From: Microcystis wesenbergii FACHB-1317
GTDB taxonomy: Bacteria; Cyanobacteriota; Cyanobacteriia; Cyanobacteriales; Microcystaceae
Assembly: GCF_014696875.1 (NCBI RefSeq)
Contig: NZ_JACJQV010000170.1
Location: 1 to 40,771 of the forward strand
Reading direction: 5' to 3'
Length of the DNA: 40,771 nucleotides
How positions within the stretch are numbered: position 1 is the first letter of the stretch; each line of letters begins with the position of its first letter. The translations under genes were made by a program, and so were the position numbers. Shown piece by piece: positions 1 to 40,771 of the stretch. The notes under the pieces were generated by a model. It was not told where the DNA came from. It did not search any database and saw nothing but the letters and a program-made list of their open reading frames with translations.

Positions 1-282
1 AAAATATTCTTAACTACACCCAATCGTTGGCATTGGCTAGAATTTCATACTAAACTTCCCCTAATCCATTGGTTACCTAAATCTTGGCATCGGTTTCTAT
101 TAAATATAGTCGGGTTATCCTTCTGGTCCAAGGAAGATAATTTAAACCTACTGAGTAGAGCCGAATTATTAAACTTAGCTAAACAAGCTTTAGGAGACAA
201 TTTTAGTATTAGAGTCGAAACCATCTGGGCGCTGGGAATGCCTTCCAATTTAGTATTATTAGCTAGACGGGTTAATGACTAA
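1..282 (+). CDS. C-terminal part of a class I SAM-dependent methyltransferase (5' end outside window)
   Basis: Frame 1 is open from the first base to a TAA at 280-282 and gives the last 93 residues of a protein. The segment TPNRWHWLEFHTKLP followed by HWLPK is typical of the region after the SAM-binding core in Methyltransf_11/23-type enzymes, where a Pro-Asn pair precedes a His-rich stretch and a helix pair. The tail ends LLARRVND. The SAM-binding glycine loop would lie upstream, outside the window, so the substrate cannot be named. In cyanobacteria such proteins often act on lipids, quinones or cell-surface sugars. The methyltransferase assignment is a family resemblance seen in a short fragment and is moderately sure. 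Confidence 0.55.
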   Translation, partial: KIFLTTPNRWHWLEFHTKLPLIHWLPKSWHRFLLNIVGLSFWSKEDNLNLLSRAELLNLAKQALGDNFSIRVETIWALGMPSNLVLLARRVND

Positions 283-340
283 TATAGTTAAGCCCCCATG
301 CCTGAATAGTGTTGCAATCGGCTACCCCAAGCCAGCGATT

Positions 341-513
341 CAGTAAAACGTAGGGTGCGTTAGACGGCAGAAATTGCTGCTTTAACTTGAAGGTAACAAT
401 CCGTCGTAACGCACCACCTATAAAGATAAAATACAGTAAAACGTAGGGTGCGTTAGACGGCAGAAATTGCTGCTTTGACTTGAAGGTAACAATCCGTCGT
501 AACGCACCACCTA
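341..513. repeat. Tandem pair of an 80-bp palindromic repeat (GGTGCGTTA type)
   Basis: Two copies of an 80-bp unit lie at 341-420 and 434-513, separated by 13 bp and almost identical (one visible difference, A to G in the middle). Each unit is an imperfect inverted repeat: GGTGCGTTAGACGG on the left and CCGTCGTAACGCACC on the right. A shorter hairpin with the same TAACGCACC arm follows the permease gene at 12626. The unit looks like a small non-coding mobile or recombinogenic repeat. No gene is seen between 283 and 614. Confidence 0.8.
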
Positions 514-671
514 TCATCAACTAAGTAGCCGGTTACAATTAAAGATTTATTATAACTCGATCGCTGTTAAAATTGCGGTAGAATCGGGAGAGTGACTCGG
601 AGTTTTTTCTTGGGGTGCCGATTCCCGCAAAGGATAGCCATTTATTCTATCAGAATGAGAAGATATTACTT

Positions 672-842
672 ATGATAACACTTGTGACTATATTTTTCAC
701 TGCCTTGCTGGCAGTTACGGATTTTACTTACCAAGTTTTGATTCATTTTCCCATACAAATCCTCAATTCTTTGGGGTCGTTGCTGTCCTATGGAGTGATT
801 GGACTGATAATTTTAGTCCTAGTGTGGATTGTGGGTGACTGA
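672..842 (+). CDS. Small two-helix membrane protein, unknown function
   Basis: A 56-residue reading frame encodes two hydrophobic stretches, MITLVTIFFTALLAV near the start and YGVIGLIILVLVWIV near the end, joined by a short polar and aromatic linker. This predicts a small integral membrane protein with two helices. I chose ATG 672 because a purine-rich GAGAAG lies about nine bases upstream. A GTG at 615 in the same frame would add 19 polar residues and cannot be excluded. The gene sits between a palindromic repeat and the convergent 3' end of secA. I do not recognise the family. Confidence 0.45.
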   Translation: MITLVTIFFTALLAVTDFTYQVLIHFPIQILNSLGSLLSYGVIGLIILVLVWIVGD

Positions 843-912
843 TTTCTCAGGGGAAAAAAATGAGAGAATCAGCCTGAGCCAATTCTCCCCAATTTCAGCC
901 AACTTTTAATTT

Positions 913-3729
913 TTACTGTTCACTAGCCACTGCTTGGGGTTGTCCTTGCGGTTGGAATTGGAACAGGGAATAAACCACGTTGCGACGGATATCAATCATC
1001 ATTTCTAAAAACATCTCGTAGCCTTCCTGTTTATACTCAATTAGAGGGTCTTTTTGACCGTAACCGCGTAAACCAATCGACTCGCGTAAAGCTTCCATAG
1101 CTTGCAGATGTTCGCGCCATAACATATCGATTTGTTGCAGGATAAAATAACGTTCGGCATCGCGCATTAAACCGGCGCGAATATTATCCACTTGACGTTC
1201 TTTAATTTCGTAGGCTTTGCGAACTTCTTCGTGTAGGAACATCTTGATATCATTAACACTCATATCCTCGATATCTTTAGCGGTAATATCTGCCAACAGA
1301 TGGACGAATTCCTGAGACTTACTAATCAGTTTTTCTAAATCCCATTCTTCCGCCGGCAGTTCGGGATTCACATAAGCCGTGACGATTTCATCCATGGTTT
1401 TTTCGGCGTATTGCAGCACCTGTTCTTTTAAGTCCATCCCCTCCAAAACCCGACGACGTTCGGCATAAATAGCGCGCCGTTGATTATTCATCACCTCGTC
1501 GTATTCAAACACCTGTTTCCTGGCATCATAATAGAAGGTTTCCACTTTTCTTTGCGCTCCTTCCAGAGAACGAGTTAACATTCCCGATTCAATGGGCATA
1601 TCTTCTTCCACCCGGAAGGCATCCATTAAACCAGCCACGCGGTCGCCCCCAAAAATCCGCAATAAATTGTCTTCTAGGCTTAAAAAGAAGCGTGTGGAAC
1701 CAGGGTCGCCCTGTCTGCCCGCCCGGCCTCGCAATTGGTTGTCAATACGGCGGGATTCGTGGCGTTCCGTCCCGATAACGTGCAGTCCGCCCCTTTCTAC
1801 TACTTCATCGTGTTCTTTACCTGTGTAATCTTCATAACTTTTGCGAATTAATTTATAGACTTCGCGTAACTTTTGAATAACCGGGTCATCCGTGGGGGCT
1901 TTTTCGGCCGCGATGGCGATTTTTTCTTCTACTTCTAATTCGGGTAAACTTTGAGTTCCGTGGGTATCAACGGCAAATTTAACCGCTTCTTTCAGGGCAT
2001 TTTCTACCTCTTTCGGTAACTCGGTGGGAAAAATTTCCGCCGAGGCACGCCAGTTTTTTTTCTTTTTATCCGGAGCGAATCCTTGGGGGCGATTGCGTTC
2101 GCCTAAACTGGGTAAACTAAAGGCCAAATTGTCATCCTCGGGCATAACTAATTTGGGCATTAAATACTCGCGAATTTTCAATCGGGCCATATAGTCGGAG
2201 TTACCACCGAGGATGATATCGGTTCCCCGTCCCGCCATATTCGTAGCAATAGTTACGGCCCCGGCCCGGCCTGCTTGGGCGACGATTTCCGATTCCCTTT
2301 CCACGTTTTCTGGACGAGCATTAAGCAAGTTATGGGGAATCTTTCTTCCCTGTAATAACAGCGAAAGTACTTCTGATTTTTCCACACTGGTGGTACCAAC
2401 TAAAACCGGGCGACCCTGTTCGTGCATTTGTTGACATTCTTCGGCGACGGCGTTCCATTTTGCCTGTTCATTTTTATAGACCACATCGGCTAAATCTTGC
2501 CGACGAGAAACGCGGTTAGTGGGGATAATTGTTACTTGCAGGTTATAGACTTTTTCTAGTTCCGTTTCTTCGGTTTTGGCCGTCCCAGTCATGCCGGATA
2601 ATTTCGGATAGAGCAGGAAAAAGTTTTGATAGGTAATCGTGGCTAAGGTTTGGGTTTCCTGTTGAATTTCTACCCCTTCCTTAGCTTCCACTGCCTGATG
2701 TAAACCATCGCCCCAACGTCGCCCCGGTAATACCCGTCCCGTGAACTCATCAACGATAACAATTTCACCACTGCGGACGATATAGTTAACGTCTTTTTTC
2801 TGGAGTTCTTTGGCACGAATAGCGTTAGAAATATAGTGCGCCCAGGGATTTTCTTGGTCGTATAAATCGGTGACTTCTAATAGTTCTTCCGCTCTTTTAA
2901 AGCCTTCATCGGTCATTAAAACGTTACGGTCTTTTTCGTTAACTTCGTAGTCTCCCGGTCCGTCTTCTACTTCTTGGCGCACTAATTGCTTGGCGATTTC
3001 GGCGGCGAGAATATATTTTTCTGTGGGTCGATCGATCTGTCCTGATATAATTAATGGAGTTCTGGCCTCATCAATAAGAATGGAGTCCACTTCGTCGATA
3101 ACGCAGTAGTTAAAGGGTCTTTGGACAACTTCCCCCATCACTGTAGCCATGTTATCGCGCAGATAATCGAAGCCGAGTTCGCTGTTAGTGGTGTAGGTGA
3201 TGTCACAGGCATAATTTTTCTTTCTTTCTTCCGGACTCATGCCGGCTTGAATTAGTCCCACACTCAACCCTAAAAAGCGGTGTACCTGCCCCATCCATTC
3301 CGCGTCACGACGGGCGAGATAATCGTTAACGGTGACGACGTGAACCCCTTTTCCGGTCAATCCATTCAAATAAGCGGGGAGTGTGGCCACCAGGGTTTTT
3401 CCTTCCCCGGTTTTCATCTCGGCGATTTGTCCTTTGTGCAGTACCATTCCCCCCAATAACTGCACGTCAAAGTGACGCATCCCTAAGACTCGGATTCCCG
3501 CTTCCCGGACGATGGCGAAAGCTTCGGGGAGGATTTCCTCGAGAATCTCCTCTCTCTCCTCATAATTTCTGGCTTTGTCTAATCTTTCCTTAAATTCGCT
3601 GGTTTTGCTCCTTAATTCCTCATCGGACAGGTTTTTAATATCTTCTTCCAGCAGGTTGATTTCGGTGACGAGGGGCTGAAATTTTTTAATTTTGCGGGCG
3701 TTGGGATCTCCGAGTAGGGCTTTTAACAT
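913..3729 (-). CDS. secA: Protein translocase subunit SecA (ATPase)
   Basis: This 938-residue protein is the ATP-driven motor that pushes preproteins through SecYEG, in cyanobacteria at both the plasma and thylakoid membranes. The Walker A motif MKTGEGKT is at residues 105-112 and the DEVD Walker B box at 212-215. It is followed by the SecA-typical [11 protein letters not shown], and later by [16 protein letters not shown] and [10 protein letters not shown] of the second nucleotide-binding fold. The order preprotein cross-linking, helical scaffold and helical wing is kept, and the length is usual for cyanobacteria. The C-terminus ends in a Gln/Pro-rich tail without the Cys-rich zinc motif of proteobacterial SecA. 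The gene is monocistronic, facing the small membrane protein and diverging from the ImmA-like gene across about 220 bp. Confidence 0.98.
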
Positions 3730-3795
3730 AGCAGTTTTTATTCTCTCGCTTCGATTGGCTCTTGATCTGTGGTGTTAACAATTGTATCACTCTCG

Positions 3796-3858
3796 TTGGG
3801 AGTGGAGAATCATTTATCCCTGAAAAGGGACTCTTGCCAGTGGGCAAAAATTAAGTTA
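3796..3858. repeat. 63-bp direct repeat, left copy
   Basis: This sequence runs from TTGGGAGTGGAGAATC to AAAAATTAAGTTA and recurs in the same orientation at 5818-5880 with three mismatches. The two copies frame the ImmA-like/PIN-like gene pair, about 2 kb apart. The left copy lies in the secA upstream region. Confidence 0.85.
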
Positions 3859-3951
3859 GAGATGGTATCTTAGAGATAAGAATATGCTCATCTACTTTGA
3901 TTCCCTAAAACCTTAAAAAACTTAGTATTGCCGACAAAGGAGGGTGAAACC

Positions 3952-4941
3952 ATGACAGAAAGCCTTACCATGGCAGCCCTCTACGGGAAACTCTCAAAAA
4001 TCGGACTAAAAAAAGATTATGTCCGAAAAAATGGCTTACCCGGTTGGTGGGATGATGAACTCAATGATAAACCCGTTGCAGTCCTAGAAGGGGCAGGTTA
4101 TATCGCCAAAAAGCTCAATCTTGACCTCTCATCCTTATTAACCCCTCAAGAAAAGGTCAAATTTAATCGACCTCCCCATACTAAATTTAAACAGCACAAT
4201 AGCCAAAATAACCAACATCCCCATCTAGCGCAAGCTTTAGCGAGTCGTTTTGCTGAGTTAATTTCCTTGGGGGTTGAAGTTAATTATACCCCTTTATCTA
4301 AGGATGCTAAAACCATCAGAGAAGACATCTTAAGTCACTGGCCAAAGGTTGACTTGACCTCTCTTTTAGACTATTGTTGGTCTCAGGGAATAGCGGTAGG
4401 ATACTTTGATCATTTTCCTGACAAAACTAAGAAATTTGCTGGATTAATTCAATGGTATTCCACTTGTCCTGTAATTATTCTTAGTTCAAAATATCAACAG
4501 TCGGCAAGACTCGCTTTTAACTTAGCGCACGAGTTAGGACATTTAGCATTAGCACATCTAAAAGATGGGGTATTAGTTGATGAAGAGATTAAATTTGATA
4601 ATGATAGCGAAGAAAAAGAAGCTAATCAATTTGCCACTGAATTACTCCTAGGTGATTGTGATAACTGCCTTGGGGATAGGAAATTCCAAAATGTTGAAAA
4701 ATTGAGTAAATATGTTCAAGAACATTTTATCTCTCATCATCCCGATATTGATATAGGTGCAATTATTCTGAACTATGGATGGCATAACAACTACTTTGCT
4801 TTAGCCATGGCTACTTTAAAAGTATTAGAACCCAACCCAAATGGCAATAAGATTATTAATGAATATTTGGCTAATCAGTTAGACTGGGATAAATTTGATG
4901 ACGAAACTTACGAGTATCTAGAAAAAGTGTTAGGAGTTTAA
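3952..4941 (+). CDS. ImmA/IrrE-family zinc peptidase with N-terminal HTH-like region (putative antitoxin or regulator)
   Basis: The 329-residue protein has the gluzincin signature HELGH at residues 193-197, followed about 30 residues later by EKEANQFATELL, which supplies the third zinc ligand. This is the standard layout of ImmA/IrrE (COG2856) peptidases. The first 65 residues (segments GWWDDEL and KKLNLDLSSLL) resemble the XRE-like helix-turn-helix part often fused to them. Such proteins cleave or sense repressors and are frequently partners of small toxins. ATG 3952 is preferred because AAAGGAGG lies nine bases upstream; an in-frame TTG at 3928 is less likely. The stop is only two bases before the next gene, so the two are co-transcribed and probably act as a pair. 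The family call is strong; the antitoxin role is inference. Confidence 0.8.
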   Translation: MTESLTMAALYGKLSKIGLKKDYVRKNGLPGWWDDELNDKPVAVLEGAGYIAKKLNLDLSSLLTPQEKVKFNRPPHTKFKQHNSQNNQHPHLAQALASRFAELISLGVEVNYTPLSKDAKTIREDILSHWPKVDLTSLLDYCWSQGIAVGYFDHFPDKTKKFAGLIQWYSTCPVIILSSKYQQSARLAFNLAHELGHLALAHLKDGVLVDEEIKFDNDSEEKEANQFATELLLGDCDNCLGDRKFQNVEKLSKYVQEHFISHHPDIDIGAIILNYGWHNNYFALAMATLKVLEPNPNGNKIINEYLANQLDWDKFDDETYEYLEKVLGV

Positions 4942-4943
4942 CC

Positions 4944-5600
4944 TTGACTGATTCTCTTTATTGTTTGGATAATGACATTATCCTAAAATTGGCCACCTGT
5001 GGCTTATTTGAGAAAACCCTCAATACCTTTGGAGTTGAGATTAATCAAGTCAAAATTCTTGAGACATTTAAATATAAATTTAAAAGGCAAGCGCAACAAA
5101 AAAGGAAGAAAAACCCTAATGAATATAACCTAGAAGACGCTTTATCTGTGGTTGAAACCTGCGATAAAATATCAATCCATAATATCAATCAAGAGGATTT
5201 TATTCAATTACAGAAAATCGCAGGAATAGATATAGGTGAGGCTATTCTCATCAGTTATGTTAGCTACTTGAATAAACAAAATAATTTAAGCTATTTACTC
5301 ACGGGAGATAAACGCTGCTTAAAAAATTTAAATGTTCCTGAAACCAATCAGATTACTGGCTATCTTCAAGGTAAAATATGGTGTTTAGAACAATTAATTT
5401 TAAAAGATATTGAAATTTATGGATTTCAGTGTATTCAAGAGAAAATTTATCCCGTTTGCGATTGTGACACTAATCTTAAATTTATATTCGGTTATAGCAG
5501 AGAATCAGCAGAGCAGGAAGTCAGAAAACTGTTAGAAACTGAAATTAGGGAATTAAGAAAAGAAACGGGAAACTTACTTTATCCCTACCCTCAAGGATAG
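4944..5600 (+). CDS. PIN-like domain protein, putative toxin partner of the ImmA-like peptidase
   Basis: The 218-residue protein begins MTDSLYCLDNDIILKLA, a beta strand ending in paired acidic residues like the first catalytic Asp of PIN nucleases. The middle contains GIDIGEAIL, matching the conserved acidic helix, and LLTGDKRCLKNL, matching the third acidic strand (TxDxxL-like). These features suggest a metal-dependent ribonuclease fold, although the length exceeds a classic VapC. The start is TTG 4944, two bases after the previous stop, with AGGAG overlapping the end of the upstream gene, so translation is probably coupled. The C-terminal LLYPYPQG is encoded by a 31-bp repeat that recurs at 9200. 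A two-gene ImmA-PIN toxin-antitoxin type module is a reasonable inference; the target is unknown. Confidence 0.6.
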   Translation: MTDSLYCLDNDIILKLATCGLFEKTLNTFGVEINQVKILETFKYKFKRQAQQKRKKNPNEYNLEDALSVVETCDKISIHNINQEDFIQLQKIAGIDIGEAILISYVSYLNKQNNLSYLLTGDKRCLKNLNVPETNQITGYLQGKIWCLEQLILKDIEIYGFQCIQEKIYPVCDCDTNLKFIFGYSRESAEQEVRKLLETEIRELRKETGNLLYPYPQG

Positions 5601-5607
5601 CAAAATT
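5577..5607. repeat. 31-bp repeat overlapping the end of the PIN-like gene
   Basis: CTTTATCCCTACCCTCAAGG and the next 11 bases recur at 9200-9230 with two differences. The repeat contains a short TATCC/GGATA hairpin. The two copies lie on either side of the restriction-methylation gene. Confidence 0.65.
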
Positions 5608-5687
5608 TGTTGTTTATTTTCGTTGATACAGTCCTGTCAGCAAGCGAGTGGAAGGAACCACTCCAGACACAGAGGACACGAAGAATA

Positions 5688-5805
5688 ATACTAAATCTGG
5701 TTATTAAAGACTGATTATTTATTCCCCTTTTTCCTTTTTGCATGAGTAGAAAACGGGTTTCTCGGAGAAACCCGTTTTCTGGGCGTTACTCAACGGATTT
5801 AGTAT
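5688..5805. mobile_element. 118-bp MITE with central 16-bp perfect palindrome, copy 1
   Basis: The element is bounded by ATACTAAATC on the left and GATTTAGTAT on the right, perfect terminal inverted repeats with TA at or next to both ends. Its centre is a hairpin of two 16-base arms (AGAAAACGGGTTTCTC and its complement) around one unpaired base. A second copy lies at 40156-40274. There is no coding capacity, so it must be mobilised by another transposase. The TA-rich ends suggest an IS630/Tc1-like source, which is inference. It fills most of the gap between the PIN-like gene and the restriction gene. Just upstream, 5627-5680 resembles 39411-39470. Confidence 0.8.
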
Positions 5806-5817
5806 AAGAGAGCATCC

Positions 5818-5880
5818 TTGGGAGTGGAGAATCATTTATCGGTGAACAGGGACTCTTGCCAGTGGGCAAAAATTAAGTTA
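5818..5880. repeat. 63-bp direct repeat, right copy
   Basis: This is the same-orientation partner of 3796-3858, with 60 of 63 bases identical by eye. The three differences lie in the CCCTGAAAAGGG-like centre, which here reads CGGTGAACAGGG. It ends 20 bp before the stop of the restriction-methylation gene. Confidence 0.85.
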
Positions 5881-5899
5881 ATCTTCTCTCACCGGTGGC

Positions 5900-8800
5900 T
5901 TAACTAAAGGGGAAACCACCATATTTATTGATAATTATATCTATAGTTTCCATAATTGCGATCGATTCGCCCAAAATGGAGATAATTTGTTGATAATGTT
6001 CTAGGTCATCGTAGCTAAGGTGGCGACCTTTGCGGTCTTTTAGCCACTTCTGACACACTTGATAACCGCCGATATAAAAGTTCCAAATTTGGGGCGGAAT
6101 CCCCGCAAAATACTGGTCAGAATTAATCGAAATTTGTTGTTTATTTTCGTCATATTTCACCTGTTCGACTAGATTGGAACCCGCCACGGGATAGCTACTA
6201 ATTTCTTTTCCCGTTGCTTTCATCAGGTGTAACTGCACTAATCTGTCACCTTTTTTGACTAATTCCCAGAATAATTTTTTATTACTGGTTAGGGGAACAC
6301 GAGGAAAGTCTATTTTTAAAAATTCGGCGTAACGTTGGCGATATTGGGGAGAGTGAAAGACAGCATAGATATAGTTAAAAATGTCTTCCGGTCCAAAGGT
6401 TTTCTTTTCGTCTCCTTTGCCATCACTGATAAATTCTAAGTCAAGTTTTGCCGAAAGTTCCTTAATAAATTCTGGTGCTAGATTGGGACGGCGAGACATT
6501 CCCATGTCTTTCTCTGCCTGAGTTTCAGGATAACAATATAATGGCATAGTGTATCCTCTTTCTCTACTTTTGTTTGAAACATAGGAATCGTCTGTAAGCT
6601 GATTAGTAATTAAAATATGTTGCCAAGTTTCACTGACTATTTGTCTGCATATATGAAATCCTAAATTATTTTCTTTTAGGTGACGCATAGTATCAATTCT
6701 TGCTCTACAGTGAAACCCACCTGAATTACCTGTATAATAGGTATATCTTTGATCAAAAGGTCTATATGAAATGGGTAAGAGGTTATCTTTAGATAAATTT
6801 GATTGCTTAACATCTTTCTGTGCTAAATCTATCTTCCAATCTTGAGAATCTTTACCTAAATTATATTTAATCCTAGCTTGTTCTGGACTGAGCTTGACAA
6901 AATCATTGATTATATCCCAAATTTCTTTTTTATTCCATTGAATTGTTAAACTATCTCTAGCTGTGACGATACCAACACTATTAATTGGCATAATTTCAGT
7001 AATCTTCCAAAATTGATCGTATTCCGAGCGCAGATTAATATTCTGAGGTTTAAATAGATAAAAAGGAGAATCAGGTTGTAATTCTTGCCAAGAAGTAGAA
7101 CAAAGATCATTTTCCTCTAACCAGTGATACTTACCACCGACAATAACTTGATTCTCAATCATCTCTCTTTTGCCCCATAAATCAGCATGATAAACTTTAG
7201 CTAAATTTGAAGAACCATTGTGATATTTAATAAAAATACCAATAGCTACACCTTGCTGAATATCAAACACATTTTGATCCGGTGAACCGTCGGGACAAGC
7301 TTCTTTTTTCTTACTGTTGCCGTGTAAATCGAGGATATAAATATCATCAAAAGTTTTTAATAAACTTTGACGCATTCCCCGAAAAGTTGGGTTATCCAGA
7401 TAACCATGATTAGTAACAAAAGCTAAAATTCCGTAACCAGTTTTCTCGATGCGCCATTGACTAAAGCGAATAAATTTTACATAATCATCATTTAACCATT
7501 TGGGATTTTTTTCGCCTAAAGGTTGCTCATCTACTTCAAAATAACTAGCAGTTTTTTCTCCAGAAATAATATCTTTTCCCTTCAATAATTCCTTAATCCA
7601 TTCTCCTGTATTTACGGAATGTCCAGAGTAGGGAGGATTACCAATAATCACCATAACCGGATGTTCTTGCTTAACACCTTGCGCTGACTCTGCTTCATCG
7701 CGAATACGATTTAAAAACCCATCAGCAGGGGGAATTTGAAAAGCTTCCTGTAGGGTGTTGGTGAGATAGATTCCTAAGCGTTCATCGGCACTAAAATCAT
7801 AGCCTAATTCCTGAAGTTGTAAACCTAACTTCATGTGTGCTACGGTGTAGGGAGCCATCAGTAATTCAAACCCAAAGAGACGGGGTAATAAATGTTTACT
7901 GACATAACTAGACCACATCCCTTGCTGTTGACGAAAACTATCATAGATATGGTCGATAACAGAGTGTAAAAAAGTGCCAGTTCCCACAGCAGGATCGAGG
8001 ATTAAAACTTGGTGAACTTCCTGAGTTTCTTGGCTATCATTAGGATTTTTAATCATAATTTTTTTGGCATCGGCCAAACCTTTAGGAATCTGAAACTTAT
8101 TTTTTAGAATGTAGTCCACACTGCGAACCATGTAAGAAACCACGGGTTCAGGGGTATAATAAACACCCCTAGACTCACGCATTTTACTATCGTATTCGGC
8201 TAAAAAAGTCTCATAAAAGTGAACCACAGGATCCTGCTTGCGCGTGCGTTTTCCAAAGCTGCTAAGAATTCCCTCCATGTCCGTTTGTTGTAAAATAGTG
8301 GCTAGAGTATCCACGGCCCAAGTAATCCGCTCATCTAATTCTGTACCAGCAATTTGATGAAAAATTCCCCGCAAAAAAGGGTTAGTTTTTGGGAGGCGAA
8401 ATGCTGCCGTTTCCCTGGAAAAAGAACTTATTTGATCCGTATTACAGCGTGCCGCAAATAAACCATAACAGATTGTTTGTGCATACATATCGGCAAACTG
8501 CGCTTCATTGAGATCACTAATTAAAACTCGTTGAAAAGATTGCAATTGTTGCCGCAACATTCCCCCGCAATCTTGATCTTTTAAAGCTTGACCGATTGCA
8601 TCTCGAATTAACTGCGCTAAAGCGGCCATTTTTTTCGCCAATTCTCGCGGGGTTGTTATCTGAATAACTTTTGAGAGGGAAAATTGATAGAACAATTGTT
8701 CTACTTGTAAAATACCCTGGGAATCAGGTTTAATTTGCTTTTTTTGATTAAGAGTTGCCACGGCAGCTGATAGACGCAATTCTCCCGATACATACCAACG

Positions 8801-9133
8801 AAATTCTAAATGATCGGTGATAATTAAATTACCCAAAGCCTGTAAATAACGTTTTATTTGGGGAGTATTTTCAATCTTTTTGAGAGAAGTTCCGATATCT
8901 TTTGCTTCCAGATGGCCAATTTCTACTATACCCTGATTAATCACAAAATCTGGAGCGCCACAAGCAATCCTTTTGGGTTCATTGAGAGCTTGTAGGTTAT
9001 TATTTAGGGATTCAATTAATTTTTTTAAAGCAGGACGATAACTGTGTTCTGTGGCCTTACCCTGTTGATAAATGCCTGTGATTTCCTCTAGATATTTTGG
9101 CAGTGAATTACTCATTATCGTTGCCACATACAA
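5900..9133 (-). CDS. Single-chain type IIG/ISP-like restriction-modification enzyme (PD-(D/E)xK nuclease + N6-adenine methylase + specificity domain)
   Basis: A protein of up to 1077 residues joins all restriction-modification functions. The N-terminus carries a PD...EAK nuclease signature (PDF at 61-63, EAK at 76-78). A helical connector follows, then a gamma-class N6-adenine methylase with motif I DPAVGTGTF (380-388) and motif IV NPPY (499-502). The C-terminal half resembles the specificity domain of type ISP enzymes. No helicase/ATPase block is seen between nuclease and methylase, unlike true type ISP enzymes such as LlaGI, so a type IIG-like enzyme is likelier. TTG 9133 has AGGAGA five bases upstream; GTG 9127 and ATG 9115 are alternatives. 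No separate methylase or specificity gene adjoins it. The target sequence cannot be read from sequence alone. Confidence 0.8.
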   Translation of the reverse strand: MYVATIMSNSLPKYLEEITGIYQQGKATEHSYRPALKKLIESLNNNLQALNEPKRIACGAPDFVINQGIVEIGHLEAKDIGTSLKKIENTPQIKRYLQALGNLIITDHLEFRWYVSGELRLSAAVATLNQKKQIKPDSQGILQVEQLFYQFSLSKVIQITTPRELAKKMAALAQLIRDAIGQALKDQDCGGMLRQQLQSFQRVLISDLNEAQFADMYAQTICYGLFAARCNTDQISSFSRETAAFRLPKTNPFLRGIFHQIAGTELDERITWAVDTLATILQQTDMEGILSSFGKRTRKQDPVVHFYETFLAEYDSKMRESRGVYYTPEPVVSYMVRSVDYILKNKFQIPKGLADAKKIMIKNPNDSQETQEVHQVLILDPAVGTGTFLHSVIDHIYDSFRQQQGMWSSYVSKHLLPRLFGFELLMAPYTVAHMKLGLQLQELGYDFSADERLGIYLTNTLQEAFQIPPADGFLNRIRDEAESAQGVKQEHPVMVIIGNPPYSGHSVNTGEWIKELLKGKDIISGEKTASYFEVDEQPLGEKNPKWLNDDYVKFIRFSQWRIEKTGYGILAFVTNHGYLDNPTFRGMRQSLLKTFDDIYILDLHGNSKKKEACPDGSPDQNVFDIQQGVAIGIFIKYHNGSSNLAKVYHADLWGKREMIENQVIVGGKYHWLEENDLCSTSWQELQPDSPFYLFKPQNINLRSEYDQFWKITEIMPINSVGIVTARDSLTIQWNKKEIWDIINDFVKLSPEQARIKYNLGKDSQDWKIDLAQKDVKQSNLSKDNLLPISYRPFDQRYTYYTGNSGGFHCRARIDTMRHLKENNLGFHICRQIVSETWQHILITNQLTDDSYVSNKSRERGYTMPLYCYPETQAEKDMGMSRRPNLAPEFIKELSAKLDLEFISDGKGDEKKTFGPEDIFNYIYAVFHSPQYRQRYAEFLKIDFPRVPLTSNKKLFWELVKKGDRLVQLHLMKATGKEISSYPVAGSNLVEQVKYDENKQQISINSDQYFAGIPPQIWNFYIGGYQVCQKWLKDRKGRHLSYDDLEHYQQIISILGESIAIMETIDIIINKYGGFPFS

Positions 9134-9199
9134 ACGTTCTCCTATAGATAAAATATAACCTCATTTAGCCCCAATGTCCACTGAGATGCCCTCATCCTG

Positions 9200-9230
9200 C
9201 TTTATCCCTATCCTCAAGGATACCAAAATT
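9200..9230. repeat. 31-bp repeat, second copy
   Basis: This matches 5577-5607 with two differences. Here it contains the self-complementary TATCCT-CA-AGGATA. It lies between the start of the restriction gene and the start of the DUF433 gene, so it may act on transcripts from either side. Confidence 0.6.
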
Positions 9231-9289
9231 AGCTAGAATGAAATAATAGGCGATAATCTCATCCCAACAACTTCACCAAAATATTAACG

Positions 9290-10006
9290 ATGGTCAAAGC
9301 ATCATCTCCCTTATCTCTAGAGCATCTCTATCATGTTCCCACCTACACTATAGCCGATACTGCGCGCTATCTCCATATTCCTTTGCCCACTCTGAGAACG
9401 TGGGTACGAGGACGCACCTACCCCACTAAAAAAGGACAAAAAGAGTTTTTACCCCTCATTCAACGACCTAATCTGAATATTCCGCAACTTTCCTTTACTA
9501 ACTTAGTGGAAGCGCACGTTTTAAGAGTTATTCGCAAAGTTCATAACATCCCTCTCGATAAAGTTAGACTGGCCCTAGACTATATTAGTGAACAATTTAA
9601 CACCGATCATCCTCTAGTTCAAAAACAATTTAGTACCGATGGAATTGACCTTTTTATTGAACAATTTGAACATTTAATTAATGCCTCCCGTTCGGTACAA
9701 TTGACGATGAAACAATTCTTAAATAATCTCTTAACTCGTATTGAATGGGATGAACAAGATATCGCCACACGGCTTTTTCCCACTATCGACATAAATGGGG
9801 AAGACTTCAGCAATAAAGTCCTAAAGATAGACCCTAATATTTCCTTCGGAAAACCCGTGATCACAGGAACAGGAATTCCCACTAAAGTTGTCACAGAACT
9901 TTATGATGCGGGGGACTCTATAGAAGATATTGCCAATGATTATAATTGTCAACCTTGGCAAATTGAAAAAGCGATTTTATTCGAGTGCAATTGGCAAGCG
10001 GTATGA
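9290..10006 (+). CDS. DUF433 antitoxin-like protein with N-terminal MerR-type helix-turn-helix
   Basis: The 238-residue protein has an N-terminal DNA-binding region (YTIADTARYLHIPLPTLRTW, residues 19-38) like MerR/excisionase helix-turn-helix domains. The C-terminal part, from about residue 184, is a DUF433 domain containing ISFGKPVITGTGIPTKVV and ending in a short helix pair. DUF433 proteins are regularly encoded just upstream of PIN-like toxins and are regarded as VapB-type antitoxins. The TGA stop overlaps the ATG of the next gene by four bases (ATGA at 10003-10006), which indicates coupled translation with that gene. The fused HTH suggests that the protein autoregulates its own operon; that is inference from family behaviour. 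Confidence 0.8.
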   Translation: MVKASSPLSLEHLYHVPTYTIADTARYLHIPLPTLRTWVRGRTYPTKKGQKEFLPLIQRPNLNIPQLSFTNLVEAHVLRVIRKVHNIPLDKVRLALDYISEQFNTDHPLVQKQFSTDGIDLFIEQFEHLINASRSVQLTMKQFLNNLLTRIEWDEQDIATRLFPTIDINGEDFSNKVLKIDPNISFGKPVITGTGIPTKVVTELYDAGDSIEDIANDYNCQPWQIEKAILFECNWQAV

Positions 10007-10425
10007 CCTATCAATACACCTATTTTATCGACCGCGCTTTAGGAAAATCTATCGGTGAAGCTTTGCAAGAAATAGGGGTTAAAATTGAATTTCATCATGC
10101 CCATTTTGCCCCAGATGCACCGGATACGGAGTGGCTACCTATTGTTAGTCAAAGAGGATGGATAGTATTAACTAAAGATGTAAACATTGGTAGAAATATT
10201 TTAGAAGTTCAACAGATAGCCCGTTATCAGGCTCAAGTATTTGTTTTAGTTTCTGGTAACTTACCTCGTCAAACCATGGTTAATATTTTTGTCGAAACAA
10301 TCGATAAAATCGAAAAAATAATTCAAGGTAATCAAGCCCCTTTTATCGCCAAAATATACCAAGATTTTCAAGTAAAATTGTGGAAAAATAAAAATGAATT
10401 AACCAGAATAATAGAAACTATGTAA
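10003..10425 (+). CDS. PIN-like (DUF5615-type) putative toxin paired with the DUF433 protein
   Basis: The 140-residue protein starts at ATG 10003, inside the ATGA overlap with the upstream gene; an in-frame GTG at 9985 is less likely. The N-terminal YTYFIDRALGKSIGEAL has the Asp of a first PIN strand. The segment GWIVLTKDVNIG supplies the conserved T-K-D of the later strand, as in DUF5615/PIN-like nucleases. This is the expected toxin half of a DUF433 module. It may cleave RNA, but no target is visible. About 250 bp without a gene separate it from rpmB. Confidence 0.75.
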   Translation: MTYQYTYFIDRALGKSIGEALQEIGVKIEFHHAHFAPDAPDTEWLPIVSQRGWIVLTKDVNIGRNILEVQQIARYQAQVFVLVSGNLPRQTMVNIFVETIDKIEKIIQGNQAPFIAKIYQDFQVKLWKNKNELTRIIETM

Positions 10426-10678
10426 AACTTATTAAAATATTTTTTATTCAGTAAAAAATTACAGCTAAATTTGTTGACAATATTCTCACCATTACCTTTG
10501 ATGCAATTGTCGAAATTGTCTGAGCAGTGAACCGGTTTAATCAACTTCTTAATCCCCCCACTTGCTGTTAAATTTATCTCCGTTCACTTCACCCAGGGGA
10601 AGGGGGGACTTCTGGCGAGATTTGAGTTAAACTAGAAAGGTTGACTATTGACAAACATCGATCGCACAGGAGTAAATT

Positions 10679-10915
10679 ATGTCTAGAGTCTGTACTATGA
10701 CGGGGAAAAAGGCCAATAACGCCTATGCGGTGTCCCACTCCCACCGTCGCACCAAAAAATTACAAGAAGCTAACCTACAATGGAAAAGAGTTTGGTGGTC
10801 GGAAGGCAACCGTTGGGTAAAACTACGCATCTCCACCAAAGCTATCAAAACCATTGAAAAGAAAGGATTAGCCGTCTTCGCTAGAGAAGTAGGCTTAAAC
10901 TTGAATTTGTACTAA
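10679..10915 (+). CDS. rpmB: 50S ribosomal protein L28
   Basis: The 78-residue basic protein starts [20 protein letters not shown] and has the L28 pattern of an N-terminal Cys/Thr-Gly-Lys segment, SHSHRRTKK, and a C-terminal [13 protein letters not shown]. It binds 23S rRNA in the large ribosomal subunit. ACAGGAG lies six bases before the ATG. Sequences like TTGACTATTGACA upstream (about 10640-10652) could hold the promoter. The gene is monocistronic, followed by psaK on the same strand after about 145 bp. The family and length match well. Confidence 0.97.
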
Positions 10916-11059
10916 GCGAGTAGTTCAGAAGTGGAGACGAATCGGCCCTATCGTTGACTCCTCTGCTTTTGATTATTAAGTATTGCAACAGGGCGTGATG
11001 TGGGGTGAAAACTACCTTTAAGATTAAAAACTTAAAACGACCTGTTCAGGAGAATTTCA

Positions 11060-11326
11060 ATGTATTCAACCCTATTAATGGCCGCTACCGCCGTACAAGG
11101 TTCCAGCGAATGGAGTCCCAAAGTGGCGATTGTCATGATTATCTGCAATATTCTCGCTATTGCTTTCGGTAAAGCGACTATTCAACAACAAAATGTCGGT
11201 CCTGCTTTACCTTCCCCCGCTTTATTCGGTGGTATGGGATTAGGCGCTTTACTGGGTACTACCAGTTTTGGTCATGTCCTCGGTGCCGGTGTCATCCTCG
11301 GTCTTTCCCGTCTGGGAGTTATCTAA
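11060..11326 (+). CDS. psaK: Photosystem I reaction centre subunit PsaK
   Basis: This 88-residue protein is the small peripheral PSI subunit with two transmembrane helices that bind chlorophyll at the outer edge of each monomer. The first helix is around VAIVMIICNILAIAFGKATI, the second around ALLGTTSFGHVLGAGVILG, and they are joined by a Pro/Gly-rich loop (VGPALPSPALFGG). The start at ATG 11060 is preceded by CAGGAG. A clear hairpin plus T-run follows the stop. Cyanobacteria often carry two psaK copies, one induced by high light; nothing here tells which one this is. Confidence 0.96.
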   Translation: MYSTLLMAATAVQGSSEWSPKVAIVMIICNILAIAFGKATIQQQNVGPALPSPALFGGMGLGALLGTTSFGHVLGAGVILGLSRLGVI

Positions 11327-11344
11327 ATATGTTTTGATTTTCTC

Positions 11345-11375
11345 AATCGGTGGCCAAAAGTCACCGATTTCTTTT
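11345..11375 (+). terminator. Rho-independent type terminator after psaK
   Basis: AATCGGTG and CACCGATT form a perfect 8-bp stem around a 9-base loop, immediately followed by TTTCTTTTG. It sits 18 bp after the psaK stop codon. Confidence 0.75.
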
Positions 11376-11488
11376 GTTAAGTACCTAAGCAAAATTAATT
11401 ACACATATCTAACCACCTCTTGCCTCTTACCTTTTGCCTTTTGCCTTTTGCCTATCCTAACCAAGAAATTAATTTTGCACGACTACTT

Positions 11489-12625
11489 ATGACTTTACCT
11501 CAAAAAAATTCTTTTTGGTACGATGAGCGATTTCAGAAGATTTTTCTACAGGTAATTATCCTGCTAATTGTCTGCCTAATTTTCTGGTTTTTTGGCCGCA
11601 ATTTAGTGATTAATTTCCAACGCTTACGCTTAAGTTTTGGCTTTGGCTTTCTCTTTGATCCCGACCGACCAGCCTCTTTTGCGATTGGTGACTCTCCTAT
11701 TGCCTACAGTCCCACCGATACCTATTTTCGCGCTCTTTTGGTGGGATTAGTTAATTCCCTCCGCATTATGATTAGTGGCATATTTTTGGCGATTAGTCTG
11801 GGAATAGTCATCGGGTTAGGTCGCTTGTCGGATAATTGGTTAATTCGTCAGTTAGCAACAATTTATGTGGAAACTATTCGCAATACTCCTTTATTATTAC
11901 AATTATTTTTTTGGTATTTTGCTGTATTTCTAAAACTGCCGAAGATTGAGGACTCTTTAGAGTTTTTTGGTAGTGTATTCTTAAATAACTCAGGAGTCTA
12001 TTTGCCTTTCCCCGCTAATAGTTTCAGGACATGGTTAGCCTTAGCTATCATTATTTTAGGAATAATTCTCTCATTATTTTTATGTCTAAAAAATAAACTT
12101 AGTTTATGCCTAACTAGCCTACTAATCCTAGTTATAATTCCTCTAATCTTGGGTTTACAATGGCAAAGTCCCCAAGTTAATCCTCTTAATCAAAATATTG
12201 ACTTTGGTTTACATCTTTCTTCCGAGTTTGCCACCCTCTTAATCGGTTTAACTGTTTATACAGCTGCCTTTATTGCGGAAACGGTACGGGGGGGGATTCA
12301 ATCGGTTAATCGGGGACAATGGGAAGCAGCTAAAGCCTTGGGATTAAAACCTTTATTAGTGATGAGATTAGTAATTTTTCCCCAAGCTTTGCCAGTGATT
12401 ATTCCTCCTTTAACTAATGAATGTTTAAATCTGGTTAAAAACTCTAGTTTAGCGATCGCTATCGGTTATAATGATATTTATGCTATCTCTAGTACCATCG
12501 CTAATCAGACAGGAAAAGCTGTAGAAATGTTAATAGTAGTTATGGCAACCTATTTATTCTTTAATCTGGTGATTTCCTTGACTATGAATCAATTAAACAA
12601 ACGGGTAAAAATTCAGGAAAGGTAG
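11489..12625 (+). CDS. Amino-acid ABC transporter permease (AapQ/BztB/NatG type)
   Basis: The 378-residue inner-membrane permease has a hydrophobic N-terminal helix and a set of transmembrane segments. The His/Glu/Gln/Arg-family signature lies near the C-terminus: EAAKALGLKPLLVMRLVIFP (EAA loop contacting the ATPase), then QALPVIIPPLTNE. The long insertion between the early and late helices (about residues 155-225) is typical of AapQ/BztB permeases, which pair with an AapM-type permease and a periplasmic binding protein for neutral and acidic amino acids; NatG is the cyanobacterial counterpart. ATG 11489 is chosen; the 23 codons upstream in frame consist of the low-complexity TTGCCTTTTGCC repeat. 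No partner genes adjoin it, so the transporter genes are dispersed. Confidence 0.85.
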   Translation: MTLPQKNSFWYDERFQKIFLQVIILLIVCLIFWFFGRNLVINFQRLRLSFGFGFLFDPDRPASFAIGDSPIAYSPTDTYFRALLVGLVNSLRIMISGIFLAISLGIVIGLGRLSDNWLIRQLATIYVETIRNTPLLLQLFFWYFAVFLKLPKIEDSLEFFGSVFLNNSGVYLPFPANSFRTWLALAIIILGIILSLFLCLKNKLSLCLTSLLILVIIPLILGLQWQSPQVNPLNQNIDFGLHLSSEFATLLIGLTVYTAAFIAETVRGGIQSVNRGQWEAAKALGLKPLLVMRLVIFPQALPVIIPPLTNECLNLVKNSSLAIAIGYNDIYAISSTIANQTGKAVEMLIVVMATYLFFNLVISLTMNQLNKRVKIQER

Positions 12626-12652
12626 GGTGTGTTAGCGAGCGCGTAACGCACC
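12626..12652. repeat. Hairpin of the GGTGCGTTA repeat family at the permease stop codon
   Basis: GGTGTGTTA pairs with TAACGCACC across nine bases (one G-T pair). The hairpin starts directly after the permease stop and may act as its transcript end. Another TAACGCACC follows at 12673-12681. It is related to the tandem units at 341-513. Confidence 0.6.
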
Positions 12653-12702
12653 GAATCGCACCAAAAGGTAGCCTAACGCACCAGAATTTAGCGATAAATT
12701 AA

Positions 12703-12948
12703 TTAATGAGCATTACCAGAATATAAAGCGGTGATAATTGCTGTCACCGCAGGACTAAGACTAGATAAAACCACCACAGAAGCGGTGGCAATGATGATAG
12801 TAGTAGCCATTCTCACCATACCATCTGTCCCTTTTTGATAGGCATCAAATTTATATTCTAAGCGGTCAACTTTTTGACCAAGTTCTTCTCGCAATTGAAT
12901 CAACGCTTCTCTGATGTCATCATTACTGGGATTTTCGGGAATTTGCAT
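12703..12948 (-). CDS. Small coiled-coil protein with C-terminal membrane segment, unknown
   Basis: An 81-residue frame starts MQIPENPSNDDIREALIQL. Residues 8-40 form a likely amphipathic helix or coiled coil (REELGQKVDRLEYKFDAY). A hydrophobic C-terminal anchor follows, with MATTIIIATASVVVLSSLSP and VTAIITALY. Proteins of this plan, a short coiled coil before a tail anchor, are common and unassigned in cyanobacteria. An in-frame TTG five codons upstream (12963) is possible. The gene stands alone between the permease and the DUF4336 gene. I give no function. Confidence 0.5.
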   Translation of the reverse strand: MQIPENPSNDDIREALIQLREELGQKVDRLEYKFDAYQKGTDGMVRMATTIIIATASVVVLSSLSPAVTAIITALYSGNAH

Positions 12949-13006
12949 AACCTTAATTAGCAATCAACTAACAACCGCATATATTATAGCAGTTCTCAGC
13001 CATAAA

Positions 13007-14182
13007 TTACAATTTTTTATCAGGAGGAGGAGTCAATCGCCAACGCACTAAAAAACTATCAATACTTTCTAAACATTCCAAGTCATCTTTAGGTAAATAA
13101 GAATCTTTTAACAAGAAAGAAAAAGCCTGCTGAAACTCTTGACTATCAGCTTGAATCGGACTAGCAAAATGACAAGGAATAACCTGTTTAATCGGCCATT
13201 GGGAAATTCTCTCAACCCATTGACTAACCTCGTCAGTAGTGCGATTAAGAATCAAAGTTTGCAAAATTGGCGCGACTATTAACCTCCCCTCTCGACGCAA
13301 ATTTAAAAAAGTCCTTTGCCAATCATCACCCCATTGAAAAGGGAATAAACCAAAATAGGCTTTTTTACTCTTTTCCTTAGCAGTAAAAGCATCTCTAAAC
13401 ACCTTAATCCAATTGGGAACAGCTAAAACAGGAGGTTGAAAATAAAGAGCAAAAAGACAAATTCTCTGCCAACCACGACGGCGATTTTCTGGGGTATCCT
13501 CCACCAAATCCTTAGCACTATTTTTAGCGTGAAACAGCAGGGGATAGGGGTCTAATTCTAAAATAGCGGGAGGATTTTCTGGGATAGAAATAATGCCATC
13601 AGTCAGCAGCAGAGTTTGAGAGTAGTGATGAAAAAAAGCCACTTCCGAGAAGTATCCCACATTCAGATCAATTGCGGGTAAAATTTCATAACTAAAATCT
13701 TTTCCTAAAGAAGTGGTTGCCGAGTCAGCAGGTAAAATTTCTGTTCGTTTTGCCGGTAAACCCAACCAACTCAAAGGTAAATTAAGAGGAAAACTCCATT
13801 GATTAGGAGCAACATAAACTATAGCCTTAGGAAAATAACGGGCAAAAGGACCGACAAAAACCTTATGTTCAATCCCAGAAATCGTCGGCAAAATAATATA
13901 TTTAACTTCCCCGTGTTCACTTTCCAACTCACGCATTAAGCGAATACATTCAGGAGTCGGGGCCACTGGTGCATAAACAAATAAACCCCCAGATGCTAAC
14001 CTAATTACCGTCATGCGAATCGGCACGACCACATAAAAAATACCCTGCAATTGCTCAAATGTCCAGAGCGTATCTTGCACCACTTCTTGGCGAATTGTCC
14101 GTCTTTGACCGTAGGGATAAAGTGGTACAATTGGCCAAAAAGGCCATGATAAATCTTGCGGAGTTATTGCGGCTTTTGTCAT
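13007..14182 (-). CDS. DUF4336 family protein, metallo-beta-lactamase-like fold
   Basis: The 391-residue protein opens with an aromatic segment (DLSWPFWPIVPLYPYGQRRT) and continues MTVIRLASGGLFVYAPVAPT, the usual beginning of DUF4336 proteins. These are related to metallo-beta-lactamase-fold hydrolases but have a degenerate metal site. In the second half, IKQVIPCHFASPI carries a conserved His-Phe that may correspond to a metal or active-site region. There is no signal peptide, so a cytosolic location is likely. It is divergent from the GTPase gene across about 58 bp, where both promoters must lie. The substrate is unknown for the family. Confidence 0.75.
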   Translation of the reverse strand: MTKAAITPQDLSWPFWPIVPLYPYGQRRTIRQEVVQDTLWTFEQLQGIFYVVVPIRMTVIRLASGGLFVYAPVAPTPECIRLMRELESEHGEVKYIILPTISGIEHKVFVGPFARYFPKAIVYVAPNQWSFPLNLPLSWLGLPAKRTEILPADSATTSLGKDFSYEILPAIDLNVGYFSEVAFFHHYSQTLLLTDGIISIPENPPAILELDPYPLLFHAKNSAKDLVEDTPENRRRGWQRICLFALYFQPPVLAVPNWIKVFRDAFTAKEKSKKAYFGLFPFQWGDDWQRTFLNLRREGRLIVAPILQTLILNRTTDEVSQWVERISQWPIKQVIPCHFASPIQADSQEFQQAFSFLLKDSYLPKDDLECLESIDSFLVRWRLTPPPDKKL

Positions 14183-14240
14183 CGTCTGATTCTATCGCTG
14201 AAAATCTCTATTTTAGTTATCATAAACCTTTCTAATCCCC

Positions 14241-15503
14241 ATGACTGATAAACTGCCCATTGATTCTTTGGTCAATACTTGGAATAGTCTCACGGGGGAA
14301 GTGATGAAAAGACTCCCCATCGACCAGTTGACTAATACTGTCCTCCAGTGGTTTAGTGTTAGTGACACTCAAGTGGCGGAAATTTTAGAAAAAGTCCGTC
14401 AAGAATTACCCACCACCGAGGCGCTGTTAATCGGCAAACCCCAAACGGGAAAAAGTTCGATTATTCGGGGAATAACGGGAGTTTCGGCGGAAATAGTCGG
14501 GCAAGGTTTCCGTCCCCACACCCAAAACACCCAGCGCTACACCTACCCCGCGGAAGACTTACCCCTGTTGATTTTTACCGATACAGTGGGGTTAGGAGAT
14601 GCCTATCAACACACAGAGACGATAATCGCGGAATTATTGGCAGATTTAGCCGAAAATACGGGACGCGCCCAGGTTTTTATCCTGACGGTAAAAATTGATG
14701 ATTTTGCCACCGATAGCCTTCTGGAAATTACCAAACAACTGCGGCAAAAATATCCTAAAATCCCCTGTTTACTGGCTGTAACCTGCCTTCATCAGCTTTA
14801 TCCCCCTAATACCGCCGATCATCCCCCTTATCCTCCCGATTTCGAGGATATCAATCGTGCCTATCAAGAAATTAAAGAAACTTTTAAGGATTTATATGAC
14901 AATTCTGTGCTAATCGATTTTACCCTAGAGGAAGACGGTTACAACCCTGTTTTTTACGGTTTAGAGGCATTTAGAGACAATTTAGCCGATTTATTGCCAA
15001 AAGCTGAGGCTAACACCATCCACCAACTTTTAGATCGGGAAACCAGCAATAAATTAGGCCATCTCTATCGGGACGTAGCCCGACGCTATATGTTAGCCTT
15101 TTCCGTCATAGCGGGAACCTTGGCGGCGATTCCCTTACCCTTAGCGACTATGCCGGTGTTAACCGCCCTACAAGTGTCAATGGTGGGGGTTTTAGGTAAA
15201 TTATACGGTCAAGTCTTAACCCCATCCCAAGCCGGTGGAATCGTCAGTGCGATCGCTGGCGGCTTTTTGGCCCAGGCCATCGGTCGGGAATTGGTGAAAT
15301 TTATTCCCGGTTTTGGCAGTGTTATCGCCGCTTCTTGGTCCGCTGCCTATACCTGGGCCTTAGGAGAGGGCGCTTGTGTCTATTTTGGCGATTTAATGGG
15401 GGGTAAAAAACCCGATCCTAAGAGGATTCAAAGGGTGATGAAAGAGGCTTTTTCTGCTGCCCAAGAAAGATTTAAAAATGTCGCTACGGGAGGAGATAAT
15501 TGA
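14241..15503 (+). CDS. P-loop GTPase with C-terminal DUF697-like membrane domain
   Basis: The 420-residue protein has a Walker A/G1 loop GKPQTGKSS (65-73) and a G3 motif DTVGLGD (114-120), like Era/YcjX-type TRAFAC GTPases. A canonical NKxD G4 motif is not seen; the corresponding strand reads LLAVTCLHQLY, so base specificity may be unusual. The C-terminal third (about 285-400) holds Gly/Ala-rich hydrophobic helices (IAGTLAAIPLPLATMPVLTA and IVSAIAGGFLAQAIGREL) matching DUF697-like membrane domains. It is probably a membrane-associated GTPase involved in envelope or organelle-like membrane work; this is inferred from related families. The start codon ATG 14241 is clear. Confidence 0.75.
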   Translation: MTDKLPIDSLVNTWNSLTGEVMKRLPIDQLTNTVLQWFSVSDTQVAEILEKVRQELPTTEALLIGKPQTGKSSIIRGITGVSAEIVGQGFRPHTQNTQRYTYPAEDLPLLIFTDTVGLGDAYQHTETIIAELLADLAENTGRAQVFILTVKIDDFATDSLLEITKQLRQKYPKIPCLLAVTCLHQLYPPNTADHPPYPPDFEDINRAYQEIKETFKDLYDNSVLIDFTLEEDGYNPVFYGLEAFRDNLADLLPKAEANTIHQLLDRETSNKLGHLYRDVARRYMLAFSVIAGTLAAIPLPLATMPVLTALQVSMVGVLGKLYGQVLTPSQAGGIVSAIAGGFLAQAIGRELVKFIPGFGSVIAASWSAAYTWALGEGACVYFGDLMGGKKPDPKRIQRVMKEAFSAAQERFKNVATGGDN

Positions 15504-15894
15504 TCGGTATTCAAAGAATATAGTCATTTCAGATAAATCTGATACACTCTAGAGCGACGGGAAAATATCTTAAGAATTTGTGGTATGTAGATATAGATTC
15601 GTCCAGTGTCCGAGGGTGAACCGACTAATAACAGTTATCAGTTAGACGTTTTCAGTGCAATACCGAAGGCACTGCCTAATACTGTGCCGAGCTTGTAGTA
15701 TATTAACTAAGTGTAATGCGTCTCTTGAACGGGAAACGGCTTTGCTGATTTTAAGTATGAATTGTCCCCTAGACAATTTTTCAAACCTAGTCCTAAGCGT
15801 TGGTTGTGGATAGGATTCACAATTAGCATCCATATCTTGATCCAGCAACGCCTAAAACTGTTAGAATAGGTCAAATCAATTAACTAGAGGCCCT
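15504..15894. other. 391-bp interval without recognisable gene
   Basis: The longest minus-strand frame here (15642-15848, 68 codons) has no recognisable features. On the plus strand an open stretch of about 47 codons ends in a TAG at 15867 and reads KRWLWIGFTISIHILIQQ near its end, which looks more protein-like but has no start codon. It may be the tail of a decayed gene. I see no tRNA or convincing long hairpin. Confidence 0.4.
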
Positions 15895-16209
15895 ATGTTA
15901 GCTCTAACCTATCCACACATAGAAAAAAGTGACGACCAACCCGCACATTTACAAAGATTACCGCGTATCCGCGTTGCTCAAATTGTCATGGACTACATCG
16001 CCTATGGTTGGTCCGTAGAAGAAATCTGTCGTCAACACCTTTATTTAACCCCAGCCGAAGCTCATGCAGCCATGGGTTACTATTTTGACCATCAAGAAGA
16101 AATTGACCAAGAAATCACAATGGAATGGCAACAAGTACAAGAAAATATGACTAATCAAGCTGCCAAGTCGCCTTTTTATATTCGTATGAAAGCCAAAGGG
16201 CTACTGTAA
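15895..16209 (+). CDS. DUF433 antitoxin-like protein
   Basis: A 104-residue DUF433 protein without the extra HTH of the one at 9290. The core LPRIRVAQIVMDYIAYGWSV with EEICRQHLYLTPAEAHAAM is the typical DUF433 fold, a short beta hairpin followed by a helix pair. The C-terminal 35 residues are charged and probably wrap the toxin. ATG 15895 follows GAGGCCCT. The stop abuts the ATG of the PIN-like gene at 16210 with no gap, so both are on one transcript with coupled translation. It is the second DUF433 module of the window and is very different in sequence from the first. Confidence 0.82.
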   Translation: MLALTYPHIEKSDDQPAHLQRLPRIRVAQIVMDYIAYGWSVEEICRQHLYLTPAEAHAAMGYYFDHQEEIDQEITMEWQQVQENMTNQAAKSPFYIRMKAKGLL

Positions 16210-16560
16210 ATGACTATTGCTTTGTACATGGATGTTCACGTTCCCCAGGCAATTACCGAACAGTTGCGTCGCCGAGGCATAGATGTATTAACAGCATTTG
16301 AAGACGGAACCGAACAACTACCTGATGATCAACTTTTGCTAAGAGTAACTGAGCTTAAGCGCATTCTCTTTACCCAAGACATTCGCTTTAGAGTTTTAGC
16401 CGAAACTTGGCAAGTAAAAGGCAAACCGTTTTCAGGTTTAATTTTTGGTCATCAACTTGGAGGCACTATTGGTCAATTTGTCAAGGATTTAGAATTGATT
16501 GCTAAGGCTTCTGAACCAGATCTATGGTTCAATACAGTTGAATATATTCCGTTCAAGTAA
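16210..16560 (+). CDS. DUF5615 PIN-like putative toxin
   Basis: A 116-residue protein beginning MTIALYMDVHVPQAITEQLR: the Asp in MDVHVP is the first acidic residue of PIN-like nucleases of the DUF5615 family. RILFTQDIRFRVLAE holds the later T-x-D motif, and a Phe-Ser-Gly-Leu-Ile strand follows. Family members are presumed ribonucleases neutralised by the DUF433 partner. The gene starts on the base right after the antitoxin stop. A damaged brnT follows directly, giving a small toxin-antitoxin island from 15895 to 17136. Confidence 0.8.
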   Translation: MTIALYMDVHVPQAITEQLRRRGIDVLTAFEDGTEQLPDDQLLLRVTELKRILFTQDIRFRVLAETWQVKGKPFSGLIFGHQLGGTIGQFVKDLELIAKASEPDLWFNTVEYIPFK

Positions 16561-16579
16561 TAGACAAAACATATAAAAA

Positions 16580-16892
16580 ATGTGCCATCAGTTTCAGTGG
16601 GTAGCAGTATAATTGTTTTAGGCAGTTTGACTGGGATAAAAATAAAGCAGAACGCAATCTATCAAAGCAGCCAGTCTCATTTGAGGAGGTAAAAACTGTT
16701 TTTGATGATTCTCTCTATGTTGAATTATACGATCCAGAGCATTCTGAAGATGAGGATCGTTATCTTCTCGTTGGACAGTCAAACCGAGGACGATTGTTGA
16801 TTATATCCTATACCGAAAGGGATAACTTAATACGCCTCATTAGCGCAAGAGAAGTGACAAAAACCGAGCGAGAAACCTATGAACAGGGATAA
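16580..16892 (+). pseudogene. brnT: brnT-like toxin gene without a usable start
   Basis: The frame from 16605 to TAA 16892 encodes a BrnT ribonuclease-like toxin: QFDWDKNKAERNLSKQ, then VSFEEVKTVFDD, DEDRYLLVGQSNRGRLL and RLISAREVTKTERE, which cover the whole family. But no ATG, GTG or TTG lies in frame between the TAG at 16602 and the conserved part. The codon where ATG is expected (16620) reads AGG. Alternatively ATG 16580 opens MCHQFQW in another frame and stops after 10 codons. CAGTTTnnnTGGG occurs twice, 34 bp apart (16589 and 16623), so a 34-bp duplication or insertion may have caused the frameshift. The antitoxin gene overlaps the 3' end by 14 bp. Confidence 0.7.
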
Positions 16893-17136
16893 GTCAGGAA
16901 TGGAAGATGATTTACGGGCAGAGTATGACTTCAAGAGCCTTCGAGTCAGAAAGTTAGGCCCTGGAAGAAAAAGTTTTGGTGGAGTTACTGTACGGTTAGA
17001 ACCTGATGTCGCAGAAATGTTTCCTAGCGCTGATGCAGTTAATGAGGCACTACGATTCTTAATTAGAGTGATGCGAGATAATCAGGCTCTTGCTCCAACG
17101 GCAGCGGCTAAAAATTCAGAGGTAGCCGAAGATTAA
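16879..17136 (+). CDS. brnA: BrnA-like antitoxin
   Basis: The 85-residue protein carries the BrnA-type features: an acidic N-terminal segment DDLRAEYDF, a basic linker (RVRKLGPGRKSFGG), and a ribbon-helix-helix-like C-terminus VRLEPDVAEMFPSADAVNEA. BrnA neutralises BrnT and represses the operon. The frame is intact and starts at ATG 16879 inside the end of brnT; a second ATG at 16900 (MEDDLRAEYDF) is an equally good start. With the toxin apparently dead, brnA may be under no selection as an antitoxin or may cross-neutralise a BrnT encoded elsewhere. Confidence 0.7.
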   Translation: MNRDKSGMEDDLRAEYDFKSLRVRKLGPGRKSFGGVTVRLEPDVAEMFPSADAVNEALRFLIRVMRDNQALAPTAAAKNSEVAED

Positions 17137-17211
17137 AACGATTGCTAAATAGTCAAAAGTGCCTCAAGGCGATAGCGTTGTAGCACCTTAAACCCTATAC
17201 TTTACCCACAG

Positions 17212-17613
17212 TTAAAAACGAAAGGAAAAAGGCAGTAAATCCGAGAGATTAAAACAATAATTTTGCTGAGTTCCACAGATAATAATCTCCGCTTGCGGTG
17301 CTAATTCGGCCATCCATTGACGACAGGCTCCGCAGGGAGTTAACTGACTAATATCATCCTTCCCATCGATACAGGCTATAGCGATCGCCCGTACTTCTCG
17401 ATCGCCCGCCGCGATTATTTGCGCTAAAGTTGCCCTTTCCGCGCACAAACTCAAGCCATAACTCGCGTTCTCTACATTAGTACCAGCATAAATCTTTTTA
17501 TTTGTCAAGACCGCTGCCCCCACCCGAAAACGGGAATAGGGAGAATAGGAAAGTTTCGCCACTTCCCGAGCAGTGTCACAGAGTTGTTGTCTTTCTTGGT
17601 CAGATAGGGTCAT
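17212..17613 (-). CDS. cdd: Cytidine deaminase
   Basis: The 133-residue enzyme converts cytidine and deoxycytidine to uridine and deoxyuridine in pyrimidine salvage. The zinc site is complete: C57-A-E59 in SLCAERATL and P93-C94-G-A-C97 in LTPCGACRQW. E59 is the proton-shuttling glutamate. The substrate-binding segment FRVGAAV and the NVENASYG loop are also present. The length matches the homotetrameric Cdd class (about 130 residues). The gene stands alone on the minus strand, between the toxin-antitoxin island and the IS200/IS605 relic. Confidence 0.96.
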   Translation of the reverse strand: MTLSDQERQQLCDTAREVAKLSYSPYSRFRVGAAVLTNKKIYAGTNVENASYGLSLCAERATLAQIIAAGDREVRAIAIACIDGKDDISQLTPCGACRQWMAELAPQAEIIICGTQQNYCFNLSDLLPFSFRF

Positions 17614-17654
17614 CGGCTAGATAGCATCCGAGGCAACTTTGATTACCGAAAAAT

Positions 17655-18094
17655 TGGGTTGAAAGCCTCGCCCTTTTAGGGCGACTTTATAGGATGTATG
17701 ATATTAAGAATAGCGGGCAGGGTAAGCAACCGCTTAAAAAACCCAGTCATCAACCGATGAACGCACCGTTCGGACCTCGGCGTGAGCTTTTGTCGAACGC
17801 AAAAGCTCACGGCTGAAGCCTTGAAAACTATAGTTATGGGGTTCTATAGGGGAATGCTCCTATAGGTAAAAGCTCTCAGCGTCAAGTACCAAAGAAACCA
17901 ATTATTTTAGAGGTTTTGAACTGTATCCTAGGGCCTACGAAAACAGGCTTCTGTAAGGTCGCGAAAGTCTGAGGAGAGAACCACCTCTGGGTGGGATTTC
18001 GCCAGGAATCTAATTCAAGTGGACTCGTTGAGCCAGAAATTCTCAGCCGTGATGCTAGAAGAATCCACGTCCGTTTACGGCGTGGGGTATGTCA
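17655..18094 (+). mobile_element. TnpB-less IS200/IS605-family relic (palindrome-associated element)
   Basis: The left side holds a hairpin, CGCCCT(17669-17674)/AGGGCG(17678-17683), in the context GAAAGCCTCG...GACTTTAT. The right side ends with the stem CCACG-CCG/CGG-CGTGG (18065-18085) followed by GGTATGTCAATT. An almost identical end (GAGTATGTCAATT) closes the tnpB relic at 34394. Between the ends there is no tnpA or tnpB frame, only about 370 bp of structured sequence. This fits an internally deleted IS200/IS605-type element moved by a TnpA elsewhere. The outer left boundary is approximate. Confidence 0.55.
17930..18090 (+). ncRNA. Candidate omega/reRNA scaffold at the right end of the IS200/IS605 relic
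   Basis: In TnpB elements the guide RNA scaffold lies at the 3' end and runs up to the right element end, with the flanking DNA as guide. Here the 3' part of the relic is preserved though no tnpB frame remains. It has several short stems, including the terminal CCACG/CGTGG hairpin, and shares GAATCC and the TATGTCAATT end with the second relic. The guide would start after 18090. The 5' limit is a guess. Whether it is transcribed is unknown. Confidence 0.35.
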
Positions 18095-18481
18095 ATTCTT
18101 AATTATCGCTTTGGTCGTGCTTTGATGACATCCGAGCAAGACGGCCATTTGCCTTTGAGATAAATTTCCCTCTTGACTAGGTTGGTAGAGTAAGTTTCTT
18201 TGTTCTATGTTAAGATGTTGGGGGCTTAGTTTTTGGGATTTGTTGTTGTATTGATCGGACAATACCTCATGAGCCTTTCTCTGTCAAATCTTAAGGAGTC
18301 GTGCGTTTCATTTTTGAATTGGCGATTTAAGATCAGTTTTGTTTAAGTATCTTTTACCATGACTTCTACATCGAACTTTCAGCCGAAGATAGTCTCAGAG
18401 TTTTAGCCGACCTCGAACTCAGGCTAGTTGCTCATTTTCACAGCAAAAACTGCATCCATAAATTTATCGCCGAATTTTAGC
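18095..18481. other. About 390 bp with no clear gene
   Basis: This stretch lies between the IS200/IS605 relic and the Schlafen/AlbA-type gene. A short open stretch just before that gene (HDFYIELSAEDSLRVLADLE, about 18359-18418) has protein-like composition but no start codon or recognised family, and may be a remnant. I see nothing else. Confidence 0.3.
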
Positions 18482-20371
18482 ATGGAAATTGACACACTAC
18501 TGCAGCAAATTGATATTGGAGAAGACCAAGAATATGAGTTTAAATCAGCCGAGGGAGGCTTGCCAAAAGACATTTGGGAAACTCTTTCAGCTTTCGCTAA
18601 TACCGATGGCGGTTACATTATTTTGGGTGTTAGCGAAAAAAAACCTAGATTAGAAATTACAGGATTGCGTAACCCTAAAAATCTTCAACAAGAGTTTTGG
18701 GATAACCACAACAACCGACAAAAACTGAATATATCTATCTGTTCTAATTCAGACGTAGAAGTTAAAAAGATTAATGAATATCAGCTTCTCATTATTCATA
18801 TTCCTAGAGCTACCCGAACTCAGCGTCCTGTATATATTAACAATAACCCAATGACTGGTACATATAAGCGAAATTATGAGGGAGATTATCGCTGTCATAA
18901 GGAGGAAATAGAGCAAATGTTTCGCGATGCCAGCAATGAACCTCAAGATTTTCAAGTTTTAGATAATTTTAATCTCAACGATATTGATCCTGAGACTCTG
19001 AAAGTATTTCGCCAACGGTTCAGCAATCGCGAACCCGATCATCCTTGGTTAGCATACAATGATCAACAATTACTCCATCAGTTAGGAGGATGGCGACGAG
19101 ATAGAAATTCTAGCAAAGAAGGATTAACTGTAGCGGGTTTACTCATGTTTGGACGAGAACGCAGTATTTTAGATGCTTTCCCCCATTATAGTCTCGACTA
19201 TCAGGAAAAATTCTCTGACGATCCTGAAAAAAGATAGACATATCGCTTAACTCTTGATGGTAAATGGGAAGCTAATTTACTTAACTCTTATTATCGTGTT
19301 TATGGCAGATTAATTAATAATTTAGATGTTCCTTTTCAATTAGATAAAGATGCCGTTCGTAAAGATGAAACCCATGTTCATGAAGCTTTAAGAGAGGCTT
19401 TAGTTAATACTTTAATCCACGCCGATCACCAGTCTTCACGGCCTATAAAGGTGGTAAAATCTATCGATGGCTATCTGTTTTCTAATCCCGGTCGTCTGAG
19501 AATTCCCCTAGAGCGTCTCTATGAAGGCGGCACTAGCGATCCTCGTAATCCTCATCTACAAAAAATGTTTCAAATGCTCGGATTAGGTGAAAAAGCTGGC
19601 TCTGGATTTGGGAAAATTCTTCGTGCTTGGAAAGAACAACAATGGTTGAGTCCCCTAGTTTCGGAAAAACTGGACCTAGAAGTTACATCTGTTAATTTAC
19701 CGATGACAAGTTTTATTCCCGAAGCAGTTGAAGTGGAATTAAAAAGGATTATCGGGGATGCTTACCGTCAGTTAGGTGATCTTGATAGGATAATATTAGT
19801 ATTAGCGCATCAGTTTGAGGAAATTAGTAATACTGACATTCAGCGTTATCGATCAGAACATCCCAGAGATATTAGCGAACGCCTTCGTAATTTAGTTCAA
19901 AATGGCTGGTTACACCAGTCAGGTAAGTGTCGGGGAACACGCTACACCCTACCGAACCAGAATTTTTCAGCGCAACTTTCTCTATTACCAAGCTCCGAAC
20001 ATTACCCACCAAGCTCCGAACATTACCCACCAAGCTCCGAACATTACCCACCAAGCTCCGAACATTACCCACCAAGCTCCGAACATTACCAACAGTTAGA
20101 GGCAATTGCTGAACCCATACGCAGAAAAGGCCGCGCTAGTAAAGATTCGGTACGAAAAGTGATTCTTGAACTATGCTCCCAACAATATCTACCCCTCCGA
20201 ACATTAGCTCAACTGCTCGGAAGAGAACCTGATACTATTCGTAATCACTATGTTAACCCGATGATAGATGAGGGATTGCTGACGCTTAAGCATCCCGAAC
20301 AAGGGAACCATCCTCAACAAGCTTATCGAACAGTCTCTCGATCGCATTTCCTATCAGCGCAAGATGAGTAA
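18482..20371 (+). pseudogene. AlbA_2/Schlafen-type ATP-binding regulator interrupted by one in-frame TAG
   Basis: One frame runs from ATG 18482 to TAA 20371 (629 codons) with a single TAG at 19235-19237. Before it lies the AlbA_2 domain (DQEYEFKSAEGG, FANTDGGYIILGV); after it come HEALREALVNTLIHADHQ and LFSNPGRLRIP (GHKL-like part), then GLGEKAGSGFGKI. A winged-helix end (RTLAQLLGREPDTIRNHY) follows a linker of five SSEHYPP repeats. The context DPEKR-stop-TYRLTLDG suggests a Trp TGG changed to TAG. Everything else is intact, so the mutation is recent, or a shorter N-terminal protein of 251 residues and a restarted C-terminal one are made. Such proteins are found among defence-related and regulatory genes; the role is not known. 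Confidence 0.75.
19991..20095 (+). repeat. Five 21-bp coding tandem repeats (SSEHYPP)
   Basis: The 21-bp unit AGCTCCGAACATTACCCACC plus A is repeated five times, with the last copy diverged at its end. Each unit encodes SSEHYPP. The perfect identity of the first four copies points to replication slippage or recent expansion. It forms the linker before the C-terminal winged helix. Confidence 0.95.
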
Positions 20372-20426
20372 ACACCCGCTCCTCAAATCCGAGAGATTAA
20401 GCAGACTACATCGGCAAACCACTAAT

Positions 20427-21545
20427 TTAGCGATCGATACCTAACTTATCACTTAACATTTCCCTGACGATTTTAGCGGTAGCGGGGGCTAATAAAACCC
20501 CGTTGCGGTAGTGTCCCGTGGCCAGAATAACGTTATCGTATCCGGGCAAATATTCGATGATGGGAGCGGATTTTTTCTCCGGTCGCGGTCGCTTACCGGA
20601 CCAAGTACGCACGATCGCACCCGCAGCCAAAGAGGGACAAAAAGTGATCGCTTTTTGATACACTTGCTCTAATAGGGCAGTATCATGCATAATTTCGTCC
20701 TTTTCGTCCATAAATTCCACCGTTGCTCCAATCCAGTATTCTGCTCCGGCCAAAGGCAGAATATGCAGGTCATTTCCCGTTAAAATCGGCTTAAAATCGG
20801 AACTTTCTAAGGGTTGCGTCAATTTTATCTGTAAAGCTTGCCCTAAAACCGGTCGAATCTCCACTGGATGGGTAAGAGTTTCGGTTAAAGCAGTGGAACC
20901 AATTCCCGCAGAAAGAATCAAAAAGTCGGTTTCTTCCATACCATTAGAACTATAAACCTGGGTGCATTGCCTCAAATTAGAGCCTTGAAGCTCTGTATTC
21001 CCGAAATTTTCAACTTTTATCCCAAATTGACATTTAACCCCCCTTCTTGCCGCAGCAGCGACGAGAGCCTCCGTGAGCAGGGCCGGATTAATTTGATGAT
21101 CCCTGGGAGAATAGATAGCACCCTGGAGATGATCGCTGGCCACCTGGGGACATTTTTGGTTTAAAGTCTCTTGATCCCAGATTTCTAGACAATATCCCTG
21201 TTCTTGGCGGATTTGGGCTAACTTGCGCCAATTTTCTTCATCTTCGGCACTCGAGCGCAGTAGGACAATACCATCACGGTTACAGGGAATAGTCAGTCCA
21301 GTGAGGGATTCTAGCTCAGGAAGGAGGGTTTCGTAACGTTTTAAACTTTCTTGCCGCAGTTTCCAAGCTCTACCTTTAGTTTTATGGCTGATAATACCCA
21401 TTAAAATCCCTAAAGCTGCCCCAGTTGCTCCTTGTCCCGGTTTTTTTTCATCGATGAGGGTAATTTCTAATCCTTCGATGGCACTTAATTCGTAGGCAAT
21501 GGTGGCCCCTACTATCCCCGCACCGATGATGACAATTTTAGTCAT
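20427..21545 (-). CDS. FAD-dependent oxidoreductase of the DAO family (ThiO/glycine oxidase-like)
   Basis: The 372-residue flavoprotein starts with the dinucleotide-binding motif VIIGAGIVGATIAYEL (residues 5-20), followed by an acidic strand end and the GQGATGAALGIL loop. This is the standard DAO plan. Near the C-terminus, TWSGKRPRPEKKSAPIIEY and NVILATGHYRNGVLLAP match glycine oxidase ThiO, where the Arg and Gly-His-Tyr-Arg segments line the active site. ThiO makes dehydroglycine for the thiazole of thiamin. Some cyanobacteria fuse ThiO to ThiG, but this protein ends after the DAO domain. No thiamin genes are adjacent, so another amine or amino-acid substrate is possible. Confidence 0.75.
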   Translation of the reverse strand: MTKIVIIGAGIVGATIAYELSAIEGLEITLIDEKKPGQGATGAALGILMGIISHKTKGRAWKLRQESLKRYETLLPELESLTGLTIPCNRDGIVLLRSSAEDEENWRKLAQIRQEQGYCLEIWDQETLNQKCPQVASDHLQGAIYSPRDHQINPALLTEALVAAAARRGVKCQFGIKVENFGNTELQGSNLRQCTQVYSSNGMEETDFLILSAGIGSTALTETLTHPVEIRPVLGQALQIKLTQPLESSDFKPILTGNDLHILPLAGAEYWIGATVEFMDEKDEIMHDTALLEQVYQKAITFCPSLAAGAIVRTWSGKRPRPEKKSAPIIEYLPGYDNVILATGHYRNGVLLAPATAKIVREMLSDKLGIDR

Positions 21546-21595
21546 AAACTCCAGAGGTTATTTTTCTAGCAGCAACAGGACTAAAAAAGGGTTGA

Positions 21596-21840
21596 GGCTG
21601 CATCTCACATTTGCAGAAATACGGACAATCAGCAATTATCAGTGATTCTTAAATTATCACAGATATATCAGCAGCTGCGTGTAAGCATCCCACCGAAAAA
21701 CTAATGCGCGGGGGGTTTGGGGGGTTCTACCCCCCAAAGACTTGGATTGAGTGATAAAATCGGAAGTAATGACCAATTTTAGAAGACAGTTTACATTTAA
21801 AAATCCCAACTCAACAGATTTACAAAAATGAGATGCACCC
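21596..21840. mobile_element. 245-bp non-autonomous element with 8-bp target duplication AGGGTTGA
   Basis: The ends are GGCTGCATCTCA and the complement of GGGTGCATCTCA (11 of 12 pairs). Perfect 8-bp direct repeats AGGGTTGA flank it at 21588-21595 and 21841-21848. Inside is the G-run/C-run GGGGGGTTTGGGGGG and CCCCCC. The small minus-strand frame within it has no family features. It lies between the ThiO-like gene and the split DUF4870 gene. It shares the GCATCTCA core and 8-bp duplication with the element at 37236. Confidence 0.85.
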
Positions 21841-21872
21841 AGGGTTGAACAGGTTGCCACCCCGATAATTAA

Positions 21873-22352
21873 TTACAGAACCCGGAAAATAAAAGGATAA
21901 CGGAAAACCTTATAGACATCTTTCCAGACTTGCAGGATAGCAAGAATGGGGAGAACAATATTCACCACAGCAAGAATCGGTAAGAGCAAATAACCGATTA
22001 AAACCCAAACTAGAATCCCAGCAATTAGGTAGTATAACCACATATTCAGGTGAAAGTTTAAAGCTTCTTTGGCTCTTCTGGTTTCTGTGTGGAAATGAGG
22101 TCTATACTGATGGGTTTTTCCATAAAATAGTCCTAAAAGTGTTGCCTAGTAAGCATTTCACGATTCCATAAGCAAAAATTATCACACAAAGTCGAGAAGA
22201 GCCGCTTCTTTGGCGTTTTCCTTCACCGTTTCATCATCAGAAATGAAATAAATAGCTAAGGGAATTCCCACTGATACCAGCGTAGCAGTCAAAAAGATCG
22301 AAGCATGACAAGCCACGGATAGGAGTCTTTTTTTGGTTAAATCTTCACTCAT
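21873..22352 (-). pseudogene. DUF4870 (Tic20-like) membrane protein gene split by a 133-bp insertion
   Basis: The 5' part (ATG 22352) encodes MSEDLTKKRLLSVACHASIF and a first membrane helix, up to DDETVKENAKEA. It then runs into the inserted element and stops after ALLDFV. The 3' part resumes with ALNFHLNMWLYYLIAG, further helices, and ends YPFIFRVL at TAA 21873. Joining AKEA to LNFHLN by removing the element plus one target copy gives an uninterrupted 112-residue protein with the typical DUF4870 pattern, in which EALNFH precedes paired helices. DUF4870 proteins are small membrane proteins of unknown function. As it stands only a 56-residue N-terminal fragment can be made. Confidence 0.9.
22071..22203. 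mobile_element. 133-bp MITE with 8-bp target duplication GCTTCTTT
   Basis: The left end GGCTCTTCTGGTTTCTGTGTG is matched by the inverted right end CACACAAAGTCGAGAAGAGCC (about 17 of 21 positions). Perfect 8-bp direct repeats GCTTCTTT flank it at 22063-22070 and 22204-22211. It has no coding capacity. A relative with the same CACACAGA...AGAAGAGCC end lies at 39373-39517. It interrupts the DUF4870 gene. Confidence 0.92.
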
Positions 22353-22371
22353 GACCATTGGGTTTATCCCC

Positions 22372-23376
22372 CTAAAATTGGCGGAGAAAGCGGATATCGC
22401 TATTATAACAACGGCGAATATCGTCTATCTCATGTAATACCATAGCAAATCTTTCCACGCCAAAACCAGCAGCAAAACCCGTATAGATTTGGGGGTCATA
22501 ACCGACTGCTTTTAAGACATTGGGATCCACCATACCACAGCCCATCACCTCCAACCATTTGCCTTTCCACTGCACATCTACCTCGGCCGAGGGTTCAGTA
22601 AAAGGGAAGTAGGAAGCGCGGAATTTAACCGGTAAATCGGCCCCAAACATTTGCTTAAGAAATTCTTTAATTGTTCCTTTCAAATCCGTAAAGGTTAATC
22701 CCCGGTCCACCGCTAATAATTCCACTTGATGGAAAACCGCGGAATGGGTTGCATCCACGGTATCACGACGATAAACGCGGCCCGGGGCCACAATCCGAAT
22801 TGGGGGTTCATGACTTTCCATGTAGCGAATCTGCACCGGGGAGGTATGGGTCCGCAATAAACGACCATCCCTCAAGAAAAAAGTATCCTGCATATCCCGG
22901 GCCGGATGGTCAGCAGGGATATTTAAAGCCTCAAAATTATAATAATCGCTTTCTACCTGCGGCCCGGTGGCGATGGTGTAACCCAGACCGACGAAAATAT
23001 CGATCATGCGATCAACTGTGCTATTTAAGGGGTGAATTCGCCCTAAAGGACGGCTAAGAGCAGGTAGGGTGACATCGAGGGTTTCCGCCGCTAATTTCGC
23101 CTTAATTTGGGCATTCTGGAGACTTTCTCGCTGGGATTCCAGCAGCGATTGTACTAATTCTTTGACCTCATTAGCGATCGCACCGAGGCGCGGTCTCTCT
23201 TCGGGGGTTAATTTGCCCATTTCGCGTAAAATCTGCGATAATTCTCCTTTCTTACCCAGATAATTCACCCTTAGCTGTTCTAAGTCTTCTAGGGTTGTTG
23301 TTTCTTCGATGGAATTTTCCGCTTTCCCTGTTAAGGTTTTTAGGGCAGTTTCGATCGGATGGGGGGATAAACTCAT
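22372..23376 (-). CDS. pheS: Phenylalanyl-tRNA synthetase alpha subunit
   Basis: This 334-residue class II synthetase subunit charges tRNA-Phe as an alpha2beta2 complex with PheT, which is encoded elsewhere. The N-terminal coiled coil that grips tRNA is residues 1-95. Motif 2 is in [20 protein letters not shown], the phenylalanine pocket near VMGCGMVDP, and motif 3 in [18 protein letters not shown]. The usual bacterial length is present. ATG 23376 is preceded by AAATGCCCTAATT without a strong ribosome site. The gene is alone on the minus strand, downstream of and divergent from the RNA-binding protein gene. Confidence 0.97.
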
Positions 23377-23617
23377 AATTAGGGCATTTTATGGGGCAGC
23401 ATTCTAGTCTAGTTTATCTGCTGCCGTGGCGAGAGCGGCAGCATCGATCAAAGCTAATAGCTATGTGCTAGGATGGAAGTTGAGAATAAAAGTCGGCACT
23501 GCGGCTCGTTGTCAGTATTAATGGTCAAAGCGTTTCTGTTTAGTATTGGTTCAGCTAGTTCCCGAAATCTTGGTTCTCTACAAATCTGTTGTTTTTATCT
23601 GTGCAAGGATAGGTTTT

Positions 23618-23911
23618 ATGTCAATTTATGTTGGTAATCTCCCCTTCGAGGTTGACCAAGACGACGTAGTTGAGGTTTTTAAAGAATACGGTAAAATTAA
23701 GCGCGTTCACCTCCCCATGGATCGGGAAACGGGAAAAAAACGCGGGTTCGCTTTCGTGGAAATGGAAACCCCAGAGGAAGAAACGAAGGCTATTGCCGCT
23801 CTTGACGGCGCTCAATGGATGGGGCGAGAATTAAAAGTCAATCAAGCTCGTGAAAGAGAACCCAAATCTTCCTTCGGTGGTGGCAATCGCAATCGAGATC
23901 GTCGCTACTAA
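23618..23911 (+). CDS. Cyanobacterial RRM-type RNA-binding protein (Rbp family)
   Basis: The 97-residue protein is a single RNA-recognition motif. RNP2 is IYVGNLPF (3-10), RNP1 is KRGFAFVEM (41-49), and ALDGAQWMGRELKVNQA closes the fold. A glycine/arginine-rich tail of about 20 residues (SSFGGGNRNRDRRY) marks the type I, cold-regulated Rbp group. ATG 23618 follows AAGGATAGG; the 72 bases upstream in frame are part of a long leader of roughly 100 bp or more, and such leaders control cold induction in this family. A small basic protein is encoded downstream. Confidence 0.93.
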   Translation: MSIYVGNLPFEVDQDDVVEVFKEYGKIKRVHLPMDRETGKKRGFAFVEMETPEEETKAIAALDGAQWMGRELKVNQAREREPKSSFGGGNRNRDRRY

Positions 23912-24023
23912 TCCCCAATCGTAACCATTCTAGGCTATGATTACCTAACTTCTTTTCATTGTCAATGGGGGGAGCGATCGCTCGTTTCCCCGCTTGTCTA
24001 TCTAATATCCCAAGGAGATTCTT

Positions 24024-24188
24024 GTGGCTAAACGTCGTAATTTGAAAAAAGAAAAAGCTGAACGCAACCGCGCCTACGCGCGTCAATTCCGGGCTGCCTC
24101 TAATCGTACCACCACCAGAGGAGGTAGAGGCGGTTATTCCAGCGATCAAAGACAATCTTCGGAAAATGAAGGGGCAGCCGATACCTAA
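24024..24188 (+). CDS. Small basic protein downstream of the RNA-binding protein gene
   Basis: A 54-residue protein starts at GTG 24024 with AAGGAG seven bases upstream. It reads (M)[20 protein letters not shown] followed by an Arg/Gly-rich stretch ([11 protein letters not shown]) and an acidic end. The charge pattern suggests RNA or ribosome binding. I recall similar small basic proteins next to rbp genes in cyanobacteria but know no assigned function. Its stop codon overlaps the stop of the convergent gene (24185-24188). It is separated from the RNA-binding protein gene by about 110 bp and may be on the same transcript. Confidence 0.7.
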
Positions 24189-26884
24189 TCTGCTGACTTA
24201 GTTAAACTAGCAATAAAAGCCCTAGCCTCGCTTTTATTGCTGACTATTCCATCTAAAGTCGCCCCCAACACCGCCGCAAGTAATAGTTTAAACTGGGGAC
24301 CGGGTTGATAACCCAAAGCTTTTAGGTCATTGCCGTCGATAGGAGCCTCAATCTGCGACCATTTAGTTAAATATCGCCAGATTAAACCCCGAATCCTAGT
24401 CTGACTCCTCACCGCCACCAATAACAAACTAGGAACCTGATAACCATTGAAAAAGCTGACGATTTGACTAATGGGGCGATCATAAGCAAAATTATTGCTA
24501 ATCTCCTTTTCCATAACTTCTAGTTTTTGTAAACGCCCCACAGTATCTTTAGGCAATTGTAAATTATTAGCGATCGCTATTCTTTCCCCCACAGCCAGAG
24601 AAGCGATTAATAATTCCAACCGCATTAACCAAGCATTCACTGGCAATTCCAGACTTAAACAATCTAACCAACGACTGAGACAGCGCAATTGTCGCCATAA
24701 AGCCCGATTTAAACTTAAATCCCCGTGTAAACAGTGCAAAGCCCCCAAATCGGCCAACTTTTCTAAGGCACTTTCCCAGTAATCCGCCTCTAAAATATAA
24801 TTCAACTCCGCTTTTAAACGGGACTGTAAAGCGGGTGCATTCTGATTTTGTTGCCGTGAGCGATCATAAACCCCACTTTCGATCGCATACCTAATATAGT
24901 TTTCTGTCAAGGGTTCAATAACAAATCTTAAGCGAGTGGCAAAACGCACCGCTCGATAGATGCGCGTTGGATCCTCAATAAAACTATTAGCGTGGAGAAC
25001 CCGGATGTGTTGGGCGCGTAAATCCAACATACCGCCAAAAAAGTCGAGTAATTCTCCCTCTTTCGGCGAAGTTAGGCGAATTGCCAGAGCATTAATCGTA
25101 AAATCCCTTCTATACAAATCCTGTCGAATCGAACTAGCCTCCACTTGGGGATTACTGGCAGGATAGGGATAGAATTCCGTGCGTGCCGTGGCGATATCCA
25201 CCCATAACGAGCCAAAACGCTCATCTTTGTGCCATAACAAAGCCGCCGTCTGAAATTCCCCGTGAATCGATAACCGGGCCCCCGGATAAATTTCCTGTAA
25301 ACAATTAGCCAAATCCACCCCCGCACCCACATCGGCGGCACGATGGCAGCCATCCACCACTAAATCGATATCCTGTAACAATAAACTATCCCTTTCTGTG
25401 GCTAACAATAAATCCCGCACCGCACCCCCAACCAGATAGAGATGCCAACCGCGTTTTTGAGCGGCAGCGGCAGCAGCTTGCAGGAATGACCATAAAATCG
25501 GCTCTAAACGCTCTTTAATCGCCGGTAAAAGACAGGAAACCAAAGCAACCCCTTCAAAACGCACCCGCTCATTTTGATGAATCTGTCTTAATACATCTGT
25601 ACGAGTGACGATACCGACTAACTGCCCATTTTCTAGTACAGGTAAACGCCCCAAATCATACGTTACCATCAGCGACTCGATTTCCTGAAGAGAAGTGTCG
25701 GGGGTAATAGTTTTCGGATTACAAGTCATGTATCCCTTCACAGGAGAGCGAGAAAAGCCGTGATGGAGAGCTAAATCGAGGTCACGACGAGAAATCACCC
25801 CAACTAAGCGATCCTGCTCATCTACCACCGATAACCCCGAATGGCCGTAACGAAAAAGGATGCGCTCGGCTTGAGATATGGAAGTATCGGGACGAATTGT
25901 CCGCACCGGAGAAGACATTAAATCCCTAGCGGTAGGAGAAGGGGGAATTTGAGCAATTAAGTCCCCCAGTAGTTGATTTAACTGTTGAACTGGCTGAACA
26001 TCGCGAAAACTCACCGAAGCGGCCTGAGCATGACCACCGCCGTTATAGGGGGAAAAAAGCTGATATAGATTCACTCCATCGATCCTAGAGCGACCAATCA
26101 CAGTTAAACGCTGTCGGGATTTATCTTCCTCGTCTTTACTATAACTATGACCAAAAAGTAGCGCATCACTATCGGATAATTCCAGTAGGCGCTCGGCCAC
26201 ACTAGACAAACCCGGGATAAAATCGGCAGTATGGAGGAGAACGTGGGCGATTTTACGGTCATGGATCGTTTTAATCTCTAGATTTTCCCAAGCAAGGCTA
26301 AATAACTCCTGTAAGCGCGGAGAAAAACTCGGTTGACAGTATTGGGCGATCGTTTTAATGTTAGCAGCACAGGTCATTAACCAAGCCAAAGCATAGGCAT
26401 CCCTGGGGGTACTACCGGCAAAAGTCAGGGAACCCGTGTCAACATGAATACCGAGCGCCATTACCGTCGCTGCCATCGAGTTTGGCTTAATGTGGGCTTT
26501 TTGTAAAGCTTCCACAATCAAAGTCGTGGTGGCTCCCACCGCCTCTAAATGGACGCTAGAGGCATGAATATCGCTTTCACTATCCAAATGATGATCATAC
26601 AATTCGATCGCCTGTAAATGCCCTAAATCGAGCCACTGGGAGGCTTTTCCCAGACGCTCTCGCCACTGATTATCAACGATAATTAAAGAGCGAATACGGT
26701 CCGGATTGACACTACGCATTTCAATTAAAGCGAATTCATCCCGATGCAGGGCCAAAAATTCCCTCACCGTCGGATGCGCGCCTCCCGTTAACACAATGCG
26801 ACTACCCGCTTTCAGCAACGATAAACCCACCGCTGCCCCCAAAGCGTCAAAATCCGCCGTTTGATGACATAAAATTAAATCCAT
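24185..26884 (-). CDS. DHH phosphoesterase - CBS pair - tRNA nucleotidyltransferase fusion
   Basis: The 899-residue protein joins three enzymes. An N-terminal DHH/DHHA1 phosphoesterase has DFDALGA at 11-17, DHH at 97-99 and GGGHAQAA at 282-289. Two CBS domains follow (about 318-435, the first starting [12 protein letters not shown]), which usually bind adenine nucleotides. The last part is a class II CCA-adding/poly(A) polymerase with [10 protein letters not shown] (484-493), the catalytic DID at 505-507 and [10 protein letters not shown]. This architecture is known in cyanobacteria and Aquificales, where the enzyme adds A or CA residues to tRNA ends. The tRNA-Gly in this window indeed lacks an encoded CCA. 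It is convergent with the small basic protein; the stops overlap. Confidence 0.93.
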
Positions 26885-26997
26885 ATTTTTTAGTAAGGAG
26901 AAGTTATCGGGATTTTTTCTGTATCTATTGTTACTAAATGCTCGGCAATAACCGGGTCAAGTACTATAAGTTAGCAAATCATGACTGAGAGAAACCG

Positions 26998-27453
26998 ATG
27001 TTGTTCAAAATTTTAGTAATTCTCCACACCCTAGGGGCGACCGTCTGGGCCGGTGGTCATTTATTGTTGGCAGTCACCGTTCTACCCCAGGCCCTCAAAA
27101 ACCGAGAACCAGACCGAATTCGTCAATTTGAGCAATATTTTGAAGGTTTTGGGTTATCTGCGCTATTGTTGCAGGTAATAACAGGCCTAGGACTGACTTG
27201 GATTTATTTGCCCGGTTTTCGTGATTTTTGGTCATTTGATAGTTTTTTATCGGTTTATATAGGCATTAAGTTAGCTTTACTGCTATTAACTCTCATCTTG
27301 GCCCTTCATTCCCGCTTTTTTCTCATTCCTAAACTGAGCGAGGAAAACTTAAATTTCCTCGCCCTGCACATAGTCGCCGTCACCACTCTAGCAGTATTGT
27401 TCGTCATTTTTGGCGCGGGCATCCGTTTGGGGGGCTTGACCATTAGCTTTTAG
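26998..27453 (+). CDS. CopD-like four-helix membrane protein
   Basis: The 151-residue protein has four hydrophobic helices: LFKILVILHTLGATVWAGGH, then residues around 51-70, 84-102 and 120-145. A His in the first helix (ILHTLGATVWAGGH) resembles the heme/copper-binding His of CopD-family proteins (PF05425-like). It lacks the periplasmic CopC domain. A role in copper import or as a b-type membrane protein is inferred from the family. The gene begins 13 bases after TCATGACTGAGAGAA and has a weak ribosome site. It is divergent from the DHH-CBS fusion. Confidence 0.65.
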   Translation: MLFKILVILHTLGATVWAGGHLLLAVTVLPQALKNREPDRIRQFEQYFEGFGLSALLLQVITGLGLTWIYLPGFRDFWSFDSFLSVYIGIKLALLLLTLILALHSRFFLIPKLSEENLNFLALHIVAVTTLAVLFVIFGAGIRLGGLTISF

Positions 27454-27815
27454 CAGTTCAGCAGTCTGGAGACCTTTCTAGGGCAGGTTTGGCGAAAACG
27501 CGAAAATACTGTAATCTGGGCAAGGGATTACAGGGAGTCACTTCCCCCACCTAACCCTTACAATCCTGCTTTTGGCAAGGATGGAGACATCAAAAAAATT
27601 TTAGAACCCGCTGCGGCTGGGTAGTCACTGGCAGTAAAATTAAAATGCTCGTGGATTCAGTCTGACAGGGATATCTCCTGGGAACCCCTGATTCAGAGAG
27701 GACTTAGAGGAAGGATCGTCCAGTTAAGTTGAGTGGAAGCGAGGCTCTTCCATACAAGTATCAAATCTGGGAGAATTATCTAAATAAACATCAACTGCTT
27801 TAGGAGAACCCAATC
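27454..27815. other. Gene-free, hairpin-rich leader region before psbZ
   Basis: Several short stems are visible: CTGTAATC/GATTACAG (near 27508-27531), GGGAGT/ACTTCCC (27534-27548), ATCCT/AGGAT (27562-27582) and GGAAG/CTTCC (27733-27751). No reading frame of note exists. The area may be a long psbZ 5' leader or hold a small RNA gene. I matched it to none of 6S RNA, RNase P RNA or tmRNA. Confidence 0.35.
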
Positions 27816-28004
27816 ATGTCTATTGTCTTTCAATTTTTTCTCATTGCCCTAGTTTTATTTTCCTTGCTGATGGTGATTGGTGTCCCCGTTGCCTATGCTT
27901 CCCCCCAAAACTGGGATCAATCGAAACCCCTTCTCTATGTGGGTTCGGCAATTTGGGCGATTTTAGTCGTTGCCGTCGCTATTTTAAACTTTTTAGTGAT
28001 TTAG
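27816..28004 (+). CDS. psbZ: Photosystem II protein PsbZ (Ycf9)
   Basis: The 62-residue PSII subunit has two transmembrane helices joined by a short lumen-side loop: [20 protein letters not shown] and [19 protein letters not shown], with the conserved loop SPQNWDQSK between them. PsbZ stabilises the CP43 side of PSII and its dimer contacts. TTAGGAGAACCC provides a good ribosome site before ATG 27816. The gene is followed by ribH after a repeat-filled gap, an arrangement seen in other cyanobacteria. Confidence 0.97.
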
Positions 28005-28063
28005 TCTTGATCAGGGGGACGGGGGACAGGAGTCAGGATCCGGTCGTCAGGAGTCAGTATTCT

Positions 28064-28097
28064 CCCCACACCCCACACCCCACACCCCACACCCCAC
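28064..28097. repeat. 7-bp microsatellite (CCCCACA)n, nearly five copies
   Basis: Four perfect copies and most of a fifth lie between psbZ and ribH. Just before it, variants of the GGAGTCAGTAT/GACAGGAGTCAG motif occur twice. The tract can be expected to vary in length between strains. Confidence 0.9.
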
Positions 28098-28122
28098 TTC
28101 CCACTCCTATCCCCTTCTACCT

Positions 28123-28668
28123 ATGACTGTTTTTGAGGGAAATTTTACCGAAGATATATCGTCCTGGCGCTTTGCGATCGTGATTGGTCGTTTTAATGAT
28201 CTCGTCACTGATAAACTGTTATCAGGCTGTCAAGACTGTCTGAAGCGTCACGGGGTTGATGTCAATCCCGATGGCACCCAAGTCGATTATATCTGGGTAC
28301 CGGGTAGCTTTGAAGTGCCAATGGTAGCCCGTCAAGTCGCCCTTTCCCACCGTTACGATGCCGTTATTTGTCTAGGGGCAATTATTCGCGGCCAAACGCC
28401 CCATTTTGACTACGTTGCTGCCGAGGCTGCTAAGGGTATTGCTGCGGCCGCTTTTCAGACAGGTGTTCCCGTTGTCTTCGGTATTCTCACCACTGATACT
28501 CTACAACAGGCCCTCGAACGGGCTGGTATTAAAAGTAATTTGGGCTGGAATTATGGCCTATCTGCCCTAGAAATGGCTAGTCTCATGCGTCAATTGCGCC
28601 CCCGGGATGAAGATAAACCCCTAGGATTATTGGAAAATAATCCCCCACAGGCACTGATGGAAGGCTAA
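28123..28668 (+). CDS. ribH: 6,7-dimethyl-8-ribityllumazine synthase
   Basis: The 181-residue enzyme condenses the ribityl-amino-uracil with dihydroxybutanone phosphate to lumazine, the penultimate step of riboflavin synthesis. Conserved pieces are [24 protein letters not shown] (substrate loop), [16 protein letters not shown] with the catalytic His, and [20 protein letters not shown]. The length is about 20 residues above the minimum because of a longer C-terminus ([18 protein letters not shown]). ATG 28123 follows a C-rich spacer without an obvious Shine-Dalgarno, as is common in cyanobacteria. Confidence 0.96.
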
Positions 28669-28725
28669 GAAAATTCCCCCAGCATTTAGGATTTTAGTTG
28701 TCCCCACTCCCCAAGAGTTCCACTG

Positions 28726-29046
28726 ATGAGCGAAGCTGAACAGAACAAATATATTAACCAACTCAGACGGCAATTAGTCAACGCCGTCGAGAGAATCAAG
28801 ACTCTGGAATTAGATTTAGAACCAGAGGGGCGGATTACGGCAGCTTTTGACGCTATGGAACGGCATATAGATGAAAAATTCGCCGCAGTGGATGAAAAAT
28901 TCGCCGCAGTGGATGACAAATTCGCCGCCATTGACAAGCGTTTTGATCGCTTGGAACATCAGTTCAACCGACTACAGGCTAAGATAGAAGTGGTTCTCGA
29001 AGCTATTACCGGTTTGGGGGATTTGCCAGAAGATGAATCATTGTAA
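28726..29046 (+). CDS. Small coiled-coil protein with DEKFAAV repeats, unknown
   Basis: The 106-residue, highly charged protein is predicted to be almost all helix. Residues 49-69 consist of three heptad-like repeats (DEKFAAV, DEKFAAV, DDKFAAI) continuing as DKRFDRLEHQFNRLQ, which gives a continuous coiled coil. There is no membrane segment. The repeats are encoded by 21-bp DNA units (28869-28931) that can expand or contract in frame. The gene lies 57 bp after ribH and ends about 20 bp before the tRNA promoter. Function unknown. Confidence 0.6.
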   Translation: MSEAEQNKYINQLRRQLVNAVERIKTLELDLEPEGRITAAFDAMERHIDEKFAAVDEKFAAVDDKFAAIDKRFDRLEHQFNRLQAKIEVVLEAITGLGDLPEDESL

Positions 29047-29064
29047 AAAAATGCTCCAAACCAC

Positions 29065-29093
29065 TTGACAAATGCTCTGAGATTTGGCATAAT
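29065..29093 (+). promoter_or_regulatory. Sigma-70 type promoter of tRNA-Gly
   Basis: A perfect -35 box TTGACA (29065-29070) and a good -10 box CATAAT (29088-29093) are separated by 17 bp. The tRNA begins 23 bp after the -10 box. Confidence 0.75.
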
Positions 29094-29116
29094 TAGGGAA
29101 GTGTAAAAAAACGGCT

Positions 29117-29189
29117 TGCGGGCATAGCTCAGTGGTAGAGCGTCACCTTGCCAAGGTGAATGTCGCGCGTTCGAATCGCGTTGCCCGCT
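29117..29189 (+). tRNA. tRNA-Gly (anticodon GCC)
   Basis: The cloverleaf is complete: acceptor GCGGGCA pairs with TGCCCGC, the D arm is GCTC/GAGC, the anticodon arm TCACC/GGTGA carries loop TTGCCAA (anticodon GCC), and the T arm GCGCG/CGCGT has loop TTCGAAT. The discriminator is T/U. CCA is not encoded (TT follows), so the end must be added enzymatically, consistent with a nucleotidyltransferase gene in the same window. Confidence 0.97.
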
Positions 29190-29360
29190 TAGAAAAATCT
29201 TGAAATAGATCTTAAAATTGGGATGAATAATTTAGGGGTATCCCTTAAGATAGGAATTACCCGTGAGAAACAGGTTTCAGGATTTTGGGCAACCATTGAA
29301 TCCCTGAGCTATTGCTCACGAGCGACTAAAAACAACCGTTTATAAACAAAAAATTAGCTT

Positions 29361-29768
29361 GTGCGACCGCATAAATATACCAAAATCGACCAACACCAAG
29401 ACTATCCTTGTCCCTGTCGTCGGAAAGGGACATTATGCCCGATTTTATTGACCGATGCCTTTGGTTGCGATCGCTGTCAACAGATATTTGTGCTACAGGA
29501 AAACGGTCAAATTATCGAACAATTAGCCCCCCAGTACCCCTATAAACGCACTTGGCGCTGGACGGGATTTCGTTGGGTGAGTACCAATCAGCGCCTTGGA
29601 CAAGAGGTATTACCTCTGATGGTGGGGATAATTCTGTTATTATCGATCGTCTGGCTACCCTTAATTTTGAAATCACCGCCGGGGGTAAGCGTGATTTTTG
29701 GGGCAATTCTAGTTATGCTATTAGTTATTTTGCCCGCATTCATCTTTTGGTTAGCCTATCGACGCTAG
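29361..29768 (+). CDS. Zinc-ribbon-like small membrane protein, conserved in cyanobacteria
   Basis: The 135-residue protein begins at GTG 29361. The N-terminal part has paired cysteines in YPCPCRRKGTLCPILL and GCDRCQQIF, which look like a small zinc-binding ribbon. A WRWTGFRWV segment follows, then two transmembrane helices (LPLMVGIILLLSIVWLPLIL and VSVIFGAILVMLLVILPAFI). It lies 10 bp before the proA-like gene on the same strand, so the two are probably co-transcribed. I recall similar proteins only as hypothetical; function unknown. Confidence 0.65.
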   Translation: MRPHKYTKIDQHQDYPCPCRRKGTLCPILLTDAFGCDRCQQIFVLQENGQIIEQLAPQYPYKRTWRWTGFRWVSTNQRLGQEVLPLMVGIILLLSIVWLPLILKSPPGVSVIFGAILVMLLVILPAFIFWLAYRR

Positions 29769-29778
29769 ACAAGAATCT

Positions 29779-31026
29779 ATGATCGAAAGTTCCCCCAAAA
29801 CCCCCCCGACGATCTTTAAGCAAGCATACAATGCTTTTCTGGCTCTAGGTCAATTTAATGGCAACGAAAGAAATCGCGGAGTAATTGCGATCGCTAAGGG
29901 CATTAAAACTGGCTTTGATCGTATTTTAGAAGCCAATACCCTCGATTTAGAAGTCAGTCGAGAGATGGCCGTCTCAGAACAAATGATTCGCTGGTTACGG
30001 TTAACTCCCGAACGTTTAGAGACGACGGTGGAGGTATTGCAACAACTAGCGGAAGCATCGGATCCGCTGCAACAGGTAATTAACGCAGCCTATCAACTTA
30101 ATCCTTCCCAAACCTATTGCCAAAGGATGCCTTTAGGAGTGATTGCCTTCGTCTATGAAGGTTTTCCGGAATTAGCAATGGTAGCGGCGGGATTTTCCCT
30201 AAAAAGTGGCAATAGTTTGATTATTCGCGGTTCCAATGCCTCTAGTCATTCCGATGAGGTGATTACGGAAATTATCCAAGAAGCATTGGAAGATGTGGGT
30301 TTACCCGTGGATTGTGTCAGTGGTTTACCCTGTGATTCTAGTCCCTCCCTAGAGGAGTTGCTGACCCAGGAAAATTATGTTAATTTGATTATTCCCTACG
30401 GTCGCCCTAGTTTAATCGGTCGGGTGAGTCAATTGGCTACGGTTCCCGTTTTGCGCGCGGCCATGGGAAACTGTTATTTGTATTGGTCTCCTAGTGGCGA
30501 TTTGGAGTTAGCTCGTCAGGTAATTATCGATAGTCATGGCAGCATACCAGATCCGGTTAACGCGATCGAAAAAGTTTTAATTAGTCCCCATCACAATTCT
30601 TCGACTTTAAGTCGTTTGTTTAAAAGTTTGCAGGAAAAAGGCTTTAAATTGCGGGGAGATACCCGATTAGCGGCGGATTTTCCCGAACATTTAACCATTG
30701 CTACCGATAATGATTGGCAAAGACCCTATTTAGAAAAAACGGTGGCCTTTAGGTTAGTGGATACCCTCACTGATGCGATCGCTTGGATTAATAAGTATAG
30801 TAGTGGTCATGCGGATTGTATTGTCACCGAATCCTATCGAGAAAGTCGTCAATTCGCCATGGAGTCCGATAGTGCTTTAGTTTATATCAATTCTTCACCC
30901 CGATTTGATCGCAATCCCAAACAGGGAGAATCGGTATTTTTGGGCATTTCCAACCAAAAAGGCCAGCGCCGGGGCTTAATCAACCTAGAAACCTTTACCA
31001 CCCTTAAACAGGTGGTGCAGGGCTAG
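29779..31026 (+). CDS. proA: ProA-like (glutamate-5-semialdehyde dehydrogenase family) protein lacking the catalytic cysteine
   Basis: The 415-residue protein follows the gamma-glutamyl phosphate reductase layout. PLGVIAFVYEGFPELA is the substrate segment, SLKSGNSLIIRGSNA and LIIPYGRPSL the cofactor part, and MGNCYLYW the strand before the active site. ProA enzymes then have a catalytic Cys in a CNxxET-like motif (TCNTVETLLV in E. coli). Here the aligned stretch is DPVNAIEKVLIS, with Val in place of Cys. The rest of the fold is intact. Proline synthesis by this protein is therefore doubtful; a second, canonical proA elsewhere is likely. It may bind a partner or do another reaction. The upstream zinc-ribbon gene is close enough to share its transcript. 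Confidence 0.8.
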   Translation: MIESSPKTPPTIFKQAYNAFLALGQFNGNERNRGVIAIAKGIKTGFDRILEANTLDLEVSREMAVSEQMIRWLRLTPERLETTVEVLQQLAEASDPLQQVINAAYQLNPSQTYCQRMPLGVIAFVYEGFPELAMVAAGFSLKSGNSLIIRGSNASSHSDEVITEIIQEALEDVGLPVDCVSGLPCDSSPSLEELLTQENYVNLIIPYGRPSLIGRVSQLATVPVLRAAMGNCYLYWSPSGDLELARQVIIDSHGSIPDPVNAIEKVLISPHHNSSTLSRLFKSLQEKGFKLRGDTRLAADFPEHLTIATDNDWQRPYLEKTVAFRLVDTLTDAIAWINKYSSGHADCIVTESYRESRQFAMESDSALVYINSSPRFDRNPKQGESVFLGISNQKGQRRGLINLETFTTLKQVVQG

Positions 31027-31034
31027 TTTTTTTC

Positions 31035-31130
31035 AGTGATCAGTAATCAGTGAACAGTCAACAGTAATCAGTGAACTGAAAACTCACATCTGATAACTGA
31101 TAACTGATAACTGGTAACTGATAACTGAGA
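31035..31130. repeat. Low-complexity repeat tract of CAGTAATCAGT and CTGATAA units
   Basis: CAGTGATCAGTAATCAGT-type units (31036-31076) are followed by about six TGATAACTGATAACTG-type heptamers (31091-31128). The two halves are complementary, so the tract can fold into a long hairpin. Similar tracts are common in filamentous and colonial cyanobacteria. It separates the proA-like gene from ntcB. Confidence 0.8.
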
Positions 31131-31215
31131 AAACGGTAGCAATTTCTACCAAAAGTCCCAATAAAATTCGTTATTGTCATAAGGTCATGACGGAATGTAA
31201 TTAAAACCAGAAAGA

Positions 31216-32211
31216 ATGCGGATCGAGCAATTGCAAGCCTTTTTAGCCGTAGCCGATACGGGCAATTTTGGTCAAGCCGCGCGCCAGTGTGGAGTCACCC
31301 AATCGACTATCAGCCGCCAGATTCAATCCCTAGAAACCGATTTGGGCTTACCTCTTTTTCATCGTACCGCTCAAGCGAAGTTAACCATTGCTGGCGAGAA
31401 ATTACTGCCCCGGGCGAAACGAATTTGTCAAGAATGGACGAATGTTCACGAGGAAATCACTGACCTACAGGCAGGAAAACAGCCAGAATTGTGTGTGGCG
31501 GCGATTCATTCCGTATGCGCCCACTATTTACCGCCGATTTTGCCGAAATTTTGTGCTGAATACCCAGAAGTTCAGTTAAGAGTTACAGCCCTAGGCAGCG
31601 ATCGCGCTTTAAAAGTGCTGCGGGATGGTTTAGTAGATGTGGCGTTGGTGATGAATAATCGTTTTCTCACCTCTAGCCCGGAGATGGTGGTCGAGGTATT
31701 ATACCAAGAAGCGATCGAAATTCTCATGGCCGCTAATCATCCCCTCGCCCAATACAAAGAAGTGCCATGGTCGGAATTAATCCCCTATCCGCAAGTGGTT
31801 TTCAAAGATGGCTACGGAATGCAAAGATTAGTACAAGAATGGTTTTCCCGTCAGGATGCCCACCTAAAAACTGTCATGGAATTAAACACCCTTGATGCTT
31901 TTCGCGGTGTGGTGCGTCAGGGTAATATTATCGCTCTTCTGCCCCAATCTGCCCTGATGGAGGCTCGCAGCGATGTCACCCTCGCCATTCGTCCCCTTCG
32001 ACTTGGCTCAGGGCAAGCTCTTGCTTCCCCTAGTGGCGAAAATCCCCATGCTAATAATGGTAAATTTAGTCATCGTCTCACCCGTCAGGTAGTCCTTGTC
32101 ACCACCAGCGATCGCCTACAGATACCACCGATCGCTCATTTTTGTCAATTAGTGCGGCAAATGAAGCAAAGTGTGGTTAAAAACCTAGAAAATCACCACG
32201 TCCAGCCTTAA
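31216..32211 (+). CDS. ntcB: LysR-type nitrogen assimilation regulator NtcB
   Basis: The 331-residue LysR-type activator starts MRIEQLQAFLAVADTGNFGQ with the winged helix-turn-helix (AARQCGVTQSTISRQIQSLE). The sensor half is a periplasmic-binding-like fold. NtcB activates nitrate/nitrite assimilation genes together with NtcA in response to nitrite. The start motif and the adjacent cnaT-like gene support NtcB rather than CbbR. It is about 20 residues longer than usual. The extra stretch, RPLRLGSGQALASPSGE, includes RLGSGQA encoded by 31995-32013, which resembles the CTTCGACTTCGCTCAG palindrome at 33974. This is a likely in-frame insertion in a surface loop of the effector domain. ATG 31216 follows AGAAAGA. 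Confidence 0.8.
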   Translation: MRIEQLQAFLAVADTGNFGQAARQCGVTQSTISRQIQSLETDLGLPLFHRTAQAKLTIAGEKLLPRAKRICQEWTNVHEEITDLQAGKQPELCVAAIHSVCAHYLPPILPKFCAEYPEVQLRVTALGSDRALKVLRDGLVDVALVMNNRFLTSSPEMVVEVLYQEAIEILMAANHPLAQYKEVPWSELIPYPQVVFKDGYGMQRLVQEWFSRQDAHLKTVMELNTLDAFRGVVRQGNIIALLPQSALMEARSDVTLAIRPLRLGSGQALASPSGENPHANNGKFSHRLTRQVVLVTTSDRLQIPPIAHFCQLVRQMKQSVVKNLENHHVQP

Positions 32212-32254
32212 AAATCCCAATCAATCCCATTTACTCTTTATTTTCTTCCTTGAG

Positions 32255-33316
32255 ATGAGCGATACTTTTCGAGAATTATTAAAAGCGATCGGTAGTGGCA
32301 CCCATACGGGCAAAAATTTAACCCGTCCTGAAGCGGCAATGGCCACCAAGATGATGTTAACCCAAGAGGCAACCCCGGCCCAAATCGGTGCTTTTATGAT
32401 TGCCCATCGCATTAAACGCCCCACCAGCGATGAGTTAGCGGGAATGCTTGATGCCTACGCCGAGCTTGGCCCGCAAATACCCCTAGAATCAGCCTCTTTT
32501 CAGCATCCGATCGCTATTTTTGGCAATCCCTACGATGGACGCTCTCGCACTGCCCCGGTTACTCCGATCACTACTTTAATCCTAGCGGCGGCGGGGATTC
32601 CCGTAGTCCTGCACGGGGGCGATCGAATGCCGACTAAATACGGTATTTCCCTCAAGGAAATCTGGCAGCAATTAGGAGCAGATTTTAGTCAATTATCCTT
32701 AGCAGCAGTGAAAGACTGTTTAATCACCACAGGATTGACTTTTTTCTATATTCCGCGCCATTTTCCCCTAGTACAGAATTTCATCACCTATCGGGAGCAA
32801 ATCGGTAAACGTCCGCCCATGGCCACGGTAGAGTTAATGTGGTCGCCTTTTGTGGGTAATATTCATCAGATATCGGGTTTTGTTCACCCCCCCACCGAGG
32901 ATCGTTTTTGCGAAACTTTTGCCCTGAGAAATATCTCTCACTTCACCACTGTGAAAGGATTAGAGGGGAGTTGTGATTTAGCCTGTAATCGGACGGCGAT
33001 TATTGGTTTGGGAAATCCCACCGATCCCCCTTCCTTTCAGCGATTTTTCCTAAATCCTCGCGATTATGGCTTCTGTCCCTCAGATTATCCCCTCGAATCT
33101 TTAGAAATGCTCACCGCTAAATTAAAGGGTTTATTAGCTGGAGAACATAATGAATTAACCGATGCGGCAATTTTTAACGGTGGTTTTTATCTTTGGCGCT
33201 GTGGAATTGCGCCAGATCTACCCACGGGTTTCCAGCAAGCACAAAAATCTTTACAGTCAGGAAAAGCCCTGGCTAAACTAGAACAGATCAGTAATTATCT
33301 CGAAAATCAGGAATAG
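32255..33316 (+). CDS. cnaT: CnaT-like anthranilate phosphoribosyltransferase-family protein
   Basis: The 353-residue protein resembles TrpD but belongs to the TrpD2/YbiB branch. LTRPEAAMATKMMLTQEATP is the N-terminal helical part and AAAGIPVVLHGGDRMPTKYG the phosphate-binding loop; the TrpD anthranilate-site residues are not well kept. In Anabaena PCC 7120 the gene next to ntcB, cnaT, encodes such a protein and is required for nir operon expression; the biochemical reaction is not known. The order ntcB-cnaT with a 43-bp gap is the same here, which supports the name. A MITE begins directly after its stop codon. Confidence 0.75.
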   Translation: MSDTFRELLKAIGSGTHTGKNLTRPEAAMATKMMLTQEATPAQIGAFMIAHRIKRPTSDELAGMLDAYAELGPQIPLESASFQHPIAIFGNPYDGRSRTAPVTPITTLILAAAGIPVVLHGGDRMPTKYGISLKEIWQQLGADFSQLSLAAVKDCLITTGLTFFYIPRHFPLVQNFITYREQIGKRPPMATVELMWSPFVGNIHQISGFVHPPTEDRFCETFALRNISHFTTVKGLEGSCDLACNRTAIIGLGNPTDPPSFQRFFLNPRDYGFCPSDYPLESLEMLTAKLKGLLAGEHNELTDAAIFNGGFYLWRCGIAPDLPTGFQQAQKSLQSGKALAKLEQISNYLENQE

Positions 33317-33317
33317 A

Positions 33318-33546
33318 TAGGGTTTGCTGAATAATGGTAAAACCCTTTTAAAATAAAGCTTTTGACCTGTTAAAGTCCGATGTTAGTGCAAGAAAATAGG
33401 ATTGGGACTTTCAAAAACCTTGCATTATCCTTCTTGTAGTACATCGCTTGGTACAAAAAGCAAGGGCAACAAAGCCTAAAACGACCGGCTACTGACGACC
33501 GACGACCGACTCCTACCCCCAGGAAAAACTTTTTCAGCAGACCCTA
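33318..33546. mobile_element. 229-bp MITE with TAGGGTTTGCTGAA ends
   Basis: The left end TAGGGTTTGCTGAA and the right end TTCAGCAGACCCTA are inverted repeats with one mismatch. TA at both edges suggests a TA target, as for IS630-like transposases (inference). No frame is seen inside. It lies one base after the cnaT stop and 41 bp before the broken tnpB. Confidence 0.7.
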
Positions 33547-33587
33547 GATAGGAATGGGGCTGTAGGGGAAATTACCTAAAATGTCGG

Positions 33588-34200
33588 ATGAATGCCCCCG
33601 CTAGATTTTTCGACAAGATACTCACCTTTGCGGGGGATGAAATCCGACCAGAATACAAACTAACAGGCTACAAACTATCTGATGATCGACGTAAAATCAG
33701 ATTTACTGACGGTTTTCAAGCAGGAGAATTTGATTTATGGTGTAGTCAGAAGACATTAGTTTATTATTCAGATCAACAGATTAGACGGGTAAGAGTTGTT
33801 AGACGTGCTGACGGTTATTATTGTCAGTTTTTGATTGACGTAGAACGGCGAGAATACCATAAACCAACGGGACAAATAACAGGAATTGACTTAGGGTTAA
33901 AGGAATTTTATACCGATGCCCAAGGCAATACTGTAGAGAATCCACGTTATTTAAGAAAGTCAGAGCCTCGACCCTTCGACTTCGCTCAGGGTTAACACTG
34001 AGCGAAGTCGAAGTGTCAACGGTACTGTTGGGCAAACAGAAACCGACCCAAATGCCTTGGGAGAGTCTGGCCTCTGGATTCTTAATGGAGACATTGAGAA
34101 TCTAAGCTGTCTCGTTGAACAAGGAATTTACGATAACGCTCTTGGAGGGAGTCTGGCAAAAGTCTTACAGTCTCTAAACTCTAGCTCTCTTATGGGGTAA
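33588..34200 (+). pseudogene. tnpB: tnpB relic (IS200/IS605 or IS607 type) with 5' truncation and internal deletion
   Basis: The first part (33588-33995) encodes a middle piece of TnpB: KLTGYKLSDDRRKIRFTDGF, RVRVVRRADGYYCQFLIDVE and GIDLGLKEFYTDAQGNTV. GIDLG holds the first RuvC aspartate. The N-terminal 80-100 residues are missing. After ENPRYLRKSEP the frame enters a 40-bp palindrome and stops. A different frame then gives GTVGQTETDPNALGESG and a C-terminal end to TAA 34200. About 200 or more residues, including the other RuvC residues and the zinc finger, are gone. It cannot be active. Confidence 0.8.
33974..34013. repeat. 40-bp palindrome with 16-bp perfect arms inside the tnpB relic
   Basis: CTTCGACTTCGCTCAG (33974-33989) and CTGAGCGAAGTCGAAG (33998-34013) are exact inverse complements around an 8-base loop. 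It sits exactly where tnpB is interrupted. A diverged half-copy, CCTTCGACTTGGCTCAGGG, lies inside ntcB (31995-32013). Confidence 0.93.
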
Positions 34201-34393
34201 GCCTTCAAGCTATCGCTAACTAACAGAAACCCGAAATTTGAGTTTTTATTAGAAAAAAAGTTAGCGTTCGCTTGTCAACCGAGGGTTTCAGAATCTGGAT
34301 TCGGTCGGGGATTCCCGAAAGTTCCAGAAGAGCGTTAGTGATATGGAAAGAATCCCCTGTCACAGCGTAGCTTGACGGTGGGAGTATGTCAAT
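34201..34393 (+). ncRNA. Candidate omega/reRNA end of the tnpB relic
   Basis: The sequence after the tnpB stop up to GAGTATGTCAATT resembles the right end of the element at 17655-18094, with shared GAATCC and a terminal stem before TATGTCAATT. In active elements this part forms the scaffold of the TnpB guide RNA. It begins with CTTCAAGCTATCGC and includes a TTAGCG...CGCTAA-like stem. Boundaries and transcription are unproven. Confidence 0.35.
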
Positions 34394-34402
34394 TGATTCA
34401 AA

Positions 34403-36388
34403 TTAATTAACTCGCTGCCATAAACGTTGAATTTCTTTCCTCAGTTGTGCATCAGGAGGCTGGCTAAATTGTACAGAAGGATTGACCTGCACACCTGGAA
34501 TATTCTGATTCCAGGGACTGTTGGAGACTGATTCTAAATTTATGCCACTTATCACAGGGCGAAACCCGTAGCGGACGAATACTTCCTGTTGGGAAGGCTG
34601 TCTGAGAAAGGCGACAAACTCCCTGGCTGCTTTCGCTTGTCCCTCATTCACATCCCGCCGTGCGATTGCGGCCGTCGCTACTGTCTCAATAGTCGGGTCA
34701 AGATAGTAGATTTGGTAAGGTTTTCCCTGGGTAGTTTGGGCTTGGGACCAGCGATAGAGGGCGATACTTTCGTAGGTGGTCGCCACATCAGCGTCGTTGG
34801 GTCCGCGAGCAATAAATTCCCGCAAGAGAATGTCACTCGAAAGGGGCGGCTGATAGACGGAACGCTTAATCAGAGCAAACAAAGATTGAATTCCCGGCTC
34901 ATTCAAGTTAGTACCAGTTAGGGGACTTCCGCCAAGATTGGACTGGGACCACAAACTTAAGGTTAACTGACCACTGTTGGAACGGCTAGGGTCTGTCATG
35001 ACAAAATCGAAGCTTCCCCAGGTAGATTGTCCGCCAATAGCAGTCCAGTTACGCTGTTGCATGGCCCGTTCTACACTTTGCCATTGAAAGCGTCTCCCAG
35101 GGAAGATAATCTTTCCTCTCTCGGGCCAAGCGATACCCACCAGGAAGGTTTTGACAATGGGTTGGGGCATATCGTAGAAGGGATTGCTTTCTCCCTGTAC
35201 CGCCAGGCGATCGCGCAATTCCTCTAATATTTCCCCATTGGCTGGAATGAGGATAGTAGGTGTAAAGTCATGTTTCTGGTCGATGTAGTTATTAACTATG
35301 TCCTGAGAGCCTTGAAACTTGAGTTCTAAGTTAATGTTGGGATGAGATGCCTCGAATTGTGGCTCTAGGACTGCCAATGGTTCTTGAAGTTCCGTCCCAC
35401 TGACGATGGTAAGGTTTTGCTGCACGCCTGGAAGAGGTGCATAAGCTAAAGCGAAAGCAATTAGGGCGATCGCAGCCGAAATTATTGCCCGTCTGCGTTT
35501 CGATTGAGGGCTGTTTCTCCTAGTGGGAGGCGTTAAGAGTCCTGGTTGCATGGCGAGTAATTCTTGAATGCGGTTGTTAGTGGGAGGATGGGTGGCAAAT
35601 AAGCGATTGACAAGTTTACCCTTGAAGGGATTAATAATTAGAAGGGGAGCCAATGCCGGGTTTTCTTCTGTGGATATTGACTGCTGTTGGCTGTTATTTT
35701 CTAATCTTTCTAAGGCGTTAGCGAGGGCGCGAGGATTTCCGGTTAAACTTGCTGAACCTGCATCAGCAGCATACTCTCTCGTTCGAGATATGGCTAATTG
35801 AGTTAAGGTAGCCGTAAGGGGCGCAAGCAGCAAGGTAGGGAATAAGGCGGCTAGGCGGATGGGATTGGCGTTGCGGTAGTTAAACATGGCAAACATTCCC
35901 GTCATTCCTGTTTCCGTGAGGAGAGAAATTGCTACAGAAATAGTGACAGCAACTGTAGCAGTAAGGGCATCACCGTGTTTAATGTGGCTAAGTTCGTGGG
36001 CGATAACGGCTTCTAATTCGTCTTCAGGAAGCAGTTTCATCAACCCTTCTGTAATGCAGACAACACCCCGTTGGGGATTCCTTCCAGTAGCAAAAGCATT
36101 AGGAGAAGAAGTAGGAATGATATACAGTTTAGGTTCTGGTAAATTTGCCCTGTAGCACAGCACTTCAACTATGGGTTTGAGTATAGCTTCTTCTTGAGAA
36201 TTGGCAGGACGAACATCAAAAGCGGCTAAAACAACTTGGTCGGAATAGAACCAGAGACTAAAGTTAATTACAGCAGCAACGATTAAGCCGATAACTGCAC
36301 CAATTATCCCGCCGATGAGTAGATAAGCCGTCAGAACTAAGATGCTGCTTAATAACGCTAATAAAGCAACTGTTTTTAAGAAGTTCAT
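34403..36388 (-). CDS. M48 (HtpX-like) membrane protease fused to a substrate-binding domain
   Basis: The 661-residue protein has two parts. Residues 1-290 are an HtpX/M48 protease: two N-terminal membrane helices, zinc motif HELSH (131-135), further helices, and a third ligand Glu205 in ISRTREYAAD. After a basic segment and another membrane helix (about 301-317), residues 326-661 form a type 2 periplasmic-binding fold (LTIVSGTELQEPLAV, DPSRSNSGQLTL, TYESIALYR, EFVAFLRQPSQQEVFVRYGF). The second part resembles the binding domain in the VWA lipoprotein at 37359 over the same landmarks. This fusion is unusual; HtpX normally ends after the protease. It is the last gene of the three-gene cluster. 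A membrane quality-control role regulated by ligand or partner binding is inference. Confidence 0.82.
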   Translation of the reverse strand: MNFLKTVALLALLSSILVLTAYLLIGGIIGAVIGLIVAAVINFSLWFYSDQVVLAAFDVRPANSQEEAILKPIVEVLCYRANLPEPKLYIIPTSSPNAFATGRNPQRGVVCITEGLMKLLPEDELEAVIAHELSHIKHGDALTATVAVTISVAISLLTETGMTGMFAMFNYRNANPIRLAALFPTLLLAPLTATLTQLAISRTREYAADAGSASLTGNPRALANALERLENNSQQQSISTEENPALAPLLIINPFKGKLVNRLFATHPPTNNRIQELLAMQPGLLTPPTRRNSPQSKRRRAIISAAIALIAFALAYAPLPGVQQNLTIVSGTELQEPLAVLEPQFEASHPNINLELKFQGSQDIVNNYIDQKHDFTPTILIPANGEILEELRDRLAVQGESNPFYDMPQPIVKTFLVGIAWPERGKIIFPGRRFQWQSVERAMQQRNWTAIGGQSTWGSFDFVMTDPSRSNSGQLTLSLWSQSNLGGSPLTGTNLNEPGIQSLFALIKRSVYQPPLSSDILLREFIARGPNDADVATTYESIALYRWSQAQTTQGKPYQIYYLDPTIETVATAAIARRDVNEGQAKAAREFVAFLRQPSQQEVFVRYGFRPVISGINLESVSNSPWNQNIPGVQVNPSVQFSQPPDAQLRKEIQRLWQRVN

Positions 36389-36456
36389 TAATCGTCAATC
36401 TCCAGGGTAGTATTGTGGTGTTGATTTTTCCAGTTTAGTTGATTGATTAGTCAGGT

Positions 36457-37179
36457 TCAAGAAATGATAAAATCAATATTTTCTTGAAAGCCACTCAATT
36501 CTTCACTCAAATTTCTTAACTCTATAAGTTCTTCCGAATTAGTCAAGTCAGCCGTCCGCAATTTATTTTGTAATTGTTGCAGAACCCCAGCCGAGTCTTG
36601 AATCACAGTGTACAAGCTAGTTAATTTTGCTTGACGAGTATCTTGTCCTTGTTGTGCTAATTCAATATTCCGTTCTAAACTGGCTTGCAACTGTTCTAAT
36701 TGTTTACGAGATACACCGAAACTCGAACGAATTTTACTTTTAACTTCCAAGAGTTGCTGTTGTAACTCATTGATTGACAATAAGGATTCACTTTCTGGCA
36801 AACGTTGAGCAATTTGTTCTATTTTTTGGGGAAGTTCAATAGCACTATCGCAAGCTTGCTGTACGGCGATTAATAAGTCCATTTGCACTGAACTGCTGCT
36901 TAATAATTGGTTAGCTTCTTGACGCAGAACTTCTGCCTTTCCTGCTAAACTTTGAGCCGAACCTTGAATAACTTGCAGTTCCTGTTGTAATTGTTGTTTG
37001 ACCCGTTTCTCCCCATCTGGTTCTCTAGCTTTCAAGGCGGTTGCGCCGACTACAGTTACCGCCAATGCTGTTGGTAAAGTAACAGTATTAGATAATCCCA
37101 AAAAGCGAACACCAACAACTAAAACGATCCCGCCTGCTAAAACGGCTAAAGGGTAATAAAGAGGGTTAGCAATTTTCAT
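36457..37179 (-). CDS. Membrane-anchored coiled-coil protein of the VWA/M48 cluster
   Basis: The 240-residue protein starts with two hydrophobic helices (YYPLAVLAGGIVLVVGVRFL and TLPTALAVTVVGATAL). About 180 residues of predicted coiled coil follow (KQLEQLQASLERNIELAQQG and similar), rich in Gln, Glu and Leu. No enzymatic motif is visible. It lies between the VWA lipoprotein and the M48 fusion gene, all on one strand, so a structural or adaptor role in a shared complex is plausible. The gap to the upstream VWA gene (about 180 bp) is filled by a 122-bp MITE; the gap to the M48 gene is 68 bp. Confidence 0.7.
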   Translation of the reverse strand: MKIANPLYYPLAVLAGGIVLVVGVRFLGLSNTVTLPTALAVTVVGATALKAREPDGEKRVKQQLQQELQVIQGSAQSLAGKAEVLRQEANQLLSSSSVQMDLLIAVQQACDSAIELPQKIEQIAQRLPESESLLSINELQQQLLEVKSKIRSSFGVSRKQLEQLQASLERNIELAQQGQDTRQAKLTSLYTVIQDSAGVLQQLQNKLRTADLTNSEELIELRNLSEELSGFQENIDFIIS

Positions 37180-37235
37180 TTTTAGTTAACCGTTGATGAT
37201 TGATGATTAATGATTTAGTATTCATTACCTAAAAC

Positions 37236-37357
37236 GGGAGCATCTCATTTATGCAAGTGAGTAATTATACTTATCACTAAAACTGTTTTCCAGCAAGGCT
37301 TTCAAAATAGCTTGACATAAAAACCTGATTTAGGGGTTACAAAGGTGAGATGCTCCC
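37236..37357. mobile_element. 122-bp MITE with 8-bp target duplication CCTAAAAC, inserted at the VWA gene stop codon
   Basis: The perfect 12-bp terminal inverted repeats GGGAGCATCTCA / TGAGATGCTCCC are flanked by CCTAAAAC at 37228-37235 and 37358-37365. The right copy contains the stop codon of the VWA gene (CTA at 37359-37361), so the insertion left the protein end intact. The GCATCTCA core relates it to the element at 21596-21840. Confidence 0.92.
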
Positions 37358-37358
37358 C

Positions 37359-39104
37359 CTAAAACTCTACTTGCAAGTCTCCCATCACAGTTGATATAGT
37401 CGCCGGATCTCCTTGACGATAGTAACCGCCGTTAACTTCGGCAATTTTTTGCAAAGCCTGGGGATTAAATTCTCCTTCTTTCCCATAACCAATAGTAAAG
37501 AAAGCAATTCGCTGATCGGAAGAAAAGCCACTCTTTTGCAACTCTTGTTCCAACTGATCCAGATTAATTTGTGACCCCGAATCTTCTCCATCAGTTAAGA
37601 TTAACACTGCATTAATAGTATCAGGGCGCAAATTTTGAGATAGCCAGTTGCGGGCATAGAGGGCGCTATCATAAAGCCTTGTACCACCATCTGCCCGCAG
37701 TTGGCCAATAAATTCAATACCCCGATCTCGCCCCTGTGGAGTTCCTTCTATAATCACAGGTTCGTTAATAACTGAATTGAAACTAATTAGGGCAATTCTT
37801 TCCTTCGGCCCCAGGTTCTGAACGTAATTAAGTAAAGTATTCTTAACTGATGTCATTTTTTGCCCTTTCATCGACCCAGAAGTATCAATTACTACTGCTA
37901 CTTGCGACGGTTTCTTAGCATAATTTTGCCAGCTTTTAAGCATGGCTTCAACTACTTCTGGTTGGGGCGAACGGTAAGAGTCATAGGTGGGTTGAGGATT
38001 CACGCCAAATTCAGCAGAAAACTTGCTTCCCAAGGCTACTCCTGGAACACCCGGTCGCAGTCCCAAATCTGTGGCAATTTGTTGGTTTTCGGGCAAAAGA
38101 ATGAATTCAATTACCTTTTCAGCAGCTTCTTTTTCTCGGTCACTTATCCAAGGCGCATTGGCTAAAATTGCCCGCATATTGGAACTGAAAGTAGCCTTGG
38201 GATAGACGGCTTGATAGCGCGTTTGATTGGAACCAGCTTGGCTGTTAGCAGCAATTACCAAAGACTCGTAAACTGAGGCTACCGAAGCCCAAAAGGGTCC
38301 GTTGGCGACCATAGATTGGGCAAGAGAAGCGGTAGAAGTACCGTAGCGAGTGATTTTACTCTGGATCTGTTGAATTTGTCCCTGATATTTTTCTACGTCA
38401 GCTACAGTCAGATCTTCTGGGCGCTTACCTGCTACAGCAGCAAATTGGGCCACCAGGGTTTGTAAGCCGGAATTAGAACGGGTAGGCGCGGTGTGAACGT
38501 AAGTGATGGGAAGTGGTGGGGCTTTGGGATCGAGTTGGCGGTAGTTACCCAATTTAGCTAGGGCGACGAAGGGATCTTCTACTTTTTCTAAACCCTTGGC
38601 GAGTTCAGCAGTTGTCATTAATACCATCGGACTGTAAGCGATCAGGGGTGAGTCGGTAATTTTTGGGATGTAATTTTGTCCTGGAAATAGCTTGTTCATC
38701 TGGTAGATGAGTTGACTCTGATAAATTTCGCCATCGACGGATAAAAGGGTGGGAAATTCGGGCGCATCGGCTTTAAGAGTTCCCTTTTGGTACTGTTGGG
38801 ACAGCGAGAGAATTGTTTGGACTACATCGCCACTTCCTTTAGCTTCGCAACTGAGGTAAAAGGCTTCACCGCTAGCGAGTTTGGGTTGGCTTTGGTTCAA
38901 TTTCGTGGCTGCTTGCTGACAGAATTGGGCTAAGTCGCTTCCCACGAGAAATTTGACTTCAAGTCCCTGTTGTTTGGGTTGTTGGCTTCCTTGTTGCTGG
39001 GGTTGCTGTCCACAAGCGCCTAGAAATAGCAAGGTAGCCAGGACGGTTAAGGGAGTAACTGAGGTTAAATAACGAGAAAAAGGAAGATTTTGGCGTTTAA
39101 TCAT
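37359..39104 (-). CDS. Lipoprotein with substrate-binding domain and C-terminal von Willebrand A domain
   Basis: The 581-residue protein starts at ATG 39104 (an earlier TTG at 39128 would add eight residues). A signal sequence ends in the lipobox LGAC with Cys31, so it is a lipoprotein outside the cytoplasmic membrane. Residues 48-360 form a type 2 periplasmic-binding fold (VGSDLAQFCQ, TRSNSGLQTLV, VYESLVIAAN, VIEFILLPENQQIATDLGLR). Residues 400-581 are a VWA domain with a complete MIDAS start DTSGS (407-411) and later LTDGEDSG. It may capture a ligand and present it through the metal-dependent VWA. It is the promoter-proximal gene of the three-gene minus-strand cluster. I do not know the ligand. 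Confidence 0.82.
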   Translation of the reverse strand: MIKRQNLPFSRYLTSVTPLTVLATLLFLGACGQQPQQQGSQQPKQQGLEVKFLVGSDLAQFCQQAATKLNQSQPKLASGEAFYLSCEAKGSGDVVQTILSLSQQYQKGTLKADAPEFPTLLSVDGEIYQSQLIYQMNKLFPGQNYIPKITDSPLIAYSPMVLMTTAELAKGLEKVEDPFVALAKLGNYRQLDPKAPPLPITYVHTAPTRSNSGLQTLVAQFAAVAGKRPEDLTVADVEKYQGQIQQIQSKITRYGTSTASLAQSMVANGPFWASVASVYESLVIAANSQAGSNQTRYQAVYPKATFSSNMRAILANAPWISDREKEAAEKVIEFILLPENQQIATDLGLRPGVPGVALGSKFSAEFGVNPQPTYDSYRSPQPEVVEAMLKSWQNYAKKPSQVAVVIDTSGSMKGQKMTSVKNTLLNYVQNLGPKERIALISFNSVINEPVIIEGTPQGRDRGIEFIGQLRADGGTRLYDSALYARNWLSQNLRPDTINAVLILTDGEDSGSQINLDQLEQELQKSGFSSDQRIAFFTIGYGKEGEFNPQALQKIAEVNGGYYRQGDPATISTVMGDLQVEF

Positions 39105-39789
39105 GAGTCTTGACAGAGTAATAACCAATAAAGCACGAAGTTACTCGGATCAATGCAGATGGGATGAGAACATATTTACATCCATATCTTACATTCCCCA
39201 CCCCTAACTATTTACCAATGGTCCTGACTGAGCAATTTTTAGTTAAGGTAAAATTATGAAAAAGTAAATTTTAGGTTAAAATTAAAGGCATCTAGACCAA
39301 AAAAACGACCAGTTCTCTTGCTGGCAATGCCCTCAAAACTCAACATAAAAGTAAACTTTTAAGAACGGTTTGGGCTCTTTTGGATTTGGTGGGTAAAATG
39401 TATTCTGAGATACAGTCCTGCTGGCGAGGGAGTAGAGGGAACCACAGAGACACAGAGGACACAAAGATCGATCTATCCTATGTAAGTTAAACTTATCACA
39501 CAGAACCTAGAAGAGCCCGATTTGACTGAATTGATACCGTTCAAGATAAACTTAAAAGACATCCCCATAATATTATCTCAAGACCAAAAGTCTTTCTAGT
39601 TAAGGAATCTAACCGAATAAAAATGATTTTAATTGCCTCATATTTTTTCAGTAAAATTGAATTAGCAAGGATAGATATACATTACAGCTATTGAACTATT
39701 TGGTTGGTACACAAGACAAAGGTAAGCTGTGACTAGGTTGTAATTTTTGGAGATGTCTAAAGTGTAGGAATTAAAGAGGTAAACTCCAA
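39105..39789. other. Gene-free interval upstream of the VWA cluster
   Basis: No credible reading frame is seen. It holds the presumed promoter of the VWA/M48 cluster and one decayed MITE (39373-39517). The remainder is AT-rich. A segment at 39411-39470 resembles 5627-5680. Confidence 0.45.
39373..39517. mobile_element. 145-bp decayed relative of the GGCTCTTCT-ended MITE
   Basis: The right end CACACAGAACCTAGAAGAGCC is a near match to the ends of the element at 22071-22203; the left end GGCTCTTTTGGATTTGGT is more diverged. The flanks CGGTTTG and CGATTTG match at six of seven bases, an eroded target duplication. The inside includes CAGAGACACAGAGGACAC, a common cyanobacterial repeat. Confidence 0.6.
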
Positions 39790-39927
39790 ATGGCAGCTAA
39801 ATTCGTCCCCGAACTTGAGGAAATCGTCGAAGGTCTTGGCATTCTAGGAATTGCCGCGATCGTGCTTCTGCCTGTTCTCGTTCCGGTGGTAGCAGGTGTT
39901 GGCAAGCCGTTAGCTAAGGCAGCCTAA
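39790..39927 (+). CDS. Very small hydrophobic protein, possibly truncated DUF5132-like
   Basis: The 45-residue frame begins MAAKFVPELEEIVEGLGILG with one hydrophobic helix (IAAIVLLPVLVPVVAGVG) and ends GKPLAKAA. AAAGAGG lies about ten bases before the ATG. The start and the GKPLAKAA end resemble the N-terminal half of small DUF5132 membrane proteins that normally continue with another helix and a charged tail. The sequence after the TAA shows no such continuation, so it may be a truncated copy. Low to moderate confidence. Confidence 0.5.
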   Translation: MAAKFVPELEEIVEGLGILGIAAIVLLPVLVPVVAGVGKPLAKAA

Positions 39928-40155
39928 GTCTCCTCGCGCTGCGGCAGCTGTTCTCTAAGAGTCCGGGTTGAAGATGGCCCCCTGGTATATCCTGGCTTGG
40001 TACGCCTTTGATAGTTTCCTAAAGCTGAATGACCAGGCGGAAAAGCCCGCTTCGATCGCTGCCAGATGAAGACAAGCCATAATTCAAATTTTACTTCTAA
40101 ATCAATCATTAATTTGAGAAGTTGGGCCAGAAAGATAAACCCCAGACTTGGTGTA

Positions 40156-40274
40156 ATACTAAATCCAGTTATTAAAAACTGATTATTTATTCTCCGTTTT
40201 GCATGAGTGCATGAGTAGAAAACGGGTTTCTCCGAGAAACCCGTTTTCTGTGCGTTACTCAACGGATTTAGTAT
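40156..40274. mobile_element. 119-bp MITE with central palindrome, copy 2
   Basis: This is the same element as 5688-5805, with ATACTAAATC/GATTTAGTAT ends, flanking TA, and the hairpin AGAAAACGGGTTTCTC/GAGAAACCCGTTTTCT. It contains a duplicated GCATGAGT not found in copy 1. The centre base of the palindrome is C here and G in copy 1. Confidence 0.8.
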
Positions 40275-40330
40275 AACTTCTAGGTTTAAAGATCAATACT
40301 TTTGAGAAAAAATTTTTCCCGACTGCATCA

Positions 40331-40352
40331 TTTCCTCGCTCAAGCGAGGAAA
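40331..40352. repeat. 22-bp hairpin TTTCCTCGCT/AGCGAGGAAA
   Basis: Two perfect 10-base arms surround CA. It may act as a terminator or be the remains of an element end. It lies between the MITE copy and the sigma-factor remnant. Confidence 0.6.
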
Positions 40353-40389
40353 TAGCTATGACTACGCTGAACAATTTAGAAGTTTCTAA

Positions 40390-40512
40390 TTCCTATCACA
40401 GTCGCTCGGTCGCACTTTGGCATTATCCCAGGAAAGGGTGCGACAAATTGAGTTGAAAGCGTTGCAAAAACTGCGTCAACCTTCAAGGGGTGACAGAGGG
40501 GCTACAAGCTAG
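40390..40512 (+). pseudogene. C-terminal remnant of a sigma-70 family factor (region 4.2)
   Basis: Forty codons without a start give LGRTLALSQERVRQIELKAL followed by QKLRQPSRGD. SxERVRQIExKALxKLR is the hallmark of region 4.2 of primary and group 2 sigma factors, which contacts the -35 box. A stop codon precedes the stretch and nothing upstream fits the earlier sigma regions, so only the tail remains. The stop at 40510 lies just before the left end of an IS4-like element; an insertion or IS-linked deletion may have removed the rest. Confidence 0.7.
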
Positions 40513-40585
40513 ATAGAGCGGGGAGTCTAGCCAAACGACCCCCTAAAGAAATAGAGTGGTTAGGACAACCACTCAAAAATTAAAA

Positions 40586-40771
40586 ATGTTACCTTCATTC
40601 TATCAGGCTTGCTTACAGGCGAACCTTAGCGAGGCGAGCTATTTGACCTTACAGCTCCTAATCCTGCTCTTACAAAGTCATCGGATAGTCCAACTAGAGA
40701 AACTGGCCGCTCTTTTCCCGCAACCGATAACCTTTGAAAGTAGAAGACGGAATTTGCCGAGATTTCTTAAG
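40586..40771 (+). CDS. IS4-family-like transposase, N-terminal part (gene runs off the window)
   Basis: The frame from ATG 40586 stays open to the last base (62 codons). It reads MLPSFYQACLQANLSEASYL, then LEKLAALFPQPITFESRRRN and FLK. This N-terminus is typical of cyanobacterial IS4-type transposases with the pattern LE-LA-x-LP-PI-FESRRR. The DDE catalytic part lies beyond the window. Upstream, GAGTGGTT/AACCACTC (40554-40574) form a hairpin that could block read-through translation, and GGGGAGTCTAGCC (about 40519) may belong to the element's left end. Completeness cannot be judged. Confidence 0.75.
   Translation, partial: MLPSFYQACLQANLSEASYLTLQLLILLLQSHRIVQLEKLAALFPQPITFESRRRNLPRFLK

Follow-up and report, generated by a model that had tools for sequence, protein, structure and literature searches.

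The locus raises the question of what an HtpX-type membrane protease does when it is fused to an SBP domain and encoded beside a lipoprotein with a second such domain and a coiled-coil membrane protein. The window, i.e., the whole stretch of DNA that was analysed (40,771 nucleotides of Microcystis wesenbergii FACHB-1317, contig NZ_JACJQV010000170.1), carries the three genes with the following features. Residues of gene 1 are counted from the TTG start at 39128.

37359..39104, reverse strand: gene 1, lipoprotein combining a type 2 SBP domain with a C-terminal VWA domain (open reading frame, Pfam)
39012..39014, reverse strand: lipobox cysteine of gene 1 (LGAC, C39; alignment)
37920..38957, reverse strand: SBP domain and tail of gene 1 (residues about 58-403; Pfam, profile alignment)
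38466..38480, reverse strand: RSNSG landmark of the gene 1 SBP (residues 217-221)
37416..37904, reverse strand: gene 1 VWA domain (about residues 409-571, including DTSGS at 415-419; Pfam)
36457..37179, reverse strand: gene 2, 240 aa, hydrophobic N-terminus (about residues 3-36), remainder of coiled-coil type
34403..36388, reverse strand: gene 3, HtpX-type M48 protease fused to a membrane-anchored SBP, 661 aa
35528..36388, reverse strand: HtpX half of gene 3 (residues 1-287), second HtpX subfamily
35984..35998, reverse strand: HELSH zinc motif of gene 3 (residues 131-135)
35774..35776, reverse strand: codon of Glu205 in REYAADAG, gene 3
35420..35494, reverse strand: the SBP's own N-terminal membrane segment in gene 3 (residues 299-323)
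34406..35419, reverse strand: gene 3 SBP domain (residues 324-661; confident structure model)
34970..34984, reverse strand: RSNSG landmark of the gene 3 SBP (residues 469-473)

The reading frames and domains are as the initial annotation had described them: all three frames are open, and SBP, VWA and M48 domains were recovered by Pfam. Gene 1 encodes 581 aa from the ATG at 39104, or 589 aa from the in-frame upstream TTG at 39128, and matched SBP_bac_8 (E 2.3e-19), SBP_bac_11 (9e-7) and VWA (6.3e-14); its structure model has a mean pLDDT of 86.3. The landmarks RSNSG, YES, PENQQ, LGLRP and DTSGS are present, and the lipobox cysteine C39 is unchanged in 16 of 16 aligned relatives. When relatives from other phyla were included (42 rows), S417, S419 and D513 of the VWA domain were invariant and D415 and T483 nearly so; we take these DxSxS, Thr and Asp residues to be a MIDAS.

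Gene 3 matched Peptidase_M48 (2.7e-33, residues 65-279) and SBP_bac_11 (1.7e-17, residues 326-610), and contains RSNSG, YES, PSQQ, GFRP and HELSH. HtpX is a membrane-protein quality-control protease. Like HtpX (M48B), gene 3 has a full-length HtpX half with HELSH, a downstream Glu (Glu205, presumably the third zinc ligand) and hydrophobic membrane segments. It differs in its C-terminal SBP, whose membrane segment is retained within the fusion behind a basic linker, and in its separate position in the HtpX tree. Its best score, 278.5 bits, lies under the NCBIfam HtpX equivalog cut-off of 369. We refer to this second HtpX subfamily as HtpX2, a name coined here.

The two binding domains, previously proposed to be a matching pair, are indeed homologous and not members of unrelated families. 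The gene 1 SBP aligned with the gene 3 SBP over 317 columns, tail included (hhalign E 1.1e-16). Shared landmarks may partly reflect the general SBP fold. In a whole-genome search, each SBP recovered its counterpart (E about 2e-11) but no further SBP at E<=0.001; since the matches are mutual only, the likeness goes beyond chance.

The three genes are also kept together in other genomes, a point on which the proposal in the initial annotation depended. SBP-VWA, coiled-coil and SBP genes were found in an identical set of 16 of 194 genomes of the phylum, and are collinear in 14 of these; their co-occurrence has a log10 p of -23, a value that reflects one pair of identical genome sets and ignores kinship. 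In the three 194-genome searches, the best 6 first-look candidates per genome were scored in two and the best 14 in the third. At the level of loci, 64 of 80 carry the complete triad, always in the same order, and 11 are one or two genes short despite more than 4 kb of sequence beyond gene 1. The filamentous Cylindrospermum sp. NIES-4074 is among the cyanobacteria with the cluster, and orthologues exist in Nostoc and Lyngbya. A promoter and terminator scan returned about as many sites as shuffled sequences did.

The protease, however, is not core to this conserved set. The full HtpX-SBP fusion occurs in at least 3 of 388 genomes of the order, spread over three families, when the best 3 first-look candidates per genome were scored. 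Because the fusion is confined to so few genomes, we regard the protease as an add-on, and the earlier proposal that the complex controls an integral-membrane protease does not hold as a general feature: it fits only these genomes. The fusion itself is real and recurs in a single-contig genome (G461). Traces of HtpX in the named loci (E<=1e-3) were limited to L140, L186 and L199, with an M48 gene elsewhere in L154.

The initial annotation knew of no named system with these parts; they do match a known association. Relatives of the SBP and SBP-VWA genes adjoin TelA (PF05816) in other phyla, and in one genome an XpaC-type protein (PF10112) as well. In that genome, G034, TelA accompanies SBP-VWA, coiled-coil and SBP genes in the same order as in cyanobacteria, and the coiled-coil protein is PF10112 (E 1.2e-26). 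The gene 1 profile matched the G034 SBP-VWA protein with 91 bits (E 5e-27), and the cyanobacterial SBP profile aligned with the SBPs of G034 (hhalign E 1.8e-6) and Sphaerotilus (7.3e-7). The same gene types occur with TelA in Sphaerotilus, Variovorax and Nonomuraea, and without it in Deinococcus. The cassette shares with the cyanobacterial set an SBP-VWA protein, a membrane-anchored SBP and an adjoining small membrane protein of coiled-coil type. In contrast to the cassette, the cyanobacterial set is TelA-less, its coiled-coil protein is not detectably XpaC, and a few members carry the protease fusion. TelA matched in 9 of the 194 genomes and in none of the 16 with the triad; therefore, the cytosolic parts of the cassette are not to be assumed here. 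A literature search returned no paper on this gene set; Anantharaman et al. 2012 on Ter systems, cited in PMC7824862, may cover part of the cassette.

Gene 2 was considered as an XpaC homologue, but its sequence gives no match and we retain it as a positional equivalent. It had no Pfam family above cut-off; the best match of the coiled-coil protein was MG280, under cut-off at E 0.0022, and PF10112 exceeded its cut-off in none of 18 genomes searched. Neither XpaC nor the remaining small membrane proteins aligned with the cyanobacterial coiled-coil protein (hhalign E 0.12-0.33), and comparison of the betaproteobacterial and Deinococcus small proteins with XpaC was likewise not significant. The cyanobacterial protein occupies the position of the G034 XpaC-type protein and has a hydrophobic N-terminus. 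As the sequences do not align, the two are tied by position and build alone.

Tentatively, we favour the reading that the cluster is the cyanobacterial branch, lacking TelA, of a cassette that bacteria use against envelope stress, and that its products form a complex to which, in a small number of lineages, HtpX has been attached; the function is inferred. XpaC-TelA is described as part of envelope-stress responses in two studies (PMC3139573, PMC12791056). In the CesSR envelope-stress regulon table of the former, Lactococcus overproducing a membrane protein shows a 10.3-fold increase for XpaC-like, 3.44-fold for telA1 and 1.73-fold for the membrane protease gene ftsH; the latter reports that disruption of lmo1967 (TelA) in Listeria raised susceptibility to nisin and tellurite. 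The joining of a protease to a set related to this cassette hints that the set monitors envelope damage. The lipoprotein and the membrane-anchored SBP would pair on the periplasmic side via their related binding domains, and the VWA domain would contribute a face that binds proteins in a metal-dependent manner. A scaffold role is proposed for the coiled-coil protein, which may tie the assembly to the membrane, or span it, and steady a membrane under stress. In a few lineages, including that of the window, membrane-embedded HtpX2 is covalently joined to the SBP subunit; it would thereby be recruited to the complex to remove membrane proteins that are damaged, and the SBP may regulate it. Besides the co-occurrence, the constant gene order and the kinship with TelA-linked genes, this reading is favoured by the fusion in three families, its deletion remnant at L186 and the HtpX directly behind gene 2 at L140. 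Counting against it are the coiled-coil protein that does not align with XpaC, the missing TelA, the HtpX2 genes that stand alone in G273 and G389, the 11 incomplete loci, and eight genomes of the window's genus in which neither half was matched at E<=1e-60 among the matches listed. To our knowledge, few partners of HtpX-family proteases are known. If the reading is correct, the covalent link names one and indicates how the protease could be directed or regulated, and TelA/XpaC-type stress genes gain a concrete set of extracytoplasmic parts.

Other roles for the paired SBPs have to be weighed. They might act as a ligand sensor, binding a small molecule, perhaps an oxyanion, with the complex signalling or storing it independently of an ABC transporter; we consider this unlikely. 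The solved folds nearest to the gene 3 SBP model are sulfate-binding proteins, and the type 2 SBP fold is common to the ABC-transporter SBPs of the sulfate/molybdate type, but sequence identity is 14% and the SBPs of the cluster are joined to VWA or HtpX instead. Neither the two scanned neighbours in the window (31216-32211, 32255-33316) nor the scanned recurrent neighbours encode an ABC permease or ATPase. That the SBPs are docking modules devoid of ligand binding, with SBP-VWA as an assembly or surface-organising factor, would agree with two diverged copies whose common tails lie within the SBP fold, with the lipoprotein anchor and with this lack of a transporter gene among scanned neighbours. 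Yet no variation is seen at S218, N219, G221 or Y287-E288-S289 across the 42 rows of gene 1 and other-phyla relatives, as a working cleft would lead one to expect, and we judge this role quite improbable.

A barrier against phage or bacteriocins, acting at the membrane like the sub-membrane structures proposed for Ter/TelA, appears more doubtful still. PMC7824862 proposes that TelA builds such structures to exclude phage or xenobiotics, and one Variovorax plasmid has the cassette about 2-3 kb from Wadjet genes. However, a PADLOC scan of seven proteins gave only weak LmuB matches, to the coiled-coil protein (E 0.0011, 0.0092), and the trees of the SBP (a quick version) and of gene 1 roughly follow host groups, a pattern less typical of defence genes. 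We give equally little credence to the fusion being an accidental loss of a stop codon between neighbouring genes, with no joint function. Its rarity fits, as do the repeat-rich flank of the window (among the matches listed) and the broken or partial copy that is all that same-genus G353 and G392 retain. Against it, the HtpX halves of the three fused lineages are 57-60% identical, and both halves remain open with zinc motifs kept. The HtpX tree, moreover, places the fused halves and two stand-alone proteins in one group (support 85, then 98), apart from the 35 usual cyanobacterial HtpX rows.

The scattered fusion could also descend from an ancestral cyanobacterial system of SBP-VWA, coiled-coil protein, small membrane protein, HtpX2 and SBP, in which the periplasmic SBP gated or targeted the protease; repeated loss of HtpX2 and the small protein would then explain its distribution and the scar at L186, a deletion remnant of the fusion. 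We regard this as possible but doubtful. Five small membrane proteins from the gap between the coiled-coil and SBP genes had no Pfam family above cut-off; 10 of the 80 named loci have such a protein there. HtpX2 occurs alone in G273 and G389, with no SBP match at E<=1e-60 among the matches listed, and at L140 HtpX directly follows gene 2.

The three-gene envelope cluster described in the initial annotation was confirmed: genes 1, 2 and 3 are consecutive in the window, a contig from a cyanobacterial genome of 5.04 Mb, all lie on the minus strand, and carry the domains assigned to them.

Genes of the cluster in the window (SBP, type 2 binding domain)
39104-37359, minus: gene 1, lipoprotein with SBP and VWA domains (domain search)
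37179-36457, minus: gene 2, hydrophobic N-terminus, remainder of coiled-coil type (sequence)
36388-34403, minus: gene 3, M48/HtpX protease joined to an SBP (domain search)

That these genes belong together, as the initial annotation proposed, was borne out in other genomes. Strong matches to the gene 3 SBP, gene 1 and gene 2 were found in an identical set of 16 of 194 genomes of the phylum, the window's among them. This count leaves out VWA-only and protease-only matches elsewhere, distant gene 1 relatives (e.g., in genomes G034 and G045), and the genomes G147 and G183, where the gene 2 matches are short and interrupted by stops. Order and strand of the triad are unchanged in 14 of the 16; in G085 the three genes are widely separated, and in G175 the SBP gene is divergent. 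For the scan of named genomes, we took the best 80 of 147 gene 1 relatives, all 80 of which have cyanobacterial titles. Judged by profile score, 64 of these 80 loci contain the complete triad, in the same order and on the same strand in every case, with split frames in a few (L135, L202). Five of the remaining 16 loci stop within 2.4 kb past gene 1, and 11 are without one or two triad genes despite more than 4 kb beyond it. In one named locus (L087, 12018-15444), three glycosyltransferase genes are convergent toward the cluster, and similar genes are found there in L085, L086, L089 and L096.

The protease is an add-on to the conserved triad. The initial annotation had suggested a complex that controls an integral-membrane protease, and this was only partly supported: the genes are conserved together and the fusion is real, but in all 15 other triad genomes the SBP encoded by the third gene stands alone. 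Among the matches listed, a single match covers the whole fusion in three of 388 genomes of the order (the window's genome, G488 and G461), which belong to three different families. G488 and Lyngbya aestuarii BL J (locus L199) share a fusion frame of 709 codons and are probably one and the same. An assembly error as the source of the fusion is made less likely by G461, whose sequence is one contig of 8.59 Mb. The junction is similar in all three fusions, in which the HtpX end is followed by a basic linker and then by the SBP's own membrane segment. Since the C-terminus of E. coli HtpX is cytoplasmic, the fused SBP would lie outside. Open frames that encode HtpX plus an extra part, about 550 aa in all, occur in L239 (7525-9186) and L240 (8208-9854).

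A small membrane protein (163-193 aa in the five listed) is encoded in 10 of the 80 named loci (best 80 of 147; L186 included) and in G425, and a short remnant is present in G461. Its gene is flanked on one side by the SBP or protease gene and on the other by gene 2 or, in loci lacking gene 2, by gene 1. Both ends were hydrophobic in three of three proteins checked, and the five scanned matched no Pfam family over the cut-off.

Small membrane protein genes between the coiled-coil and the SBP or protease-SBP genes
L149, 12649-13197
L157, 12550-13104
L176, 5369-5950
L199, 12482-13015

A quick SBP tree placed the three fused SBPs in three separate parts, those of L199 and G461 near their hosts' relatives and that of the window adjoining Gomphosphaeria. 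Gene 1 of the three fusion clusters is also separated by well-supported branches. In the HtpX tree, the fused halves group with two stand-alone proteins, from G273 and G389 (support values of 85 and 98). The 35 usual HtpX rows are separate from this group (support 99) and include the second HtpX of G488 and the HtpX of three Microcystis genomes. The three fused halves do not form a clade on their own. The same HtpX type may have been captured repeatedly. An old five-gene arrangement followed by many losses fits best. Coleofasciculus locus L140 has an HtpX gene a short distance beyond gene 2, where the contig ends in what resembles a fold-back; this HtpX fell into the fused group in the first tree (support 86) and had no placement in the larger one. 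In L186, a single open frame joins a small membrane protein part, approximately the last 60 HtpX residues and the SBP, and from its composition this frame looks like a deletion scar.

Outside the cyanobacterial triad, a distant member of the phylum (G034) encodes SBP-VWA, coiled-coil, membrane SBP and TelA proteins in a row, the coiled-coil protein being PF10112 (E 1.2e-26). The order is SBP, TelA, SBP-VWA and small protein in Sphaerotilus, Variovorax and Nonomuraea, and SBP, SBP-VWA and small protein in Deinococcus; two further actinobacterial matches have no TelA annotated nearby. In Listeria, the PF10112-TelA pair stands by itself within the stretch seen. The SBPs of G034 and Sphaerotilus are homologues of the cyanobacterial one. 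Unlike this TelA/XpaC-type cassette, the triad occurs without a TelA match in all 16 cyanobacterial genomes. Profile comparisons of the cyanobacterial coiled-coil protein with the coiled-coil and small proteins of other phyla gave no significant match. On a Variovorax plasmid (L260, 3085-13449), the SBP-TelA-SBP/VWA cassette has genes annotated as Wadjet anti-phage genes about 2-3 kb away.

Because a membrane quality-control protease is fused to one subunit, a role in envelope damage would be a better fit for the cluster than nutrient uptake. Membrane-protein overproduction in Lactococcus was accompanied by a 10.3-fold rise of an XpaC-like gene and a 3.44-fold rise of telA1; both are in the putative CesSR-regulon table, where ftsH, encoding a membrane protease, stands at 1.73 (PMC3139573). 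Disruption of lmo1967 (TelA) in Listeria made susceptibility to nisin 4-fold and to tellurite 2-fold higher (PMC12791056, citing Collins 2010). For TelA, sub-membrane structures have been proposed (PMC7824862).

Within Microcystis, the cluster is a patchy accessory: among the matches listed, it is present in partial or broken form in two of 11 same-genus genomes. G392 has a 1,347-base gene 1 piece at 98% (L263, 8001-9347), and in G353 the cluster is broken and its SBP is not fused (L238, 1855-5641); for the other nine, the matches listed included none to the cluster, and the SBP had none at E<=1e-60. Same-genus matches extend to window position 33321 and end where repeats and what we take to be a transposase-like fragment (33588-33995) start. 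A 314-base core of this fragment has many copies in same-genus genomes, mostly at 91-96%. A short repeat of the TTCGACTTNGCTCAGG type is present in three copies in the window (31997, 33975 and 33997; 0.02 expected by chance), and a LysR-type regulator gene (31216-32211) contains such a repeat in frame.
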